Positions 1 through 64,000 of a stretch of DNA of 64,000 nt are shown here, piece after piece. A program made the translations under genes and the position numbers. Every line of letters begins with the position of its first letter. Positions within the stretch are counted from its first letter, which is position 1. The notes beneath the pieces are model-generated. The model did no database searches, was not told the DNA's origin, and saw only the letters and a program-made list of their open reading frames with translations. Source of the stretch: Shinella zoogloeoides (GTDB lineage Bacteria; Pseudomonadota; Alphaproteobacteria; Rhizobiales; Rhizobiaceae); the NCBI RefSeq assembly GCF_033705735.1, contig NZ_CP131130.1, positions 1,739,001 to 1,803,000 on the forward strand. The letters are read 5' to 3'.

Positions 1-1032
1 GGGGCCTATCTGTCCGAACTTCTCCTCGAAAAGGGCTATACGGTTCACGGCATCAAGAGGCGTTCCTCCTCCTTCAACACCGATCGCATCGAGCACCTCT
101 ACGAAGACCCTCATGTCGAAGATCCGCGGTTCATCCTGCATTTCGGCGATATGACGGACAGCACGAACCTGATCCGCGTCGTGCAGGAAACCCAGCCCGA
201 CGAGATCTACAACCTGGCCGCCCAGAGCCATGTGCACGTCTCCTTCGAGACCCCCGAATACACGGCCAACGCCGACGGCATGGGCACGCTGCGCCTTCTG
301 GAGGCCATCCGCCTGCTCGGCCTGACCGGCAAGACCCGCTTCTATCAGGCGTCCACGTCCGAGCTCTACGGCAAGGTGCAGGAAGTGCCGCAGAGCGAGA
401 CGACGCCGTTCTATCCACGATCCCCCTATGCCGCCGCCAAGCTCTACGCCTACTGGATCGTCGTCAATTACCGCGAGGCCTACGGCATGCACGCCTCCAA
501 CGGCATTCTGTTCAACCACGAAAGTCCCATTCGCGGTGAAACCTTCGTCACGCGCAAGATCACCCGCGCAGCGGCGGCCATTCGCCTCGGTCTCCAGGAC
601 AAGCTCTACCTCGGGAACCTCAACGCGAAACGTGACTGGGGCCATGCCCGCGAGTATGTTCGGGGCATGTGGCTGATGCTTCAGCAGGAAATCCCCGACG
701 ATTACGTCCTGGCCACCGGCGAAACCCATACCGTGCGCTCCTTCGTCGAAAAGGCCTTTGCGAAACTCGACATCGCCATCGAATGGCGTGGTGAGGGCGT
801 CGACGAAAAGGGATACGACAAGGCCTCCGGACGCCTCCTCATAGAAGTCGATCCGCGTTACTTCCGCCCCACCGAAGTCGAGCTCCTCATCGGCAACCCG
901 GCCAAGGCGCACCGCCAGCTCGGCTGGAAACATGAGATCAATCTCGACCAGCTCGTCGGTGAAATGGTCGAGCAGGATTTCAAGTCCATGCAGAGCAAGA
1001 CCTTCAACGCACAGAGCAACCCTCATGCGTGA
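1..1032 (+). CDS. gmd: GDP-mannose 4,6-dehydratase, 5' end cut by window
   Basis: Converts GDP-D-mannose to GDP-4-keto-6-deoxymannose, the first step to GDP-L-fucose and related deoxysugars; cytosolic, NADP-dependent short-chain dehydrogenase. The frame is open from base 1, and only the first dozen or so residues, including the glycine-rich nucleotide loop, are missing. Visible family signatures are the [15 protein letters not shown] stretch, the STSELYGK active-site segment, the [11 protein letters not shown]yr-x3-Lys pair and [15 protein letters not shown]. In the last one the usual SPRRGE reads SPIRGE, a single substitution in an otherwise well kept motif. The stop overlaps the next start by 8 bases, so gmd and fcl are translationally coupled. 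Identity is very sure from motifs and the fcl neighbour. Confidence 0.95.
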
Positions 1033-1993
1033 GGGCGCCTACAACCTTGCCGGCAAGAGAGTCTTCGTCGCCGGGCATCGTGGAATGGTCGGGGCCGCGA
1101 TCGTCCGGCGTCTCGCGCAGGAAGATTGCGACATCCTGACCGCGACGCGGAAAGAGCTCGACCTCACCCGCCAGGCCGATGTCGAGGCATGGATGGAGGA
1201 CCACCGCCCCGACGCCGTCTTCCTGGCCGCCGCGAAAGTCGGTGGCATCCTGGCGAACGACACCTATCCGGCGGAATTCCTGTACGAGAATCTCGTTCTC
1301 GAGACCAATATCATTCACGCCGCGCACCGGGTGAAAGTGCAGAAGCTGCTGTTCCTCGGCTCCTCCTGCATCTATCCGAAGTTTGCCGATCAGCCCATTG
1401 TGGAAGAGGCCCTGCTTAAGGGAGAGCTGGAGCCGACCAACGAGTGGTACGCGATCGCCAAGATCGCGGGCATCAAGCTTTGCCAAGCCTACCGCAAGCA
1501 GTATGGCGACGACTTCATCTCCGCCATGCCGACCAATCTCTATGGGCCGGGCGACAATTTCGACCTGACGTCCAGCCATGTGGTGCCGGCGCTGATCCGC
1601 AAGGCCCACCAGGCAAAGGTCGACGGTCTGCCGGAGCTTACCGTCTGGGGCACGGGAACACCGCGGCGTGAGTTCCTGCACGTCGATGACTGCGCCGACG
1701 CCTGCGTCCACCTGATGAAGAACTATTCCGGCGATGGGCACATCAATGTCGGGCTCGGCGAGGACGTGACGATCCTGGAACTGACCCGGCTCATCTGCAA
1801 GGTCGTCGGCTTCACGGGGGAAATCGTGCACGATCTCTCCAAGCCGGATGGCACGCCGCGCAAGCTGATGAGTGCGGCGAAGTTGCGCGCACTCGGCTGG
1901 AATCCGCGCATAGGGCTGGAAGAGGGCATCGCCGACGCATACCGGGCGTTTCTGGATGGAGACTATACCGAGCGCACACGGCAGGCCTCCTGA
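1025..1993 (+). CDS. fcl: GDP-L-fucose synthase
   Basis: Epimerase/reductase that turns the Gmd product into GDP-L-fucose for surface polysaccharide. About 322 residues, normal for the family. It has an N-terminal Rossmann start ([18 protein letters not shown]), the GSSCIYP motif, the YAIAKIAG Tyr-x3-Lys catalytic pair, and the GPGDNFD and RREFLHVDD segments typical of Fcl/WcaG. I chose the ATG inside the end of gmd because homology begins at once ([15 protein letters not shown]). The frame stays open upstream, but that stretch only shadows gmd. Forms an operon with gmd and probably the glycosyltransferase that follows about 30 bases later. Confidence 0.95.
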
Positions 1994-2024
1994 CCGTCCT
2001 CCAAGCCGAAGCCGGAGAGCACTG

Positions 2025-3101
2025 GTGGATCATCCTATTCGAATCGCGCACTTCTCGCCTCTCGATGATACGCGGGGCGGGATATCGACGGTGGTTTCCA
2101 ACTATCGGGGATCCGAGCTAGCCCGCGCGTTCGAGATGACCTTCAAACAGACCCATGCAGACGGCTCGCGTGTGAAAAAGCTTGCTGTGGCAGGTCGCGC
2201 CCTTATGCAAGCCGTGAGATTGGCCCTGCACCGCCCGCCGGACATGATCCATGTCCATGTCGGCGACTTTCCCAGCCTTTATCGCAAGGCGGCCGTCATC
2301 CTGCCGCTTCTGATGCGGAGAACGAAAAGCATCCTTCATTTCCACGGCGCGAACTTCATGGTCGAATATGCCAGGCTGCCGCATGGGCGTCGACGGTTCG
2401 TACGATGGTTCCTGCGGCGGTTCGATGTCGTTCTATGCCTGTCGGAAAGCTGGCGCCGCGACCTGACGGCGGAATTCGGGCTGTCGCAAGCCGTGGTGCT
2501 GCCCAACGCGGTATCCGTGCCTGCCCTGCAATCGCCAGGACGAACGTCGCCGGAAGAGCCGCTGGAACTGCTGTTCATGGGCTTGATCGGCGAGCGCAAG
2601 GGCCTCTTCGACCTTCTGGAGGCGATGGAAGCCGCATGCCGACGGGGCGTGGAAGTCCGCCTTGCCATCGGCGGAAACGGCGATGTGGAGCGTCTGACGG
2701 GCCGCCTGTCCGCATCTCCGGCGCTGGCCGGGCGTGTCCGCTATCTGGGCTGGATCGGGGGCAAGGAACGGGAGCAGGCTTTCCTTTCCGCTCACACCTA
2801 CGTCCTTCCCTCCTATGCGGAAGGCATGCCGATGTCCGTACTGGAGGCCATGTCCTATGGATTGCCCGTCGTCAGTTGTCCCGTGGGAGGCATTCCCGAG
2901 TTGGTGGATGACCGTTCGGCCATCCTGGTTCAGCCCGGCGACACGGAGCGCCTCGCAGATGCCATCTGCCGGCTCGCGAAGGATGAAACGGCACGGCGGG
3001 AAATGGCGCAGGCAGCAGCGGATCGCGTGCGCGCGCATTTCGACCTGCATCACCACAACATGCGACTTGCTTCGATCTACCGCGCCCTGCATTCGCGTTA
3101 G
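2025..3101 (+). CDS. Glycosyltransferase family 4 (GT-B fold)
   Basis: Likely transfers a sugar from a nucleotide donor onto a growing exopolysaccharide or lipopolysaccharide; given its place after gmd-fcl, fucose is possible but unproven. About 358 residues. The N-terminal half starts with IRIAHFSPLDDTRGGIS, the acceptor-domain opening. The C-terminal half has GLIGERKGLFDLLEA and the EGMPMSVLEAMSYGLPVV segment with the donor-binding E-x7-E motif of GT4 enzymes. The GTG start at 2025 has GGAGAG a few bases upstream. An in-frame ATG at 1956 would overlap fcl by 38 bases and add non-homologous sequence. Family call is firm, substrate unknown. Confidence 0.85.
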   Translation: MDHPIRIAHFSPLDDTRGGISTVVSNYRGSELARAFEMTFKQTHADGSRVKKLAVAGRALMQAVRLALHRPPDMIHVHVGDFPSLYRKAAVILPLLMRRTKSILHFHGANFMVEYARLPHGRRRFVRWFLRRFDVVLCLSESWRRDLTAEFGLSQAVVLPNAVSVPALQSPGRTSPEEPLELLFMGLIGERKGLFDLLEAMEAACRRGVEVRLAIGGNGDVERLTGRLSASPALAGRVRYLGWIGGKEREQAFLSAHTYVLPSYAEGMPMSVLEAMSYGLPVVSCPVGGIPELVDDRSAILVQPGDTERLADAICRLAKDETARREMAQAAADRVRAHFDLHHHNMRLASIYRALHSR

Positions 3102-3245
3102 GGCCCGGCACCATCTCCCGGACAAATCACGACCGCTAGCACGAAGAGAAAATCAGACTGATTTCGGAGCGTTCCGGTCAGTCTAGGGCGATGCTGAAGC
3201 AATCAGTCGCAAGCACTACCTGTTTCAGACAGGACGCAGGCTGAA

Positions 3246-3260
3246 AAGAGTAAAACTCTT
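3246..3260. terminator. Weak AT-rich hairpin downstream of tRNA-Lys
   Basis: A 6-bp inverted repeat (AAGAGT/ACTCTT, loop of three) lies about 50 bases beyond the tRNA 3' end. A T-rich run follows on the plus strand and a short TTTT on the minus strand. It could end the tRNA transcript, the glycosyltransferase transcript, or neither. The rest of 3102-3307 shows no gene. Confidence 0.35.
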
Positions 3261-3307
3261 GTTTTTGTAAAATGCGGGTTGGTAGAAAACCGCTAAGTAA
3301 TTGTATT

Positions 3308-3383
<76 letters not shown>

Positions 3384-3412
3384 ACTTGACCGCTGCTGCG
3401 GTGCTGGAGGGG

Positions 3413-3441
3413 CGTATAAAGGCGTTCTGGGGGCTTGTCTA
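3413..3441 (-). promoter_or_regulatory. Candidate promoter of tRNA-Lys
   Basis: On the minus strand TAGACA and TATACG are separated by exactly 17 bases and end about 30 bases before the tRNA. This is a reasonable housekeeping-sigma arrangement for an alphaproteobacterial tRNA gene. Seen by eye only. Confidence 0.5.
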
Positions 3442-3501
3442 TACCGCGGTTTGAAAAAAATGCGTCTTGGCGCAAATTTCTTCCGCAGCGCAAAAAAGAC
3501 G

Positions 3502-4416
3502 TCACAAATCCAGCGTTCCGGTGGCGATGCGGACGGCTTCCCCGCCGATGCGTGCGCCGGCGATCGTTCCGCCCGAGATGTCGAGATGGAGGTGGATGAG
3601 CGACGGGCGGCCCATTTCGACGCCCTGCTCGATGAGGAACGGGTGGTGGCCGTCGACGAGCTTGTCGAAGAAGTGGATGGCGCCGGACATGGCGGCGACG
3701 GCCGAGCCGGTCGCAGGGTCCTCGGTGATGCCCATGTCGGGCGCGAACATGCGGGCGTGGAACTTCGCATTGTGGTTCACGCCGGCGCGGCAATAGAGAT
3801 AGGCGGATGCCAGCCGCCCCTCGGCGAAGGGCGCGCAACGCTCCCAGAGCATCGGATCGAACTCCACGGCCGCCGCCGCGGCGAGATCATGCACCGGCAC
3901 CATCACGAAGGCGACGCCCGCGCTCCACAGCGACGGAACGTGATTCTCGAAACCGATCTGCGCCGGCTTCAGGCTGAACGCATCCGCGAGCGCCTGTTTG
4001 TCGAAGGCGGCGTCGAGCCGAGCGGATTTGCGCGGCAGGTCGAATTCGGCAAAGGACGCCTTGCCGCCGGCAAGGCGCGTGGCGCAGCGCACCGGGCCGA
4101 CATTCTCCTCCAGCACGCTGACCTGGTCGCGCGGCTCCCGCCCGCCCTCGCCCGCTTCGGCGATGGCGATCGCGGCCCCCACGGTCGGGTGGCCGGCGAA
4201 GGGCAGCTCGCGGCCGGGCGTGAAGATGCGCAGGCGCGCGGTATGCCCCGCCTTTTCCGGCGGCAGCACGAAGACGGTTTCCGACAGGTTGAACTCCCCG
4301 GCGATGCGCTGCATCGCATCATCGTCGAGACCCTCGGCATCGAAGACGACCGCCAGCGGGTTGCCGGCAAGCCGCGTGTCGGTGAAGACGTCGTAGATGG
4401 CGTAGCGGCGGGACAA
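3502..4416 (-). CDS. PhzF family protein (isomerase/epimerase-like)
   Basis: Member of the PhzF/YddE family, whose fold resembles diaminopimelate epimerase; the founding enzyme isomerises dihydro-hydroxyanthranilate in phenazine synthesis. Most chromosomal homologues have unknown substrates, and no phenazine genes are near. 304 residues, full length. Signatures include the FTDTRLAGNPLAVV opening, the catalytic glutamate in NLSETVFV (about residue 46), FTPGRELPFAGHPTVGAA and the ITEDPATGSAVAAM substrate loop. The start is a TTG preceded by GGGAGAA at good spacing; no in-frame ATG competes nearby. Stands alone on the minus strand. Confidence 0.85.
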   Translation of the reverse strand: MSRRYAIYDVFTDTRLAGNPLAVVFDAEGLDDDAMQRIAGEFNLSETVFVLPPEKAGHTARLRIFTPGRELPFAGHPTVGAAIAIAEAGEGGREPRDQVSVLEENVGPVRCATRLAGGKASFAEFDLPRKSARLDAAFDKQALADAFSLKPAQIGFENHVPSLWSAGVAFVMVPVHDLAAAAAVEFDPMLWERCAPFAEGRLASAYLYCRAGVNHNAKFHARMFAPDMGITEDPATGSAVAAMSGAIHFFDKLVDGHHPFLIEQGVEMGRPSLIHLHLDISGGTIAGARIGGEAVRIATGTLDL

Positions 4417-4498
4417 GGCATTCTCCCTATTCGATTTTCGGCCGTAAGCCTGCCCGAGCGGCCGGCCGCGGGCAAGTGGAAATGAGCCGCGGGACGGC

Positions 4499-5605
4499 TC
4501 ACAGGTCGAGTGTCATGACCACCGGGCAGTGATCGGAGGCCTTGGGCCGGTCCCAGCCGACGCGCGGATAGCGCTCCACCTCCTGCCCCGGCGGGAAGAG
4601 TGTGCGGAAGGGCTGGCCGGCACGGATGATTTCCGGAACATGGTGGGCATTGCGCTCGGCAAGCGACGGCGAAAGCCAGATATAGTCGAGCTGGCAGAGA
4701 TGGCGCTCCTCCGGCCCGCGGCTGTGATAGAGCGTCCAGCGGTCGTCCACCGGCCGGCGCAGCATCGGGTTCACGGCAAAGCCATCCGCGGTGAAGGCAT
4801 CAAGCGCGCTGACGTCCTCCTTGCGCGGGATGAAGCGATAGCCATTGCGCCTGTCGCCCTCGATGGCGAGTTTTTCCTGATAGTCGTTCATGTCGCCGCA
4901 GATGGCGAATGCCTTGTCCGCCGTGCGGCCGGGACCGAATCGGTCCTCGACGATGCGGCGCACGGCCCTCGCCTCCGCCATGCGCACGGGCATGGTGGAC
5001 TGGCGGCCGTCCATGCCGTCCCGTCCCGGGCCCATCGATTTGAAATGCACGACATAGAGTGTCAGCGGCCGCCCGCCGATGCGCAGGTCCATCTCCAGGC
5101 AATCGCGCTTGAAAATCTTGTCGTTCTGGTCGATGCCCGGCCCGAGATCAGGCGTATAGAGACCGAAATCGCGATAGGTGACGCCGGCATGGCTGCGGAT
5201 ATCGACGCATTCGATGCGCTGGCCGTCGCGCGTTTCCTCGCGCATCAGCACGGAGACGTCGATGCCGCGGCTGTCATTGCCCTCGATGAGGTATTTCTGA
5301 CGGTAGCCGTTGCCCACCATGCGGAAGAGATAGCCATATTCGAAGGCCTGCAGGGCGGCCATGTTGTCGGTCTCCTGCAGGCAGAGGATGTCGGCATCCG
5401 CATCGGCGATGGCGAGCGCCGAATGCTGGCGGGCATCGTCCGTATGCGCGATGGTGCGCGCCTCCTCCAGCCGCTGGTATTCCGCCTCGTTGCGGATGTC
5501 GAAAAGGCGCAGCACGCGATCCTGGCGAGTCTGATTGCGGAAACCCGTGAAATCGAAACGGGTCATGAGGTTTTCGATATTGAAGGTGGCAAGGCGTAGC
5601 GACAT
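4499..5605 (-). CDS. Endonuclease/exonuclease/phosphatase family protein
   Basis: Metal-dependent phosphoesterase of the DNase I-like fold. The substrate (nucleic acid, phospholipid or inositol phosphate) cannot be told from sequence. About 368 residues. Hallmarks in order are LRLATFNIENL, ILCLQETDN with the metal-binding Glu, VVHFKSMG, AICGDMNDYQE with the Asp-x-Asn pair, LDYIWLS, and the C-terminal KASDHCPVVMTLDL with the catalytic Asp-His. No signal peptide is apparent. I took the ATG of MSLRLATF because GGAAGGA lies just upstream; a longer frame to 5683 would run up to the end of the regulator gene. Confidence 0.85.
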   Translation of the reverse strand: MSLRLATFNIENLMTRFDFTGFRNQTRQDRVLRLFDIRNEAEYQRLEEARTIAHTDDARQHSALAIADADADILCLQETDNMAALQAFEYGYLFRMVGNGYRQKYLIEGNDSRGIDVSVLMREETRDGQRIECVDIRSHAGVTYRDFGLYTPDLGPGIDQNDKIFKRDCLEMDLRIGGRPLTLYVVHFKSMGPGRDGMDGRQSTMPVRMAEARAVRRIVEDRFGPGRTADKAFAICGDMNDYQEKLAIEGDRRNGYRFIPRKEDVSALDAFTADGFAVNPMLRRPVDDRWTLYHSRGPEERHLCQLDYIWLSPSLAERNAHHVPEIIRAGQPFRTLFPPGQEVERYPRVGWDRPKASDHCPVVMTLDL

Positions 5606-5689
5606 GAGGTCCTTCCGGATAGGCCCACCGAGTGTAACCGGCTGACCGGCAATGGAAAGCGCCTTTTCGCACCCACCGGACACGAAGCC

Positions 5690-6106
5690 TCAAAGCGTGG
5701 TCAGCAACAGGCTCGTCTCGGATTTCGACACGCCATCCATGGCACGCACGCCGCGCAGCACCCGCTCGAACTCGACGAGGTTCTCCGCCTGGATTTCCGC
5801 GATGAGGTCCCAGGCGCCGTTGGTGGTGTGGAGCGCGCGCACCTCCGGTATGCCGCGCAGCGCCTTTATCGCGGCGAGCGTCTTCTGGCCGGTGATCTCG
5901 ATCATCATGACGGCGCGCACGGCATGGGGATCGTCTGCCTCGGTCACCCGCACGGTGAAGCCGGCGATGACGCCGTCGCGCTCCAGCCGGTCGATGCGGT
6001 TCTGCACGGTGCCGCGGGAAACCTTCAGCTCCGCCGCAAGCGCCGAAAGCGAGGCGCGGCCATCCTTGCGCAGAAGGGCGAGAAGCTTGCGGTCCGTCGT
6101 GTCCAT
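5690..6106 (-). CDS. Lrp/AsnC family transcriptional regulator
   Basis: DNA-binding regulator that senses amino acids or related ligands. 138 residues, the usual short Lrp length. It has an N-terminal helix-turn-helix (ALLRKDGRASLSALAAELKVSRGTVQNRIDRLERDG, about residues 8-43) and a C-terminal RAM/ACT-like domain with GAWDLIAEIQ. It is transcribed away from the RocB-like peptidase gene across a 140-base gap that carries phased CCTGCCGAAA repeats, so it probably controls that gene and itself. Family certain, ligand unknown. Confidence 0.9.
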   Translation of the reverse strand: MDTTDRKLLALLRKDGRASLSALAAELKVSRGTVQNRIDRLERDGVIAGFTVRVTEADDPHAVRAVMMIEITGQKTLAAIKALRGIPEVRALHTTNGAWDLIAEIQAENLVEFERVLRGVRAMDGVSKSETSLLLTTL

Positions 6107-6110
6107 CGAT

Positions 6111-6240
6111 CCTGCCGAAATGCCAGTTTCACCTGCCGAAAGGACAATATTGCCTGCGATTTTTCCAGGAAATTGCCGTTTCGCCTGCCATCGCTCTTGG
6201 CTAGCCTTCCCCTTCCTTCAATGCAACAGCTTTCGGCAGG
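6111..6240. promoter_or_regulatory. Phased repeats in the asnC-type/rocB-type divergent promoter
   Basis: The 10-mer CCTGCCGAAA occurs at 6111 and again at 6132. A diverged copy, CCTGCGATTT, lies at 6153, giving an exact 21-base period (two helix turns). Its perfect reverse complement TTTCGGCAGG sits at 6231-6240, next to the start of the peptidase gene. Such phasing is what an oligomeric Lrp-type regulator binding one DNA face would need. The binding role is inferred. Confidence 0.55.
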
Positions 6241-6246
6241 CCCGTC

Positions 6247-7890
6247 ATGACCAACGAAACCGCCCTCGGCACCGCCGCCGCCCGCACGCGCGAACTCTCC
6301 CTTATGATGACCCGCTGGCCGAGCGTGACGGGCTCGCCGGACGAGGCGGACTTTTCCGAACGGCTGCGGGCGCATCTTGCCGAAACGCCCTATTTCCGCC
6401 GCCACCCGGACCGGCTCTTCACCGTAGACAGCCACGGCGAGCCGCTGACCCGGAGCGTCGTCGCGCTGGTGCGCGGAAGCGGGCGGAAAACCGTGGTGCT
6501 GGCCGGCCATTTCGATACGGTCTCCATCGCCAATTACGGCACGCTTGCGCCGCTCGCCTGCGATCCCGAGCCGCTGACGGAGGCCCTGACGAAGGAGCTT
6601 CGCAGCCGCCCCCTCAATGGAGCGGAGGAGAAGGCGCTCGAGGATTTCGAGAGCGGCGACTTCATCGCCGGGCGCGGCCTCCTCGACATGAAGAGCGGCC
6701 TCGCCGCAGGCATCGAGGCGCTGGAGCGCTTTGCCGGGCTGGAGGCGCCGGAAGGCAACATCCTCTTCGTCGCGACGCCCGACGAGGAGAACCGCTCGCG
6801 CGGCATGCGCAGCCTGCGCAACGCCCTACCCGCAATCGCGCGCCGCTTCGATCTCGACATCGTCGCCGGCATCAATCTCGATGCGTCGAGCTGCGAGCGC
6901 GACGGCGAGGAAGGCCGGGCGGTCTATCTCGGCTCCATCGGCAAGTTCGCGCCCTTCGCCTTCGTCATCGGCCGGCCGACCCATGCCGGCTATCCGTTCA
7001 ACGGCACCAGCGCCCACCGCATCAGCGCCGAGATCACCCGCGCCATGGACACCGTGCCGGAACTCAGCGACGAGGCCTTCGGCGAGCGCTCGCCGCCGCC
7101 CGTCTGCCTCGAGGCCCGCGACATCCGCGACGGCTATGACGTGACGACGCCGGATCGCGTCTGGCTGTCCTTCAACTGGCTGACTCACCGCCGCAGCGCC
7201 GGCGATATCCTCGCCGAATTCCACACCATCGTTTCCGGCGCGCTGCGAACGGCGCTCGATGCGCAGGACGCCAACGCCGCCCGCTACCGGGGCCGCGAGC
7301 CCATCAGGACGGAAGGCCTCGTGCTGACCTATGCCGCGCTTGTGGAGCGGGTGGAGGCGCGCGGCGGGGCGGATGCACTGGCGCGTCTCGCCGCGCTCGA
7401 CCGGGCGCTTTCCGGCGGCACCGATCCGCTGAAGGTCAGCCGCGAAATCGTCTCGGCCGCAACCACCGAGGCCGGCATCGAGGGGCCGGCCGTGATCGTC
7501 GGCTTCGGCAGCCTGCACTATCCGCTGGTGCATCTCGAACAGTCCGGGGCGGGACGCGCCCTCCGGGAAAGGTTCCGGCGCGTGATGGACGAGACCGCGC
7601 GCAGGCATGGCACCGCGATCAAGTTCAAGCAGATCTTCGCCGGCATTTCCGACATGAGCTTCTTCGGCCACCGGCCGGATGCGGGCGAGACAGGATTGCT
7701 GGCCGCCAACACCCCGTCGGCCGCCTTCACAGACGATGTGCCGGAAGGGCTGCTTTCCTTCCCGACGGTCAATATCGGGCCGTGGGGGCGCGATTATCAC
7801 CAGAAGTGGGAGCGTGTGCACGCGCCCTACACGTTCGGGGTTCTGCCGGACCTGGTCTTCGAATCGGCGCTGGCCTGCTTACGTGAATAA
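6247..7890 (+). CDS. M20 family peptidase, RocB-like
   Basis: Zinc-dependent amidohydrolase/peptidase of the M20 fold, closest in layout to Bacillus RocB (arginine utilisation), whose exact reaction is not settled. 547 residues, in the RocB range. Metal-site signatures are LAGHFDTVS (His88, Asp90), GRGLLDMKSGLAAGIEA and the DEENRSRG acid pair. The C-terminal part is longer than in ordinary M20 carboxypeptidases and contains SDMSFFGHRP and NIGPWGRDYHQKWERVH. It is divergent from the AsnC regulator and upstream, facing, of an aminotransferase gene, which fits amino-acid catabolism. The start is an ATG with only a weak GCAGG ribosome site that is part of the inverted repeat copy. Confidence 0.8.
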   Translation: MTNETALGTAAARTRELSLMMTRWPSVTGSPDEADFSERLRAHLAETPYFRRHPDRLFTVDSHGEPLTRSVVALVRGSGRKTVVLAGHFDTVSIANYGTLAPLACDPEPLTEALTKELRSRPLNGAEEKALEDFESGDFIAGRGLLDMKSGLAAGIEALERFAGLEAPEGNILFVATPDEENRSRGMRSLRNALPAIARRFDLDIVAGINLDASSCERDGEEGRAVYLGSIGKFAPFAFVIGRPTHAGYPFNGTSAHRISAEITRAMDTVPELSDEAFGERSPPPVCLEARDIRDGYDVTTPDRVWLSFNWLTHRRSAGDILAEFHTIVSGALRTALDAQDANAARYRGREPIRTEGLVLTYAALVERVEARGGADALARLAALDRALSGGTDPLKVSREIVSAATTEAGIEGPAVIVGFGSLHYPLVHLEQSGAGRALRERFRRVMDETARRHGTAIKFKQIFAGISDMSFFGHRPDAGETGLLAANTPSAAFTDDVPEGLLSFPTVNIGPWGRDYHQKWERVHAPYTFGVLPDLVFESALACLRE

Positions 7891-7894
7891 GCTG

Positions 7895-8031
7895 CCCCTC
7901 ATCCGGCCTGCCGGCCACCTTCTCCCCGCAAGCGGGGAGAAGGAGATATGCCGCCAAGGCTTCCCAACAAATGGCCCTTCATGGGGCAGGTTCCCTCTCC
8001 CCGCTTGCGGGGAGAGGGTTAGGGTGAGGGG
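7895..8031. repeat. RIME-like palindromic intergenic repeat
   Basis: A mosaic of two long palindromes lies between two convergent genes. TTCTCCCCGC-AAGCGGGGAGAA stands near the left end and CCTCTCCCCGC-TTGCGGGGAGAGG near the right. The outer ends CCCCTCATCC and GGGTGAGGGG are also complementary. This matches the Rhizobium-specific intergenic mosaic element type as I know it. A shorter relative lies near 51762. It may serve as a transcription barrier between the convergent genes. Confidence 0.75.
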
Positions 8032-8046
8032 CAACCCCGCACTGCC

Positions 8047-9270
8047 TTACGCCGCCATGCGCTCGCTGCCCAGCAGCCGGCCGAGGCGGGAAATGCCCTC
8101 CTCGATCGTCGCGGCATCGGCGCAGGAGAAGCTGAGGCGCAGCGTGTTGGCGCCGCTGCCGTCGGCATGGAAGGCCTGTCCCGGCACGAAGGCGACCTTC
8201 TCCGTCTCGATGGAACGGGCGAGCAGCTTCGCGCCGTCCATCCCGGCGGGCAGCGTCACCCAGACGAACATGCCGCCCTCGGGCCGCGTCCAGCTCACGC
8301 CCTCCGGCATATACCTGTCGAGCGCCGCCAGCATGGCATCGCGGCGCTGGCTGTAGGCGGCGCGGATCTTCGCGACCTGCGCGTCGAAACCGTGCGCGGC
8401 GACATGGGCGATGGCGATCTGGTTGATCGTGGAGGAGTGCAGGTCCGCCGCCTGCTTCATCAGCACCAGCTTGCGGATGACCGGCGCGGCCGCGACGATG
8501 TAGCCGACGCGAAGGCCCGGCGCGAGCGTCTTGGAGAAGCTGCCGCAATAGATGGTGCGCGCGGCGCCGATATTGCCCTTCCTGGCAATCTCCAGCGCCA
8601 GGATCGGCGGAATGGCCTCGCCGTCGTAACGCAGCGACTGGTAGGCCGCGTCCTCGATGACGGGAATGTCCAGCTCCTCGGCAAGCGCAAGCAGCTTTTC
8701 GCGGCCGGCGCGATCCACCGTCTCACCGGTCGGATTGGCGAAGTCGGCGGAAAGGTAGGCGAACTTGACCCGCCCGCCCGCCTCCGCCGCCGTCGCGCGG
8801 TAGGCTTCGGGCGTGCGGTTGCCGGAAAGGTTCAGCCGGTCATAGGTCGGTTCATAGGCGTTGAAGGCCTGCAGCGCGCCGAGATAGGTCGGCCAGGTGA
8901 CGAGCGCCGTATCCTTCGGAGAGAGGAAGAGCTTGCCGAGATAGTCGAGCCCCTGCTGCGAGCCGGAGACGATGAAGACGTTCTCCGCCGTGCAAGGAAT
9001 TCCGATGCTGCCCATCTCGCCGGCCAGCCAGTCGCGCAGCGGCCTGTAGCCCTCGCTGACGGAATATTGCAGGCCCGCCGCCGCGCCATCGCCTACAAGC
9101 GCCTCGGCATAGGCCGCCGCAAAGGCGTCCTTCGGAAACAGCGCGGGGTCGGGAATGCCGCCGGCGAAGGAGATGATGTCCGGCCGGTCCAGGAGTTTCA
9201 GCAATTCGCGGATTTCGGATGCCTTCATCCGCGACGCACGTGTCGCGAAGGCCTTGTCCCATTCGAACAT
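8047..9270 (-). CDS. PLP-dependent aminotransferase, class I/II
   Basis: Fold-type I aminotransferase resembling 2-aminoadipate/LysN-like and MocR-related enzymes. Likely acts on an amino acid, with 2-oxoglutarate or pyruvate as partner; substrate unknown. About 407 residues. Features are IISFAGGIPDPALFP near the N-terminus, the SGSQQGLDYLGKLF helix, DFANPTGETVDRAGR, EDAAYQSLRYDG and the Schiff-base lysine in YCGSFSKTLAPGLRVGY. The ATG of MFEWDKAFATR is preceded by GAGGAAAA. It ends convergent to the RocB-like gene with the mosaic repeat between. Confidence 0.85.
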   Translation of the reverse strand: MFEWDKAFATRASRMKASEIRELLKLLDRPDIISFAGGIPDPALFPKDAFAAAYAEALVGDGAAAGLQYSVSEGYRPLRDWLAGEMGSIGIPCTAENVFIVSGSQQGLDYLGKLFLSPKDTALVTWPTYLGALQAFNAYEPTYDRLNLSGNRTPEAYRATAAEAGGRVKFAYLSADFANPTGETVDRAGREKLLALAEELDIPVIEDAAYQSLRYDGEAIPPILALEIARKGNIGAARTIYCGSFSKTLAPGLRVGYIVAAAPVIRKLVLMKQAADLHSSTINQIAIAHVAAHGFDAQVAKIRAAYSQRRDAMLAALDRYMPEGVSWTRPEGGMFVWVTLPAGMDGAKLLARSIETEKVAFVPGQAFHADGSGANTLRLSFSCADAATIEEGISRLGRLLGSERMAA

Positions 9271-9447
9271 AGGGTTTTCCTCGGGCTGTTGTTTGACCCG
9301 CACCTCATCACGACGATGAATTTATGTCAACAATGCTGACCTAAATATTCTCGCCAAGACAAAGCGGACAAACGCCCAAGGTTTTACGCAAAACTACTCT
9401 TGCCAGCCGAAGGGCCGGCCGGCGTCCGTTTCACGTGTACCGGGCTT

Positions 9448-9549
9448 TCAGGTTGCCCGGTCGGTATAAAGGCTAACCAGCACCAGTGCAGCTATACTGC
9501 AAAGGATGAAAAGGTCGAACCATGCGAAGTATTGAGCAATCGTGGTCAT
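9448..9549 (-). CDS. Small membrane protein, 33 residues
   Basis: I find a short open frame on the minus strand beginning ATG at 9549 and ending TGA at 9448. A near-perfect ribosome site, CAGGAGGAT, lies about six bases upstream of the start. The product reads MTTIAQYFAWFDLF, then the hydrophobic ILCSIAALVLVSLY, then TDRAT: a single membrane segment with short polar ends. I do not recognise the family. The rest of 9271-9749 holds no other convincing gene. The combination of strong ribosome site, ATG and clean transmembrane pattern argues for a real gene; conservation has not been checked. Confidence 0.6.
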   Translation of the reverse strand: MTTIAQYFAWFDLFILCSIAALVLVSLYTDRAT

Positions 9550-9693
9550 CGCACTATCCTCCTGACAGCCGAACGAAACACTCTCGTATTTTGTTCCTAA
9601 AGGGAGGTTTTCGCAAGGTTATTACTTGTTGCACCGCAATATTCGAAAATATGCACTGCAACATGGCTCGTCTGAAGAATGCGCGACCCGCAT

Positions 9694-9724
9694 GAAAAAG
9701 CCGGGCGGAATATCCGCCCGGCTT
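9694..9724 (-). terminator. Intrinsic terminator of ilvC
   Basis: On the minus strand a 12-bp GC-rich stem (AAGCCGGGCGGA/TCCGCCCGGCTT, three-base loop) leads into a T-run, about 25 bases after the ilvC stop. A classic rho-independent terminator. Confidence 0.9.
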
Positions 9725-9749
9725 CCTGTCCTGCAAAAGGCAGGGACGA

Positions 9750-10784
<1,035 letters not shown>

Positions 10785-10826
10785 TTAGCTGGTCTGTTTG
10801 ATCCGAACCGGCGGTTTCCTGCCGGC

Positions 10827-11519
10827 TTATCCTTTCGCACCGTGAAGCGTCAGGAAGGCTTCGACAGCCCTCTCCGCACGCGGCGAGAATTCCTTTTTGA
10901 GCGCTGCGGCATCTTCTCCCAGAAGCATGCGCAGGTGCATGTCCGAAACGATGAGGCCGTAGAGCGTGCCGTATGCCTCGTCTGCACTGTCGAAAGCAAG
11001 CAGCTTCGCCTTGCGGCCGGCTTCCAGCAGCGCCGCGGCGCGCTTGCCGATCTGCCGGCGGCCGCGCTCCTGCAGCAGGCGGCCGAGCCCGGCGCCCTCG
11101 CGGCTCGCCTGGCCGATGGCAAGACGGTTCAGCGCCAGAGAGACCTCGCCGGAAAGCACGTCGATCAGATCGCGCGCGAAGGCGACGAGATTCTGGCGCA
11201 GCGTTTCGGCCGTCAACTTGCCGGCATCGACCTCGACGGTGCGCACCTTGCCGGCCTGGTAGGTGATCATCGCGGAGATCAGCCCGTCGCGGTCGCCGAA
11301 CCACTTGTAGAGGCTTTCCTTGGAACAGTTGGCCGCACGCGCGACACCGGCCGTCGTCAGCGCCCGCTCGCCGCCCTCGACCAGAAGGCCGAGCGCACGC
11401 TCCAGCACCGCGCCCTGACGTTCCGTCAGTCCCGCGGCGGCTGCGCCTGCCCTGCCCTGTTCCAGCGTCTGCAAGATATCATCCACTTTCGATGCGTACC
11501 GTACCGTACGGTTCGGCAT
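10827..11519 (-). CDS. TetR/AcrR family transcriptional regulator
   Basis: DNA-binding repressor-type protein of 230 residues. The helix-turn-helix is around residues 40-85 (VLERALGLLVEGGERALTTAGVARAANCSKESLYKWFGDRDGL), followed by a ligand/dimer domain of AefR-like style. Its gene sits just upstream of ilvC on the same strand, an arrangement I associate with rhizobia, but a role in branched-chain metabolism is only inferred. The ATG at 11519 has a distant purine-rich tract (AAGGGGGGA). A GTG at 11486 would trim 11 residues and leave the ACCGT repeats wholly upstream. Confidence 0.85.
   Translation of the reverse strand: MPNRTVRYASKVDDILQTLEQGRAGAAAAGLTERQGAVLERALGLLVEGGERALTTAGVARAANCSKESLYKWFGDRDGLISAMITYQAGKVRTVEVDAGKLTAETLRQNLVAFARDLIDVLSGEVSLALNRLAIGQASREGAGLGRLLQERGRRQIGKRAAALLEAGRKAKLLAFDSADEAYGTLYGLIVSDMHLRMLLGEDAAALKKEFSPRAERAVEAFLTLHGAKG
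11499..11513. promoter_or_regulatory. Candidate TetR autoregulatory operator
   Basis: Three ACCGT-type pentamers in a row (ACCGT ACCGT ACGGT) contain the perfect 10-base palindrome ACCGTACGGT, right at the 5' end of the TetR gene. TetR proteins commonly bind such sites over their own start. Inference from symmetry and position. Confidence 0.45.
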
Positions 11520-11876
11520 GTTCTAGCGATGTCCCCCCTTCCGGTCAACAGCCTTCTTCGCCGGAAACGAAAGGAAGTGATTTGCGGATGATGTGCACCG
11601 GTTCACGGCGCAGGACAGCGGAGCGGCATCGCTGCAGCGCACAACGGGAACAAAAATATTCTTCCCGCTATGTCGCTGTTTTGAAACAGAACTCTATCGT
11701 TAACTGCCAGGCGGCCGGGAGCGGACAATATTTTTCGCTTCCCAATCCGTTTCCCGTTGTTAAGATTTGTGAGACCCGCGACGCAGCAATCCGTGCGCCG
11801 ACCCGCCGGCAAGCCTGCATCCCGGGAATTCAGTAGGAGTACGAAGCGAAACGCCCTTACGCCAAGGAGACAGAAA
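11520..11876. other. Intergenic region between divergent TetR and small-protein genes
   Basis: No gene seen. It holds two imperfect palindromes of similar make-up: CGGGAA...TTCCCG at 11645-11667 and GGGAGCG...CGCTTCCC at 11717-11743. Both flank an AT-rich core containing AATATT. They could be protein sites or RNA hairpins in a leader. I could not place a convincing promoter. Confidence 0.4.
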
Positions 11877-12257
11877 ATGTTGAATTTCCTGCCCGACCTT
11901 CACGAAGGACATGCTCCCATCACTCTGCAGCAACTTTTCGGCAATGCCCTCGAGGCGCTCGATGCCTGGGAAGACGAGCGCGCCGAACCGATGGTGATCT
12001 TCGAGGACCAGATCGTGCCCATCGGCACCGTTTTCGAACGCATGCATGACTGCACCGACATCCTGCCGCGCACCATGGCGGATATCGTGACCGACACCCT
12101 CACCCGCGCCCCCGAAAGCGCGGAGGCGGCAATCGTCACCTTCGGCGATGCCGCGCGCATCGCCACCGCCTTTACCCAGCAACGCCGCCTTTGCGGCGAG
12201 GCGGCTATCGCGGCCTTCCTCGACCACCATCGCGTCGACAAGCGGCGGCCCGCCTGA
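11877..12257 (+). CDS. Conserved-looking hypothetical protein, 126 residues
   Basis: Unknown function. Acidic soluble protein starting MLNFLPDLHEGH, with AWEDERAEPMVIFEDQIVPIGTVFERMHD in the middle and a helical C-terminal half. No signal peptide or membrane segment. The ATG follows AAGGAGACAGAAA, an excellent ribosome site. The frame is open further upstream, but that part is arginine/proline-rich and lacks coding character. A terminator follows within about 30 bases, so this is a one-gene transcript. Confidence 0.75.
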   Translation: MLNFLPDLHEGHAPITLQQLFGNALEALDAWEDERAEPMVIFEDQIVPIGTVFERMHDCTDILPRTMADIVTDTLTRAPESAEAAIVTFGDAARIATAFTQQRRLCGEAAIAAFLDHHRVDKRRPA

Positions 12258-12267
12258 AGCGAATCGG

Positions 12268-12289
12268 AAGGCTCCGGAAACGGAGCCTT
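12268..12289 (+). terminator. Intrinsic terminator after the 126-residue protein gene
   Basis: Stem AAGGCTCCG/CGGAGCCTT around a GAAA loop, followed by a short T-rich tail (TTCTTCC), just past the stop codon. The T-tract is modest. Confidence 0.7.
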
Positions 12290-12382
12290 CTTCCGCCCGC
12301 CCTGCAGACGCCTTTTCTCCGGGGGCAGCCGGCGTGGCTTCATATTTTCAAGCTCGGCGACGCCTCGCACGCGCGCACGATC

Positions 12383-12411
12383 TTGACCGTTTCCACCGAA
12401 CCCCCTATTTC
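12383..12411 (+). promoter_or_regulatory. Candidate cspA promoter
   Basis: TTGACC and TATTTC are spaced by exactly 17 bases. Transcription would begin near 12418, giving an untranslated leader of about 130 bases, the long-leader arrangement typical of cold-inducible csp genes. Confidence 0.5.
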
Positions 12412-12446
12412 TCCCGCATCGATTTGAACGTTGACTTCTGCATTTG

Positions 12447-12514
12447 CAGGCGACCGCCTGTACCTTGACGACTTCCCCTTCAAATTCGACCACCCATGGT
12501 CGCCTCAGGCGACC
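12447..12514 (+). promoter_or_regulatory. Structured cspA 5' leader with a repeated 10-mer
   Basis: The 10-mer CAGGCGACCG occurs at 12447 and 12506. The first copy forms a local hairpin (CAGGCG-AC-CGCCTG) and the second is half of another (GGTCGCCT-CAGGCGACC at 12498-12514). CAGGCGACC at 12447 can also pair with GGTCGCCTC at 12498, so two mutually exclusive folds exist. This fits a temperature-responsive leader, by analogy with E. coli cspA; not tested. Confidence 0.5.
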
Positions 12515-12549
12515 GACGATTGATTTGACGGTTCAGGAAAGGTTTCGTC

Positions 12550-12759
12550 ATGGCAACTGGCACCGTAAAGTGGTTCAACACGACCAAGGGCTACGGCTTC
12601 ATTCAGCAGGACAGCGGTGAACCGGACGTATTCGTCCACATCTCCGCCGTACAGCGCGCAGGCCTCGCAGGCCTCAACGAAGGTCAGAAGGTCAGCTTCG
12701 AGCTGATTCGCGACCGCAAGTCCGGCAAGATGTCGGCCGATCAGCTGTCCGCAGCCTGA
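12550..12759 (+). CDS. cspA: Cold-shock domain protein, CspA family
   Basis: Single OB-fold RNA/DNA chaperone of 69 residues that melts mRNA structure. RNP1 is KGYGFI (residues 13-18) and RNP2 is VFVHIS (27-32); the aromatic surface residues are kept. The start ATG follows AGGAAAGG. It has its own long leader and its own terminator, so it is expressed alone. Several csp paralogues are usual in rhizobia; this one is the short single-domain kind. Confidence 0.93.
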
Positions 12760-12781
12760 TCTTCGCAATATTCGCATCGGA

Positions 12782-12806
12782 AAGGGCCGGGAAACCGGCC
12801 CTTTTT
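12782..12806. terminator. Terminator between cspA and the FAD monooxygenase gene
   Basis: Stem AAGGGCCGG/CCGGCCCTT with a GAAA loop and T-tracts, lying between two convergent genes. It is strong for cspA; the A-run on the left side could also let it serve the opposite strand. Confidence 0.85.
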
Positions 12807-12816
12807 GTTTTTGCGG

Positions 12817-14055
12817 TCAGGCAAGCCGCAGTTCGGGCCAGCGGCATTCCTGAAGGCCCGCCTGCGTGAACGGGTCGGCCAGCGTGCCGGAAACGATGGC
12901 CGCAAGGATCTGCGGCGCCGGCGGGATTCGCGCGACCGTCGCCACCAGCCGGTCGCGCAGCCAGGCGATCGAGCGCGAATCCGACTGGTAGAACGGCGTG
13001 AAGACGTAGGAGAGGAGCTGGAACAGACGCACATGGCTTCGACGCGCAGCGGCATAGGCGGCAAGCGCCTCGTCCAGCGATGCCGCCGACGAAAGGGTAT
13101 AAGCCAGCGTCGCCGCGTCGAGCAGGGCCATGTTCGCCCCCTGCCCGAGCTGCGGGCTGGTCGAATGGGCGCTGTCGCCGATGAAGACAATGCCGTCCGC
13201 ATGGGGCGGCAGCATCGTGCGGTGCGCGTAGCGCGCCAGCGTCAACTGGTCCCAGTCCGATATCTGGTCGAGGAACGGCATGGTCTCGGGCCAGTAATCG
13301 GCGATTGAGGCCTTCCAGCGGTCGAGCCCCGCCTGCCTCACCGCCTCGGCATTCGCCGTCTTGAGGCTCCAGAAGAAAGCGACCTTGTCGCCCTCGCCCG
13401 GATGCGCCCGGCCGACGGGCAGGACGCCGATCATCACCTTCGCGGCATCGTAGCGCTGGCTGAGCGCCCGCGGCTCGTGCGCGATCCCTTCGCAGTCGAG
13501 CGTCGCCCAGAACGCCCCCCACGGCAGTTCCTTCACGCGCGGCGCGGCGATGGAATCCGCCGCAAGCTGCGAGCGCGCGCCCGTCGCGTCGATCACCAGG
13601 TCGTAGTCGCCGACGATCTCGCCATCGTCATCATGCAGCGCCGTGCGGGCGTGCCGCGTCTCGGCCTTTGCCAGCGTGATGCCGGTGCGGATGGGAATAC
13701 CCTCGGCGGCGACGGCGTCGTGCAATGTCGAGAACAGGGCGACGCGATGAACCGCAAGGCCATAGCGCCCACCGGCCAGCGCATCGTAGCGGACGTCGAG
13801 CACGGTGCGACCGCTGCGCGCATCCGCGCCATGCAGCCGGTCGATCCGGTTGCCGAGGGCATGGATTGCCGGGGAGAGGCCGAGCGCATCCAGCACGGTC
13901 AGGCCCGTCGGCTGCATCAGCAGGCCGGAACCGACCGGCGACGGCCGCTCGAACCGTTCGATAAGCTCCACGCGATGGCCGCGCCGGGCGAGAAACAATG
14001 CGGCGGCAAGCCCCGCCGGCCCCGCACCGGCAATGCCGATATCCAGTGGTTTCAT
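12817..14055 (-). CDS. FAD-dependent aromatic-type monooxygenase
   Basis: Class A flavoprotein hydroxylase (p-hydroxybenzoate hydroxylase/UbiH fold), 412 residues; substrate unknown. N-terminal FAD-binding GIAGAGPAGLAAALFLARRGH (GxGxxG), the mid-protein DLVIDATGARS segment, and the C-terminal FIGDSAHSTSPQLGQGANMAL that contacts the FAD ribityl chain. No membrane segment. It lies 35 bases from the HxlR gene on the same strand, downstream of it, so it may belong to the same redox/xenobiotic response unit. Confidence 0.85.
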   Translation of the reverse strand: MKPLDIGIAGAGPAGLAAALFLARRGHRVELIERFERPSPVGSGLLMQPTGLTVLDALGLSPAIHALGNRIDRLHGADARSGRTVLDVRYDALAGGRYGLAVHRVALFSTLHDAVAAEGIPIRTGITLAKAETRHARTALHDDDGEIVGDYDLVIDATGARSQLAADSIAAPRVKELPWGAFWATLDCEGIAHEPRALSQRYDAAKVMIGVLPVGRAHPGEGDKVAFFWSLKTANAEAVRQAGLDRWKASIADYWPETMPFLDQISDWDQLTLARYAHRTMLPPHADGIVFIGDSAHSTSPQLGQGANMALLDAATLAYTLSSAASLDEALAAYAAARRSHVRLFQLLSYVFTPFYQSDSRSIAWLRDRLVATVARIPPAPQILAAIVSGTLADPFTQAGLQECRWPELRLA

Positions 14056-14090
14056 GCCCTTCCCCGATAGACTCCGGGCTTACCGGAGCG

Positions 14091-14498
14091 TCATGCCTGT
14101 TCCGCGTCGTAGACCGCCCGCGCGGCCCTTATCGCGGCATGGTTCTCGGTAGACCACTGCACGAGGGAGCGCAGGAGCGCAAGGAAGGAGTGCCCGAGCG
14201 GCGTCAATTGATATTCGACGCTCGGCGGCTGCGTCGGATAGACGGTGCGCGTGAGATAGCCGTCGCGCTGCAGGTCGCGCAGCGTCTGGGTCAGCATGCG
14301 CTGCGAAATGTCCGGGATGAAGCGGCGAAGTTGCGAAAAGCGGCGCGGCCCGTCGGCAAGGCCGATGATCATCAGCGAGGTCCATTTGCCGCCGACGCTG
14401 GCCAGCACATCGCGGACGGGACAATCGTCCATCGACATGGCGACGCCATCGATGAGGATGACGCGCTCGCCCCGCGCGCTGTCGACGATCCTGTTCAT
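14091..14498 (-). CDS. HxlR family (DUF24) transcriptional regulator
   Basis: Winged-helix regulator of 135 residues, often sensing quinones, aldehydes or disulfide stress through an N-terminal cysteine. Here the canonical [19 protein letters not shown] places that cysteine at about residue 23. The wing has [29 protein letters not shown]. It is divergent from the QorB-like reductase gene, a pairing known from HxlR/DUF24 regulators that control their neighbour oxidoreductase. The ATG of [10 protein letters not shown] has GGAGGG upstream; a longer in-frame start to 14576 is less likely. Confidence 0.9.
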
Positions 14499-14576
14499 AG
14501 CCGGTTCCCTCCAGGTAACCACCGCAGAAAAAACTGCCTTCTTTACACGCTCTATCAGATTACCAGATAAGAGCAA

Positions 14577-14591
14577 GTCTCAATAAGAGAC
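14577..14591. promoter_or_regulatory. Inverted repeat in the HxlR/QorB intergenic region
   Basis: GTCTC-AATAA-GAGAC is a perfect 5-base inverted repeat. The heptamer ATAAGAG appears twice close together here (near 14567 and 14584). It is a plausible operator for the divergent HxlR regulator. Confidence 0.4.
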
Positions 14592-14644
14592 CAATATGCA
14601 GCAGGATGAGGCCCTTTCGCCAGCCCTGCCAGAAAGGGAAAGAC

Positions 14645-15532
14645 ATGACCGACACGCTTCTCGTTACCGGCGCCTCCGGCCAGCTCGGCCGCCTCGTCCT
14701 CGACGACCTCCTCGCCTCCGGCAAGGTCGCCCCCGCCGGCATCGTCGCCACGACCCGCGATCCGGCAAAACTCGCCGACTATGCCGCCAGGGGCGTGACC
14801 GTTCGCGCGGCGGATTTCGACGATCCGGCCTCGCTCGACGCCGCCTTCGCCGGGGCCGGCAAGGTGCTGATCATCTCCACCGACGCGCTGATGGAACCCG
14901 GCAAGCGCCTTGTCCAGCACAAGGCCGCCGTCGCCGCCGCCAAGAAGGCCGGCGTGAAGCACATTCTCTATACGTCGATGCCGCAGCCGGAGGATTCGCT
15001 CGTCACATTCGCCCCCGACCACCTCGGCACCGAAGAGGCGATCAAGGCGACCGGCATCCCCTATACGATCCTGCGTGACGGCTGGTATGCGGAAAACCTC
15101 TTCCAGTCGCTGCCGCATGCGCTCACGACCGGCGCTTGGTACACCTCGACCGGCACCGGCAGGATCGCCCATATCACCCGCGCCGACACCGCCGCCGCGC
15201 TTGCGGGCGCGCTTCTGAAGGCGGAGAACGACAGCCGGACCTATACGCTGACCGGCACGAAGAGCCGCACGGCAGAAGAGATCGCCGCGCTGGTTTCCGG
15301 GGCGACCGGAAAGCCGCTGAAGGTCGTGCAGGTCACGGATGCGCAGCTTGCCGAAGGCCTGAAAGCCGCCGGCCTGCCGGAAGGCTTCATCCCGACCGTC
15401 GTCTCCTTCGATGCCAATACGCGCGAAGGCAAGATCGCCGCAGTCACCTTGGATGCCGAAGCGCTCTCCGGCCGCAAGACGACACCGCTGGAAGACTTTA
15501 TCGCCGCCAGCAAGGCGGCCTTCCTCGGCTGA
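14645..15532 (+). CDS. NAD(P)-dependent quinone/azo-reductase-like protein, NmrA/QorB type
   Basis: Atypical short-chain dehydrogenase of the NmrA-like group, resembling E. coli QorB, which reduces quinones with NADPH. 295 residues. TLLVTGASGQLGRLVLDDLLASG gives the nucleotide-binding loop, and GVKHILYTSMPQPEDS plus YTILRDGWYAENLF follow the QorB/NmrA pattern. The start ATG of MTDTLLVTG was chosen because the fold starts there and a purine-rich GGGAAAGA precedes it. Divergent from an HxlR regulator, which supports a quinone or electrophile stress role. Confidence 0.82.
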   Translation: MTDTLLVTGASGQLGRLVLDDLLASGKVAPAGIVATTRDPAKLADYAARGVTVRAADFDDPASLDAAFAGAGKVLIISTDALMEPGKRLVQHKAAVAAAKKAGVKHILYTSMPQPEDSLVTFAPDHLGTEEAIKATGIPYTILRDGWYAENLFQSLPHALTTGAWYTSTGTGRIAHITRADTAAALAGALLKAENDSRTYTLTGTKSRTAEEIAALVSGATGKPLKVVQVTDAQLAEGLKAAGLPEGFIPTVVSFDANTREGKIAAVTLDAEALSGRKTTPLEDFIAASKAAFLG

Positions 15533-15569
15533 CAGGCATGGCGGCGTCCCTCGGGGCGCCGCCGCGCAC

Positions 15570-16322
15570 TCAGATATCCTGGCCGCAGGCGCGGCAGAAG
15601 CGGCGCACCGTTTCCGCCATGCCGTATTCCAGCGCATCGGCCGTCAGGCCATGACCGATGGACACCTCCGCCAAGCGGGGAATGCGCGCGACGAGTGCCG
15701 GCAGGTTGGCGACGGTCAGGTCGTGGCCGGCATTGACGCCAAGCCCGAGCTCGAAGGCGATGTCCGCCGTCTCGCCGAGCTCTTCAACGATGCGAGCCTC
15801 CTCGGCCGGATTGGCGTAACAGCCGCCATAGGGGCCGGTATAGAGCTCGATCCGGTCGGCCCCAACCTCCTTCGCGATCGTCAGCGCCTCGCGATCCGGC
15901 GTGCCGTCGGCGAAGACGGACACGCGCAGGCCCAGCTTCTTCAGCCGGCCGACGATATCGCCGAGCAGGGCGCGGTTTTTACGAAAATCCCAGCCGTGGT
16001 CCGAAGTCGCCTGCGACGGATCGTCCGGCACCAGCGTCACCTGCTCGGGGCGGTGCTCCTCGACGAGGCGCATGAAATTGTCTTCCGGAAAGCCCTCGAT
16101 ATTGAATTCCGCCTCCGGAAACGCGCTGTCGATGAGCGTGCGGATCGGCGCGAGGTCGCTGAAGCGGATATGGCGCTGGTCCGGCCGGGGATGCACGGTC
16201 AGCCCGCTCGCCCCTGCCTCGAGCGCGATACGGCCGAGGCCGATGACGCTCGGCCAGGGCAGGTCCCGGCGGTTGCGCAGCATGGCGATGGCATTGAGAT
16301 TGACCGACAGCTTGGCAGGCAT
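15570..16322 (-). CDS. pdxJ: Pyridoxine 5'-phosphate synthase
   Basis: Condenses 3-amino-2-oxopropyl phosphate with deoxyxylulose 5-phosphate, the ring-closing step of DXP-dependent vitamin B6 synthesis. 250 residues, TIM barrel. Recognised by the start [18 protein letters not shown], then [48 protein letters not shown], and [10 protein letters not shown] near the C-terminal third. ATG start. Stands alone; the plus-strand gene upstream is convergent. Confidence 0.96.
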
Positions 16323-16567
16323 GGGACGCGGACTCCTCGTTGAAGGATCAACGTCTAGCTTGTTGTTTCCACAAGGGCAATCGCCGCAACAGCCTGGCGA
16401 ACCGGCATTGCGGAAGATTCGCTCCGCCAGCCCGCGCTTGACCCTTGCCGTTGATCAAGAATCATCGATAAACTCGCTTCATCTGAGAAAGTATGCGCTG
16501 CGGCGCATTGCGAGGCGGGGACGAAGGGACATCAGGCGGCGACGATGGTCTTCTCTGTGGCGACACG

Positions 16568-17647
16568 ATGAGCACGACCGACCGGCCGGCATGCGAGCGC
16601 GTGCGGTTTGCCCTTGATGCTGTCCTGACCAGCGAGACTTTCGCCCGCTCCGAGCGGCTGCGCTCCTTCCTCGCCTACATCGTCCAGAACGAGCTTTCCG
16701 GCAAGGCCGCCCAGTTGAAGGGCTACAGCATCGGCATCGACGTCTTCGGCCGGACCTCCGGCTTCGACGCCGGAAACGATCCGCTGGTGCGCGTGCAGGC
16801 CGGCAAGCTGCGCAAGCTGCTGGACCAGTATTACGAGACCGAGGGCGCCTCGGACAGCCTGCGCATCCGTGTGCCGCTCGGCAGCTACGTGCCGGAATAC
16901 ATGTTTCGCGAGACCCGGCAGGCCACCGCCCTCCCCGCCGCGACGACCACACGCGCCATCAGCCCGCCGCCGAAGGCGCGCCGCCCCTGGATCCCCGCGC
17001 CGGTCTCCTCGCCGCTGGCGCTCCTCTCCCTGCTGCCGCTGGTCTTCCTCGCACCCTTCGCCTATCCGGACCAGACCGATGCGGCGATCGCGAAAGCCCA
17101 GTTCGCGCTCGTCATGCAGTCGAAACTCGCCGGCAGCACGCAGGATCTTCCGCATCTGCACATCCTGCAATGCTGGCCTGCCGGCGGTGCCTGCAACGCC
17201 CTCGCGCGCGTCGTGGCCGATGCCGCCGCCTACCACAGGACCGTGCGCGTGATCGAAGCGCACACGCCCGACGAATTCCGTGCGCTCTCCTACGCCATCC
17301 GGATCGAGAACGGCCCGGATGGTCACGGCGTCTATGCGAAGCTCATTCACGAGCAATCCGGCGCAACGATCTTCGCCCGCCATTTTTCCAGCGAACAGTT
17401 GCGCAGCGAGGCGGGCATCGCCTTCGAAGCCGTGGGTTTCGTGGCGCGGGCGCTTTCGGCAAGCGGGCCGCTCTATCGCCACGCGCTGCGCAACGGCACC
17501 GCCAGCGACATCATGGAATGCCTCGCGCGCGAGGCGATGGCGCCGCAGGGCGTGCCCTATCCCGGCGGAAGGCACGCCTGTCCCCTGCTGGTACCGGAAG
17601 CACTGGCCGACGCGGCACCCGGGACCGGAACGGCGCTGACGCGATAG
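16568..17647 (+). CDS. Membrane protein with adenylate-cyclase/TolB-associated N-terminal domain
   Basis: About 359 residues, function unknown. Residues roughly 10-110 (LRSFLAYIVQNELSGKAAQLKGYSI..., FDAGNDPLVRVQAGKLRKLLDQYY, VPLGSYVPEY) match a module I know from the N-terminus of rhizobial signalling proteins annotated as adenylate cyclase-like or TolB/TPR membrane proteins. A Pro/Ala-rich linker and one transmembrane segment (about 145-170, SSPLALLSLLPLVFLAPFAY) follow. The C-terminal part looks extracytoplasmic, with a conserved-looking Cys pair (LQCWPAGGACNAL). No cyclase catalytic domain is present. Next to a MerR-LuxR regulator on the same strand. Confidence 0.65.
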   Translation: MSTTDRPACERVRFALDAVLTSETFARSERLRSFLAYIVQNELSGKAAQLKGYSIGIDVFGRTSGFDAGNDPLVRVQAGKLRKLLDQYYETEGASDSLRIRVPLGSYVPEYMFRETRQATALPAATTTRAISPPPKARRPWIPAPVSSPLALLSLLPLVFLAPFAYPDQTDAAIAKAQFALVMQSKLAGSTQDLPHLHILQCWPAGGACNALARVVADAAAYHRTVRVIEAHTPDEFRALSYAIRIENGPDGHGVYAKLIHEQSGATIFARHFSSEQLRSEAGIAFEAVGFVARALSASGPLYRHALRNGTASDIMECLAREAMAPQGVPYPGGRHACPLLVPEALADAAPGTGTALTR

Positions 17648-17931
17648 CGCTCTACAACCGGGCAAAAAAACACATCCCTAGATATAGCGATATGCAGATC
17701 GGCACCGGCATCCTATTTTAGGATAATGGGCGAAATGGTAATGTTTATCGCCCGGATTCGACGATCCTGAACATTCATGCACAATAGGGATCGGAAACCG
17801 CAGCAGGATCGTATACACTTGCCGGAGTGCACAGGCCGGCAAAACGCATGCGGTAAAGAGTACTATCCGCCGTCTCGACATCCAGCCTTCACAGGGAAGA
17901 TGGCCTCGCGACGGCGACCGGGGGTAAATAC
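17648..17931. other. Intergenic region before the MerR-LuxR gene
   Basis: No gene seen. There are two hairpins, ATCCTA-TTT-TAGGAT at 17710-17724 and GGGCGA...TCGCCC at 17728-17753. The second could end the upstream transcript, though no T-run follows. Confidence 0.4.
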
Positions 17932-17967
17932 ATGACCGATCTTCTTTTTCGGGGGCCGCTTTCATGA
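17932..17967 (+). other. Possible 11-codon upstream ORF overlapping the regulator start
   Basis: ATG at 17932, preceded by GGGGG, encodes MTDLLFRGPLS. It stops in the ATGA that also contains the first ATG of the MerR-LuxR gene. Such overlap can couple translation of the regulator to the short frame. Very short, so chance is possible. Confidence 0.3.
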
Positions 17968-18644
17968 TGACGAGTGAGTCGAAGAAAGCCGGTGCCCGGT
18001 CGGGCGGGCGCAAGTCCATCCGGTTCCTGCCCGTCGCGCCTCTGCCGGAAAACCTGCCGGAAGGCCGCCTTGCCATTGCCGACATGGCCAATGCCTTCGG
18101 CGTCACCCACCGCACGCTGCATTTCTATGAGGAAAAGGGCCTGCTGACGGCAGCCCGTGTCGGTCCGATGCGGGTCTACGGCCCCGCGGAAATCCAGCAG
18201 ATGGCCGTGGTCAATACCTGCCGCGAGACGGGAATGCCCGTCGCCGTGATCCAGGAACTGCTGGAGCGGCTCGCCGCGGCCGCAAGCCAGGAGGAAGCCG
18301 ACGGCATCTTCCGCGCCGCCATGACCGCGCGCAAGCGCGAGCTCGCCGCCCAGCAATCGACGATCCGCCGCCAGATGCAGCAGATCAACGAACTGCTCGA
18401 TTTCACCGGCGCGCTGGAAGTCGAGACCAACGACAATGTCCCGCAAGCCAACCTGACGCCGGTGGAGTTGCGCTGCATCGCCCTGATGGCCGAGGGCTAC
18501 CCCACCAGCCGCATCGCCCGCGCACTCGAAATCGAGCCCGGCGAAGTGCAGGTGATGGAAAAGAACATCATCGCCAAGTTCAACAGCAACAACCGTTTCC
18601 AGGCCGTCGCCAAGGCGGTCATGCTGGGGATCGTCGGCCACTGA
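17964..18644 (+). CDS. MerR-type regulator with C-terminal LuxR-like helix-turn-helix
   Basis: 226 residues, apparently two DNA-binding domains in one chain. Residues about 34-85 are a MerR winged helix (RLAIADMANAFGVTHRTLHF..., RVYGPAEIQQM). A long helix of about residues 95-150 forms the usual MerR dimer coil (ELLERLAAAASQEEADGIF..., RKRELAAQQSTIRRQMQQINELL). Residues 163-222 look like a GerE/LuxR helix-turn-helix (LTPVELRCIALMAEGYPTSRIARALEI...). I see no effector-binding cysteines. Ligand and targets unknown. Two ATGs lie in tandem at the start; I used the first. Confidence 0.8.
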   Translation: MMTSESKKAGARSGGRKSIRFLPVAPLPENLPEGRLAIADMANAFGVTHRTLHFYEEKGLLTAARVGPMRVYGPAEIQQMAVVNTCRETGMPVAVIQELLERLAAAASQEEADGIFRAAMTARKRELAAQQSTIRRQMQQINELLDFTGALEVETNDNVPQANLTPVELRCIALMAEGYPTSRIARALEIEPGEVQVMEKNIIAKFNSNNRFQAVAKAVMLGIVGH

Positions 18645-18721
18645 GGCCGGCGTAAGCGGCCGGACATGACGACCGGCCCTTCATCCGCTTCCTGAAAAGC
18701 GGTCCGTCGTGGGGATATGAT

Positions 18722-19849
18722 TTACCGCACGATGGTGAGCGTTTCCGCGGCGCGCGTAATGGCGGTGTAGAGCCAGCGTTCGCGCGTGTCGCGGAAGGCG
18801 AAACTCTCGTCGAACAGCACGACATTGTTCCACTGCGAGCCCTGCGCCTTGTGCACGGTCAGCGCGTAGCCGAAATCGAATTCGTCATAGCGCTTGCGCG
18901 TCGACCACGGAATCTCCTCGTCGAGATTCTCGAAGGCCGCCTTGAGCAGCTTGATCTTGGCCGCGCCGCGATCCATGTCGTCGTCTTCCGGCCGGATCAT
19001 CAGGTTGATGCCGGGCTTTACCGTCTCCTTGGACGAGCTCATCACCTGCCACAGCGAGCCGTTGAGCAGCCCCTTGGCCGGGTCGTTGCGCAGGCACACC
19101 AGCTTGTCGCCGGATTGCGGATAGTCGGTGGTGAAGCCCTTGAGCTCGCGGAGCCGCTGGTTGTAGCGCCGCCGCGTGCGGTTGGTGCCGACGAGCACCT
19201 GGTCGGCGTCGAGCACCAGCGCCTGGTCGACCTCGCCCCGCCCGATGACGCGTGCCGCGCCATAGTCGCCATAGGCGATGTCTCTGCCCTCGCGCACCTG
19301 CATGGCGAGCTGGATGATCGGGTTGTCGCGCGCCTGCCGGTGGATGTCCGTCAGCAGGTAATCCGGTTCCTGGTTGGTGAAATAGCCGCCGCCGGAGACG
19401 GGCGGCAGCTGGCCGGGATCGCCGAGCACGAGGATTGGCGTGCCGAAGCTCATCAGGTCGCGCCCGAGCGCCTCGTCCACCATGGAGCACTCGTCGACGA
19501 CGACGAGCGCGGCCTTGGCGACCGGGCTCTGGCGGTTGATCGAGAACATCGGCGAGATCGACGTCTTGCCGGTCTCCTCGTCGGAGACCTCCTCCTCGCC
19601 GCGCGGGCGGTAGATCAACGAATGGATGGTCTTGGCGTTCGTCGCGCCCTTGGAGCGCAGCACCTGCGCCGCCTTGCCGGTGAAGGCGGCGAACAGCACC
19701 TCGCCGTCGACATTCTCGGCAAAGTGCCGGGCAAGCGTGGTCTTGCCGGTGCCGGCATAGCCGAACAGCCGGAACAGCGGCTCGCGCCCTTCCTTCAGCC
19801 ACCGCGCGACGGCCTTCAGCGCTTCATCCTGTTGAGGTGCGAATTCCAT
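18722..19849 (-). CDS. RecD-like ATP-dependent DNA helicase (SF1)
   Basis: About 375 residues, a compact superfamily 1B helicase lacking the RecB/RecC context. Walker A is GYAGTGKTT (residues 30-38), Walker B is ALVVVDECSMVDE, motif III is LVLGDPGQLPPV, and the C-terminal UvrD-like part has FDFGYALTVHKAQGSQWNNVV and WLYTAITRAAETLTIV. Likely a repair or single-strand processing helicase; relatives are often annotated exodeoxyribonuclease V alpha-like. The ATG at 19849 was chosen because homology starts at FAPQQDEAL; a TTG 14 codons upstream is possible. Confidence 0.88.
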   Translation of the reverse strand: MEFAPQQDEALKAVARWLKEGREPLFRLFGYAGTGKTTLARHFAENVDGEVLFAAFTGKAAQVLRSKGATNAKTIHSLIYRPRGEEEVSDEETGKTSISPMFSINRQSPVAKAALVVVDECSMVDEALGRDLMSFGTPILVLGDPGQLPPVSGGGYFTNQEPDYLLTDIHRQARDNPIIQLAMQVREGRDIAYGDYGAARVIGRGEVDQALVLDADQVLVGTNRTRRRYNQRLRELKGFTTDYPQSGDKLVCLRNDPAKGLLNGSLWQVMSSSKETVKPGINLMIRPEDDDMDRGAAKIKLLKAAFENLDEEIPWSTRKRYDEFDFGYALTVHKAQGSQWNNVVLFDESFAFRDTRERWLYTAITRAAETLTIVR

Positions 19850-19993
19850 GCCGGGACTTGGCAGGATTCGCAGCGGCGAAGCAAGAGGCAACGCCTTCCG
19901 AGGGGACCGCGGAGAAATCGCATCCCCCTTTATTTGGCCCTGTTCGCCGGCCCGCCGACGCGATATTCAGGGCGCAACTTCCGGAGCGATGAT

Positions 19994-21085
19994 TTGCCCC
20001 CCGCCTCCCGCACCCCGAGCGACAGCCCGTCCCCGCATCCCGGCCTCGGCCGGCTGCCCGCAGCCCTGCAATGGGGCCTCGTCGCCATCCTTTCGGCGGC
20101 GGCCACCGCGCCGCTCGAGGCGGCCGGCTTCCCGGCGGCGCTGCTGATGGGGCCGATGCTCGCCGGCATCGTCGTTGCGCTTTGCGGCGGCACGATCCGC
20201 CTGCCCCGCATCTTCTTCTTCGTCGTGCAGGTCGTGCTCGCGCTGATGATCGCGACCATGGTGTCCGAGGATTTCGTCGGTACCTTTGCAGAGAACTGGC
20301 CGCTGATGCTGCTGGTCGTCCTCTCCGTCATCGGCGTCAGCACGCTGTCGGGCTGGCTGATCGCCCGCACCGGCATCCTGCCCGGCACGACGGCGATCTG
20401 GGGCTCCTCCGCCGGCGCCGCCTCGACCATGATGGTGATGGCGGAAGCCTATGGGGCGGATATCCGTCTCGTCGCCTTCATGCAGTATCTACGCGTGGTC
20501 TTCGTCGCGAGCTTCGCAACGCTCGTCGCCCATTTCGGCGGCCATGACGGCGCGGCGGTGCCGCCCCATGCCTGGTTCGAGCCCGTGCCGCTGCTGCCGC
20601 TCGCGGCCATGCTGGTCATCGGCGTCCTCGCAGGCGTCATCGGCCAGCGGCTGCGTATCCCGGCCGGCGCCTTCCTCGTTCCCTTCGCCCTCGCCTCGGT
20701 GCTGAATTCAGCGGGCACGGTGACGATCGTCCTGCCGCAATGGCTGCTCGTCGCCGCCTTCACCCTGCTCGGCTGGAACATCGGCCTCGGCTTCACCCGG
20801 GCGATCCTGCTGCACGCCCGCCGCGCGCTGCTGCCGACGGTCGTCTCGATCATCGCGCTGATCAGCTTTTCCGGCCTGCTTGCCGGCCTCCTGATCCTCG
20901 TCCTCGGCGTCGATCCGCTGACGGCCTATCTCGCAACCAGCCCGGGCGGCCTCGATTCCATCGCCGTCATCGCCGCTTCGAGCAAGGTCGACATCGCCTT
21001 CGTCATGACCTTGCAGACGGCGCGGCTGATCCTCGTGACGCTGATCGGCCCGTGGCTCGCCCGCTTCGTCGCGGATCGTGCCTAG
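19994..21085 (+). CDS. AbrB family putative membrane transporter (PF05145)
   Basis: About 363 residues of mostly hydrophobic sequence, around ten membrane segments arranged as two repeats, as in the family once called putative ammonia monooxygenase/AbrB. Visible repeats are the GPMLAGIVVAL and PAGAFLVPFALASVL segments, GILPGTTAIWGSSAGAASTMMVMAEAYGAD, and its second-half counterpart AYLATSPGGLDSIAVIA. Transport substrate unknown. The start is the TTG at 19994, preceded by CCGGAG. The frame is open much further upstream, but only as the antisense shadow of the helicase gene. Confidence 0.78.
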   Translation: MPPASRTPSDSPSPHPGLGRLPAALQWGLVAILSAAATAPLEAAGFPAALLMGPMLAGIVVALCGGTIRLPRIFFFVVQVVLALMIATMVSEDFVGTFAENWPLMLLVVLSVIGVSTLSGWLIARTGILPGTTAIWGSSAGAASTMMVMAEAYGADIRLVAFMQYLRVVFVASFATLVAHFGGHDGAAVPPHAWFEPVPLLPLAAMLVIGVLAGVIGQRLRIPAGAFLVPFALASVLNSAGTVTIVLPQWLLVAAFTLLGWNIGLGFTRAILLHARRALLPTVVSIIALISFSGLLAGLLILVLGVDPLTAYLATSPGGLDSIAVIAASSKVDIAFVMTLQTARLILVTLIGPWLARFVADRA

Positions 21086-21087
21086 AG

Positions 21088-21180
21088 CAATTCCAGCAAA
21101 AGTGCGCAGCGGTTTTGCTGGAATTGCGTAGAAACAAAAGGATAGAGCGTTTTCGCGATTCGGGGAAAAGCGGAAATGCT
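21088..21180. repeat. Rhizobial intergenic palindromic repeat
   Basis: A perfect 15-bp inverted repeat (GCAATTCCAGCAAAA at 21088, TTTTGCTGGAATTGC at 21113) is followed by a second conserved-looking block ending near the nitrile hydratase accessory gene. Sequences of this look are scattered between genes in rhizobia and agrobacteria. It lies between convergent genes and may act as a terminator for both. Confidence 0.65.
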
Positions 21181-21540
21181 TTATCCGGACGCGTTTTCGA
21201 GCAGGATGGGCTTGCCGTGCGGCGTCGCCTCGGCCGCCCGGGCCCAGCGATCTGAAAGCGCGGCCTGCTCCCCCTCGCTCGCAACGCCTCGCTCGGAAAG
21301 CAGCACGGACAGTGCCGCCACCCAGCAGTCGAAATAATCCGCGCCATCGGCGGCGCGGCCCGGGCGGTGCACCTCGCGCGAAAGGGCCTCCGCCCATTCC
21401 GCCCAGGTGAAGACACCCTGCTCGTGCAGGCGGACGGTCATCGCGAAGGCCTGCGCCTGCCACGGCTCGGCAAAGACCGGATCGCCCTCGGCGGAGCGCG
21501 GCAGGCCGGGCGAATCGATCGGCGTCTCACACCGGCTCAA
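21181..21540 (-). CDS. Nitrile hydratase accessory protein
   Basis: About 119 residues. It resembles the N-terminal part of the nitrile hydratase beta subunit, as the P14K/NhlE-type activators do; these help insert cobalt and oxidise the active-site cysteines. Seen in PVFAEPWQAQAFAMTVRLHEQGVFTWAEWAEAL and YFDCWVAALSVLLSERG. Last gene of the alpha-beta-accessory operon, overlapping the beta gene end. I prefer the TTG at 21540 because GGGAGAG lies just upstream of it; an ATG at 21558 has no ribosome site. Confidence 0.8.
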   Translation of the reverse strand: MSRCETPIDSPGLPRSAEGDPVFAEPWQAQAFAMTVRLHEQGVFTWAEWAEALSREVHRPGRAADGADYFDCWVAALSVLLSERGVASEGEQAALSDRWARAAEATPHGKPILLENASG

Positions 21541-22186
21541 GATAGCTCTCCCAGGCATCGATCGAGACCGTCAGGCCGGGCTCGGCCCCCTCGCCCCAGA
21601 TTTCCGCGCCATCGAAGACGACGGTATAGACCCATTGCGGGTTCTCGCCCCTGCCGTGGGCACTGTCGTCCGGGAAGACGAAGGAGCCCTGCACGGCCTC
21701 CACCACGCCCACCTTGTCGCGGGCGTAGCGCGGCAGGCGGGTATGCGTTGGCGGATTGAGGTTGCGGGTGCGCACGCGCGCGCCGGCAGCAAAGCGCGGC
21801 GCGGTGTCGAGCGGACGGTCGCATGGCCCGCCCCTCGCAAGCACCGCCGGCACCATCTCCGCCTTGAGAACGCGCTTCGGCTCCGCCCCCTTCTCCAGCA
21901 TTCGCCCTTCGGCAAGCTCGGCGGTGCTGACGAAACCGTGCCGCTCAAGGAGCGTTTCAAGCGCGCGAATCCAGATCTCGTAATAGCTCGCCGAAAGGTA
22001 GGTGGCCGGCGGGATGCTTTCCCGCGCATGGCGGCTCTCGTCGATGCTCCAGGCGCCGAAGGCGCCGCAGGAGAGCGTCACGCCGAGCGCCCGCTTTTCC
22101 CATTCGGCATGGAAATAGGGCTCGCCCGGTTCCGACGCGACGGGGCCGAAGCCGTGCAGGCCGCCGAGATCGTGCGGCCCGTTCAT
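21527..22186 (-). CDS. nthB: Nitrile hydratase beta subunit
   Basis: Partner of the catalytic alpha subunit in hydration of nitriles to amides; cytosolic. 219 residues, normal length. It starts [16 protein letters not shown], the family hallmark, with [28 protein letters not shown] and the C-terminal SH3-like part [24 protein letters not shown]. The start overlaps the alpha stop in an ATGA, a sign of tight coupling. A longer open frame upstream is only the shadow of the alpha gene. Confidence 0.93.
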
Positions 22187-22809
22187 GGCCGCGCCTCCAG
22201 CGGCAGCGCCAGCCCCGTGCCGATCATCGAATCGCGCGTGACGAGATCGGCCAGCGCCTCCTGGTCGAGCCCTTCCGTTCCCACCGGCCGCTCGGGCACG
22301 ACGAGGTAGCGCAGCTCCGCGGTCGAATCCCAGACGCGGATTTTCCTGCCAGCCGGCAACGCCACGCCGAATTCCTCCAGCACGCCGCGCGGGTCCATGA
22401 CCGCGCGCGACCGGTAGGCCGGCGCCTTGTACCAGACGGGCGGCAGGCCGAGCACGGACCACGGATAGCAGGAGCAGAGCGTGCAGACGACGAGATTGTG
22501 CGTCTCGGTATCGTTGAAAACCGCCCGCATATGCTCGCCCTGCCGGCCGGTATAGCCGAGGCTGGCGATGGCCGCCGTGGCGTCGCGCCGCAGCCAGTCG
22601 GCAAAGTCCGGCTCCGCCCAGGCCTTGGCGACGACGCGCGCGCCGTTGCGCGGGCCGATCTTCGTCTCATAGGTCTCGACGATGACGTCGATGGCCCCGG
22701 GATCGATCAGCCCCTTTTGCGTCAGGATGGTCTCCAGCGCGCGCACGCGCGCTTCCATCGGCGAGAAATGGTTGTCGTGATGGTGATGGTCGTCGTGATC
22801 GTGCGACAC
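22183..22809 (-). CDS. nthA: Nitrile hydratase alpha subunit, cobalt type
   Basis: Catalytic subunit, 208 residues. The metal claw [10 protein letters not shown] places ligands Cys109, Cys112 and Cys114. Threonine after the first cysteine marks the cobalt class; iron enzymes have serine there. The N-terminus is unusually histidine-rich ([14 protein letters not shown]) and may hold metal. The GTG start is supported by GGAGGGA six bases upstream. First gene of nthA-nthB-accessory. No amidase gene is adjacent; the nearest amidase lies some 31 kb away. Confidence 0.95.
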
Positions 22810-22844
22810 GGCAGTCCCTCCGGCTTTGCCCCGACCTTATGCTG

Positions 22845-23438
22845 TCAGCGCAGCATCGGCCAGAGGCTTGCGACGAGCAGGAGCGCCATCGTGATATTGA
22901 ACCATTTCAGCCGCACCGGATCGGACAGCCACTGGCGCAGCGCCGAGCCGAAGCCGGCCCAGGTGGAAACGCTCGGGAAATTGACGATGGCGAAGGCAAG
23001 GCCGACCACGAGCACGCTCATCGTGTAGTTCGCGGCATTCGTATAGGTCGCCATGGCGGAGACGGCCATGACCCAGGCCTTGGGATTGACCCACTGGAAG
23101 GCGGCGGCCTCGAGGAAGCTCATCGGCCGGGTCGCGCCCGCGCTCTCGCCGAGGCTGCGCGAGGTGCCGATCTTCCAGGCGATCCAGACGAGATAGGCCC
23201 CGCCGGCGAATTTCAGCACCGTATAGACGAGCGGCACCGTCTCCAGCAGCGCACCGAGACCGAAGCCGACGGCCAGCAGCAGCACGAGGAACCCGACGCC
23301 GATGCCGCACATATGCGGGATCGTCCGGACGAAGCCGAAGTTCACGCCCGAGGCGAAGAGCATCATGTTGTTGGGACCGGGGGTGATGGAGGTCGTGAAG
23401 GCGAAGACGAGCAGCGCCAGAAAGATTTCGATCTGCAT
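22845..23438 (-). CDS. LysE/RhtB family amino-acid exporter
   Basis: 197-residue inner-membrane protein with six predicted hydrophobic segments, exporting amino acids or related metabolites. Signature TSITPGPNNMMLFASGVNFGF near the N-terminus, FAGGAYLVWIAWKI, and FQWVNPKAWVMAVSAMATY. It sits about 35 bases upstream of the nitrile hydratase operon on the same strand and may share its transcript; export of a product of that pathway is a guess. Confidence 0.88.
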   Translation of the reverse strand: MQIEIFLALLVFAFTTSITPGPNNMMLFASGVNFGFVRTIPHMCGIGVGFLVLLLAVGFGLGALLETVPLVYTVLKFAGGAYLVWIAWKIGTSRSLGESAGATRPMSFLEAAAFQWVNPKAWVMAVSAMATYTNAANYTMSVLVVGLAFAIVNFPSVSTWAGFGSALRQWLSDPVRLKWFNITMALLLVASLWPMLR

Positions 23439-23558
23439 GGCAGACTCTTGTGATCCGGATTGTTTTTTCCGATTGATAGTCCATCTCTTGGTGACGGCCA
23501 GCCAATTCTTGTCATTGAGACAATTCCGGCTGGCGGCCCATTGTTCGCGGAGCGCAAG

Positions 23559-24404
23559 ATGAAAGCGGAACTACCGGCAGTTACCCTCCCCGGCGGCCGG
23601 CAGGTGCCGGCGCTCGGCCTCGGCACCTGGCACATGGGGGAAGGCGACGCCTCCCGTGCCGAGGAGGCGGCAAGCCTTCGAGCCGGGCTCGACCTCGGCA
23701 TGACGGTGATCGACACGGCGGAAATGTATGCCGACGGCGGGGCCGAAGAGGTGGTCGGCGACGCGATCGGCGGGCGGCGCGACGAGGTCTTCCTCGTCAG
23801 CAAGGTGCTGCCCTACAATGCCAGCCGCACCGGCACCGTCGCGGCCTGCGAGGCGAGCCTCAGGCGGCTCGGCACCGACCATATCGACCTTTACCTCCTG
23901 CACTGGCGTGGCCGCCATCCACTGGCGGAGACGGTCGAGGCCTTCGAGGGGCTGAAGGCCGCGGGCAAGATTGGCGCCTGGGGCGTTTCCAATTTCGACG
24001 AACCGGACATGAGGGAACTGCTCGGCGCCGCCGAGCCGGCCCGGCCCGCCGCCAACCAGATCCTCTACAATCTCGCCCGCCGCGGCATCGAATACGATCT
24101 CCTGCGCTGGAGCCAGGTGCAGGGCATCCCGCTCATGGCCTATTCGCCGCTCGACGAGGGCCGGCTGATCGGCCATCCGGCGCTGGAGGAGATCGGCCGC
24201 ATCCACAATGCGACGAGCGCCCAGGTCGCCCTCGCCTTCCTGCTAACGCGGGCGAATGTCATCGCCATCCCGAAGTCCGGCTCGCCGGACCGGGTGCGCG
24301 AAAATTTCAAGGCCTCCGAGATCCGCCTGACTTCGGAAGACCTCCGCCTCCTCGACGAAGCCTTCCCGCCCCCGACGCGCAAGCGGCCGCTGGAGATGAT
24401 CTGA
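23559..24404 (+). CDS. Aldo/keto reductase
   Basis: NADPH-dependent carbonyl reductase of the AKR superfamily, 281 residues. The catalytic tetrad is readable: Asp in TVIDTAEMY with Tyr four residues on, Lys in LVSKVLPYN, His in [13 protein letters not shown]-binding segments are AYSPLDEG and [14 protein letters not shown]. The start ATG of [13 protein letters not shown] follows CGGAG. Divergent from the LysE exporter; ends in a shared terminator with ilvH. Substrate unknown. Confidence 0.88.
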
Positions 24405-24448
24405 AACGAAAAGGGCTTTCCGCCAAGACGGAAAGCCCTTCGTTTTTT
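24405..24448. terminator. Bidirectional terminator, aldo/keto reductase and ilvH
   Basis: A long stem (AGGGCTTTCCG/CGGAAAGCCCT, extended by AACG/CGTT) runs into six T's on the plus strand. It lies between two convergent genes with only 71 bases between their stops. Confidence 0.9.
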
Positions 24449-24475
24449 CAGTCGCTTTTGCTGTCTTTCAACAGC

Positions 24476-25048
24476 TCACATTCCCTGCGGACCGCGGTTC
24501 ATCGCGGCGATGCCGGTGCGGCAGACTTCCACGAGGCCAAGCGGCTTCATGATCGCTACGAACTGGTCGATCTTGGAGGACTTGCCGGTGATCTCCAGGA
24601 TGAAATGCTCGGTGGTCGCATCGACGACCTTGGCATGGAAGGCGTCGGCGAGGCGCAGCGTCTCCTGACGCATCTCGCCGGAACCGACGACCTTCACCAG
24701 CGCCACTTCGCGCTCGATGGGACGCTCCTGGCCGAGCACCTTGGCGCGGACGGTAAGGTCGACCACGCGATGGACCGGCACGATGCGCTCGAGCTGCGAC
24801 TTGATCTGCTCCAGCACGCCCGGCGTGCCGCGCGTGACGATGGTGATGCGCGAAAGATGCGCCTCATGCTCGGTCTCGGAAACTGTCAGGCTCTCGATAT
24901 TGTAGCCGCGGCCGGAGAACAGGCCGATGACGCGGGCAAGGACGCCCGGCTCGTTGTCGACGAGCACCGAGAGCGTATGGCTCTCGGCAACCTGCGTTTC
25001 CTTGGCGATGAAATAGGCGGAGCCCGTGGGCTGAAGGTGTGCGTTCAT
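24476..25048 (-). CDS. ilvH: Acetolactate synthase regulatory subunit
   Basis: Small subunit that activates the catalytic subunit and confers valine feedback. 190 residues. The N-terminal ACT domain starts HTLSVLVDNEPGVLARVIGLFSGRGYNIESLTVSETE, followed by a C-terminal domain (REVALVKV, DATTEHFILEITGKSSKIDQFVAIMKPLGLVEVCRTG). 17 bases downstream of ilvI on the same strand, so one operon with attenuation control at its head. Confidence 0.97.
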   Translation of the reverse strand: MNAHLQPTGSAYFIAKETQVAESHTLSVLVDNEPGVLARVIGLFSGRGYNIESLTVSETEHEAHLSRITIVTRGTPGVLEQIKSQLERIVPVHRVVDLTVRAKVLGQERPIEREVALVKVVGSGEMRQETLRLADAFHAKVVDATTEHFILEITGKSSKIDQFVAIMKPLGLVEVCRTGIAAMNRGPQGM

Positions 25049-25065
25049 GGGTTCTCTACCTTATA

Positions 25066-26844
25066 TCAAACGAGCTGGCGGCCCTTGGCGTCGATCGCGT
25101 TGGCGACCGCTTCGTCCGTGGCCTCGTCGGGCAGCAGCATTTCGTTATGCGCCTTGCCCGAGGGGATCATCGGGAAGCAGTTCGCGAGATTCGCCACGCG
25201 GCAGTCGAAGATGACCGGGCGCTTGACGTCGATCATCTCCTGGATGGCCGCATCGAGATCGGCCGGCTTGTCGCAGGCGATGCCGACGCCGCCATAGGCC
25301 TCCGCCAGCTTGACGAAGTCGGGCATGGCTTCCGTGTAGGAGTTCGACAGGCGGTTGCCGTGCAGCAGCTGCTGCCACTGGCGCACCATGCCCATATACT
25401 GGTTGTTCAGGATGAAGATCTTGACCGGCAGGTTATACTGCACGGCGCAGCTCATTTCCTGGATGCACATCTGGATCGAGGCGTCGCCGGCAATGTCGAT
25501 GACGAGGCTGTCGCGATGCGCGACCTGCACGCCGATGGCCGCCGGGAAGCCGTAGCCCATCGTGCCGAGGCCGCCCGAGGTCATCCAGCGGTTCGGCTGC
25601 TCGAAGCCGTAGAACTGCGCCGCCCACATCTGGTGCTGGCCGACTTCCGTCGTGATATAGGTATCGCGGTCCTTGGTCAGCTCGTAGAGCCGCTGGATCG
25701 CATATTGCGGCATGATGACGTCGGGGCTCGGCGTATAGGCGAAGGAATTGCGCGCCCGCCACTTGGCAATCGACGTCCACCAGTCGGCCTGGACTGCCTT
25801 GTCGTAGTCCTTCGCGCCGGCGCGCCACTGGCGGACCATGTCCTCGAGGACGTTGCCGACATCGCCCAGGATCGGAACGTCGACGCGGACGTTCTTGTTG
25901 AACGAGGACGGGTCGATGTCGATGTGGATCTTCTTCGAGTTCGGCGAGAAGGCATTCAGGCGGCCGGTGATGCGGTCGTCGAAGCGCGCGCCGATGCAGA
26001 CCATGACGTCGCAATCATGCATCGCCATGTTCGCCTCGTAGGAGCCGTGCATGCCCAGCATGCCCAGCCAGTTCTTGCCGGAGGCCGGATAGGCGCCGAG
26101 GCCCATCAGCGTGGAGGTGATCGGGAAGCCGGTGATCTCGACCAGCTCGCGCAAGAGGCGCGAGGCTTCCGGACCGGAATTCACGACGCCGCCGCCGGAA
26201 TAGATGATCGGCCGGCGGGCGGACTTCATCAGGCTGACGGCGGCCGCGATCTGGTTGGCGTCGCCCTGAACCTTCGGCTGGTAGCTCTTCTGGATGGGCG
26301 CGTCGGACGGCGGCGTATAGGTGCCGGTCGCGAACTGGACGTCCTTCGGGATATCGACGACGACGGGACCGGGACGGCCGGACTGCGCGACGCGGAACGC
26401 CTCGTGGATGATGCGGGCGAGATCGTTGACGTCCTTGACCAGCCAGTTGTGCTTGGTGCAGGGGCGCGTGATGCCGACCGTGTCGCATTCCTGGAAGGCG
26501 TCCGATCCGATGAGCGTGGTCGGAACCTGACCGGTGAGGCAGACGAGCGGGATGGAATCCATCAGGGCGTCCTGCAGCGGCGTGACGGCATTGGTCGCGC
26601 CGGGGCCGGAGGTGACGAGCATGACGCCGACCTTGCCGGTGGAGCGGGCATAGCCTTCGGCCATGTGGCCGGCGCCCTGCTCGTGGCGCACGAGGATGTG
26701 CTCGATGTCTTCCTGCTGGAAGATCTCGTCATAGATTGGCAGGACGGCGCCGCCCGGATAGCCGAAGATATGTTCAACGCCATTGTCTTTCAGGGCCTGC
26801 AAGACAATTTCGGCGCCCGTCATCTGGTTTTCTGTTCCGCTCAT
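25066..26844 (-). CDS. ilvI: Acetolactate synthase catalytic subunit
   Basis: Thiamine-diphosphate and FAD enzyme making acetolactate and acetohydroxybutyrate, the committed step to branched-chain amino acids. About 592 residues. GYPGGAVLPIYDE and VRHEQGAGHMAEGYAR (catalytic Glu), SGPGATNAVTPLQDALMDS, FAD-region GARFDDRITGRLNAF, and the ThDP motif IDIAGDASIQMCIQEMS...NNQYMGMVRQWQ. The ATG at 26844 (MSGTENQ) is my choice; an ATG nine codons earlier at 26871 is also open. Preceded by a leader peptide and attenuator. Could equally be called ilvB. Confidence 0.97.
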   Translation of the reverse strand: MSGTENQMTGAEIVLQALKDNGVEHIFGYPGGAVLPIYDEIFQQEDIEHILVRHEQGAGHMAEGYARSTGKVGVMLVTSGPGATNAVTPLQDALMDSIPLVCLTGQVPTTLIGSDAFQECDTVGITRPCTKHNWLVKDVNDLARIIHEAFRVAQSGRPGPVVVDIPKDVQFATGTYTPPSDAPIQKSYQPKVQGDANQIAAAVSLMKSARRPIIYSGGGVVNSGPEASRLLRELVEITGFPITSTLMGLGAYPASGKNWLGMLGMHGSYEANMAMHDCDVMVCIGARFDDRITGRLNAFSPNSKKIHIDIDPSSFNKNVRVDVPILGDVGNVLEDMVRQWRAGAKDYDKAVQADWWTSIAKWRARNSFAYTPSPDVIMPQYAIQRLYELTKDRDTYITTEVGQHQMWAAQFYGFEQPNRWMTSGGLGTMGYGFPAAIGVQVAHRDSLVIDIAGDASIQMCIQEMSCAVQYNLPVKIFILNNQYMGMVRQWQQLLHGNRLSNSYTEAMPDFVKLAEAYGGVGIACDKPADLDAAIQEMIDVKRPVIFDCRVANLANCFPMIPSGKAHNEMLLPDEATDEAVANAIDAKGRQLV

Positions 26845-26898
26845 CGGATTTCCGTCCGTCTCTTTTCGCATTTCGGGTGATTATCGAATTTCTGGGCA

Positions 26899-26923
26899 TA
26901 AAAAAAGGCCCCTGGAGGAGCCT
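26899..26923 (-). terminator. Attenuator terminator of ilvIH
   Basis: On the minus strand AGGCTCC-TCCA-GGGGCCT (one G-U pair) is followed by seven T's. It lies between the leader peptide and ilvI, where a transcription attenuator would act. Confidence 0.85.
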
Positions 26924-26930
26924 GCTTACC

Positions 26931-26977
26931 GCGCATGGGTGCTTTCGCCGGGTGGTTACACCACCTTGCCCATGCGC
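26931..26977 (-). promoter_or_regulatory. Upstream hairpin of the ilv attenuator
   Basis: GCGCATGGG inside the leader peptide gene pairs with CCCATGCGC just after it. Within that arm GGTGGT pairs with ACCACC across the leader stop codon. This is the usual position of a pause structure, which ribosome stalling on Val codons would disrupt. Confidence 0.65.
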
Positions 26978-27015
26978 CTTCCCACCACAAGAATGATAGC
27001 CGTCAGATTTTTCAT
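26956..27015 (-). CDS. ilv leader peptide, 19 residues
   Basis: Minus-strand frame ATG to TAA encoding MKNLTAIILVVGRRMGKVV. It contains Ile-Ile-Leu-Val-Val in one run and Val-Val just before the stop: the codons needed to sense all three branched-chain amino acids. It is followed by a pause-type hairpin and a T-tailed terminator, then ilvI-ilvH. There is no ribosome site, but the predicted transcript would start within about two bases of the ATG, so it is probably translated as a leaderless message. Call rests on composition, position and structure together. Confidence 0.85.
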   Translation of the reverse strand: MKNLTAIILVVGRRMGKVV

Positions 27016-27023
27016 GGGGCGAA

Positions 27024-27052
27024 TTGTTAGACACAAAGCAAAGGCGCGTCAA
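27024..27052 (-). promoter_or_regulatory. Promoter of the ilv leader-ilvIH operon
   Basis: TTGACG and TAACAA on the minus strand are separated by exactly 17 bases. Transcription would start near 27017, almost on the leader peptide ATG at 27015. Confidence 0.7.
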
Positions 27053-27185
27053 CGCCTTTCGGTTCGTTTCGCTACGGTACGCCCTCCATCCCGGCTGCAA
27101 AGACCCGCAAACGGCCGCCTCAACCCGAAACGTCTTATTAAGCGGCATTCGCTAGGCTGGCGGTTGGTGGCAAGGAGCGCCGGGC

Positions 27186-29237
27186 GTGCTGAACAATGAT
27201 TTCCAGACCTCTCTGACGGCAGGCGAGCAGGATCGCCGCGACGGGCTGGCGCCTGGAAACCGCCTGCTCGGCCGCGTCGTCGCCTGCAACGGCTCGCGCG
27301 CGACGATCAGCGCCGTGGCCGAGGGCGGCGAGACGGCGCTGACGGAATTGTGGTCCGTCGGACGCCTCATCTCCATCTCCGTCGGCCGCAACCGCGTCGT
27401 CGCCCTTGTCTATTCCATGGCCGCCGACCAGCAGAACTGGATCGACAACCGCGACACGGTCTTCCGCATCGAGGTCGAGCTTCTGGGCGAGGTGAATGTC
27501 AGCGCGGACGGCCGGGAGGAATTCTCCGCCGGCATCACCGACTACCCTTATCTCGGCGCCATCGCGCACCGCATCCGCGCCTCCGACCTTGCCAAGGTCT
27601 ACGACACCGGCAAGAACGACGTCTGCGTCATCGGCAAGCTGACGCAGGACGAGAGCCTCGATGCGACGATCCACGTGCCCTCCATGCTGGAGAAGCACTT
27701 CGCCATCGTCGGCACCACCGGCGTCGGCAAGTCCACCTCCGTGACGCTGCTCTTGCACAAGGCGATCCAGGCCGACCCGAGCCTGCGCGTGCTGATCCTC
27801 GATCCGCATAACGAATTCGCCTCCGCCTTCGGCGACCTTGCCGTCGTCATCGATACCGATACGCTGGACCTGCCCTTCTGGCTGTTCCGGCTGGAGGAAC
27901 TGGCCGAGGTGATCTTCCGCGGCCGCCCGCCGGTGCCGGAGGAGATGGACATCCTGCGCGACCTCATTCCCGAGGCCAAGCGCGCCTTCCGCGGCTCCAA
28001 CGAAAGCGGCGTGATGCGCCGCGCAAGCGAGAAGAGCTCGATCACCGCCGATACGCCGGTGCCCTTCCGCATCGCGGATCTGCTGGCGCTCGTCGACGAG
28101 CGCATCGGCCGCCTCGAAGGCCGGGCGGAGAAGCCGCACCTGCGCTCGCTCAAGGTCAAGATCATGTCGGCGATCAACGACCCGCGCTACCATTTCATGT
28201 TCTCCTCGAACACGATCACCGACACGATCCTCGACACCATCGCCCGCATCTTCCGCATTCCCGGCGAAGGCAAGCCGGTGACGACCTTCCAGCTCGCCGG
28301 CATCCCGTCGGAAGTGGTCAATTCCGTCGCCTCGGTGCTCTGCCGCATGGCCTTCGAGATCGGCCTGTGGAGCAATGGCGGCGTGCACATGCTGGTCGTC
28401 TGCGAGGAGGCGCACCGCTACGTGCCGGCCGACCCGAGGCTCGGCTTCGCCCCGACCCGCCAGGCCATCGCCCGCATCGCCAAGGAAGGCCGCAAATACG
28501 GCGTGTCGCTCGGCATCATCACCCAGCGCCCCGGCGAACTCGACCCGACCATCCTTTCCCAGTGCTCGACGATCTTCGCCATGCGCCTTGCCAACGAGCA
28601 CGACCAGGAGATCATCCGCTCGGCGATCCCCAATTCGTCGTCCTCGACGACGAGCTTCATTTCCTCCATCGGCAACGGCGAGGCCATCGCCTTCGGCGAG
28701 GCCGTGGCGGTGCCGATGCGCATGCGCTTTTCCCGCGTGGAATCGAACCGCCTGCCGAAGGCCGGCAGCTCCGGCGTGAAGACCAGCGAGGACACCCCGC
28801 AAAGCGTCGACCTCCGATCGATCGTCGCCCGCATGCGCGCGGTCTCCGGCCCGGACATCTCCAACTTCCAGAATGCCTATCTCGCCTCGCAGGGCCAGGG
28901 CACCACGCTGCCGACGGGCTACGAAGATACGCCCTACGAGGACGAGGAAGACTATATCGAGACGCTCCAGGCCGCGGCGCCCGCCCGCCCGGCCGCGCCG
29001 CCGCCCGAGCCCTACCGGCCCGACATGCTCCCTGGCGCGGGTAGCGTCTACGAGCCCTCGCCGCAGGAGCGGTTCGACGCCATCCGCCGGGAACTGGCCG
29101 AGCCGCAACGCCCCGCCGCCGATCCCTATCGCCAGCCGCAGCGCCCCGCCTTCGGCGAGCAGCAGGAGCCGCGCCGCGAGGGCTCCATCCGCGAACAGCT
29201 CCTCAAGAAGCCGCTCAGCAGCCTGATCAGGCGCTAG
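27186..29237 (+). CDS. HerA-like ATP-binding protein (DUF87/FtsK-type ATPase)
   Basis: 683-residue hexameric-type ATPase of the HerA/VirB4 superfamily. An N-terminal beta-barrel HAS-like domain (about 20-130) precedes Walker A GTTGVGKST (about 176-184), LILDPHNEF, a central insertion, Walker B VHMLVVCEEAHRYVP, and ITQRPGELDPTILSQCSTIFAMRL with the arginine-finger region. The C-terminal 130 residues are Pro/Glu/Arg-rich and low complexity. In archaea HerA pairs with NurA in DNA end processing; no nuclease partner is visible here, so the role is open. GTG start with AAGGAG nine bases before. The 3' end overlaps miaA by 11 bases, convergently. Confidence 0.82.
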   Translation: MLNNDFQTSLTAGEQDRRDGLAPGNRLLGRVVACNGSRATISAVAEGGETALTELWSVGRLISISVGRNRVVALVYSMAADQQNWIDNRDTVFRIEVELLGEVNVSADGREEFSAGITDYPYLGAIAHRIRASDLAKVYDTGKNDVCVIGKLTQDESLDATIHVPSMLEKHFAIVGTTGVGKSTSVTLLLHKAIQADPSLRVLILDPHNEFASAFGDLAVVIDTDTLDLPFWLFRLEELAEVIFRGRPPVPEEMDILRDLIPEAKRAFRGSNESGVMRRASEKSSITADTPVPFRIADLLALVDERIGRLEGRAEKPHLRSLKVKIMSAINDPRYHFMFSSNTITDTILDTIARIFRIPGEGKPVTTFQLAGIPSEVVNSVASVLCRMAFEIGLWSNGGVHMLVVCEEAHRYVPADPRLGFAPTRQAIARIAKEGRKYGVSLGIITQRPGELDPTILSQCSTIFAMRLANEHDQEIIRSAIPNSSSSTTSFISSIGNGEAIAFGEAVAVPMRMRFSRVESNRLPKAGSSGVKTSEDTPQSVDLRSIVARMRAVSGPDISNFQNAYLASQGQGTTLPTGYEDTPYEDEEDYIETLQAAAPARPAAPPPEPYRPDMLPGAGSVYEPSPQERFDAIRRELAEPQRPAADPYRQPQRPAFGEQQEPRREGSIREQLLKKPLSSLIRR

Positions 29238-30138
29238 AGGCCAGCGGATCGATCCGCCGCCAGCTCTCGTCGAGCTGGTTGCGGAACCAGGTCATCTGGC
29301 GCTTGGCATATTGCCGTGTCGCCGCCGCGCCGCGCTCGATGACCTGCGCCTCGCTCATATCGCCGGCCAGCATGGCCGCGATCTGCGGCACGCCGATCGC
29401 CTTCATCACCGGCATGGCGGGCGAAAGCTCCAGCGCCAGCAGTGCCTTCACCTCCTCCACCGCCCCCGTTTTCAGCATCCCGGCGAAGCGCCGGTCGATG
29501 CGGGCGGCAAGCACCGCGCGATCCGGCAGAACGACGATCTTTTCCGCCCGCGCGGCATCGATCACCGCCGGCCCCGCCGCCGCCTGGAAATGGGCAATCG
29601 ACCGGCCGGTCGTCTCCAGCACTTCGAGCGCCCGCAGGATGCGCTGCCCGTCGCCCGGCATGAGGCGCCGGGCCGTTTCCGCATCGCGCTCGGCCAATTC
29701 CTTGTGCAGCGCCTCGGATCCTTCCGCCGCAAGCCGGGCGCGCAGGCGCTCGCGCACGTCATCGGAAATGACCGGCATGTCGGAAAGGCCGCCAGTCAGC
29801 GCGCGGAAATAGAGGCCCGTGCCGCCGACGAAGACGGGAAGCTTTCCCCGCGCCCGCAATTCGCCGACAAGGGCCGTCGCCTCGCGCAGCCAGTCGCCGG
29901 TGGAATAGGCCGCGCCCGCCGGCACATGGCCGTAGAGCCGGTGCTCGATGCCGCCCATGTCCTCCGGCTGCGGGCGGGCCGTCAGCACGTTCAGCGTGTC
30001 GTAGACCTGCATGCTGTCCGCATTGACCACGACGCCGCCGTGCTCGGCCGCCAGCCGCACGGCAAGCGCGGACTTGCCGCTCGCCGTCGGGCCCGTTATC
30101 AGGATCGCGTCCCGCATTCGATCAAGGTTTCTCATCAT
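29227..30138 (-). CDS. miaA: tRNA dimethylallyltransferase
   Basis: Adds an isopentenyl group to A37 of tRNAs reading UNN codons, which helps reading frame and codon fidelity. 303 residues. P-loop GPTASGKSA (about 16-24), VVNADSMQVYDTLNVLTARP, HRLYGH, PVFVGGTGLYFRALTGGL, and the C-terminal AATRQYAKRQMTWFRNQ tRNA-contact motif. I used the MMRNLDRMRDAIL start by comparison with rhizobial MiaA as I remember it. That start overlaps the divergent serB start by two bases; an ATG at 30117 would avoid overlap. Confidence 0.95.
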   Translation of the reverse strand: MMRNLDRMRDAILITGPTASGKSALAVRLAAEHGGVVVNADSMQVYDTLNVLTARPQPEDMGGIEHRLYGHVPAGAAYSTGDWLREATALVGELRARGKLPVFVGGTGLYFRALTGGLSDMPVISDDVRERLRARLAAEGSEALHKELAERDAETARRLMPGDGQRILRALEVLETTGRSIAHFQAAAGPAVIDAARAEKIVVLPDRAVLAARIDRRFAGMLKTGAVEEVKALLALELSPAMPVMKAIGVPQIAAMLAGDMSEAQVIERGAAATRQYAKRQMTWFRNQLDESWRRIDPLASSA

Positions 30139-31027
30139 GGCTTTCGTTGCCACGCTTGTCGCCAATCCGTCAAATCCTGTTCTGACGCCCGCCATCGCCG
30201 AAAAGGCCGCGGATGCGGTCAAGGCATCCGGCCTCTACTGGCTCGCCGACGGCATCGCCTGCGATATCGCGCTGCGCGACGACAGCGACATCCACGCCAC
30301 CCGCGACGCGATCCTCGCGGTCATCGCCGGCGCGCCAATCGACCTTGCCGTGCAGGAAGCCGAGACGCGGCGCAAGAAGCTGCTGATCGCCGACATGGAT
30401 TCGACCATGATCGGCCAGGAATGCATCGACGAACTGGCGGCGGAAGTCGGCCTGAAGGACAAGGTCGCCGCCATCACCGCCCGGGCTATGAACGGCGAAA
30501 TCGCCTTCGAGCCCGCCCTTCGCGAGCGCGTCGCGCTGCTGAAGGGCCTGCCGGTCTCCGTCATCGGCGAGGTGATCGAAAAGCGCATCACGCTGACGCC
30601 CGGCGGGCGCGAACTCATCTCGACCATGAAGGCGAAGGGCTATTACACCGCCCTCGTCTCCGGCGGCTTCACCGTCTTCACCAGCCGCATCGCCGAAACG
30701 CTCGGCTTCGACGAGAACCGCGCCAATATCCTGCTCGACGCCGACGGCAGGCTCACCGGCGAGGTCGCCGAGCCGATCCTCGGCAAGCAGGCCAAGGTCG
30801 ATGCGCTGGTCGAGATTTCCGCGCGCCTCGGCATTTCGCCGGAGGAGGCCATGGCCGTCGGCGACGGGGCCAACGACCTCGGCATGCTGCACCTTTCCGG
30901 CGCCGGCGTCGCCCTGCACGCCAAGCCCGCCGTCGCGGCCGAAGCGAAGATCCGCATCGACCACGGCGACCTCACCGCCCTTCTTTATCTGCAGGGCTAC
31001 CGCAAATCGGACTTCATGACAGGTTGA
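30137..31027 (+). CDS. serB: Phosphoserine phosphatase
   Basis: Last step of serine synthesis, a HAD-superfamily phosphatase. 296 residues. An N-terminal ACT-like region of about 75 residues precedes the catalytic motif IADMDSTM (nucleophile Asp86, acid Asp88), then ALVSGGFTVFTSRIAE, and AMAVGDGANDLGMLHLSGAGVALHAKP for metal binding. The ATG has AAGG ten bases upstream and is nearly back-to-back with miaA. It overlaps the acetyltransferase gene downstream, so the two are coupled. Confidence 0.97.
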   Translation: MAFVATLVANPSNPVLTPAIAEKAADAVKASGLYWLADGIACDIALRDDSDIHATRDAILAVIAGAPIDLAVQEAETRRKKLLIADMDSTMIGQECIDELAAEVGLKDKVAAITARAMNGEIAFEPALRERVALLKGLPVSVIGEVIEKRITLTPGGRELISTMKAKGYYTALVSGGFTVFTSRIAETLGFDENRANILLDADGRLTGEVAEPILGKQAKVDALVEISARLGISPEEAMAVGDGANDLGMLHLSGAGVALHAKPAVAAEAKIRIDHGDLTALLYLQGYRKSDFMTG

Positions 31028-31596
31028 TGATCATCACCACGACGACGCGCCTTACCCTGCGCAACTGGGAGGAGAAGGATCGGGAGCTCTTTCACGAGAT
31101 CAATTCCGATCCCGTCGTCATGGAATTCTTCCCCTTCCTGCGCACGCGCGCCCAGTCCGACGAGCTCTTCGAGCGCCTTCGCGACATCATCGCGCAAACC
31201 GGCCTCGGCTTCTTCGCGCTTGCCAACCGCGTGACGGATGAAGCCATCGGCTTTTGCGGCCTCTCGCGCCTGACGGATCGGCTGGAGCCCTTCGTGCCCG
31301 CCGGTGCAGTCGAGATCGGCTGGCGCCTCGCCCGACGCCATTGGGGCAAGGGCTACGTCACCGAAGCCGCCGAAAGGCTCCTGGAGTTCGGCTTCGAGGA
31401 TAAGGGCCTCGAGGAGATCGTTTCCTTTGCCGTGGCAGGCAACACACGCTCCATCGCGGTCATGAAGCGCATCGGCATGGTGGCCGCACCGGATCGCGAT
31501 TTCGATATGCCCGGCATCGAGGACGAACGCGCGGAGCTTCGCCGGCATGTGCTCTACACGCTCGACCACGTCACATGGCAGAAGAAAAACCGCTGA
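31027..31596 (+). CDS. GNAT family N-acetyltransferase, RimJ/RimL type
   Basis: 189-residue acetyl-CoA-dependent acetyltransferase. TTTRLTLRNWEEKDRELFHEINSDPVVMEFFPF is the standard opening of the RimJ/RimL-like group. The acetyl-CoA-binding region is EIGWRLARRHWGKGYVTEAAERLLEFGF, followed by VAGNTRSIAVMKRIGMV. The start ATG shares bases with the serB stop (TGATGA). Substrate may be a ribosomal protein N-terminus or a small amine; unknown. Confidence 0.88.
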   Translation: MIITTTTRLTLRNWEEKDRELFHEINSDPVVMEFFPFLRTRAQSDELFERLRDIIAQTGLGFFALANRVTDEAIGFCGLSRLTDRLEPFVPAGAVEIGWRLARRHWGKGYVTEAAERLLEFGFEDKGLEEIVSFAVAGNTRSIAVMKRIGMVAAPDRDFDMPGIEDERAELRRHVLYTLDHVTWQKKNR

Positions 31597-31645
31597 CGAG
31601 GGACAGGGTATAGGATGGCGGCAGCGCCCGGAGCGAGGGTAACGA

Positions 31646-31678
31646 GAAAAGGCCGCTGAAGCAAAGCTGCAGCGGCCT
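31646..31678 (-). terminator. Terminator of the degP transcript
   Basis: Perfect 9-bp stem AGGCCGCTG/CAGCGGCCT leading into TTTTCTCG on the minus strand, about 55 bases after the degP stop. It may also stop the convergent acetyltransferase transcript. Confidence 0.8.
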
Positions 31679-31731
31679 GAATCTCTTTCTCGGAAATTGA
31701 TGCCAAACCCCTGACGGGACTCGGCTTTCCG

Positions 31732-33252
31732 TCAGTCGATGCGCACGGTGATGTAGCGCAGCGCGCCGGTGCGGTTGGAGACCATCATCAGCACGTTGCG
31801 CCGGTCCTCCGATTTCAGCTTGGCGACACGGCTCTTGACCTCTTCCGCCGTCGTGACGGCCTCCTGGCCGACCTCGACGATCACGTCGCCCGGCACGATG
31901 CCGCGCTCGGCGGCGGCCGAGCCCGGCGCGACCTCGGTGATCACCACGCCCTTGACGCTTTCGACGATGTTGAAAGTCTTGCGCGCATCCTCATCGAGTT
32001 CGCCGATGCCCATGCCGAGAACGGTCTCGATGTTCTTCGGCAGCGCCTGCTCCTCGGTATCGGGGGCCGTTCCCTCCTCGGTCGTGCCCTCGTCCGGCGT
32101 CGCCTCGTCGGCGGGATCCGCCTGCTTTTCCCCGTCTTCCAGGCGGCCGAGCGTGATCTTGACGGTCATTTCCTTGCCGCCGCGCAGAAGCACGACGTCG
32201 ACCGCCTTGCCCACCGGGCTTTCGGCGACGACGCGCGGCAGGTCGCGCATCTCGTGCACGTCCTTGCCGTCGAAGCGGACGATGACGTCGCCCGTCATGA
32301 TCGAGCCGTTGTCGACCGGCCCGCCCTTGATGACGCCCGCGACCAGCGCCCCCTTGGTCTCCGTCATGCCGAGGCTTTCGGCAATGTCGTCGGTGACCGG
32401 CTGGATGCGCACGCCGAGCCAGCCGCGGCGCGTCTCGCCGTAGTCGCGAAGCTGGAGGAAGATATTCTCGGCAAGCTCCGTCGGCACGGAGAAGCCGATG
32501 CCGATCGAGCCGCCCGACGGCGAAATGATCGCCGTGTTGATGCCGATGACCTCGCCCTTCATGTTGAACAGCGGGCCGCCGGAATTACCGCGGTTGATGG
32601 CGGCATCCGTCTGGATGAAGTTGTCGTAGGGGCCGGCATTGATGTTGCGGCCGCGCGCGGAGATGATGCCGACGGTCACCGAGCCGCCGAGGCCGAACGG
32701 ATTGCCGATCGCCATCACCCAGTCGCCGATGCGCATGGTGCGGGAATCGCCGAAGGGCACGGCCTTCAGCGGCGCCTTCGGCTCCACCTTGAGGAGCGCG
32801 AGGTCGGTCTTCGGGTCGGTGCCGACCAGCTTGGCCTTCAGCTTGGAACCGTTGGCGAAGTTCACCTCGATGTCGTCGGCGCCCTCGATGACGTGGTTGT
32901 TGGTGGCGATGAAGCCCTTGGGGTCGATCACGAAGCCGGATCCCAGCGAATTGACCGTCTGGGGCTGGTTCGAGCCGTCCTCGCCCTTGAAGAAATCGTC
33001 GAAGAAATCCTGGAAGGGCGAGCCTTCCGGCACCTGCGGGATGGGCGCCTTGTCGTCGCTCTTGACGTTCTGCGAGGTGGAGATGTTGACCACCGCGTCG
33101 AGCAGGCCCTCGGCGAGATCGGCGACGGATTCGGGGCCTGCGGGCTTCACCTCGGCCCTTGCCGGAACGGCGAGCGGCCCTGCGCCGAGCGAAAGGCTCA
33201 CCGCGAGCGCGAGTGCCGCATGGGCTACATTGGACCTGGTCTTCAAAGCCAT
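31732..33252 (-). CDS. degP: Periplasmic serine protease Do (DegP/HtrA)
   Basis: Envelope quality-control protease/chaperone, 506 residues. Signal peptide with basic start and hydrophobic core, likely cleaved after ARA at residue 33. The trypsin-like domain has catalytic His120 (ATNNHVIEG), Asp150 (KTDLALLKV) and Ser224 (NRGNSGGPL). Two PDZ domains follow (about 300-390 and 430-500). An acidic linker rich in Glu/Thr/Pro separates the PDZ domains. I chose the ATG of MALKTRSN because AAGAGGA lies nine bases before it. Downstream of hflK-hflC-DUF2065 on the same strand, a membrane-proteostasis block. Confidence 0.95.
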   Translation of the reverse strand: MALKTRSNVAHAALALAVSLSLGAGPLAVPARAEVKPAGPESVADLAEGLLDAVVNISTSQNVKSDDKAPIPQVPEGSPFQDFFDDFFKGEDGSNQPQTVNSLGSGFVIDPKGFIATNNHVIEGADDIEVNFANGSKLKAKLVGTDPKTDLALLKVEPKAPLKAVPFGDSRTMRIGDWVMAIGNPFGLGGSVTVGIISARGRNINAGPYDNFIQTDAAINRGNSGGPLFNMKGEVIGINTAIISPSGGSIGIGFSVPTELAENIFLQLRDYGETRRGWLGVRIQPVTDDIAESLGMTETKGALVAGVIKGGPVDNGSIMTGDVIVRFDGKDVHEMRDLPRVVAESPVGKAVDVVLLRGGKEMTVKITLGRLEDGEKQADPADEATPDEGTTEEGTAPDTEEQALPKNIETVLGMGIGELDEDARKTFNIVESVKGVVITEVAPGSAAAERGIVPGDVIVEVGQEAVTTAEEVKSRVAKLKSEDRRNVLMMVSNRTGALRYITVRID

Positions 33253-33379
33253 GTTCGGCATCCTCTTTCGTCTGCTGGGTCGCGGCCAGTCTTTGCCTGC
33301 CATGAGGCGAAAATCAGTCGGCCGCGATGATTTGCCGTCAAGTCTTGCCCGCATTGGCCACCGGCCGCAAGGGCGGGCT

Positions 33380-33568
33380 TCACACCCCGCGGATGAACCA
33401 TACCATCAGCACGCCAAGCGCGACGGCGACGAGCCCGGAGGTGCGCAACTGGTTCTCCGGAATCTGCGGCAGCATTTGCGCCATGCGCCTCAAAACCGAA
33501 GGGGCCAGTGCGTACACCAGCCCCTCGATGATCAGAAAGAACGCGATCCCCGTCAGGAAATCGGACAC
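33380..33568 (-). CDS. DUF2065 family small membrane protein
   Basis: 62 residues with a GTG start about 10 bases after the hflC stop. Sequence SDFLTGIAFFLIIEGLVYALAP, then LPQIPENQLRTSGLVAVALGVLMVWFIRG: two membrane segments joined by a short loop, the DUF2065 pattern. This family is regularly found between hflC and the Do protease gene, so it probably helps the HflKC/FtsH system, but its biochemical role is unknown. Confidence 0.85.
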   Translation of the reverse strand: MSDFLTGIAFFLIIEGLVYALAPSVLRRMAQMLPQIPENQLRTSGLVAVALGVLMVWFIRGV

Positions 33569-33578
33569 GGAAGCGTTC

Positions 33579-34520
33579 TCAGTTTGCCGTGGAGGGCGTC
33601 GCCGCCGCGCCGTTGGTCGCACCCGAGGCTGCCGCGGGCTTCTGGCCCGACGCATCCTCGAAGAAGCGGAAGAACTCCGAACGCGGCGACAGGACGAGCG
33701 TCGTGTCGGCCGAATTCATCGAGTTGCGGTAGGCGCTCATCGAGCGGTAGAACTCGAAGAAGTCCGGGTCCTGCGAGAAAGCTTCGCCGAAGACGCGGTT
33801 GCGCTCGCCCTCGCCCTCGCCTCGCAGGATTTCCGAATCGCGCTGGGCGGCCGCGACGAACTCGACGACCTGACGGTCGGCGATGGCACGGCGGCGCTGG
33901 CCTTCCTCGTTACCGCGGGCGCGGATGAGCTCGGCTTCCGCAAGACGCTCGGCCTTCATGCGGTCGTAGGTCTGCTGCGAGACCTCCTGCGTGAGGTCGG
34001 TACGGCGGATGCGCACGTCGGAGATGGTAAGGCCGAGGTTCGAAGCGTCGTTCGTCAGCTCGCCGCGAACTTCGCGCATCATCGAGGCGCGCTCTTCCGA
34101 CAGCGCGGATTCGAAGCCGCGCAGACCGTAGACCCGGCGCAGGGCCGCGTCGAGACGGGTACGCAGGCGCGCTTCCGCCGCTTCGCGGTCGCCCGAGACC
34201 GCTTCACGGAAGCGGCGTGCATCGGTGATCTTGTAGACCACGAAGGCATCGACCTCGTAGAACTTGCCGCCCGAGACCTGGACACGGATATCGTCGAGGT
34301 CGAAGCGCAGCGCCTGGTCCTGGATGTACTGGACGCTGTCGGCGTCCATGAAGCCGAAGGGCAGCTTGAAATAGAGGCCGGGCTCCGTCTTGACGTCCTT
34401 GATCTGGCCGAAGCGCAGCACGATGGCCTGCTGCCGCTCGTTCACGACGAAGACGGACGAATAGGCGATGAAGAGAAGAACGCCGATGGCGATCAGGATT
34501 GCCGGTACGCGGTTACCCAT
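33579..34520 (-). CDS. hflC: HflC, SPFH-domain regulator of FtsH
   Basis: Forms with HflK a large membrane-anchored ring that encloses and modulates the FtsH protease. 313 residues. One N-terminal membrane segment (about 5-25), then the band-7/SPFH domain starting SVFVVNERQQAIVLRFGQI, and a long alanine/glutamate-rich coiled coil (LTQEVSQQTYDRMKAERLAEAE). The C-terminal tail is Ala/Thr-rich, as in rhizobial homologues. The start ATG shares one base with the hflK stop (TGATG). Confidence 0.95.
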   Translation of the reverse strand: MGNRVPAILIAIGVLLFIAYSSVFVVNERQQAIVLRFGQIKDVKTEPGLYFKLPFGFMDADSVQYIQDQALRFDLDDIRVQVSGGKFYEVDAFVVYKITDARRFREAVSGDREAAEARLRTRLDAALRRVYGLRGFESALSEERASMMREVRGELTNDASNLGLTISDVRIRRTDLTQEVSQQTYDRMKAERLAEAELIRARGNEEGQRRRAIADRQVVEFVAAAQRDSEILRGEGEGERNRVFGEAFSQDPDFFEFYRSMSAYRNSMNSADTTLVLSPRSEFFRFFEDASGQKPAAASGATNGAAATPSTAN

Positions 34521-35641
34521 CACTGCGTGCCTCCCGCCTGCTGCTGGCCGGTGGTCCGGCCGAGTTCGTTGAGGGGAAGGAAGGGAACGACACCCTGTCC
34601 GCCCTGCTTCTCGTCGATGATGACCTTCTTGGAGCTCTTCATCACGCCTTCCATGGTTTCAAGGAAGAGACGCTTGCGCGTGACGTCGGGAGCGGCCTTG
34701 TACTGCTCGTAGACGGAGAGGAAGCGTGCCGCCTCGCCTTCCGCTTCCTTGACGACGCGGTCCTTGTAGGCCGCCGCCTCTTCGCGGATCTGCGCCGACT
34801 GACCGCGGGCAAGACCGAGCTTCTGGTTGGCGTACTGGTTGGCTTCCTCGACGAAACGGTCTTCGTCCTGCTCGGCGCGCTGCACTTCGTCGAACGCATC
34901 GGCGACTTCGCGCGGCGGGGCCGCATCCTCGATGGCGACGGTGTTGATCGAGAGACCGGCGCCATAGGCGTCCATGGTCGCCTGGATGGTGGACTTCACG
35001 CCCTCGGCGATCGCCTGACGGTTGTCGCGGAAGATGTCCTGGGCCGGACGGCGGCCGACGACTTCACGCATCGCGCTTTCGGCGACCTGCTGCAGCGTCT
35101 CGGCCGGATATTCGAGGTTGAAGAGATAGGCCTGCGGGTCGGTGACCGAATAGAGCACCGAGAACTGGACGTTGACGATGTTCTGGTCGCCCGTCAGCAT
35201 CAGGCCGGACTTGTCGGAATTCGCAGAGGCCGCGCGGCGGCCGATATTCTGCTGCTGCTCGGTGATCTTGACGAGCTCGACGGTCTCGAAGGGCCAGAAA
35301 TGGAAATGCAGGCCCGGCATGGAGACTTCCTGCTTGGGCTTGCCGAAGCGCAGCTCGACGCCACGCTCGTCCGGCTGGACGGTATAGATGGCGTTCATCA
35401 GCCAGAAGACGCCGACGAGCAGCAGCGCGATAACGACGATGCCGCCGTTGAAGCCGCCGGGCATGACGTTCTTAAGCTGGTCCTGGCCACGCCGGATGAT
35501 CTCCTCAAGGTCCGGCGGGCCGCCATTGCCGCCACCGCCGCCACCGCGGGGGCGGTTCGGTCCCTGCCCCCATGGCCCCTGATTGTTTCCGCCGCCGCCG
35601 CCCCAAGGGCCGCCGCCGCCATTCTGATTGCTCCAGGGCAT
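34520..35641 (-). CDS. hflK: HflK, SPFH-domain regulator of FtsH
   Basis: Partner of HflC. 373 residues. The cytosolic N-terminus is a Gly/Asn/Trp/Pro-rich low-complexity stretch (PWGGGGGNNQGPWGQGPN), followed by one membrane helix (about 75-95, GGIVVIALLLVGVFWLMNAIY), the SPFH domain (VQPDERGVELRFGKPK), and a charged coiled coil with REEAAAYKDRVVKEAEGEAARFL. Expressed with hflC and probably with folA-thyA upstream, though 197 bases separate hflK from folA and could hold its own promoter. Confidence 0.95.
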   Translation of the reverse strand: MPWSNQNGGGGPWGGGGGNNQGPWGQGPNRPRGGGGGGNGGPPDLEEIIRRGQDQLKNVMPGGFNGGIVVIALLLVGVFWLMNAIYTVQPDERGVELRFGKPKQEVSMPGLHFHFWPFETVELVKITEQQQNIGRRAASANSDKSGLMLTGDQNIVNVQFSVLYSVTDPQAYLFNLEYPAETLQQVAESAMREVVGRRPAQDIFRDNRQAIAEGVKSTIQATMDAYGAGLSINTVAIEDAAPPREVADAFDEVQRAEQDEDRFVEEANQYANQKLGLARGQSAQIREEAAAYKDRVVKEAEGEAARFLSVYEQYKAAPDVTRKRLFLETMEGVMKSSKKVIIDEKQGGQGVVPFLPLNELGRTTGQQQAGGTQ

Positions 35642-35838
35642 CAATACCTCTTTCTTTGCATCCCCTTGGAGCGCTTCCGCGGATGCGGCAACGCTCCATC
35701 GTTTGTTCTAAGCATTTCGCAGATTGTTTCGCCGCGCAACGCTAGGTGAACCCGTTATAGGTATCCCTCGGGCACCTTTCAACAAATCCACGGCGCGTTG
35801 CGCGCCCGTGCGGCAAAATAGTTCGTGATCGGCGAAAT

Positions 35839-36360
35839 TCAGGCGGTTTTCCGGCGCCGCCAGGTGACGAAGCGCATGGCGTGGCTGTCCTTCTCGCCCT
35901 GCGGGATGGGCTCCTCGACGACCTTGTCGAAAAGGCCGGGGTCGATATCCGGAAACCGCGTGTCGCCCTCGACCTCCGCCTCGACATACGTCACGTGGAG
36001 GATATCGGCGCGGTCGAAGACCTGCGCATAGATTTGCCCGCCGCCGATGACGCAGATCTCGTCGACGCCGAGCGCCTCGGCCGCGCGGCCCGCCGCCGCC
36101 AGTCCCTCGTCGAGCGAGGCGACCACCTCCGCGCCGGGCGCGGAAAAGGCCCTGTCGCGGGTGATGACGATATTCGGGCGCCCCGGCAGCGGCCGGCCGA
36201 TCGAATCCCAGGTCCTGCGCCCCATCAGCACCGGCTTGCCGAGGGTCAGCGCCTTGAAGCGCTTGAGATCGGAAGGCAGCCGCCACGGCAGGTCGCCGTC
36301 GCGACCGATCACGCCGTTTCTCGCAACGGCCACGACGAGAACGATCCTGGCTTCACTCAT
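35839..36360 (-). CDS. folA: Dihydrofolate reductase
   Basis: Reduces dihydrofolate to tetrahydrofolate with NADPH, regenerating the cofactor oxidised by ThyA; target of trimethoprim. 173 residues. VAVARNGVIGRDGDLPWRLPSDLKRFKALT carries the active-site Asp31; then LMGRRTWDSIGRPLPGRPNIVITR and the NADPH loop IGGGQIYAQVFDRAD. The start ATG of MSEARIVL follows AGGAGAG. 22 bases downstream of thyA, the classic thyA-folA pair. Confidence 0.96.
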   Translation of the reverse strand: MSEARIVLVVAVARNGVIGRDGDLPWRLPSDLKRFKALTLGKPVLMGRRTWDSIGRPLPGRPNIVITRDRAFSAPGAEVVASLDEGLAAAGRAAEALGVDEICVIGGGQIYAQVFDRADILHVTYVEAEVEGDTRFPDIDPGLFDKVVEEPIPQGEKDSHAMRFVTWRRRKTA

Positions 36361-36382
36361 GCGGCTCGGGCTCTCCTGGAAA

Positions 36383-37177
36383 TCAGACGGCAATGGGTGC
36401 CTTGATATTTGAATCGGCTTCGTAGCCGATCAGGGTGAAGTCCTCGAATTTGAAGGAGAAAAGGTCCTTCACATCGGGATTGATCTTCATGAAGGGCAAG
36501 GGCTTCGGCCGGCGCTTCATCTGCTCGCGCACCTGCTCGAAATGGTTGGAATAGATATGGGCATCGCCCAGCGTGTGCACGAAGTCGCCCGGCTGCAGCC
36601 CGCTCACCTGCGCCACCATCATGGTGAGGAGCGCGTAAGAAGCAATATTGAATGGCACGCCGAGGAAGATGTCGGCGGAGCGCTGGTAGAGCTGGCAGGA
36701 GAGCTTGCCGTCCGACACGTAGAACTGGAAGAGGCAATGGCAGGGCGGCAGCGCCATATCATCGACGAGCGCCGGATTCCAGGCCGAGACGATATGCCGG
36801 CGGGAATTCGGATTGTTGCGGATGCTGTCGAGGACGGCGACGATCTGGTCGAGATGCCGGCCGTCATGGGTCGGCCAGGAGCGCCACTGGTAGCCGTAGA
36901 CCGGGCCGAGGTCGCCGTTGTCGTCGGCCCATTCGTCCCAGATGGTGACGCCGTTGTCGCGCAGATAGGCGATGTTCGTGTCGCCCTTCAGGAACCACAG
37001 CAGCTCGTGGATGATGGAGCGCAGGTGCAGCTTCTTGGTGGTCAGCACCGGGAAACCTTCGGAAAGGTCGAAGCGCATCTGGTGGCCGAAGACGCCGCGC
37101 GTGCCGGTGCCGGTCCGGTCACCCCGGTCGGTGCCGTTTTCCATCACATGGGCGAGAAGGTCGAGATACTGCTGCAT
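36383..37177 (-). CDS. thyA: Thymidylate synthase
   Basis: Methylates dUMP to dTMP using methylenetetrahydrofolate. 264 residues, the common bacterial length. [29 protein letters not shown] at the N-terminus, the nucleophile Cys146 in [46 protein letters not shown], and the C-terminal APIAV. ATG start. First gene of the thyA-folA pair. Confidence 0.98.
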
Positions 37178-37264
37178 GGTCGCCGCCGATTCGTTGTCCA
37201 GCGTTCGATACTAGAGCCGAAGCGGCGGCGGCCAAAGGGCGAAATGGGATTTTCCCGGCTTTCC

Positions 37265-37576
37265 TCAGGCGAGCGCGCCGAGCTGTCCGAGTTCCTTGGC
37301 GGTGAGATAGTAGAAGGTCACGCGCGACTTGGAGCGGTCGTCGGCCATCGCCTTGCAGACGGCCTCGACGGCCTTGTCGGCGGCGTCGCCCGTGATGCCG
37401 AGCTTCTTGCCACACCACTTTTCCTTTACGCGGTTGAGTTCTTCGGGGTCGGAGCAGGAGACGAGCGAGGAGTCGCGGTTGCGCAGGGCGATGCCCAGAT
37501 GGCTCACGATCTTCTTGACGATGGCCTCGTCGGCACCGCTGTCATACTTGCGGACATCTGCGAGATAGTCGGTCAT
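37265..37576 (-). CDS. DUF2853 family protein
   Basis: 103-residue soluble alpha-helical protein, MTDYLADVRKYDSGADEAIVKKIVSHLGIAL..., with LNRVKEKWCGKKLGIT and a C-terminal SRVTFYYLTAKELGQLGAL. The pattern matches the small DUF2853 family of alphaproteobacteria and some bacteroidetes; no function is known to me. ATG start with GAGGAGACACC upstream, a strong ribosome site. Confidence 0.82.
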   Translation of the reverse strand: MTDYLADVRKYDSGADEAIVKKIVSHLGIALRNRDSSLVSCSDPEELNRVKEKWCGKKLGITGDAADKAVEAVCKAMADDRSKSRVTFYYLTAKELGQLGALA

Positions 37577-37746
37577 GGTGTCTCCTCTACGATCATTCGG
37601 CTGCCGCCGTCATGGGGGTCCCGCCGCATGCCCATGTTTTTCAACGCATGGCGGCAAGTCAAGCGCTAATGAACGCCTGCCCGACCGCGGGGCAAAATCT
37701 CTGTCACAAAGCCCTTTTCTTGCGCGCCCGGAATGCCTATATGTGA

Positions 37747-38076
37747 AGTGCTGCTTCGGCAGCTATGGCAATAAACGGGCGGTGTAATAAACCCATTGGA
37801 CCCGGGGGCGGTACCCGGCGCCTCCACCAAAAACCGGTCGATTTCGACGGACCGGCTTTTGATGGGGGCGAAATAGGATCGACAAGGGCGTAAAGATCGA
37901 CTTTTTGCTCGGCATTGTACCACCGTTATCGGGCTAAACTTGTAGTTGCAAACGACAACTATGCGGAAGCTCGTCTCGCTGCCTAATGGCGGTGTGACAC
38001 TTCACTCAAAGTCCTGACGGGTCGCACCGGCAGGCGGGGTCCGAAGGCACCTGGCAACAGAAGCCTTCACCTTCTC
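37747..38076 (+). ncRNA. ssrA: Two-piece (permuted) transfer-messenger RNA
   Basis: Rescues stalled ribosomes and tags their products. The alphaproteobacterial permuted form is clear. The acceptor piece comes first and ends CGCCTCC-A-CCA at 37829. An excised hairpin spacer follows (37830-37863). The coding piece then begins GGGGGCG at 37864, which pairs with CGCCTCC to form the acceptor stem. The tag frame at 37948-37986 encodes ANDNYAEARLAA and stop (resume codon GCA). Outer ends are approximate. A CTATAT promoter box lies at 37738-37743. It directly precedes sspB. Confidence 0.93.
37948..37986 (+). other. tmRNA tag reading frame
   Basis: Encodes the proteolysis tag ANDNYAEARLAA followed by TAA. 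The C-terminal LAA is the ClpX recognition end, and the upstream part AANDxY-like is what SspB grips. It has no ATG because translation resumes here after the transfer-RNA-like step. Confidence 0.95.
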
Positions 38077-38181
38077 CAATCCCTTGAAATGGTCTATAGC
38101 TGTGCCAGATGACTCGTGCCGGAAGGCATGAAGCAAACGAAGAATGCCCGAATACAAGGGCAGGAAGAAAGACAGGAACGG

Positions 38182-38700
38182 ATGGCGCAAGACCACATTC
38201 GCTACGACATTCTCGCCCAGGACGCGCTGCGCAGCGTCATTCGCAAGGTTCTGTCCGAAGTTGCGGTCACGGGCCATTTGCCCGGTGAGCACCATTTCTT
38301 CATCACCTTCCTGACCAACGCCCCCGGCGTGCGCATCTCGCAGCACCTCAAGGCGAAATATGCCGAGCAGATGACCATCGTCATCCAGCACCAGTTCTGG
38401 GACCTCAAGGTCACCGAGAGCCTGTTCGAGATCGGCCTCTCCTTCTCCGATACGCCGGAAAAGCTCGTCATCCCCTTCAATGCGATCCGCGGCTTCTACG
38501 ATCCGTCCGTCAGCTTCGAACTGGAGTTCGACGTGCCGGCGGTCGAGGAGGAGGAGGATCATTCCGCAGAGGTGACGGCCTATCCCGCCGCGCCGGAAAA
38601 GGCCGAGGATGCCGCCGAAGAGCCGGCGCCCCCGACCGGCGGCGGCGACAACAAGGGCGGCTCGGTCGTCTCGCTCGATTCCTTCCGCAAGAAGAACTGA
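38182..38700 (+). CDS. sspB: SspB (alpha type), ClpXP specificity adaptor
   Basis: Tethers ssrA-tagged substrates to ClpX. About 172 residues: a folded domain (MAQDHIRYDILAQDALRSVIRKVL to GFYDPSVSFELEF), a Glu/Ala/Pro-rich flexible linker of about 40 residues, and the short C-terminal SVVSLDSFRKKN that docks on the ClpX N-domain. ATG chosen at MAQDHIRYD; the extra upstream residues lack homology. Its gene directly follows ssrA, so tag and adaptor sit side by side. Confidence 0.92.
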   Translation: MAQDHIRYDILAQDALRSVIRKVLSEVAVTGHLPGEHHFFITFLTNAPGVRISQHLKAKYAEQMTIVIQHQFWDLKVTESLFEIGLSFSDTPEKLVIPFNAIRGFYDPSVSFELEFDVPAVEEEEDHSAEVTAYPAAPEKAEDAAEEPAPPTGGGDNKGGSVVSLDSFRKKN

Positions 38701-38709
38701 GCCCTTCCG

Positions 38710-38919
38710 ATGAGCGGCGACGTCGTCAATCTCCGCCAGTTCCGCAAGCAGAAGGCGCACTCCGACAAGGAGAAGCAGGCCGAGCAGAACCGCATCGCCT
38801 TCGGCCGCACGAAGGCGGAGAAATCCCTGACCCGCGCGCTGAACGAAAAGGCGGAAAAGACGCTGGACCAGGGCCGCCTCAAGCGGCCCGGCGATGCCCC
38901 GGATGGCGAAAAAGGCTGA
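38710..38919 (+). CDS. DUF4169 family protein
   Basis: 69 residues, highly charged and helical: MSGDVVNLRQFRKQKAHSDKEKQAEQNRIAFGRTKAEK. It has the conserved VNLRxFRKxK opening of DUF4169. Nine bases after sspB, so co-transcribed. Its basic helical make-up suggests nucleic-acid or protein binding, but no function is known to me. Interestingly its N-terminus (VVNLRQFRKQK) echoes the SspB C-terminal VVSLDSFRKKN. Confidence 0.85.
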   Translation: MSGDVVNLRQFRKQKAHSDKEKQAEQNRIAFGRTKAEKSLTRALNEKAEKTLDQGRLKRPGDAPDGEKG

Positions 38920-38988
38920 CATCCCAGCACCTTGCCGGCATCCCCGGAATCGATCCGCCAACGGCCTGAATCATCCTGTGAGGACGGC

Positions 38989-39219
38989 ATGATCCGCAAA
39001 TATTCCACCACGCTGCATGGCCACCGCACGAGCTTCTCGCTCGAACCGGCATTCCATGACGAGCTGAAACGCATCGCGGACGCGCGCGCCATGCCGCTGG
39101 CGGCCCTCCTGCGGGAGATCGACGATGCGCGCGGTGTCGAGGGCAACCTGTCCTCGGCGCTGCGTCTCTTCGTCCTGCAATGGCTGAAGCAGCGGGCGGG
39201 CGACGCCCCGCTCAATTGA
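38989..39219 (+). CDS. Ribbon-helix-helix domain protein
   Basis: 76 residues, IRKYSTTLHGHRTSFSLEPAFHDELKRIADARAMPLAALLREIDDARG, the RHH_4-type fold: a basic beta strand followed by two helices, typically a dimeric DNA binder. ATG follows GAGGACGGC. Third gene of sspB-DUF4169-RHH. It overlaps the end of the AsmA gene by 8 bases, convergently. Targets unknown. Confidence 0.85.
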   Translation: MIRKYSTTLHGHRTSFSLEPAFHDELKRIADARAMPLAALLREIDDARGVEGNLSSALRLFVLQWLKQRAGDAPLN

Positions 39220-42200
39220 CGCCGGGCAGCGCGTCGAAATTCAGGCTTTGCCCGTTGCCGACGGGCGGCAACTCGCCGCCGCGCTCGACGCCCTCCTCCG
39301 GCGAGACCGGCAGGCGGCGGCGTGCGGCCTCCTCTTCGGCCTTGCGCGCGTCCTCGGCGGCCTTCTGTTCTGCAAGGCGTCTCGCCTGCTCCTGCGTTTC
39401 CGCCTCGCGGCGCGCATCCTCGGCAGCCTTGCGCTTTGCCTCTTCGGCGGCCTGCGCGGCGCGCTCCTGCTCGGCCCGCGCGCGCGCTTCGGCGCGCAGG
39501 CGCTCTTCCTCCTCCATCCGCAGCCGCGCCGCCTCGGCCTCCGCCGCGCGTGCCTCGGCGCGTGCGCGATAGAGCGCGGCTTCCCGGCGCAGCCGCTGCT
39601 TCTCCAGCACGTTGGCCTGCAATGTCTCCACGCGCCGCCGCTCCGTCTCGAAACGGCGCAGCGACAGGTAATTGGCAAGCGGCTGGACATCGAGCTCGAC
39701 GCCCGGCGCGTCCACAAGGCCGCGATAGCCGAGCGCCACTTCCGGCTCCGCCCCGGCGAGCGCCTCCTCGCCGGCCTTGTAGGTCACGGCGAGCCGGCCG
39801 GTCATGCTCTCATCGGCAAGGTCGATATCCGCATCGCCGGAAAGCGCCGCCTTGCCGTCTTCCGCCGTGACGTTCTGGACGCGCAGCTTGCCGCTGGCGA
39901 TCGCGAAGGGAATGCGCACGGTCCCCAGCGCCGCCTCGCCTTTCAGCACGGCATCCGCGGCAAAGCCGGCGACCCGCTCGGGCGTGACATCGCCTTCGAT
40001 CCGGTCCGCGGCCGAAAGCAGCGAAGGGAACGCCCCGGTATCGATGCCGCGCACGACGAAATCTGCCACCCGCGCCTCGCCCGAACCGCTCGCGCCTTCG
40101 GCCATGGCCTGCACACTCTTGCCGGACGCGTCCACGGCAAGCGTCACATCCGCCTTGCCGCCCGCGATCGCGCCGTCGGGGCTCGCCCAGACGATTTTCG
40201 ACAGATCGGCCCCGGAAAGCGCGGCCCGCGCCTCGAACAACCCGTTCTCCTCGGAATTCGCCACCTTGAGGCGGCCCGAAAGCTTGCCGCCCAGCCAGTC
40301 ACCGGCCATGTCCGTCAGCGTCAGCTCGCCGCCCTTCCAGGCAAGATTGCCCTTGAACCCCTCCACCGCGCCGTAAAGCCCCGGCCAGAATGCGCCGGCC
40401 TCGAGCGCAACGGTAAGGTCCGCATTCTCAAGCAGCGGCCGGCCGAGCGGCGCGGCATTGAGCCCGCCTTCCACGGCATCAGTCACGGGCCCCGCCACGG
40501 CCTCGGCAAGGAAGGCGAAGTCGAGGGTGTCGAATCGAAGGGCGCCGGTTCCGGCAAGCGTAGGAGCCGTCCGGTCGAGCGTCAGCCTGCCGGAAAAGCC
40601 GTTGCGGTCGGCCTCGCCGGCGATATCCGTGATGGCGACGGCTTCAGCGCTGTTGTCGACCGATGCCTGCAAGGTCAGCGGCAGCCCCGCGCCGCCCTGC
40701 GGCAATGCGATGCCGTTCATCATCAGATAGGGCTCGATATCGTCGCTCTTCGCCGAAAGGGTGAGCGCCCCCGTCAGGAAGTCCGCCGCCGAAAGCGCCG
40801 CCGTGCCCCTAGCCGAGATCGATGTCTTGCCGGCATTGAACGCCGCCGAGACCGTCGCCGGCCCCTCCTCCGGCTGCTCGACGCTGAAGGTGACGCTGCC
40901 GTCGGGATCGGCGTCGAAGGGAAGCGGATCGAGGCCCAACTGGCCGGCCAGCACCACGGATTGCGGATTGAAGAGGCTGCCCTCCAGCGCAAAGCCGCGC
41001 CCTTCCAGAAGCTGCGCAAGACCGGACGCCGAGAGCTTGAGATCGACACGCCCGTCATTGACCGGCCCCGCCAGCGCGAAGGTGGCGGGACCACCCTCCT
41101 CCCCGGAAACGGCGGCGCGCAGCGACAGGTTCGCATTGTCGTAGTAGCCGGCATCGGCGACGAAGCGGGTGAGCAGCGGATGGGCCGGCAGGTGGCGCGC
41201 CAGGAGATCGGCGACGGGCTGCATGGCATCCGCCTTGAGCGTCACGTCGAGCCCGGCGCTCGGCTCGGTCAGCGTGCCGCCGAGCGTGCCTTTCGCCGAA
41301 AGCCCAGCTCCCGCGAGCGAGGCGACATCGAAGCGGCTGAGCGTGAGAAGCCCGTCCTTGGCGGACAGCACGGCCTCGACGCCATCGGCCCTTTCGCCGA
41401 AGGCACTTAGATGATCCGCCTTGATATCGAGCGCGATGGAATGGCCGAGCACGGCCGGCAGCGAGGCATCGCCGGCAAAGAGCCCGGCAAGGGCCTGCAG
41501 CGAATCCAGCTCCACCTCGTCGCCGCGCAGTTGCAGCGAAAGCGTCGGGGCCGCGTCGGCGCGGGATTCGCGCTCCAGCCGGCCGGTGAGCGAGGCGCCG
41601 TCCACGGCGATTTCGAGGTTTTCGAAACGCTGCAAATCGTCGTTGAGGTTCACGTCGGCCGAAAAGCCCGCGGTCTTCAGCCTGCGAATTTCCGGATCGA
41701 CGGAACCGGCCAGCCAGGTGGCAAGGCCGGATGGCTGATTGGACGCCACCAGCAGATTGCCGACGAAGCCGCGATTGTTCCGGAGCGTCAGGCGACCCTT
41801 GGCCTCCAGCGCTGTTCGGCCGGGCAATTGCGCATCCGCGCGGTCGATCCGCCAGCTATTGCCGTCCGGCTTCACATCGAGGCGGATCTCGCGCACCGTC
41901 GTATCTCCAACGACCACGGCGGGCAGGAACAGGCTCGCCCGCCCCGGCACCTGCGGAATGGGGATATCGGCGGCGATCGCCAGCAGCGCCTGGAGCCGCT
42001 GGCGGGCGGAGACCTGCGGGTTGCGGCCGGTCTTGCCGCCCTCTCCCTTGTTGCCGATGCGGCTGACGTCGATCTGCTGGCCGTCGGCGATCAGCAGGAA
42101 TTCCGGCGCACGACCCGTATCGAGCGTCGCCTCGCCGGTCACCACATAGGGATCGTCCTGCGGTCCGGCCTCCAGCCGGTATTCGGGAACGCGGATGCGC

Positions 42201-43000
42201 TCGTTGGAAAGCTCGAATTTTCCGGCGACGCGGATCGGATCGGCCGTCGCCTCGCCCTTGGGACGGGGCTTTTCCGCAAGCGTGAAGCCGCCCTGGTATT
42301 GCGGCCGGAAGTCCACCACCTTCAGCACGCCGTCGAGATCGGCGCTGAAGGACAGCCGGTCCGGCACGATACGGGCGCGCATCGAGAGCTCGCCATTCTC
42401 CACCTGCCCGCTCGCGAGTTGGAAGGCGCCGGTCTCTCCGTCGAGCGCCGCACGCCCGTCGATGCGCCACGGCCCGCCGAGCGACTTGGCCGAAACCTGC
42501 GCGTCGAGGCCGGTGACGTGGCGCGTGCGGCCGGTCTGCTCGTCGACAAACTCGATCTCGCCGCCGGTGATCGCAACGTTTTCGAGGATGACCGTCTTGG
42601 CGGGAATGTCGGATTTCAGGCCGCGCGCCCAGTCGAGCGTACCATCGGAAAACAGCTTGACGCGCGCCTTCGGCTCCTCGATGCGCATGTCGAAGATCAG
42701 CGCCTCGCCGGAAAGGAACGGCGCAAGCTCCGCATCCATGGAAAAACGCGCGACCTCCACCAGCGGCTTGCCGTCCTCCGGCGCGCCGACGCGCACGTCG
42801 CTCAGCGTGACGGAGGGAAACGGCAGCAGCCGCGCATCGACGCTGCCATGCACGGTGACGGGACGCCCCATGATGCGGCTCGCTTCGCGCTCGAAATCCT
42901 GCCGGAAGCTGGTCCAGTCGACGAAGAGCGGGGCAAGCAGCGCCGCGAACAGCGCCACGACCACCACGCCGCCGACAAAGAGCCCGATCCTAGAAAGCAC
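39212..43000 (-). CDS. AsmA family outer-envelope protein, very long
   Basis: 1262 residues. An N-terminal membrane anchor (about 5-28, GLFVGGVVVVALFAALLAPLFV) is followed by the AsmA N-terminal domain (DWTSFRQDFEREASRIMGRPVTVHGSVDARLLPFPSVTLSDVRVG) and a very long run of repeating beta-groove sequence, as in the bridge-like AsmA/TamB/YhdP lipid-transfer proteins. It ends in a unit starting LRVQNVTAEDGKAALSGDADIDL. The last 140 residues are a continuous Glu/Arg/Ala helix (RRFETERRRVETLQ onward), probably a coiled coil, then a short disordered tail. Likely spans the periplasm and moves phospholipid or assembles outer-membrane parts. GTG start with GAGG upstream. Confidence 0.88.
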   Translation of the reverse strand: MLSRIGLFVGGVVVVALFAALLAPLFVDWTSFRQDFEREASRIMGRPVTVHGSVDARLLPFPSVTLSDVRVGAPEDGKPLVEVARFSMDAELAPFLSGEALIFDMRIEEPKARVKLFSDGTLDWARGLKSDIPAKTVILENVAITGGEIEFVDEQTGRTRHVTGLDAQVSAKSLGGPWRIDGRAALDGETGAFQLASGQVENGELSMRARIVPDRLSFSADLDGVLKVVDFRPQYQGGFTLAEKPRPKGEATADPIRVAGKFELSNERIRVPEYRLEAGPQDDPYVVTGEATLDTGRAPEFLLIADGQQIDVSRIGNKGEGGKTGRNPQVSARQRLQALLAIAADIPIPQVPGRASLFLPAVVVGDTTVREIRLDVKPDGNSWRIDRADAQLPGRTALEAKGRLTLRNNRGFVGNLLVASNQPSGLATWLAGSVDPEIRRLKTAGFSADVNLNDDLQRFENLEIAVDGASLTGRLERESRADAAPTLSLQLRGDEVELDSLQALAGLFAGDASLPAVLGHSIALDIKADHLSAFGERADGVEAVLSAKDGLLTLSRFDVASLAGAGLSAKGTLGGTLTEPSAGLDVTLKADAMQPVADLLARHLPAHPLLTRFVADAGYYDNANLSLRAAVSGEEGGPATFALAGPVNDGRVDLKLSASGLAQLLEGRGFALEGSLFNPQSVVLAGQLGLDPLPFDADPDGSVTFSVEQPEEGPATVSAAFNAGKTSISARGTAALSAADFLTGALTLSAKSDDIEPYLMMNGIALPQGGAGLPLTLQASVDNSAEAVAITDIAGEADRNGFSGRLTLDRTAPTLAGTGALRFDTLDFAFLAEAVAGPVTDAVEGGLNAAPLGRPLLENADLTVALEAGAFWPGLYGAVEGFKGNLAWKGGELTLTDMAGDWLGGKLSGRLKVANSEENGLFEARAALSGADLSKIVWASPDGAIAGGKADVTLAVDASGKSVQAMAEGASGSGEARVADFVVRGIDTGAFPSLLSAADRIEGDVTPERVAGFAADAVLKGEAALGTVRIPFAIASGKLRVQNVTAEDGKAALSGDADIDLADESMTGRLAVTYKAGEEALAGAEPEVALGYRGLVDAPGVELDVQPLANYLSLRRFETERRRVETLQANVLEKQRLRREAALYRARAEARAAEAEAARLRMEEEERLRAEARARAEQERAAQAAEEAKRKAAEDARREAETQEQARRLAEQKAAEDARKAEEEAARRRLPVSPEEGVERGGELPPVGNGQSLNFDALPGVN

Positions 43001-43042
43001 GCCGCATGCCTCGAATTCCGTTCAATCGCTTCACGATAACGT

Positions 43043-44464
43043 CTAATTCTCCGGCAGGGTCGAAAAAATCTTGCCGGGGTTGAGAATGTTGTCGGGGTCG
43101 AGCGCCTGCTTGATCTGCCGCATCAGATGCACCGCGCCGCCGAGCTCGCCCGGCAGGAAGGCCTGCTTGCCCTGCCCAATGCCGTGTTCGCCCGTGCAGG
43201 TGCCGTCCATGGCGAGCGCGCGCGCATTGAGCCGGGTGACGAAGGCCTCGACCCCGGCGATCTGCGCCGCGTCCTTGTCGTCGAAGATCAGGCTGACATG
43301 GAAATTGCCGTCGCCGGCATGGCCGACGATGGGCGCCAGCAGGCCGTGTTCCTCGATGTCCCGTTCCGTCTCGGCCACGCAATCGGCCAGCCGGGAGATC
43401 GGCACGCAGACATCCGTCGCGATGGCGGCATAGCCGGGATGCAGCGCCTTGGACGCCCAGTAGACATTGTGCCGCGCCTTCCAGAGCCTGGCGCGCTCCT
43501 CCGCGTCCGCCGTCCACTGGAACGCGCCGCCGCCGCATTCGGCCGCAATGGCGCCGAACTCCTCCGATTGCAGCCGGACATTTTCCTCATTGCCGTGGAA
43601 TTCGAGGAAGAGCGTCGGCTGCTCCGGCAGGGCGAGGCCCGAATAGGCGTTGCACGCCTTGATCTGCAGCGTGTTGAGCAGCTCGATGCGCGCGACGGGA
43701 ATGCCGAGCTGGATCGTCATGATCACCGCATTGCAGGCGTCCTTCAATGTCGGAAAGCCGCAGATGCCGCCGGCGATCACCGCGGGAATGCCCTGGAGGC
43801 GCAGCGTGACCGAGGTCAGGACGCCGAGCGTTCCCTCCGCGCCGACGAAGAGGCGGGTGAGATCGTAGCCGGCCGAGGACTTCCTGGCACGGCGGGCGGT
43901 GCGGATCTCCTCGCCCGTCGCCGTCACGGCGGTCACGGCAAGCACATTGTCCTTCATCGTGCCGTAGCGCACCGCATTGGTGCCGGAGGCGCGCGTCGAG
44001 GTCATGCCACCGATCGAGGCATTGGCGCCGGGATCGATGGGGAAGAAAAGGCCGGTGTCGCGCAAATAGAGGTTCAGCTCCTCGCGGGTGATGCCGGGCT
44101 CGACCGTGCAGTCGAGGTCCTCGGCATTGACCTCAAGCACACGCTTCATGTTACTGAAATCGATGGAGATGCCGCCCTCGGGCGCATTCACCTGCCCCTC
44201 CAGCGAGGAGCCCGTGCCGAAGGGAACGACCGGCACCTTGAGTTCGGCGCAAAGGCCGACGACCGCCTTCACCTCCTCGGCATTCTCCACGAAGACGACC
44301 CCGTCGGGAAGTTGGGCGGGAATATAGGTGGTGGTATGCGCGTGCTGGGCGCGCATCGCCTCGCCCGTCTGCAATCGCGGCCCGAAGCGCTCCGCAAGGC
44401 GCGCCAGCGCCTCGGCAATGCCAGCCTCGTTGCGCGCCCCGGTCCTGATATCCGCCAATGCCAT
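43043..44464 (-). CDS. FAD-linked D-lactate/2-hydroxyacid dehydrogenase
   Basis: 473 residues, GlcD/Dld-like flavoprotein oxidising D-lactate or a related D-2-hydroxyacid and passing electrons to cytochrome or quinone. The FAD_binding_4 domain shows VVPFGTGSSLEGQVNAPEGGISIDFSNM, GANASIGGMTSTRASGTNAVRYGTM and LFVGAEGTLGVLTSVTLRL. The FAD-oxidase C-terminal domain has PIVGHAGDGNFHVSL and GEHGIGQGKQAFL. No membrane anchor and no GlcE/GlcF partner genes, which favours a stand-alone D-lactate dehydrogenase over glycolate oxidase. ATG start; 40 bases upstream of the AsmA gene on the same strand. Confidence 0.88.
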   Translation of the reverse strand: MALADIRTGARNEAGIAEALARLAERFGPRLQTGEAMRAQHAHTTTYIPAQLPDGVVFVENAEEVKAVVGLCAELKVPVVPFGTGSSLEGQVNAPEGGISIDFSNMKRVLEVNAEDLDCTVEPGITREELNLYLRDTGLFFPIDPGANASIGGMTSTRASGTNAVRYGTMKDNVLAVTAVTATGEEIRTARRARKSSAGYDLTRLFVGAEGTLGVLTSVTLRLQGIPAVIAGGICGFPTLKDACNAVIMTIQLGIPVARIELLNTLQIKACNAYSGLALPEQPTLFLEFHGNEENVRLQSEEFGAIAAECGGGAFQWTADAEERARLWKARHNVYWASKALHPGYAAIATDVCVPISRLADCVAETERDIEEHGLLAPIVGHAGDGNFHVSLIFDDKDAAQIAGVEAFVTRLNARALAMDGTCTGEHGIGQGKQAFLPGELGGAVHLMRQIKQALDPDNILNPGKIFSTLPEN

Positions 44465-44559
44465 CGTAACGTCCTCACATTCGTGGGGATTTACTCAGCA
44501 AATTGCCGCCCGGCTGTCCAGCCGCAATATCGGCTTGTCGCCACCTTTGCCGGCGGCGA

Positions 44560-47500
44560 TCACTCGGCCGCCAGCGGCAGGACCTCGGCCTCATCGCCCT
44601 TTGCGAGCATGCGCGCATGCTCCAGCTCGGCGGCAAGACGCTTTTCCTCGTCGGCATGGGGGCTGGTGAAGCGGGCGATCACCAGATAGGCGACCGGCGT
44701 CAGGTACAGCGTCACCACCGTCGCAAGGCCGAGGCCGCCGACGAGCACCCAGCCGAGCGAGATGCGCGCTTCTGCGCCCGCCCCGCTTGCCAGCACCAGC
44801 GGCACCGCGCCGACGACGGTGGCGATCATCGTCATCAGCACGGGACGCAGGCGGATGTTCGAGGCGTTCTCGATGGCGCTGCGGATATCCTGCCCGCGGT
44901 CGCGGAGCTGGTTGGCGAATTCCACGATAAGGATACCGTTCTTCGCCATGATGCCGACGAGCAGCACGAGGCCGATCTGGCTGTAGATGTTGAGCGTCGT
45001 CCCCGTCAGGATCATCGCGAAGACGGCGCAGGCAAGCCCGAGCGGCACCGTCACCATGATGATGATGGAGCTGACGAAACTTTCGAACTGCGCCGACAGC
45101 ACGAGGAAGATGATGGCGATGGCGAAGCCGAAGGTGATGACGAGGCCACTCGAATTCTCCTGCAGCGTCGCGGCTTCCGCCATCGGCATCAGGCGCGAGC
45201 CCTCCGGCAGCAGCGGTTCGGCCATGTCCTGCACCATCTTCAGCGCATCGCCGAGCGCCAGCCCGTCCTTAAGGCCGGCGGAAAGCGAGACGGCGCGAAG
45301 CTGCTGCTCGCGCGAGAGCTGCGGCGCGACGGCCTTTTCCTCCAGCGAGGCGATGGAGGACATCGGCACGATCTTGCCGTCGCCGGTCTTGAGGAAGATG
45401 TTCTCCAGGTCCATCGGGTCGTTGATCGGCGTCGTGGTGGAGGAGAGCTTGACCGGATAGGCCTGCCCCTCGACATAGACGTCGACGACGCTGGTGCCCT
45501 CCAGCATCGCCTGCAGCGCGGCGGCAAGGCCGGTGATGTCGATGCCGAGATCGGCGGCGCGCTCGCGGTCGATCGTCACCGAAAGCTGCGCCTGGTTGGC
45601 CTCGTAGTTGAGACGCACGTTCTGGAAGCGGCCACTATCCTCGATCTTGCGCACGAGTTCGGCCGCCGCACTGCCGAGCTTGGTATAGTCGTTGCCGACG
45701 AGGGCCACCTGCAGGCCGTTGCCGGCGCCGCGGATGCCGAGGCTGTTCGGCTGCATGGTGAAGGCGCGCACGGACGGCACCGTCGCCACGGCGGCGTTGA
45801 TGTCCTGCACGATCTGCTGCTGCGTGCGGTCGCGCTCGCTCCACGGCGCCAGCGTCAGCACCATGAAGCCGCTGTTCGTCGAGCCGCCCTGCCCCGAAAT
45901 GGAGAAGATGTTGACGATCTCGCCGTCGTCGTAGAGCGGACGCAGCTTGTTCTCGACCACCTTCATCTGGTCCTGCGCATAATCGAGCGACACGCCCTGC
46001 GGCGCGTTCACGCGCAGCATGACCATCGACCGGTCCTCGCTCGGCGTCAGTTCCGACTTGATCGTGAAGAACGAGGTTGCCCCCGCCGCCGTGAAGAGTA
46101 GCGCCACGAGGAAGACGACGAAGGGCGCGCCGAGGCAGGCACTCAGCGTCGAGCGATAGAAGCGCGAGGCCGCCCCGCCGATGCGGGCGAGAATGCCGGT
46201 ATGCTCGTGCTTGACCTCCCTGGTCAGCATGCGCGAGGCGAGCATCGGGCAGAGCGTCAGCGCCACGAAGGAGGAGAGCAGCACGGCGAAGGCCAGCACG
46301 AAGCCGAATTCGCGGAAGAGACGCCCCGCTTGCCCCGGCAGGAACGAGAGCGGCACGAAGACGGCGGCGAGCGTCGCGGTCGTCGCGATGACGGCGAAGA
46401 ACACTTCGAGCGTGCCGTGGATCGCCGCCGCGCGCGGCTTCAGCCCCTCGGCGCGCCGGCGCACGATGTTTTCCAGCACCACGATGGCGTCGTCCACCAC
46501 GAGGCCCGTCGCCAGCACGATGGCCAGCAGCGTCAGGATGTTGACGGAGAAGCCGGCCATGTAGATGGCCGCGATTGTGCCGATCAGCGCGATGGGCATG
46601 CTGATCGTCGGAATGAGCGTCGCGCGCCAGTCGAGCAGGAAGAGATAGATGACGAGCGTCACGATCAGCACGGCGACGACGAGTGCGATCTCCACTTCGT
46701 GGATGGCGCCGTCGATGAAGACGGCATCGTCGCTGGTGATCTTGAGTTGGGTGCCCTCGGGCAGGATGGTACCGAGGCGCGAGACCATCTGCTTCACGCC
46801 CTCGGAAATGTCGAGGGTGTTGGACTGCGCCTGGCGGATGATGCCGAGGCCGATGCCCTGGCGGCCGTTGGAACGCAGCGCCGTCGAGCCCTCGTCCGGC
46901 CCCAGCGTCACCATGGCGATGTCGCCGAGGCGCACGCGGTTCTTGAGGATCAGGTTCTCGAAGTCGGAGGGCTTGGCAAGGTCGGCCGTCGCGCGCACCG
47001 TAATGTCCTGGCTGCGGCTCTTCAGCGAGCCGGCCGGCACGTCGAAGGCGGCGGTCGCCAGCGCGTTGCGCAGGTCCGCCACCGTCAGGCCGCGTGCCGC
47101 GAGCTTCGACTGGTCGACGTCGACGCGGAAGATCTTCTCCTGGTCGCCATAGACGGCGACGTCCGCGACCCCCTCGACCGAGGCGAGACGGTCGGTGATC
47201 TCGTTCTCGGCGAGCAGCGTCAGGTCTTCGAGCGACTGCGTGTCGGAGGTCAGCGCAAGCCGCATGATCGGCTGGCTGTCCGCATCGGCCTTCACGACGC
47301 GGGGCTCCTCGGCGCCGTCCGGAATCTTGTTGGCCACCCGGCCGAGCGCATCGCGCACGTCGTTGGCGGCCTGGTTGACGTCCGTCGTATCCGAGAACTG
47401 CAGCGTCACGCGGCTGCGCGCGAAGGACGAGACCGAGGAGATATCCTTGATGCCCTGCACGCGGGAGACCGCGCCTTCGATGACGTCGGTCAGCTCGCGG

Positions 47501-47718
47501 TCCACCGTCTCGGGCGAAGCGCCGTCGAAAGTGGTCGTCACGCTGATGACCGGCTGGTCGACGGAAGGAAGCTCGCGAATCTCCACGCCGTTGAACGCGG
47601 CAAGGCCGGCGACGACGATCAGCGTATTGAGGACGAGGGCGAAGATCGGCCGCCGAATGAAGAGCGCGGTAAAGCCCGCCGTGCCGGTATCGTTGAGCCC
47701 GCCTGCCTCACCCGACAT
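44560..47718 (-). CDS. RND efflux pump, inner-membrane permease (HAE-1)
   Basis: 1052 residues, 12 membrane helices with two large periplasmic loops. The N-terminus has LFIRRPIFALVLNTLIVVAGLAAF; the TM4 proton-relay Asp pair is present in LVVDDAIVVLENI; the TM10 lysine is in VGIMAKNGILIVEF. All essential relay residues are intact. Its start shares a base with the adaptor stop (TGATG). Overall form resembles Brucella BepG/MexF-like permeases. No outer-membrane channel and no regulator are adjacent. Substrates unknown. Longer open sequence at the 5' side belongs to the adaptor gene. Confidence 0.92.
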   Translation of the reverse strand: MSGEAGGLNDTGTAGFTALFIRRPIFALVLNTLIVVAGLAAFNGVEIRELPSVDQPVISVTTTFDGASPETVDRELTDVIEGAVSRVQGIKDISSVSSFARSRVTLQFSDTTDVNQAANDVRDALGRVANKIPDGAEEPRVVKADADSQPIMRLALTSDTQSLEDLTLLAENEITDRLASVEGVADVAVYGDQEKIFRVDVDQSKLAARGLTVADLRNALATAAFDVPAGSLKSRSQDITVRATADLAKPSDFENLILKNRVRLGDIAMVTLGPDEGSTALRSNGRQGIGLGIIRQAQSNTLDISEGVKQMVSRLGTILPEGTQLKITSDDAVFIDGAIHEVEIALVVAVLIVTLVIYLFLLDWRATLIPTISMPIALIGTIAAIYMAGFSVNILTLLAIVLATGLVVDDAIVVLENIVRRRAEGLKPRAAAIHGTLEVFFAVIATTATLAAVFVPLSFLPGQAGRLFREFGFVLAFAVLLSSFVALTLCPMLASRMLTREVKHEHTGILARIGGAASRFYRSTLSACLGAPFVVFLVALLFTAAGATSFFTIKSELTPSEDRSMVMLRVNAPQGVSLDYAQDQMKVVENKLRPLYDDGEIVNIFSISGQGGSTNSGFMVLTLAPWSERDRTQQQIVQDINAAVATVPSVRAFTMQPNSLGIRGAGNGLQVALVGNDYTKLGSAAAELVRKIEDSGRFQNVRLNYEANQAQLSVTIDRERAADLGIDITGLAAALQAMLEGTSVVDVYVEGQAYPVKLSSTTTPINDPMDLENIFLKTGDGKIVPMSSIASLEEKAVAPQLSREQQLRAVSLSAGLKDGLALGDALKMVQDMAEPLLPEGSRLMPMAEAATLQENSSGLVITFGFAIAIIFLVLSAQFESFVSSIIIMVTVPLGLACAVFAMILTGTTLNIYSQIGLVLLVGIMAKNGILIVEFANQLRDRGQDIRSAIENASNIRLRPVLMTMIATVVGAVPLVLASGAGAEARISLGWVLVGGLGLATVVTLYLTPVAYLVIARFTSPHADEEKRLAAELEHARMLAKGDEAEVLPLAAE

Positions 47719-48878
47719 CACGAGCCCTCCGTCACGGCGGGGGTCTTCTCCTCGGCCGTGCGCACCGCGCCGCCCGGGCGCAGCGTCTGCACGCCTTCCG
47801 TGACGACGGCGTCGCCCTCGGCAAGCGCGGCCTTCACCAGCACCTTGTCGGGATTGCGCTGGACGATATGCACCGGAACCCGCTCGACCGTGTCGCCCTT
47901 GAGCTTCCAGATATAGGAGCCGTCGGCGCTCCACTGGATCGCCAGCGGATCGACGCTCGGATAGAAGTCGCCTTCGAAGCGCATGTTCACCTGGAAGGAC
48001 ATGCCGGCGCGCAGCACGTCTTCGGGATTGCTGATGCGTGCCCGCACCCGCAACGTCCGGCTTTCCTGCTCGATGCGGTTGTCGACGGCCTGGATCTTGC
48101 CGGTGAAGGTCTCCCCCGGCCGCGCGACGGCCGTCGCCGTCAGGTCGCTGCCGACGCGCACGCTGGTGGCGAAGCGCTCCGGCACCCAGTAGTCGACGAG
48201 GATTTCCGAGCGGTCGTCGATGCGGGCGATCGCCGAGGCGGTGGTGACGTAATCGCCGGGATTGACCGAAATGATGCCGACCACGCCGCTATAGGGCGCG
48301 GTGATGTCGCGGCGGCGGAGCGTCAGTTCCGCATTCCTGAGGGCAAGTTCCGCCGCCTTCAGCACGGTCTCGGCATCCTGCAGGTCGGCAAGGCTGGTGG
48401 AGGAGCGCAGGTTCTGGATGCGCTTGAGCTTCTGCTCCGCGCTGTCGCGGGCGACGCGCGCCTGGTCGGCGGCGATCTTCTGCTCGTCGCTGTCGAGCCG
48501 GGCGATCACCTGCCCCTGTTCCACGCGCTCGCCGGATTCGACGAGGACTTCCGTGAGGTTGCCGGTCGAATAGGGCGTGACCGTCACGGTGCGGATCGCC
48601 TCACCGTCACCGATGGCGTTCAGCCGGTCGTTGACGACGGCCATGGCGACGGGCCTTGTGGCGACGAGCGTCGGCCCGCCGCCGAAACCGCGGCGTCCAC
48701 CACCCTCTTTCCCGCCTTCGGCCTTGCCGTCACCGGCCGGCGCAATGGCCGCGACGAGCCCTTCGGGCAGACCCGCGGCCTCCAGCATGCCGTTCGCTCC
48801 CGGAACGAAGCGGCCCCAAAGCAACACCCCCGCCGCGATCACGCCAAGGCCGATGAGGAGCTGTTTCCAAACCCGCAT
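47718..48878 (-). CDS. RND periplasmic adaptor (membrane fusion protein)
   Basis: 386 residues. An N-terminal membrane anchor (RVWKQLLIGLGVIAAGVLLWGRF) is followed by a Gly-rich linker (GGGRRGFGGG) and the lipoyl half (TGNLTEVLVESGERVEQGQVIARLD). A coiled coil runs about 140-200, then the second lipoyl half APYSGVVGIISVNPGDYVTTAS, and beta-barrel and membrane-proximal domains. Links the permease to a TolC-type channel encoded elsewhere. ATG chosen where GGAGAG precedes by eight bases. The region upstream carries a phased TTAC-N6-GTAA pair. Confidence 0.92.
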   Translation of the reverse strand: MRVWKQLLIGLGVIAAGVLLWGRFVPGANGMLEAAGLPEGLVAAIAPAGDGKAEGGKEGGGRRGFGGGPTLVATRPVAMAVVNDRLNAIGDGEAIRTVTVTPYSTGNLTEVLVESGERVEQGQVIARLDSDEQKIAADQARVARDSAEQKLKRIQNLRSSTSLADLQDAETVLKAAELALRNAELTLRRRDITAPYSGVVGIISVNPGDYVTTASAIARIDDRSEILVDYWVPERFATSVRVGSDLTATAVARPGETFTGKIQAVDNRIEQESRTLRVRARISNPEDVLRAGMSFQVNMRFEGDFYPSVDPLAIQWSADGSYIWKLKGDTVERVPVHIVQRNPDKVLVKAALAEGDAVVTEGVQTLRPGGAVRTAEEKTPAVTEGS

Positions 48879-49210
48879 GCACACACTCTCCGATGGAAGC
48901 GAAACATCGCCTGTTGCGACGCGACATAGAGCAAGTATCCCGCTTTGGAAATGAACCGGCAATGAAAGAGTACGATCATTACGAAATTGTAAGATAGCCG
49001 GGCCGGTCTGTTACCGAAATGTAAGAAAAAGTGGAGAATTCCGCCGAGCCGGACCTCCTCTCCCTCGACGGGGACGCCGTCTCCGCCGGCGGCCTCGCAA
49101 GGGCCCGGACGGCGGCGGTTTCCACAATCTTTCGGCCCTCGTCCTTCCCCGCGGAATAAAAGCAGAACGGAAAACTGGCCTTTCGGGACCGAATCACTAC
49201 ATTGAGCCGC
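48879..49210. other. Divergent intergenic region, efflux adaptor and uvrD
   Basis: 332 bases with no gene seen. The left part carries a possible regulator site (see 48979-49024). The right part is GC-rich without clear promoter boxes; uvrD must start from here. Confidence 0.5.
48979..49024. promoter_or_regulatory. Two phased TTAC-N6-GTAA palindromes upstream of the RND operon
   Basis: TTAC-gaaatt-GTAA at 48979-48992 and TTAC-cgaaat-GTAA at 49011-49024. Their centres are 32 bases apart, close to three helix turns. They lie about 100-145 bases before the adaptor start. Such a pair suggests a dimer bound side by side, for example a two-component response regulator. Confidence 0.5.
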
Positions 49211-51673
49211 ATGATCAGCGGTTACGACGACATTCCCTTCTTCGACGAGGACCCGCAGCTCGGTGGAAAGCCCGCGGCACCGGCCAAGCCGGCCGGCGGC
49301 CTCGGCATCGCCGCACGCGCCATGGCGGCCCGCGATGCCAACCGGGCGCCGGACTATCTCTCCGGCCTCAATCCCGAGCAGCGCGAGGCGGTCGAGACGC
49401 TCGACGGCCCCGTTCTGGTGCTCGCCGGCGCCGGCACCGGCAAGACGCGGGTGCTCACCACCCGCATCGCCCATATCCTCGCCACCGGCCGCGCCTTCCC
49501 CAGCCAGCTCCTCGCCGTGACCTTCACCAACAAGGCGGCGCGCGAGATGAAGGAACGCATCGGCCTCCTCGTCGGCGGCGCGGTCGAGGGCATGCCCTGG
49601 CTCGGCACCTTCCACTCCATCGGCGTCAAGCTGCTGCGCCGCCACGCCGAACTCGTCGGCCTCAGGTCGGACTTCTCGATCCTCGACACCGACGACGTGG
49701 TGCGCCTGATCAAGCAGATCCTCCAGGCCGAGGGCATCGACGACAAGCGCTGGCCGGCCAAGCAGTTCGCCGGCATGATCGACACCTGGAAGAACAAGGG
49801 CCTCGACCCGGCGCAAATTCCGGAAGGCGATGCGCGCGCCTTCGCCAACGGCAAGGGCCGCGAGCTCTACGTCGCCTACCAGAACCGCCTGAAGACGCTG
49901 AACGCCTGCGATTTCGGCGACCTGCTGCTGCATCCGATCCGCATGTTCCGGGCCAATCCCGACGTGCTCGCCGAATATCACCAGAAGTTCCGCTACATCC
50001 TCGTCGACGAGTACCAGGACACCAACACCGCACAATATATGTGGCTGCGCCTCCTCGCCCAGCGCCCCAAGGGCACGCCGCAGAACGTCTGCTGCGTCGG
50101 CGACGACGACCAGTCGATCTATGGCTGGCGCGGCGCGGAGGTCGACAACATCCTGCGCTTCGAGAAAGATTTCCCGGGCGCCAAAGTCATCAAGCTGGAG
50201 CGCAACTATCGCTCCACCGCCCATATCCTCGGCGCCGCCGGCCATCTGATCGCCCATAACGAGGACCGGCTGGGCAAGACGCTCTTCACCGACAGGCACG
50301 ACCCCGACGACGACAAGGTCGTCGTGCACGCCCCTTGGGATTCCGAGGAAGAGGCCCGCGCCGTCGGCGAGGAGATCGAGCAGCTCCAGCGCAAGGGCCA
50401 CAAGCTGAACGACATGGCGATCCTCGTGCGCGCCTCCTTCCAGATGCGCGAATTCGAAGACCGCTTCGTCACACTCGGCCTCAACTATCGCGTCATCGGC
50501 GGCCCACGCTTCTACGAGCGGCTCGAGATTCGTGATGCGCTCGCCTATTTCCGCCTCGTCAGCCAGCCGGCCGACGACCTCGCCTTCGAGCGTATCGTCA
50601 ATACGCCGAAGCGCGGCCTCGGCGACATAACGATCCGCGACCTACACAGCTATGCGAGAGCCCGCAACATCCCCATGCTCACGGCGGCGGGCGAGATCAT
50701 CGAGACGGACGAACTGAAGCCGAAGGCGCGCAAGGCGCTCTTCGACGTCGTCACCGATTTCCGCCGCTGGCAGTCGCTGCAGGAGACGATGCCGCATACC
50801 GAGCTTGCCGAGCAGATCCTCGACGAGAGCGGCTATACCGCCATGTGGCAGGCCGACAAGTCGGCCGAGGCGCCGGGGCGGCTGGAAAACCTGAAGGAAC
50901 TCATCCGCTCGATGGAAGCCTTCGAGTCCATGCGCGGCTTCCTAGAGCACGTCTCGCTCGTGATGGACGCCGAGCAGAACGAGAACCTCGACGCCGTTTC
51001 GATCATGACGCTGCACTCGGCCAAGGGCCTCGAATTCGAGACCGTCTTCCTGCCCGGCTGGGAGGAAGGCCTCTTCCCGCACCAGCGCGCGCTCGACGAA
51101 GGCGGCCGCTCCGGGCTGGAGGAGGAGCGACGCCTCGCCTATGTCGGCATCACGCGGGCGAAACGCCGCTGCCACATCTGGTTCGTCGAGAATCGACGCA
51201 TTCACGGCCTCTGGCAATCCACAATACCATCCCGCTTCATCAACGAGTTGCCAGAAAGCCATGTCGAAGTGGCGGAGGTGGAACAGTCCTATGGCGGTTA
51301 CGGCCGCGGCGGCTACGGCCAGTCGCGCTTCGACAAGCAGGAGCCGTTCCAGAACGCCTATTCGACACCCGGCTGGCGGCGCGCGCAGGCGAACCGCACG
51401 GATGCGACGCGGGATAACTGGGGCTCACGCTCCGGCCACGCGGTCGAGCGTATCGGCTACGGCGAGAGCGGCCCGCGCGGCCGCACCATCGAGGGCGAGC
51501 TGGTCGCCAAGTCGACCACGAGCGAGCCGTCGCAATTTTCGATCGGCGACCGGGTCTTCCACTTGAAATTCGGCAATGGCAACGTGGCGGCGGTCGAGGG
51601 CAACAAGCTGACGATCGATTTCGACCGCGCCGGCCAGAAACGCGTGCTCGACGGCTTCGTCGAGCGGGTGTGA
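49211..51673 (+). CDS. uvrD: DNA helicase II, UvrD/PcrA
   Basis: SF1A 3'-5' helicase for nucleotide excision and mismatch repair. 820 residues. Walker A AGAGTGKTR (about 73-81), motif II ILVDEYQDTN, motif III GDDDQSIYGWRGAE, motif IV ERNYRSTAHIL, motif V TLHSAKGLEFETVFLPGWEEGLFPHQ, motif VI EERRLAYVGITRAKRR. About 30 N-terminal residues are acidic/Pro-rich. The C-terminal region after motif VI has a Gly/Tyr/Arg-rich linker and a Tudor-like end (FSIGDRVFHLKFGNGNVAAVEGNKLTIDF) that in PcrA/UvrD contacts RNA polymerase. ATG used; a TTG three codons earlier is possible. Confidence 0.96.
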   Translation: MISGYDDIPFFDEDPQLGGKPAAPAKPAGGLGIAARAMAARDANRAPDYLSGLNPEQREAVETLDGPVLVLAGAGTGKTRVLTTRIAHILATGRAFPSQLLAVTFTNKAAREMKERIGLLVGGAVEGMPWLGTFHSIGVKLLRRHAELVGLRSDFSILDTDDVVRLIKQILQAEGIDDKRWPAKQFAGMIDTWKNKGLDPAQIPEGDARAFANGKGRELYVAYQNRLKTLNACDFGDLLLHPIRMFRANPDVLAEYHQKFRYILVDEYQDTNTAQYMWLRLLAQRPKGTPQNVCCVGDDDQSIYGWRGAEVDNILRFEKDFPGAKVIKLERNYRSTAHILGAAGHLIAHNEDRLGKTLFTDRHDPDDDKVVVHAPWDSEEEARAVGEEIEQLQRKGHKLNDMAILVRASFQMREFEDRFVTLGLNYRVIGGPRFYERLEIRDALAYFRLVSQPADDLAFERIVNTPKRGLGDITIRDLHSYARARNIPMLTAAGEIIETDELKPKARKALFDVVTDFRRWQSLQETMPHTELAEQILDESGYTAMWQADKSAEAPGRLENLKELIRSMEAFESMRGFLEHVSLVMDAEQNENLDAVSIMTLHSAKGLEFETVFLPGWEEGLFPHQRALDEGGRSGLEEERRLAYVGITRAKRRCHIWFVENRRIHGLWQSTIPSRFINELPESHVEVAEVEQSYGGYGRGGYGQSRFDKQEPFQNAYSTPGWRRAQANRTDATRDNWGSRSGHAVERIGYGESGPRGRTIEGELVAKSTTSEPSQFSIGDRVFHLKFGNGNVAAVEGNKLTIDFDRAGQKRVLDGFVERV

Positions 51674-51761
51674 CGCGATCACCCTCTGCCTGCCGGCATT
51701 TCGCCCAGCGGGAGGCTTTCTCATCGTTCAAAATGGAATGCCAAGGACGCCGCACGTTAAG

Positions 51762-51797
51762 TCCCTCCCCCTTGTGGGGAGGGATTTAGGGAGGGGT
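51762..51797. repeat. Short RIME-related palindrome
   Basis: CCCTCCCC-CTTGT-GGGGAGGG followed by TTAGGGAGGGG between convergent uvrD and DUF2778 genes. It has the same layout as the right half of the repeat at 7895-8031, but with the GC centre lost. Probably a decayed copy; may end transcription. Confidence 0.55.
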
Positions 51798-51802
51798 CTC
51801 CC

Positions 51803-53014
51803 TTACGCCCCAGCCTTGCGATAGAGCGCGGCGAGTTGCGTGCGGGAGGAAGGCAGTTCCGGCACCACGACCATCATGGTGACATGGCCGCGCTTGAAGG
51901 CATTGAGGAACGGCTCGTAGTTCTGGAAGGCGACGCAGCCGTGCGAGCCCTTCTGGTTACGGAGCAGATTGGTATGCGTCAGCAGGCCCGTGCGGTTCTT
52001 CGGATCGCGGCCATCGACCGAGAGCATGCGGATCGCCTCGACGCCGTGGAAACGCTGCTCGCGCATCCTCAGGCGATAGATGCCCTTCGGCGTCGGGCCG
52101 CTCATCTTCACATGCTCGTAATTCGGATTGTCGCGCATCTTGCCGATGCCGGAATGGGCGCGCAGCTTGGTGCCGTCGGGCATGTAGACGGTCGCGGCCG
52201 AGACGTCGTAGATCGCGACCCGCGTGCCCTTGCCCGGCCAGCCGGTGCTGCTCTTGCCCGAGACGAGGCCGCCGAAGAGCGAGCGCTCCGGCTTGACGAT
52301 GGCGGCGACGTCCTTGTCGTCGTCCTTGTCCTTGCTTTCCTCGCGGGCGGTGCGGGTGGCGGGCTTTTCCTCCGCCGGCTTGCGCTCGATGGTGACGGTC
52401 TCCAGCGCCGGCCGGGCTTCGGGCAGCGGGATTTCACCGAGGATCATATCCTCGTCGGACTTTTCCTCTTCCGGCTTCTTCATCACGAGGCCGAAGGGCT
52501 GGAGATCCTTGCGGGCGGAAACGTCATTCGGCAGCAGCGCCGTCACCAGCGCGGGCTGGCCGCTCATGGCCTTCTCCTGTTCTACCGAACGCTCGGCGCG
52601 GGCGAAGGCGGCTTCCAGCATCAGGGCCTTGGCCTTCTCGCGCTTGACGGCGGAAGCGAGCTGGACGGAAATCTTGCGCTGATGCGCGGCCTGGATCGCT
52701 TCGGCGGTGAGCTGCTTCTGGCGGATCTCGCTCTCGGAGGGCGGCGAAAGGCGCGAGAATTTCGCAACCTTGATCATGCGCGCCGGCTGGTTCTTCTCGA
52801 CGCCGGGCGTGGCGGTGAGAAGGGAAGCGGCGATATTCTTCTTTCCGTCCGAAAGGGAGGAAGCGGCATCCTGCATCGCGCCGAGCGTCGAAACGACGGC
52901 CCAGGCGGACCCGGCAATGACGCCGCAAGCAATCAATGCACCGAGAAGGATACCCCCGGAGCGGCCCCCACGGGATTTCGACGCGGAACGCGCGGAATTG
53001 TACACAGACGCCAT
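51803..53014 (-). CDS. DUF2778 (Tlde1-type) L,D-transpeptidase-like protein
   Basis: 403 residues. The N-terminus has one membrane anchor (about 24-46, GILLGALIACGVIAGSAWAVVS), then a long charged linker (Glu/Lys/Asp-rich, about 60-260). The C-terminal domain has HSGIGKMRDNPNYEHVKMSGPTPKGIYRL and GSHGCVAFQNY, the His and Cys motifs of DUF2778. The family includes peptidoglycan-acting L,D-transpeptidase/carboxypeptidase Tlde1 toxins, but chromosomal rhizobial members are common and this one is membrane-tethered with no immunity partner visible. A periplasmic cell-wall enzyme is the best guess. ATG start lies in a 12-base repeat. Confidence 0.82.
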   Translation of the reverse strand: MASVYNSARSASKSRGGRSGGILLGALIACGVIAGSAWAVVSTLGAMQDAASSLSDGKKNIAASLLTATPGVEKNQPARMIKVAKFSRLSPPSESEIRQKQLTAEAIQAAHQRKISVQLASAVKREKAKALMLEAAFARAERSVEQEKAMSGQPALVTALLPNDVSARKDLQPFGLVMKKPEEEKSDEDMILGEIPLPEARPALETVTIERKPAEEKPATRTAREESKDKDDDKDVAAIVKPERSLFGGLVSGKSSTGWPGKGTRVAIYDVSAATVYMPDGTKLRAHSGIGKMRDNPNYEHVKMSGPTPKGIYRLRMREQRFHGVEAIRMLSVDGRDPKNRTGLLTHTNLLRNQKGSHGCVAFQNYEPFLNAFKRGHVTMMVVVPELPSSRTQLAALYRKAGA

Positions 53015-53040
53015 GATACTCGTTACCCGATACTCGTTAC
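53015..53040. repeat. Tandem 12-base repeat at the DUF2778 start
   Basis: GATACTCGTTAC at 53015 and again at 53029, period 14, immediately before the start codon. It covers the expected ribosome-binding position, so copy number could affect translation. Confidence 0.5.
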
Positions 53041-53265
53041 TCGACGCGGCCGCGGAAAAAACAGTCCGAAGGCCTTTACGCTGGCGGCAGTGGGGATCAC
53101 GCGTCCCGGATGTCTGCCGAACGAGCAAAGAATGACGAAATATGGTAAGCAATTCCTAAACGGCGCCTCATGTTTTTGAAGGAATGCGGCCGGGCGGTCC
53201 TCAACACCCGGCAAGCGTGCCTTTCACGAAAATGCGGCGCTGGCGTGTCCGAAGGGCCGGACTCC

Positions 53266-54684
53266 CTAGAATTCGGGATATCGGGCCAGCCAGTCCGTCG
53301 CCCGCTCATAGGCGGCGGCTGCGGCGAGCACGTCCCGGTCGCCCCGCGCGCGGCCGATGATCTGGATGCCGGCAGGCAGCCCGTTCGCGCCGAAGCCGGC
53401 CGGCATGGCTGCGACGGGAAGCCCGGCGAGCGTCGGGCCGATCACCACCTCCATCCAGCGGTGATAGGTATCCATCGTCCGCCCGTCGATCGCCTTCGGC
53501 CAGTCCAGCTCCGCATCGAAGGGGAAGACCTGCGCGGCGGGCAGGATCAGGAAATCGTAGGTCTCGAAAAGCCCGGCGACATGGCGGTGCCAGTCGCTGC
53601 GGCCGAGCGAGGCGGCGTAGATCTCCGCTCCCGTAAGGTCGTGGCCGTGCTCGATCTCCCAGATCATCTCCGGCTTCATGCGCGCCCGGCGTTTCGGATC
53701 GGCATAGTCGGCGGCCTGCCCGCCGGAAACGAGGAAATGGCGAAGCGTGCGCCAGACCTGCCAGAGCCGCGCCATGTCGAAGCCCGGCGGAACATCCTCC
53801 ACCGAGCAGCCGAGCCGGCGGAAGACGTCGAGCGAGGCACGGCAGAGCTCCAGCACGCCCGGTTCGAAGGGAAGATACCCGCCGAAATCGCCGAGCCAGC
53901 CGATACGGGCGCCGGAAAGATCGCGGCTTCCGTCCAGCGACAGGTCCTCGTCGCGCAGCGAAAGCGGATCGCGCGGGTCGTGCCCGGCCTGGGTCGCAAG
54001 GAGCGCGGCCACATCGGCGACGCTGCGTCCCATCGGTCCGTTGACGGCAAGCTGACCGAGGAAGAGCTCGCTGCCGAGCGAGGGAATCCGGCCGAAGGAC
54101 GGACGGAAGCCCACGACATTGTTGAAGGCCGCAGGGTTGCGCAGCGATCCCATCATGTCGCTGCCGTCGGCGACCGGAAGGATCCGCGCCGCCAGCCCCG
54201 CCGCCGCGCCGCCGGAAGAGCCCCCGGCGCTCTTCGTCCTGTCATAGGGATTGCGGGTGACGCCGAAGACCGGATTGTAGCTGTGCGAGCCGAGCCCCAT
54301 CTCCGGCGCGTTGGTCTTGCCGATGATGATGGCGCCGGCCGCGCGGATGCGCTCGACATGGATGTCGTCATAGTCCGGCACGAAATCCGCGTAGTTCGCA
54401 GAGCCGAAGGAGCAGAGGATGCCCCTTGCCTCGGAAAGGTCCTTTACCGCGAAGGGCATGCCATGCAGCCAGCCACGATAGTTCCCGGCCGCAAGCGCCC
54501 GGTCCGCCTCCTCCGCCTCGGCGAGCAGCGCCTCGGCCGGGCGAAGGCTGACGATGGCGTTGATGCGCGGATTGACCGCCTCGATGCGCGAAAGATAGGC
54601 GGCCATCACCGTGCGGCAATCGAGCCGGCGCTCGGCGATGGCGGCGGAAAGGGCAAGGGCGGAAAGATCGGTGATGTCCTGCAA
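53266..54684 (-). CDS. Amidase, amidase-signature family
   Basis: 472 residues. The Ser-cisSer-Lys triad is readable: Lys81 (AVKDL), cis-Ser156 (SAGGSSGGAAAG) and nucleophile Ser180 (DMMGSLRNP). The spacings of 75 and 24 equal those of the well-studied fatty-acid amide hydrolase. No GatC or GatB neighbours, so not the tRNA amidotransferase. Could hydrolyse amides made by nitrile hydratase, but it is about 31 kb away. TTG start with GGAGCG upstream; no better ATG exists near the homologous N-terminus. Confidence 0.88.
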   Translation of the reverse strand: MQDITDLSALALSAAIAERRLDCRTVMAAYLSRIEAVNPRINAIVSLRPAEALLAEAEEADRALAAGNYRGWLHGMPFAVKDLSEARGILCSFGSANYADFVPDYDDIHVERIRAAGAIIIGKTNAPEMGLGSHSYNPVFGVTRNPYDRTKSAGGSSGGAAAGLAARILPVADGSDMMGSLRNPAAFNNVVGFRPSFGRIPSLGSELFLGQLAVNGPMGRSVADVAALLATQAGHDPRDPLSLRDEDLSLDGSRDLSGARIGWLGDFGGYLPFEPGVLELCRASLDVFRRLGCSVEDVPPGFDMARLWQVWRTLRHFLVSGGQAADYADPKRRARMKPEMIWEIEHGHDLTGAEIYAASLGRSDWHRHVAGLFETYDFLILPAAQVFPFDAELDWPKAIDGRTMDTYHRWMEVVIGPTLAGLPVAAMPAGFGANGLPAGIQIIGRARGDRDVLAAAAAYERATDWLARYPEF

Positions 54685-54751
54685 GGTCGGCGCTCCGGCA
54701 ATCGTCTGATGCTAGAGCTAGCAGGCAGAGGCAGGCAGCGCCAGCCCGTCC

Positions 54752-55855
54752 CTAGCGCCGCGCCGCGCGCCGTTCGTCCAGCACCTCGGCCGCCTCCAGC
54801 AAGGTGGCGAAAAGGTAGGAGATCTTGTCGCTGCGCGTCTCGCCGTACCAGATCTGCGGCACCATCACGCGGAAGCGCGTTTCGAGGAGGTCGGCCAGCG
54901 CCTCCGTGTCGCCCATCCATTCCAGCATGTCGGCATAGAGGTTCATCACGCTCGGCGCCGGGAAGCGCGCCAGAAGGTCCTCGAACCCCTGCTTGACGAG
55001 GGCGGGATCGCACAGCGTATCGGCAAGCTGGTGGTCGCCGACATTGGTGTTCGTCTGATGGATCAGCGCATAGAAGCCGAGGCCGAAGCGGTCACCGGTC
55101 AGTTCCGCCGCCCGCCGGGCGAAATCCTCGAGGTCCCGCGCGTTCCGGCCCAGCCAGCGCGGCAGGATCATGCGGGCATGGGCGCGGCAGAGGTCAATAT
55201 TGTAGCGGTCGAGTAGCCATGCCCGCTCGAAGCGCGCCTTGAACGTCTCGAAACTGCCCTCGTTCGCCGAACGGCGATAATCGCTCATGCGCCAGCTGAA
55301 ATCCTTCGGATCGGCATGGCTGTCGAGAACGGCGTCCGCCTCCTTCAGCAGCGCTTCGAAGCCCTTCCACTGGTCAGTCGTCACCTCGTGCCCCCAGGCC
55401 GTGCCGCGCCGCATGAAGGCGGCGGTGCGCAGCGCATCGGCATAGGTCGCAGCGGAAAAGGCCGAGGGACTGCGCTCGAAGAACGCCCGGAAGGGCGCCA
55501 GCATGTCGCCCTGCGGCGGCGCAGCACCCGCATCGTCCGGCAGGCCCGAAAAGGGCTCCAGGAACCAGTCCCTGACGAGCGCATAGAGCGGCTTGCCGTT
55601 CGCAGCGATGGTGCCGCTCGCCCGCGCCGTCTCGAAGGCCTGACGATAGGCCTCAAAATCCCCCCGTCCCCATGCGGCGCGCATCGCATCGCGCTGCGGA
55701 ACGAGGTCCGGCAACTCGTCGTGCAGCTCGACGAGATAGAGGTCATAATCGCGGACGAGGCTGCCTTCCAGCGACAGCGGCTCTTCTCCCCCAACGCCGG
55801 TCGGGCGGGTGGCATTCCGGTTGCGCCAGGCGCTGAAAATATCCTTGAAACCCAT
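54752..55855 (-). CDS. Hypothetical protein, 367 residues
   Basis: I do not recognise the family. Soluble, helix-rich, rich in Trp/Arg/Asp. Repeating pieces such as ADALRTAAFMRRGTAWG, FKARFERAWLLDRYNIDLCRAHARMILPRWLGRNARDLEDFA and FYALIHQTNTNVG suggest an all-alpha repeat (TPR-like) fold. The opening GFKDIFSAWRNRN is short and basic. No signal peptide. ATG start with weak GGGGGATC upstream. It sits upstream of, and on the same strand as, the amidase gene, with 67 bases between. Confidence 0.7.
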   Translation of the reverse strand: MGFKDIFSAWRNRNATRPTGVGGEEPLSLEGSLVRDYDLYLVELHDELPDLVPQRDAMRAAWGRGDFEAYRQAFETARASGTIAANGKPLYALVRDWFLEPFSGLPDDAGAAPPQGDMLAPFRAFFERSPSAFSAATYADALRTAAFMRRGTAWGHEVTTDQWKGFEALLKEADAVLDSHADPKDFSWRMSDYRRSANEGSFETFKARFERAWLLDRYNIDLCRAHARMILPRWLGRNARDLEDFARRAAELTGDRFGLGFYALIHQTNTNVGDHQLADTLCDPALVKQGFEDLLARFPAPSVMNLYADMLEWMGDTEALADLLETRFRVMVPQIWYGETRSDKISYLFATLLEAAEVLDERRAARR

Positions 55856-56135
55856 GTCGCGTGATCCCCCCGCCAGCCGGGAAACGATCTACCCGTCCCG
55901 CAATCGGAGAGGCAGCAGGACAGACGTTCACAACCGGGCGACTATTCGTGGCTATCACCGTTTTTTGAAGAACGCACGCTCTTTCCGCGCTTCATGCGTG
56001 ATGCATTTCTCGTCCGACAGGGACCGGAAGGGTGACGGCAAACATGTTCCCGGCGGAACAACCTTGCGGCGTCTTGCCTGCGAGAATGCCATCGGATGAA
56101 TGGTTCATCCTTTGACATGAAGAGAGGATATTGAA

Positions 56136-56369
56136 ATGCGCAAGTTCATCCTGTCAGCCGTGGTCGCCATCGCCGCAGCGCTCTCCTTCGCCGCCCCCTC
56201 GCAGGCCGCCGGTTCCTATGGCGGCGGCTATGGCCACGGCTGGGGCGGCCATCACCGCCATGTCTCGCACTATTACGGCCATCACCATCGCCACTGCCAT
56301 TGGAAGAAGGTCAAGCGCTACAACAAGTGGGGCCATGTCGTCATCAAGCGCGTGAGGGTCTGCCGCTAA
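56136..56369 (+). CDS. Small secreted His/Gly-rich protein
   Basis: 77 residues. Signal peptide MRKFILSAVVAIAAALSFAAPSQA with a clear AxA cleavage site. The mature part has eleven histidines (GHGWGGHHRHVSHYYGHHHRHCHW) followed by a basic end (KKVKRYNKWGHVVIKRVRVCR) with a second cysteine. Probably periplasmic and able to bind metal. Strong AGAGAGGA ribosome site and its own terminator, so a single-gene transcript. Small proteins of this look are common in rhizobia and unstudied as far as I know. Confidence 0.75.
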   Translation: MRKFILSAVVAIAAALSFAAPSQAAGSYGGGYGHGWGGHHRHVSHYYGHHHRHCHWKKVKRYNKWGHVVIKRVRVCR

Positions 56370-56398
56370 GCGCCGGCCTCATCGACGGAACCGCCATG

Positions 56399-56425
56399 CC
56401 CCGGTTGCGCCGCGACCGGGGTTTT
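56399..56425 (+). terminator. Terminator of the His-rich protein gene
   Basis: Stem CCCCGGT/ACCGGGG with a nine-base loop and TTTT, about 30 bases after the stop. Confidence 0.8.
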
Positions 56426-56464
56426 CGCGACGGCCGGGATTTTAGCAAAGGTATGGGCGCATGC

Positions 56465-57130
56465 CTATTCCGGCCGCGGTCCCTGCGGGGTGATATGGTT
56501 CGGAAAGGCGGTGGCGAGGAAGGCGACAGCCGCCTCCAGTGCCTTCTCCCGCGTGGTGCCGTCACCCATCGTCAGGCGCAGCCACAGGCCTTCCAGCAGG
56601 GTGCAAAGAGCGAGTGCGACCGCTTCCGGCTGGAAGGCGTAGCCACCCTCCGCCTTGAGGCCGGCGCAGAGCGAGATCACCGTCTCCTGATACTTGACGT
56701 CGCGCGCGCCGCAGAGCGCCTGGTAGGTCGGCCGCGACTTCGCCTCGCCCCAGAAGGCGCACCAGGCCGCCAGCTTGCGTCTCGTGCAGATCCTGCGGTC
56801 GAAATCGGCGTGGACGAGTGCCCAGATCCGGGCCGCCGGGCTCTCTCCCGCCTTCTCCAGCGCCGCGTTCCAATGGTCCGAATACTCCTCGGACATGAAC
56901 TGCAGCGTGGCGACGAGCAGGTTTTCCTTGCTCTCGAAATGGAAGTTCACGATGCCGCGGGAAAGGCCGGCGCCATCGGCGACGTCGGCAAGCGTCGTGT
57001 CGGAATAGCCGCGCTTGGCAAGCGAATCGATCGTCGCCTCGATGAGCTGCTGCCGGCGCGTCGCCTTTGGGGCCTTGCGTACCCGTTTCTCGCCTTCGCC
57101 CGAGCCCTGTTCAGCCCCGCCTGCCCGCAT
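56465..57130 (-). CDS. TetR family regulator, BetI-like
   Basis: 221 residues. The N-terminal helix-turn-helix (RRQQLIEATIDSLAKRGYSDTTLADVADGAGLSRGIVNFHFESKENLL, about 25-72) and the C-terminal (CAFWGEAKSRPTYQAL, LCTLLEGLWLRLTMGDG) follow the BetI pattern of choline-responsive repressors. No betaine genes lie in the window, so it may be a paralogue with another ligand. The first 24 residues are basic and low complexity. ATG at 57130; a TTG further up is open. Confidence 0.82.
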   Translation of the reverse strand: MRAGGAEQGSGEGEKRVRKAPKATRRQQLIEATIDSLAKRGYSDTTLADVADGAGLSRGIVNFHFESKENLLVATLQFMSEEYSDHWNAALEKAGESPAARIWALVHADFDRRICTRRKLAAWCAFWGEAKSRPTYQALCGARDVKYQETVISLCAGLKAEGGYAFQPEAVALALCTLLEGLWLRLTMGDGTTREKALEAAVAFLATAFPNHITPQGPRPE

Positions 57131-57225
57131 CTTCGCCGTCACCCTGCCTCGCTTGTGCGCAGAAGAGCGGGACAATGCGCCCCGCTGTCAAGAACCTTCT
57201 GCGACAGGCAGGCAGCGGGCGCCAC

Positions 57226-57849
57226 TCAGCCGGAGGGCGCGTGCGAGCCATAGGTGCGGAAAAGGCGGCGCAGGGCCTCCGTCCCCTCGCCTGCGATATC
57301 GAACCTGCGACCGAACAGCAGCCATTCCGAACAGAGCCCCTTGAGGACCCAGCGCAGCATGGATGCGGCGGAGCGGGGCGTCCAGCAGGCGCAGAGCTGG
57401 CCCTGCCGCTCAGCCTTGGCGAAGGCCGTTTCCAGCGTCTGCATGTGCTCGTCGTCGATGTCGTTCTGGCGCTCGGAGATACGGGCGAATTCGCCGGTGG
57501 CGTCGCAACGCAGGAGGATCGACAGGATGCGCTGGCGATGCTCGTCGGCGGCCAAGAGTTCCAGCCATTCCTTGCCGACCCGCTCCAGAACGGCGAGCAC
57601 GTCGACATTCTCCGCCTCCAGCTCGCGGGCGATCAGGTCTTCCTGCGGCAGGGGAAGCGAATCGTAGAGTTCCAGCACGAGGTCCGCCCGGTTGGCGAAG
57701 TGCCAGTAGATGGCGCCGCGGGTGACCCCCGCGGCGCGCGCCACATCCTCCATGGAGGCATGGGCGACACCTTTTTCGTAGAAGACCTTCTCGGCCGCCA
57801 GCAGGATCTGCTGGCGGGTTTCCTTGGCCTCCGCCTTGGTCCGGCGCAT
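57226..57849 (-). CDS. TetR family repressor of the efflux operon (SmeR/AcrR-like)
   Basis: 207 residues. Helix-turn-helix TRQQILLAAEKVFYEKGVAHASMEDVARAAGVTRGAIYWHFANRADL is almost an AcrR/TtgR consensus; the C-terminal drug-binding region is typical. It is the third gene of adaptor-pump-regulator, six bases after the pump stop, as in the Sinorhizobium smeA-smeB-smeR operon. The AcrR-like operator at 62404-62427 is its obvious site. ATG start. Identity with SmeR itself is inferred from order and family. Confidence 0.88.
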   Translation of the reverse strand: MRRTKAEAKETRQQILLAAEKVFYEKGVAHASMEDVARAAGVTRGAIYWHFANRADLVLELYDSLPLPQEDLIARELEAENVDVLAVLERVGKEWLELLAADEHRQRILSILLRCDATGEFARISERQNDIDDEHMQTLETAFAKAERQGQLCACWTPRSAASMLRWVLKGLCSEWLLFGRRFDIAGEGTEALRRLFRTYGSHAPSG

Positions 57850-57855
57850 GGCGGC

Positions 57856-60800
57856 CTACTCCGCCGGGCTTGCGGCCGGAGCCGGCTCCTCTTTCTTCTT
57901 CCCGTAGCCGAACAGCTTCATCACGAAGACGAAGAAGACCGGCACGAAGAAGATGGCGAGCACCGTGGCGGTGATCATGCCGCCCATGACGCCGGTGCCG
58001 ATGGCCCGCTGGCTGCCCGCGCTGGCGCCCGTCGCGATGGCGAGCGGCAGAACGCCGAGCGTGAAGGCGAGCGAGGTCATCAGGATCGGGCGGAAGCGCA
58101 GGTGGCAGGCCTCGATGGTCGCCTCGATCAGCGACCGGCCGTCCGCCATCAGTTCCTTGGCGAACTCGATGATCAGGATCGCGTTCTTCGCCGAAAGGCC
58201 GATGATCGCGATGAGGCCCACCTTGAAGTACACGTCGTTCGACATGTCGCGGAGCGTCACTGCGATGACCGCGCCGATGACGCCGAGCGGCACGACGAGG
58301 ATGACCGCGAACGGGATCGACCAGCTCTCATAGAGCGCCGCAAGGCACAGGAACACCAGGAGGATCGAGAGACCGACGAGGATCGGCGCCTGCGAACCCG
58401 ACTGGATTTCCTGCAGCGACTGCCCCGTCCACTCGTAGCCGAAGCCCGGCGGCAGCTGAGCGGCAAGCCGCTCCATCTCGGTGATGGCATCGCCCGAGGA
58501 GAAGCCCGGCTTGGTGTCGCCGCTGATGCGGATCGACGGATAGCCGTTATAGCCCACGGTCTGCGTCGGCGCCTTCACCCATTCGGCGGTCGCGAATGCC
58601 GAGATCGGAACCATCCCGCCCTTGGAATTGCGGACGTTGAGGTTGAGGAGGTCGGCGATCTGCATGCGTTCGTTCTGGTCCGCCTGGACCGTCACGCGCT
58701 GCATGCGTCCCGCATTCGGGAAGTCGTTGACGTAGGTCGAGCCCAGATTGGTCGAGATCGTCGTGTTGATGTCCGCGAAGGTCACGCCGAAGGTGTTGGC
58801 CTTCTCGCGGTCGATCACGATGTTGACCTGCGCGGCGTCCGGCATCCCGTCGACGCGCACGCCCGTGATGACGTTGCTCTTGCCGGCAAGATCGAGGAGC
58901 TGAGCCGTCGCGGCCGAAAGGGCCTGCTGGCCGAGGCCGCCGCGGTCCTGGAGACGGAAGGAGAAGCCGCCCGTCGTGCCGAGGCCCTGGATCGGCGGCG
59001 GCGACAGCGCGAAGCTGATCGCATCCTTGATCTGGCTCATCGCCATGCTGGCGCGCCCTGCGATCGACTGGGCCGAATCGTCCGGTCCGCGCACGCTCCA
59101 GTCCTTCAGCGTCACGAAGGCAAGACCTGCATTCTGGCCCGCGCCGAAGAACGAGAAGCCATTGATGCCGACGATGGTGTCGACCGCCGGCTCCTTGCCG
59201 AAGATCTTCTCGGTCTGCGAAAGCACTTCGTCCGTACGGTGGCCGGTCGCCTCCGAGGGAAGCTGCATCATGACGATCACGAAGCCCTGGTCTTCGTCCG
59301 GCAGGAACGAGGACGGCAGCTTCATGAACATGTAGCCGAGGCCGGCGAGGATCGCGAGATAGATCACCATCACGCGGCCTGCCTTGCGGACCAGCCAGCC
59401 GACCGTGCCGCTATAGCCTCTCGAGCTGCGGTCGAAGCTGCGGTTGAACCAGCCGAAGAAGCCACGCTTCTCGTGATGGTGTCCCTTCGGAACCTGCTTG
59501 AGGAAGCTGCCGGCGAGCGCCGGGGTCAGCGACAAGGCGAGGAAGGCCGAGAAGAGGATCGAGACGACCATCGTCAGCGAGAACTGCTGGTAGATGACGC
59601 CGACCGCACCGGGGAAGAAGCCCATCGGAATGAACACCGAGGCGAGCACCAGCGTGATGCCGATGACGGCGCCGGTGATCTGCTTCATCGCCTTGCGGGT
59701 CGCCTCCTTGGGAGGCAGCCCCTCTTCCGACATGATGCGCTCGACGTTCTCCACGACGATGATCGCATCGTCCACGAGAATGCCGATGGCGAGCACCATG
59801 GCGAACATGGTCAGGACGTTGATCGAGAATCCCATAGCGAGCATGACGGCACAGGTACCGAGCAGCGCGACCGGAACGACGAGCGTCGGGATGATCGTGT
59901 AGCGGATGTTCTGCAGGAACAGGAACATCACGAGGAACACGAGGCCGACGGCTTCGAGCAGCGTATGCAGAACCTTCTCGATCGACACCTTCACGAAGGG
60001 CGACGTGTCGTAGGGGATCGAATATTCTATGCCCGGCGGGAAGAACTTCGCCAGTTCATCCATGCGCGCCTTGATCGCTTCGGACGTCGCCATGGCGTTG
60101 CCGCTCGGCGAAAGCTGAACGCCGATGGCGGCGGAAGGCTGGCCGTTGAGGCGCGTCGAGAACGAATAGGTCTCGCCGCCCACTTCGACACGCGCCACGT
60201 CGCGCAGGCGCACGGCCGAACCGTCCGCATTGGCGCGCAGCACGATGGCGCCGAACTCCTCCGGCGTCGTGAGCTGGCCCTTGATGTTGACGGGAGCTGC
60301 GATCTGCTGGGTGATCGGGTTCGGCTGGGCACCGATGCTGCCGGCCGCGATCTGCGCGTTCTGCGCCTGCACGGCGGCGGTGACGTCCGCGGCCGTCAGG
60401 TTGAGGCCGAGCATCTTGGCCGGATCGAGCCAGACGCGCATGGAGCGCTGGGTCGCGAAGAGCTGCGCACGACCGACGCCGGGCACGCGCTGGATTTCCG
60501 ACAGGATGTTGCGGTTCAGGTAGTCGCCGAGGCTGATGGCGTCCATCGAGCCGTCGGTGGAGGTAAGCGAGACAATCAGCAGGAAGCCGGAGCCGGCTTC
60601 TTCGACCTGCACGCCCTGGCGGCGGACCGAATCGGGAAGACGCGGCTCGACGCGGCTGACGCGGTTCTGCACGTCGACCGAGGCCTGGCTCGGATCGGTG
60701 CCCGGCGCGAAGGTGATGTTGATTTCGGCCGAACCGGCGGCACTGGAGGTCGATTCGAAGTAGAGCAGGCCGTCGACGCCGTTCAGCTCATCCTCGATGA

Positions 60801-60990
60801 GCTTGGTGACGCTCTGGTAGGTGTCCTGCGAGGACGCGCCGGAATAGGTCGTCGAGACCGAGATCTGCGGCGGGGCGACGTTCGGATATTGCGCGATCGG
60901 CAGGAGCGGGATGGAGATGGCGCCGGCGATCATGATGAAGATCGCGACGACCCAGGCGAAAATCGGCCTGTCGATAAAGAAACTGGGCAT
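57856..60990 (-). CDS. RND multidrug efflux permease, AcrB/SmeB-like
   Basis: 1044 residues. Starts MPSFFIDRPIFAWVVAIFIMIAGAISIPLLPIAQYP, the AcrB signature. Proton-relay Asp pair in GILVDDAIIVVENVERI (TM4) and Lys in IGLSAKNAILIIEFAKEL (TM10) intact; porter-domain segments LGLNLTAADVTAAVQAQNAQIAAGSIG and TFGVTFADINTTISTNLGSTYVNDF present. C-terminal tail short. Middle gene of the efflux operon, 11 bases after the adaptor. Likely exports lipophilic drugs and plant compounds, by analogy. Confidence 0.95.
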   Translation of the reverse strand: MPSFFIDRPIFAWVVAIFIMIAGAISIPLLPIAQYPNVAPPQISVSTTYSGASSQDTYQSVTKLIEDELNGVDGLLYFESTSSAAGSAEINITFAPGTDPSQASVDVQNRVSRVEPRLPDSVRRQGVQVEEAGSGFLLIVSLTSTDGSMDAISLGDYLNRNILSEIQRVPGVGRAQLFATQRSMRVWLDPAKMLGLNLTAADVTAAVQAQNAQIAAGSIGAQPNPITQQIAAPVNIKGQLTTPEEFGAIVLRANADGSAVRLRDVARVEVGGETYSFSTRLNGQPSAAIGVQLSPSGNAMATSEAIKARMDELAKFFPPGIEYSIPYDTSPFVKVSIEKVLHTLLEAVGLVFLVMFLFLQNIRYTIIPTLVVPVALLGTCAVMLAMGFSINVLTMFAMVLAIGILVDDAIIVVENVERIMSEEGLPPKEATRKAMKQITGAVIGITLVLASVFIPMGFFPGAVGVIYQQFSLTMVVSILFSAFLALSLTPALAGSFLKQVPKGHHHEKRGFFGWFNRSFDRSSRGYSGTVGWLVRKAGRVMVIYLAILAGLGYMFMKLPSSFLPDEDQGFVIVMMQLPSEATGHRTDEVLSQTEKIFGKEPAVDTIVGINGFSFFGAGQNAGLAFVTLKDWSVRGPDDSAQSIAGRASMAMSQIKDAISFALSPPPIQGLGTTGGFSFRLQDRGGLGQQALSAATAQLLDLAGKSNVITGVRVDGMPDAAQVNIVIDREKANTFGVTFADINTTISTNLGSTYVNDFPNAGRMQRVTVQADQNERMQIADLLNLNVRNSKGGMVPISAFATAEWVKAPTQTVGYNGYPSIRISGDTKPGFSSGDAITEMERLAAQLPPGFGYEWTGQSLQEIQSGSQAPILVGLSILLVFLCLAALYESWSIPFAVILVVPLGVIGAVIAVTLRDMSNDVYFKVGLIAIIGLSAKNAILIIEFAKELMADGRSLIEATIEACHLRFRPILMTSLAFTLGVLPLAIATGASAGSQRAIGTGVMGGMITATVLAIFFVPVFFVFVMKLFGYGKKKEEPAPAASPAE

Positions 60991-61001
60991 AGTCCGGATC
61001 C

Positions 61002-62318
61002 TTACTTTGCCTGCTCGGTCTTGGCGGCATCGCCGCCTTCGGCCTTGCCGGCATCGCCGGTCTTGGCGGCACCTTCGCCGCCCTCAGCCTTGCCAGCCGG
61101 GGCAGCGCCCTCGGTCTTGGCATCCTTGCCGGCTTCCGCAGCGCCGCCTTCGGCGGGCGTCTTGGCAGCGTTGGCGACAGCATTCGGGTCCCATTCGGAC
61201 GGCACGACTTCAGCGCCCGGCTGGACCTTCTGGAAGCCCTCGACGATGATCTTCTCGCCGTCCTTCAGGCCTTCGGTGATGACCCAGCGCGTGCCGGCGG
61301 CACGGCCGACGTGAACCGGACGCGGACCGGCCTTGTTGTCGGCGGAAACGACATAGACGAGCGCACTGCCCGAGGCGTCGCGCTGCACGGCCTGCTGCGG
61401 CACGAGAACGGCGCCCCTCTCGATGCCCTGTTCGATCTGCACGCGCACATACATGCCCGGCAGGAGGTCGCCATCGGGATTCGGGAATTCGCCGCGCAGC
61501 GTCACCTGGCCGGTCGATTCGTCGACGGCCGCTTCGGAGAACAGCAGCTTGCCCGGCTGCGCATAGGTCGAACCGTCGTCGAGCATCAGCGTGACGTCGG
61601 CCGAATTGTTGTCGGCCATCAGGTCGCCGTCCTGCAGCGCCTTGCGCAGGCGGATGAGGTCGGTCGCCGACTGGGTGAAGTCGGCATAGACCGGATCGAG
61701 CTGCTGGATGGTCGCCAGGTTCTCCGTGCCGTTGGCCGAGACCAGCGCGCCTTCGGTGATGAGCGCGCGGCCGATTCGGCCGCTGATCGGCGCCTTCACC
61801 TCGGTATATTCGAGATTGAGCTTGGCCGTCGCGAGACCGGCTTCCGCGATCGCGACATCGGCATCGGCCTGCGCCAGCTTGGCGACGGCGTCGTCATAAG
61901 CCTGTGCGGAAGCGACGTTGGACTTCCGGAGCTGCTCCTGGCGAACGGTGTCGTTCTTCGCCTGGGCCTGTACGGCCTTGGCGCGGCGCAACGTCGCCTC
62001 GGCGCTTTCGACCTGCACCTGGAACGGCGCCGGATCGATGCGGTAGAGCACGTCGCCTTCCTTGACCAGCGAGCCCTGCTCGAAGACGCGTTCGATGACG
62101 ATGCCCGTCGCGCGCGGACGAACTTCGGCCGTGCGCGTCGCCGCGATGCGGCCCGGCAGGTCGTTGGTGATCGGCACGTCTTCCGCCTTGACGGTGATGG
62201 TGGCCACCTGCGGCGGCGGGAAGCCCCCCGCTCCCTGCGGCGCCTGTTCGTCCTTACAGCCGGCGAGAATCATGAGGGCGCCAAAGGTCGCAATCGAAAT
62301 CGGTCTCGTAAAACGCAT
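61002..62318 (-). CDS. RND periplasmic adaptor lipoprotein, AcrA/SmeA-like
   Basis: 438 residues. Lipoprotein signal with lipobox LAGC, Cys21. Lipoyl halves (DLPGRIAATRTAEVRPRATGIVIERVFEQGSLVKEGDVLYRIDP and YTEVKAPISGRIGRALITEGALV) flank a coiled coil, followed by beta-barrel and membrane-proximal domains. The last 60 or so residues are an unusual Ala/Gly/Glu/Lys tail (repeats of AEGG and AKT) not needed for the fold. ATG used because GGAAGAA precedes it. First gene of the operon, below an AcrR-type operator. Confidence 0.93.
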   Translation of the reverse strand: MRFTRPISIATFGALMILAGCKDEQAPQGAGGFPPPQVATITVKAEDVPITNDLPGRIAATRTAEVRPRATGIVIERVFEQGSLVKEGDVLYRIDPAPFQVQVESAEATLRRAKAVQAQAKNDTVRQEQLRKSNVASAQAYDDAVAKLAQADADVAIAEAGLATAKLNLEYTEVKAPISGRIGRALITEGALVSANGTENLATIQQLDPVYADFTQSATDLIRLRKALQDGDLMADNNSADVTLMLDDGSTYAQPGKLLFSEAAVDESTGQVTLRGEFPNPDGDLLPGMYVRVQIEQGIERGAVLVPQQAVQRDASGSALVYVVSADNKAGPRPVHVGRAAGTRWVITEGLKDGEKIIVEGFQKVQPGAEVVPSEWDPNAVANAAKTPAEGGAAEAGKDAKTEGAAPAGKAEGGEGAAKTGDAGKAEGGDAAKTEQAK

Positions 62319-62373
62319 GGGTTCTTCCATAGGCGATGTCGGCAAAAGGCCGGCAAGGAGCTGAAAACGTGAA

Positions 62374-62401
62374 GATGCGGTGACCGCAGGATCACCGCAT
62401 C
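62374..62401. promoter_or_regulatory. Leader hairpin of the second efflux operon
   Basis: Perfect 10-bp inverted repeat GATGCGGTGA/TCACCGCATC with an eight-base loop, in the untranslated leader between the operator and the adaptor start. No T-run, so not a simple terminator; may affect mRNA stability or be a second protein site. Confidence 0.5.
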
Positions 62402-62403
62402 GC

Positions 62404-62427
62404 AACATACAAACAAGGCTGTATGTT
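62404..62427. promoter_or_regulatory. AcrR-type operator of the efflux operon
   Basis: AACATACA and TGTATGTT are perfect inverted 8-mers around an eight-base spacer, close to the known E. coli AcrR site. A candidate promoter on the minus strand (TTGTCA, 17 bases, TACAGC) overlaps it, as expected for a repressor. The operon's own TetR protein is the likely ligand-responsive binder. Confidence 0.75.
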
Positions 62428-62478
62428 AGTTTCTGTCTTTTGACAACTGAGGATAGCCGCGAGAAAGGCAGCAATCCA

Positions 62479-62504
62479 CCCTCATCACAAAATTGTGATG
62501 AGGG
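62479..62504. promoter_or_regulatory. 26-base near-perfect palindrome between the ABC gene and the efflux operon
   Basis: CCCTCATCACAA and TTGTGATGAGGG are perfect inverted 12-mers with two bases between. It starts 4 bases beyond the ABC ATPase stop and about 75 bases upstream of the operator. There is no T-run on either strand, so it is either a factor-dependent end of the ABC transcript or an operator. Confidence 0.5.
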
Positions 62505-62507
62505 TCC

Positions 62508-63509
62508 TCAACGTATCGCTCGGCCATCCGCGTCGAAACGATGCGTCTGACCCGCCGCGGGCGTCGCGAAGACGACGTCGTCGACCGCATAGTGATGCTC
62601 GCCGAACAGCCGTGCCGTAAGCGCACCCACCTTTTCCGATTCGAGATAGACGATCGTATCGGCGCCGAGGTGCTCGACATGCACGACCTTGCCCTGCCAT
62701 TCGCCGCTCTCGCGCGACAGCGTGATGTGCTCCGGGCGCACCCCGACAGTTTTCGCGCCCGCGACACCGAGGCGCGCCGCATCGATGAAGTTCATGCCCG
62801 GCGAACCGATGAAGCCGGCGACGAAGAGGTTGGCCGGACGGTTGTAGAGTTCCATCGGCGAACCGACCTGCTGGATCACGCCCGCATCCAGAACGACGAT
62901 CTTGTCCGCCAGCGTCATCGCCTCAACCTGGTCATGCGTGACGTAGATCATCGTCGCCTTCAGCTCGCGGTGCAGCCTTGCGATCTCCAGACGCGTGTTG
63001 ACGCGCAGCGCCGCGTCGAGATTCGACAGCGGCTCGTCGAAGAGGAAGAGCTTCGGTTCGCGCACGATGGCGCGGCCGATGGCGACGCGCTGGCGCTGGC
63101 CGCCGGAAAGCTCCGCCGGGCGCCGGGCGAGATATTTCTCCAGCGACAGCATGGCCGAGGCCTTGTCGACGCGCTTGTCGATTTCGGGCTTCGGCGTGCC
63201 GGCCTGCTTGAGGCCAAGACCCATATTGTCCTTGACCGACAGGTGCGGATAGAGCGCGTAGGACTGGAACACCATGGCGATGCCGCGCTTGGCCGGCGGC
63301 ACCGTCGCCACTTCCGTCCCGTCGATGGTGATCGAGCCGGACGTCGCGTCCTCGAGGCCGGCGATGATGCGCAGCAGCGTGGACTTGCCGCAGCCCGAGG
63401 GGCCGACGAAGATGACGAATTCGCCGTCCTTCACGTCAAGGTCGATGCCCTTGATCACATCGACATTGCCGAAGGACTTGCGTACGGATTTGAGTTGAAG
63501 AGAGCCCAC
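62508..63509 (-). CDS. Sugar ABC transporter ATP-binding protein, UgpC/MalK type
   Basis: 333 residues. Walker [10 protein letters not shown] (36-44), Q-loop [12 protein letters not shown], signature [27 protein letters not shown] with Walker B, the H-loop THDQ, and a C-terminal OB-type domain ([10 protein letters not shown]...). It is the carbohydrate-uptake class 1 ATPase. GTG start with AAGGGGA seven bases upstream. It follows a Gfo/Idh oxidoreductase by 12 bases, typical of rhizobial sugar-uptake/catabolism operons. Substrate unknown because the permease and binding-protein genes lie outside. Confidence 0.93.
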
Positions 63510-63521
63510 CCGATATCCCCT

Positions 63522-64000
63522 TTAGAGCTTGACCGTCTGACCGGTTCTGACACTTTCGTCGGCGGCGAGGCAGATCCTGAGCGACTGCACCGCATCGTCC
63601 ATGTGCCGTGAAAGATCGATGTCCTCACGGATCGCCTTCAGCACGAAGGCCTGTTCGCGGTCGCACAGTTCCTGATGGCCGGGCTCGCCCGCCATCTTCA
63701 GGTCCTCGTCCGGCGACAGGAACTTCCCGTCCGGCCCGGTCGCCGCGTTGTGAAGGCGGATGACCGCCGTCTTGGTGTGCGTGTCGATGTCGTCGGACTT
63801 GGCGTTCGGGTCCATGACGATGGAGACCGAGCCGTTCGGCGACATGACGTCCTTCACGAAGAAGGCCGTTTCCGAGATCATCGGGCCCCAGCCCGCCTCG
63901 TACCAGCCGAGCGAACCGTCGTCGAACAGCACCTGGAGATGGCCGTAATTGTACATGTCCGGCGCAATCTCGTTCGACAGGCGCAGGCCCATGCCGCGCA
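63522..64000 (-). CDS. Gfo/Idh/MocA family oxidoreductase, C-terminal part only
   Basis: The frame runs off the right edge, so the NAD(P)-binding N-terminus is missing. The visible C-terminal 159 residues have MGLRLSNEIAPDMYNYGHLQVLFDDGSLGWYEAGWGPM, SVSIVMDPN, and the end HQELCDREQAFVLKAIREDIDLSRHMDDAVQSLRICLAADESVRTGQTVKL, the usual terminal helix of this sugar/inositol dehydrogenase family. It leads into the ABC ATPase gene in one operon. Substrate unknown. Confidence 0.85.
   Translation of the reverse strand, partial: RGMGLRLSNEIAPDMYNYGHLQVLFDDGSLGWYEAGWGPMISETAFFVKDVMSPNGSVSIVMDPNAKSDDIDTHTKTAVIRLHNAATGPDGKFLSPDEDLKMAGEPGHQELCDREQAFVLKAIREDIDLSRHMDDAVQSLRICLAADESVRTGQTVKL

What the first reader, a model, noticed from the sequence alone, without database searches (positions are those of the whole stretch)
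26899..27052. Leaderless branched-chain leader peptide and attenuator in front of ilvIH
Seen: a 19-codon frame rich in Ile, Leu and Val, followed by a pause-type hairpin overlapping its stop and a T7-tailed terminator, then ilvI-ilvH. A TTGACG-N17-TAACAA promoter places the transcript start within about two bases of the ATG, and there is no ribosome site, so the peptide is probably translated leaderless. Known: leader-peptide attenuation of ilv operons in enterobacteria, and a leaderless trpL in Sinorhizobium meliloti whose sRNA and peptide act in trans, reportedly on the smeABR mRNA. Inference: this may be an ilv counterpart, and terminated transcripts could be a trans-acting small RNA plus peptide. 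A smeABR-like operon lies in this same window.
Basis: partly seen in the sequence, partly recalled or inferred. Interest (0 to 1): 0.75.

Follow-up and report, generated by a model that had tools for sequence, protein, structure and literature searches.

The report
Leaderless branched-chain attenuator before ilvIH
A tiny, probably leaderless reading frame and a terminator in front of the branched-chain amino acid genes look like a starvation switch that is conserved across the rhizobia family, and copies of the same switch also sit in front of a membrane transporter gene.

Summary
The leader (ATG 27015, MKNLTAIILVVGRRMGKVV, stop 26958-26956), hairpin and U7 terminator match Rfam RF02502 "Atu_C8", 112.8 bits: a family listed as an sRNA. 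Attenuation of ilvIH in S. meliloti was already predicted (cited in PMC2573895). In a family-wide draw 116 of 121 genomes have it, and all 118 copies precede ilvI. TTGAC lies 35-38 nt before an in-frame leader ATG in 107 of 118, so leaderlessness looks conserved; ten others have no such promoter there and one has no leader ATG. The stop-codon hairpin co-varies strongly.

Best explanation (0.85): ribosome-mediated transcription attenuation by Ile/Leu/Val codons. Weak point: no conserved antiterminator was found.

The trans-acting sRNA/peptide idea has no support here: the smeABR-like operon is 30 kb away, smeR relatives occur in 13 of 30 tested leader-bearing genomes, and an ilvC pairing lead failed a synonymous-codon null.

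Unexpected: the same leaderless leader, richer in valine, sits before a Bcr/CflA-type MFS gene: in 10 of the 30 best family loci examined and on 12 Rhizobium or Phyllobacterium plasmids. Two members of that transporter clade carry TPP riboswitches instead; TPP is the cofactor of IlvI.

The parts
27047..27052 (-). -35 hexamer TTGACG
   Evidence: TTGAC at 35-38 nt before an in-frame leader ATG in 107 of 118 family copies
27024..27029 (-). -10 hexamer TAACAA, 17-nt spacer; expected start at or within about 2 nt of the ATG
   Evidence: 17- or 18-nt spacer and 6-8 nt from -10 to ATG in 103 of 107
26956..27015 (-). leaderless leader ORF MKNLTAIILVVGRRMGKVV plus stop TAA; regulatory run Ile-Ile-Leu-Val-Val
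   Evidence: run of 3 or more I/L/V in 117 of 118 family copies (frame chosen as the most I/L/V-rich ATG frame)
26931..26977 (-). hairpin P1 (arms 26977-26969 and 26939-26931) enclosing the stop codon and two small inner hairpins
   Evidence: 1036 of 1042 cells paired, 68 both-side changes, shuffles at most 19
26900..26923 (-). intrinsic terminator AGGCUCC-UCCA-GGGGCCU with U7
   Evidence: a terminator in 117 of 117 family copies with a leader ATG
26890..27010 (-). match to Rfam RF02502 Atu_C8, the presumed terminated leader RNA
25066..26871 (-). ilvI, acetolactate synthase 3 large subunit (start may be 26844)
   Evidence: NCBIfam NF006581 1227.5 bits
24476..25048 (-). ilvH, acetolactate synthase small subunit
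   Evidence: NCBIfam NF008864 224.1 bits

Best explanation
It is a leaderless, ribosome-mediated transcription attenuator of ilvIH. RNA polymerase starts at or within two bases of the AUG (inferred from promoter geometry), so ribosomes load on the 5'-terminal AUG without a ribosome site (inferred; reported for S. meliloti trpL). With Ile, Leu and Val in supply the ribosome runs to the UAA inside hairpin P1, P1 cannot form, and the U7 terminator ends transcription, leaving a short RNA of about 115 nt, the Atu_C8 sRNA (the Rfam match is shown; the terminated length is inferred). When charged tRNA-Ile/Leu/Val is short the ribosome stalls in IILVV, P1 forms, and termination is reduced so that ilvIH is read (inferred; how P1 or another structure blocks the terminator is not identified). 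Cis control of acetolactate synthase is its main job; no trans function is shown.
For: Rfam match. 116 of 121 family genomes match, 112 over the cut-off, and all 118 copies lie before ilvI in the same sense (tblastn). An I/L/V run of 3 or more in 117 of 118. Leader codons are atypical: Val GTA 30% against 4% in ilvI, Ile ATT 66% against 27%, Leu CTG 6% against 57%. TTGAC sits 35-38 nt from an in-frame ATG in 107 of 118, against 36 TTGAC at 30,798 positions 40-300 nt upstream. P1 has 68 both-side changes, shuffles at most 19. A terminator in 117 of 117. The 80 best named IlvI relatives (of 593 confirmed, capped) all have it, among them Shinella, Ensifer, Agrobacterium, Rhizobium and Mesorhizobium. 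An S. meliloti copy is MKNFAVILVVGRRMGRMV behind TTGACG. PMC2573895 (passages) lists an ilvIH cis-regulatory element in S. meliloti citing Vitreschak 2004.
Against: No conserved antiterminator. The best 4-bp helix to the terminator 5' arm is complete in 75% but lies in P1's own 5' arm; no 5-bp helix exceeds 6% (gappy columns were left out). The GGA:UCC register (36 of 116) beats per-row shuffles (at most 10) but not column permutations (163 of 300 reach it). The terminator folds at 0.88-0.89 wherever the ribosome is put. This test is weak: five E. coli attenuators reach 0.55-0.79 arm pairing, 117 rhizobial leaders a median of 0.55, this leader 0.45, and E. coli terminators also stay at 0.53 or more. 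The family copies were found with a model that includes hairpin and terminator, which favours their presence. No transcript or ribosome data were available for this genome. Outside the family only 1 of 60 ilvI upstream regions passes the strict leader test.
Confidence: 0.85

Rival explanations
1. Dual-function RNA: besides attenuation, the terminated RNA and/or the peptide act in trans, as rnTrpL and peTrpL do in S. meliloti, on smeABR, ilvC or other genes.
For: Leaderless design and terminated RNA resemble rnTrpL (PMC7298713, PMC10117765, passages). In this genome the smeR start region ranks 2 of 41 and ilvC 4 of 41 for duplex z with the leader; ilvC mean z -1.29 over 30 genomes against -0.39 for a control.
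Against: ilvC pairing is no better than synonymous recodings: mean z -0.10, median p 0.48 over 30 genomes. smeR relatives in 13 of 30, mean z -0.33. The conserved peptide end (RMG) is explained by hairpin P1.
Confidence: 0.2
2. Standalone sRNA gene, as Rfam files it, that merely lies before ilvI.
For: Rfam type is Gene; sRNA.
Against: All 118 family copies lie before ilvI, and the other over-cut-off copies found lie before MFS genes of one clade; an I/L/V run is kept in 117 of 118 copies.
Confidence: 0.05
3. The leader works by polymerase-ribosome coupling and not by an antiterminator helix: stalling near the 5' end changes coupling so that the terminator fails.
For: No conserved antiterminator; stop-to-terminator distance mostly 33-39 nt, extremes 28 and 43.
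Against: The same kind of test hardly resolves known E. coli antiterminators.
Confidence: 0.2

Closest known systems
Rfam RF02502 Atu_C8 (Rhizobiales sRNA)
   Same: same sequence, structure and strand, 112.8 bits against a cut-off of 50
   Different: filed as an sRNA gene; the model begins inside leader codon 2, and leader frame, promoter and ilvI link are not in the family name
S. meliloti trpL / rnTrpL / peTrpL
   Same: leaderless short ORF starting the transcript, attenuator, terminated small RNA (passages)
   Different: Ile/Leu/Val instead of Trp; no trans action shown
ilvIH attenuator predicted in alphaproteobacteria (Vitreschak 2004, seen only as a citation) and Caulobacter ilvL (passages)
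   Same: leader peptide and terminator before the acetolactate synthase operon
   Different: leaderless start conserved here; G142, outside the family, has an AGGA before its leader ATG
E. coli ilvL, ivbL, leuL, thrL, trpL attenuators
   Same: regulatory codons, hairpin, U-tract terminator
   Different: those are leadered and have known antiterminators (recalled); none was identified here

Membership tests
Rfam RF02502 Atu_C8 | covariance-model score at or above the curated cut-off | tested here: met
   112.8 bits against 50
leader-peptide transcription attenuator | short ORF rich in codons for the operon's product | tested here: met
   IILVV in this leader; I/L/V run of 3 or more in 117 of 118
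leader-peptide transcription attenuator | intrinsic terminator between ORF and first gene | tested here: met
   117 of 117 copies with a leader ATG
leader-peptide transcription attenuator | mutually exclusive antiterminator helix | tested here: inconclusive
   none conserved; the method barely resolves E. coli controls
leader-peptide transcription attenuator | read-through responds to charged tRNA | not testable with these tools
   needs expression data
leaderless mRNA | transcript starts at the AUG | tested here: inconclusive
   promoter geometry fits in 107 of 118; no 5'-end data
rnTrpL/peTrpL-like dual-function RNA | RNA or peptide acts on other mRNAs | tested here: inconclusive
   base-pairing tests for smeR and ilvC give no support; peptide action not testable

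The most novel reading that the evidence does not exclude
One leaderless BCAA attenuator cassette serves a two-part, mobile regulon: acetolactate synthase (ilvIH) and a Bcr/CflA-type MFS transporter found on Rhizobium and Phyllobacterium megaplasmids and in several other genera. In two members of that transporter clade the cassette is replaced by a TPP riboswitch. Since IlvI needs TPP, both sensors would report failure of the same enzyme step, by product shortage or by cofactor shortage. The transporter would then supply or remove a compound when that step fails, or expel an inhibitor of the step or of Ile/Leu/Val-tRNA charging, which the stalled ribosome would detect directly.
Probability: 0.3. 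Interest if true: 0.7.

Novelty: new variant of a known kind. Interest (0 to 1): 0.5.

Why it matters
It suggests a function for an Rfam family listed only as an sRNA, points to a leaderless attenuator kept over most of a large bacterial family with about ten leadered-looking exceptions for comparison, and leaves a sharp question: what stops the terminator if no antiterminator is conserved. The transporter-linked copies would tie amino acid starvation, or thiamine cofactor shortage, to a Bcr/CflA-type pump and give a direct way to look for its substrate.

Tried and rejected
Rejected or dropped: (1) smeABR link: distance, patchy presence, no conserved pairing. (2) ilvC as trans target: a near-continuous complementarity of leader codons ILVVGxRM to ilvC codons 1-6 looked striking, but synonymous recoding matches it. 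I fetched ilvC of 30 class genomes for a codon comparison and did not run that comparison. (3) GGA:UCC antiterminator, suggested by truncated folds (output partly cut): not better than column-permuted controls. (4) Leader peptides before ilvI outside the family: 1 of 60 strict; a loose test gave 27 of 60 against 18 of 60 on the reverse strand. (5) My first reading of the loci left the minus-strand ones unturned; corrected. (6) A first IlvI tree used a wrong-frame outgroup; redone.

Literature: searches (10 of 10). In their listings and in the passages I opened no paper was seen that joins Atu_C8 to ilvI or a C8-type leader to an MFS gene. One search listed 12 of 41 papers; its one RF02502 string is part of a gene number in an unrelated paper. 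PMC12218461 (terms searched, none found) and PMC10469942 (passages) gave nothing. Wilms 2012 (not held; recalled) and Vitreschak 2004 (seen only as a reference; content recalled) are outside this library.

Full report
WHAT IS THERE. On the minus strand before ilvI: TTGACG (27052-27047), 17 nt, TAACAA (27029-27024), 8 nt, ATG (27015), 19 codons MKNLTAIILVVGRRMGKVV, TAA (26958-26956), a hairpin P1 whose arms GCGCAUGGG and CCCAUGCGC enclose the stop codon and two small hairpins, and a terminator AGGCUCC-UCCA-GGGGCCU with U7. IlvI and IlvH follow. Rfam RF02502 Atu_C8 "Rhizobiales sRNA" matches 27010-26890 with 112.8 bits, once in the genome at E<=0.001. The nearest named IlvI is from Shinella sp. 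CPCC 101442, 96%, and a Shinella sp. PSBB067 record matches the leader DNA at 94.5%, so the window is probably Shinella (inference).

CONSERVATION. RF02502 occurs in 116 of 121 genomes drawn from the family at E<=0.001, 112 of 121 over the cut-off; the five without it have genomes of 1.2-2.0 Mb. They gave 118 copies. All 118 have ilvI downstream in the same sense by tblastn at E<=1e-3, including both copies in G029 (86 and 79% to this IlvI) and both in G063 (77 and 79%). 117 of 118 have an ATG leader (L123 does not); the frame was chosen as the most I/L/V-rich ATG frame. All 117 have a terminator; note that the model used to find the copies includes it. In a class-wide draw 6 of 289 match and 2 of 289 are over the cut-off, this genome and G227, under stricter filters. 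Of 90 class genomes with an IlvI match I took the upstream regions of 60, best matches first; 1 of 60 has a strict leader (G142, MHRLVVIVGKWRMGR, with an AGGA before it), 0 of 60 on the reverse strand. The 80 best named relatives all have the leaderless form (80 of 80; 593 relatives were confirmed and 80 kept).

LEADERLESSNESS. TTGAC begins 35 (12), 36 (22), 37 (54) or 38 (19) nt before an in-frame leader ATG: 107 of 118. The same word occurs 36 times at 30,798 positions 40-300 nt upstream. Five of the 107 have an SD-like 4-mer between 18 and 4 nt before the ATG. The ATG was chosen among in-frame candidates, which favours the fit slightly. The 11 others are L112-L121 and L123; several of them show a TTGAC-like word further upstream and 4 of 10 an SD-like 4-mer, so they look leadered. 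On a quick, poorly resolved IlvI-fragment tree (117 of 118 copies; L013 fell out) they are clustered: 3 changes against 10.7 for shuffled labels; one clade is not rejected (p 0.946). This is promoter geometry, not a mapped start. S. meliloti has 171 mapped leaderless mRNAs (PMC3616915, passages); its ilvI leader is not named in the passages I saw.

HAIRPIN AND CODONS. On 116 distinct leaders P1's nine pairs are standard in 1036 of 1042 cells, with 68 cells changed on both sides; slid versions give at most 22 such cells and 300 shuffles at most 19 (related rows are not independent). So the conserved peptide end RMG is largely dictated by the RNA. Codons in the leaders differ from ilvI: Val GTA 0.30 against 0.04, Ile ATT 0.66 against 0.27, Leu CTG 0.06 against 0.57; the Gly after the run is GGA in 73 of 84, against 0.085 of Gly codons in ilvI.

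THE WEAK POINT. P1 ends seven nt before the terminator here and shares no base with it. I found no conserved alternative helix to the terminator 5' arm: best 4-bp register 75% and inside P1's own 5' arm, no 5-bp register above 6% (gappy columns left out). A GGA:UCC register present in 36 of 116 beats per-row shuffles (at most 10) but is reached by 163 of 300 column permutations. Consensus pairing of the arm never exceeds 0.32 at six ribosome positions, while the terminator stays at 0.88-0.89. As a control, E. coli thr, leu, ilvGMEDA, trp and ilvBN leaders gave maximal arm pairing 0.69, 0.55, 0.79, 0.71 and 0.74; 117 rhizobial leaders a median of 0.55 (42 at 0.6 or more, 11 at 0.8 or more; terminator below 0.5 in 3) and this leader 0.45. 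The method is weak, and the antiterminator step is unidentified rather than excluded.

TRANS ACTION. The smeABR-like genes are 57226-57849 (TetR-type by eye), 57856-60990 (RND) and 61002-62474 (adaptor), 30 kb away. A smeR relative at E<=1e-25 is in 13 of 30 leader-bearing genomes, 30 being a chosen part of the 116; its start region has mean z -0.33 against the leader (13 genomes), although in this genome it ranks 2 of 41. ilvC has mean z -1.29 over 30 genomes against -0.39 for a control and rank 4 of 41, and leader codons ILVVGxRM pair almost continuously with ilvC codons 1-6 (16 bp in G105); but recoding ilvC synonymously gives the same energies (mean z -0.10, median p 0.48). Nothing supports a trans role; a peptide role was not testable.

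PRIOR WORK. PMC2573895 (passages) lists an "ilvIH cis regulatory" element in S. meliloti citing Vitreschak 2004; PMC1273637 (passages) mentions an alphaproteobacterial ilvB leader peptide from the same source; PMC4117421 (passages) shows a Caulobacter leader before its ilv operon and 375 leaderless mRNAs; PMC7298713 and PMC10117765 (passages) describe leaderless trpL, rnTrpL and peTrpL. So the attenuator itself is expected; the conserved leaderless start and the identity with Atu_C8 were not seen in my ten searches (named in Tried and rejected), which cover only part of the literature.

AN UNEXPECTED SECOND USE. The one over-cut-off match outside the family (L031, 98.8 bits) precedes a Bcr/CflA-family MFS gene, not ilvI. 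On plasmids leader copies also precede such a gene: of the 17 records, five are chromosome-like (four Sinorhizobium, one Shinella) and the other 12 all have the MFS just downstream (positions). The L345 and L031 proteins are 49% identical; L345's matches TIGR00710 Bcr/CflA below its cut-off (178.6 against 200.9), L031's above it (212.8). In 394 family genomes 64 have a relative at E<=1e-80; I examined the 30 best loci only, and 10 of these 30, in five genera, carry the leader over the Rfam cut-off. On a quick, midpoint-rooted tree of 41 proteins (28 of those loci, L345, L031 and 11 plasmid loci) one clade of 26 (support 91) holds all 21 leader-bearing genes, and a starred subclade 18 of 19; L031 and L345 were found by the leader and the plasmid loci are partly near-copies, so these fractions are not a census. 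17 of the 21 are over the Rfam cut-off and 4 (L381, L385-L387) rest on blastn and pattern. 19 of 21 keep TTGAC at 36-38 nt. Their peptides are Val-richer: 2.94 Val per segment (18 of 21 peptides) against 2.05 (107 of 117 ilvI leaders, those with the RM/RV motif). Of the five clade members without a listed leader, L353 (30.5 bits) and L356 show diverged BCAA leaders with P1-like arms and a terminator by eye, L358 and L382 have TPP riboswitches (74.4 and 74.6 bits), and in L384 (a Pseudomonas plasmid) none was found. G000 has no such MFS at that threshold. What the transporter moves is unknown; the TPP/BCAA coincidence points to the acetolactate synthase step (that IlvI uses TPP is recalled) and is the boldest reading I keep.

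VERDICT. Observation confirmed; interpretation partly supported; leaderless BCAA attenuator of ilvIH at 0.85; antitermination step open; trans role unsupported; the transporter-linked copies are the part most worth following.

Noticed in passing
L345:2976-4412, L031:1499-2869, L347-L352, L354, L355, L357, L360, L377-L381, L383, L385-L387: The same leaderless, Val-rich C8 leader stands before a Bcr/CflA-type MFS gene in one transporter clade, on rhizobial plasmids and in five genera of the family.
   Followed up: partly
L358:1244-1359 and L382:1279-1395: Two members of that MFS clade have TPP riboswitches in place of the amino acid leader.
   Followed up: partly
window 26899-26894: After the U-tract many copies keep A-U(1-3)-GCC (GCC in 61 of 117), also where a possible partner GGGC in P1 is lost; no role known.
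   Followed up: partly
window 9750-10769: ilvC lies about 14 kb from ilvH here. In 26 of 30 leader-bearing genomes ilvC is on the leader's contig but about 10 kb or more away, in 4 on another contig, whereas in G162, outside the family, it is next to ilvI.
   Followed up: no
window 44560-48962: A second RND-type permease (44560-47934) with an adaptor-like gene (47718-48962), by eye from the ORF list, not scanned against families.
   Followed up: no
window 27186-29237: A divergent HerA/DUF87-type ATPase gene starts 171 bases behind the leader ATG; related sequence was found in 58 of 124 loci.
   Followed up: no
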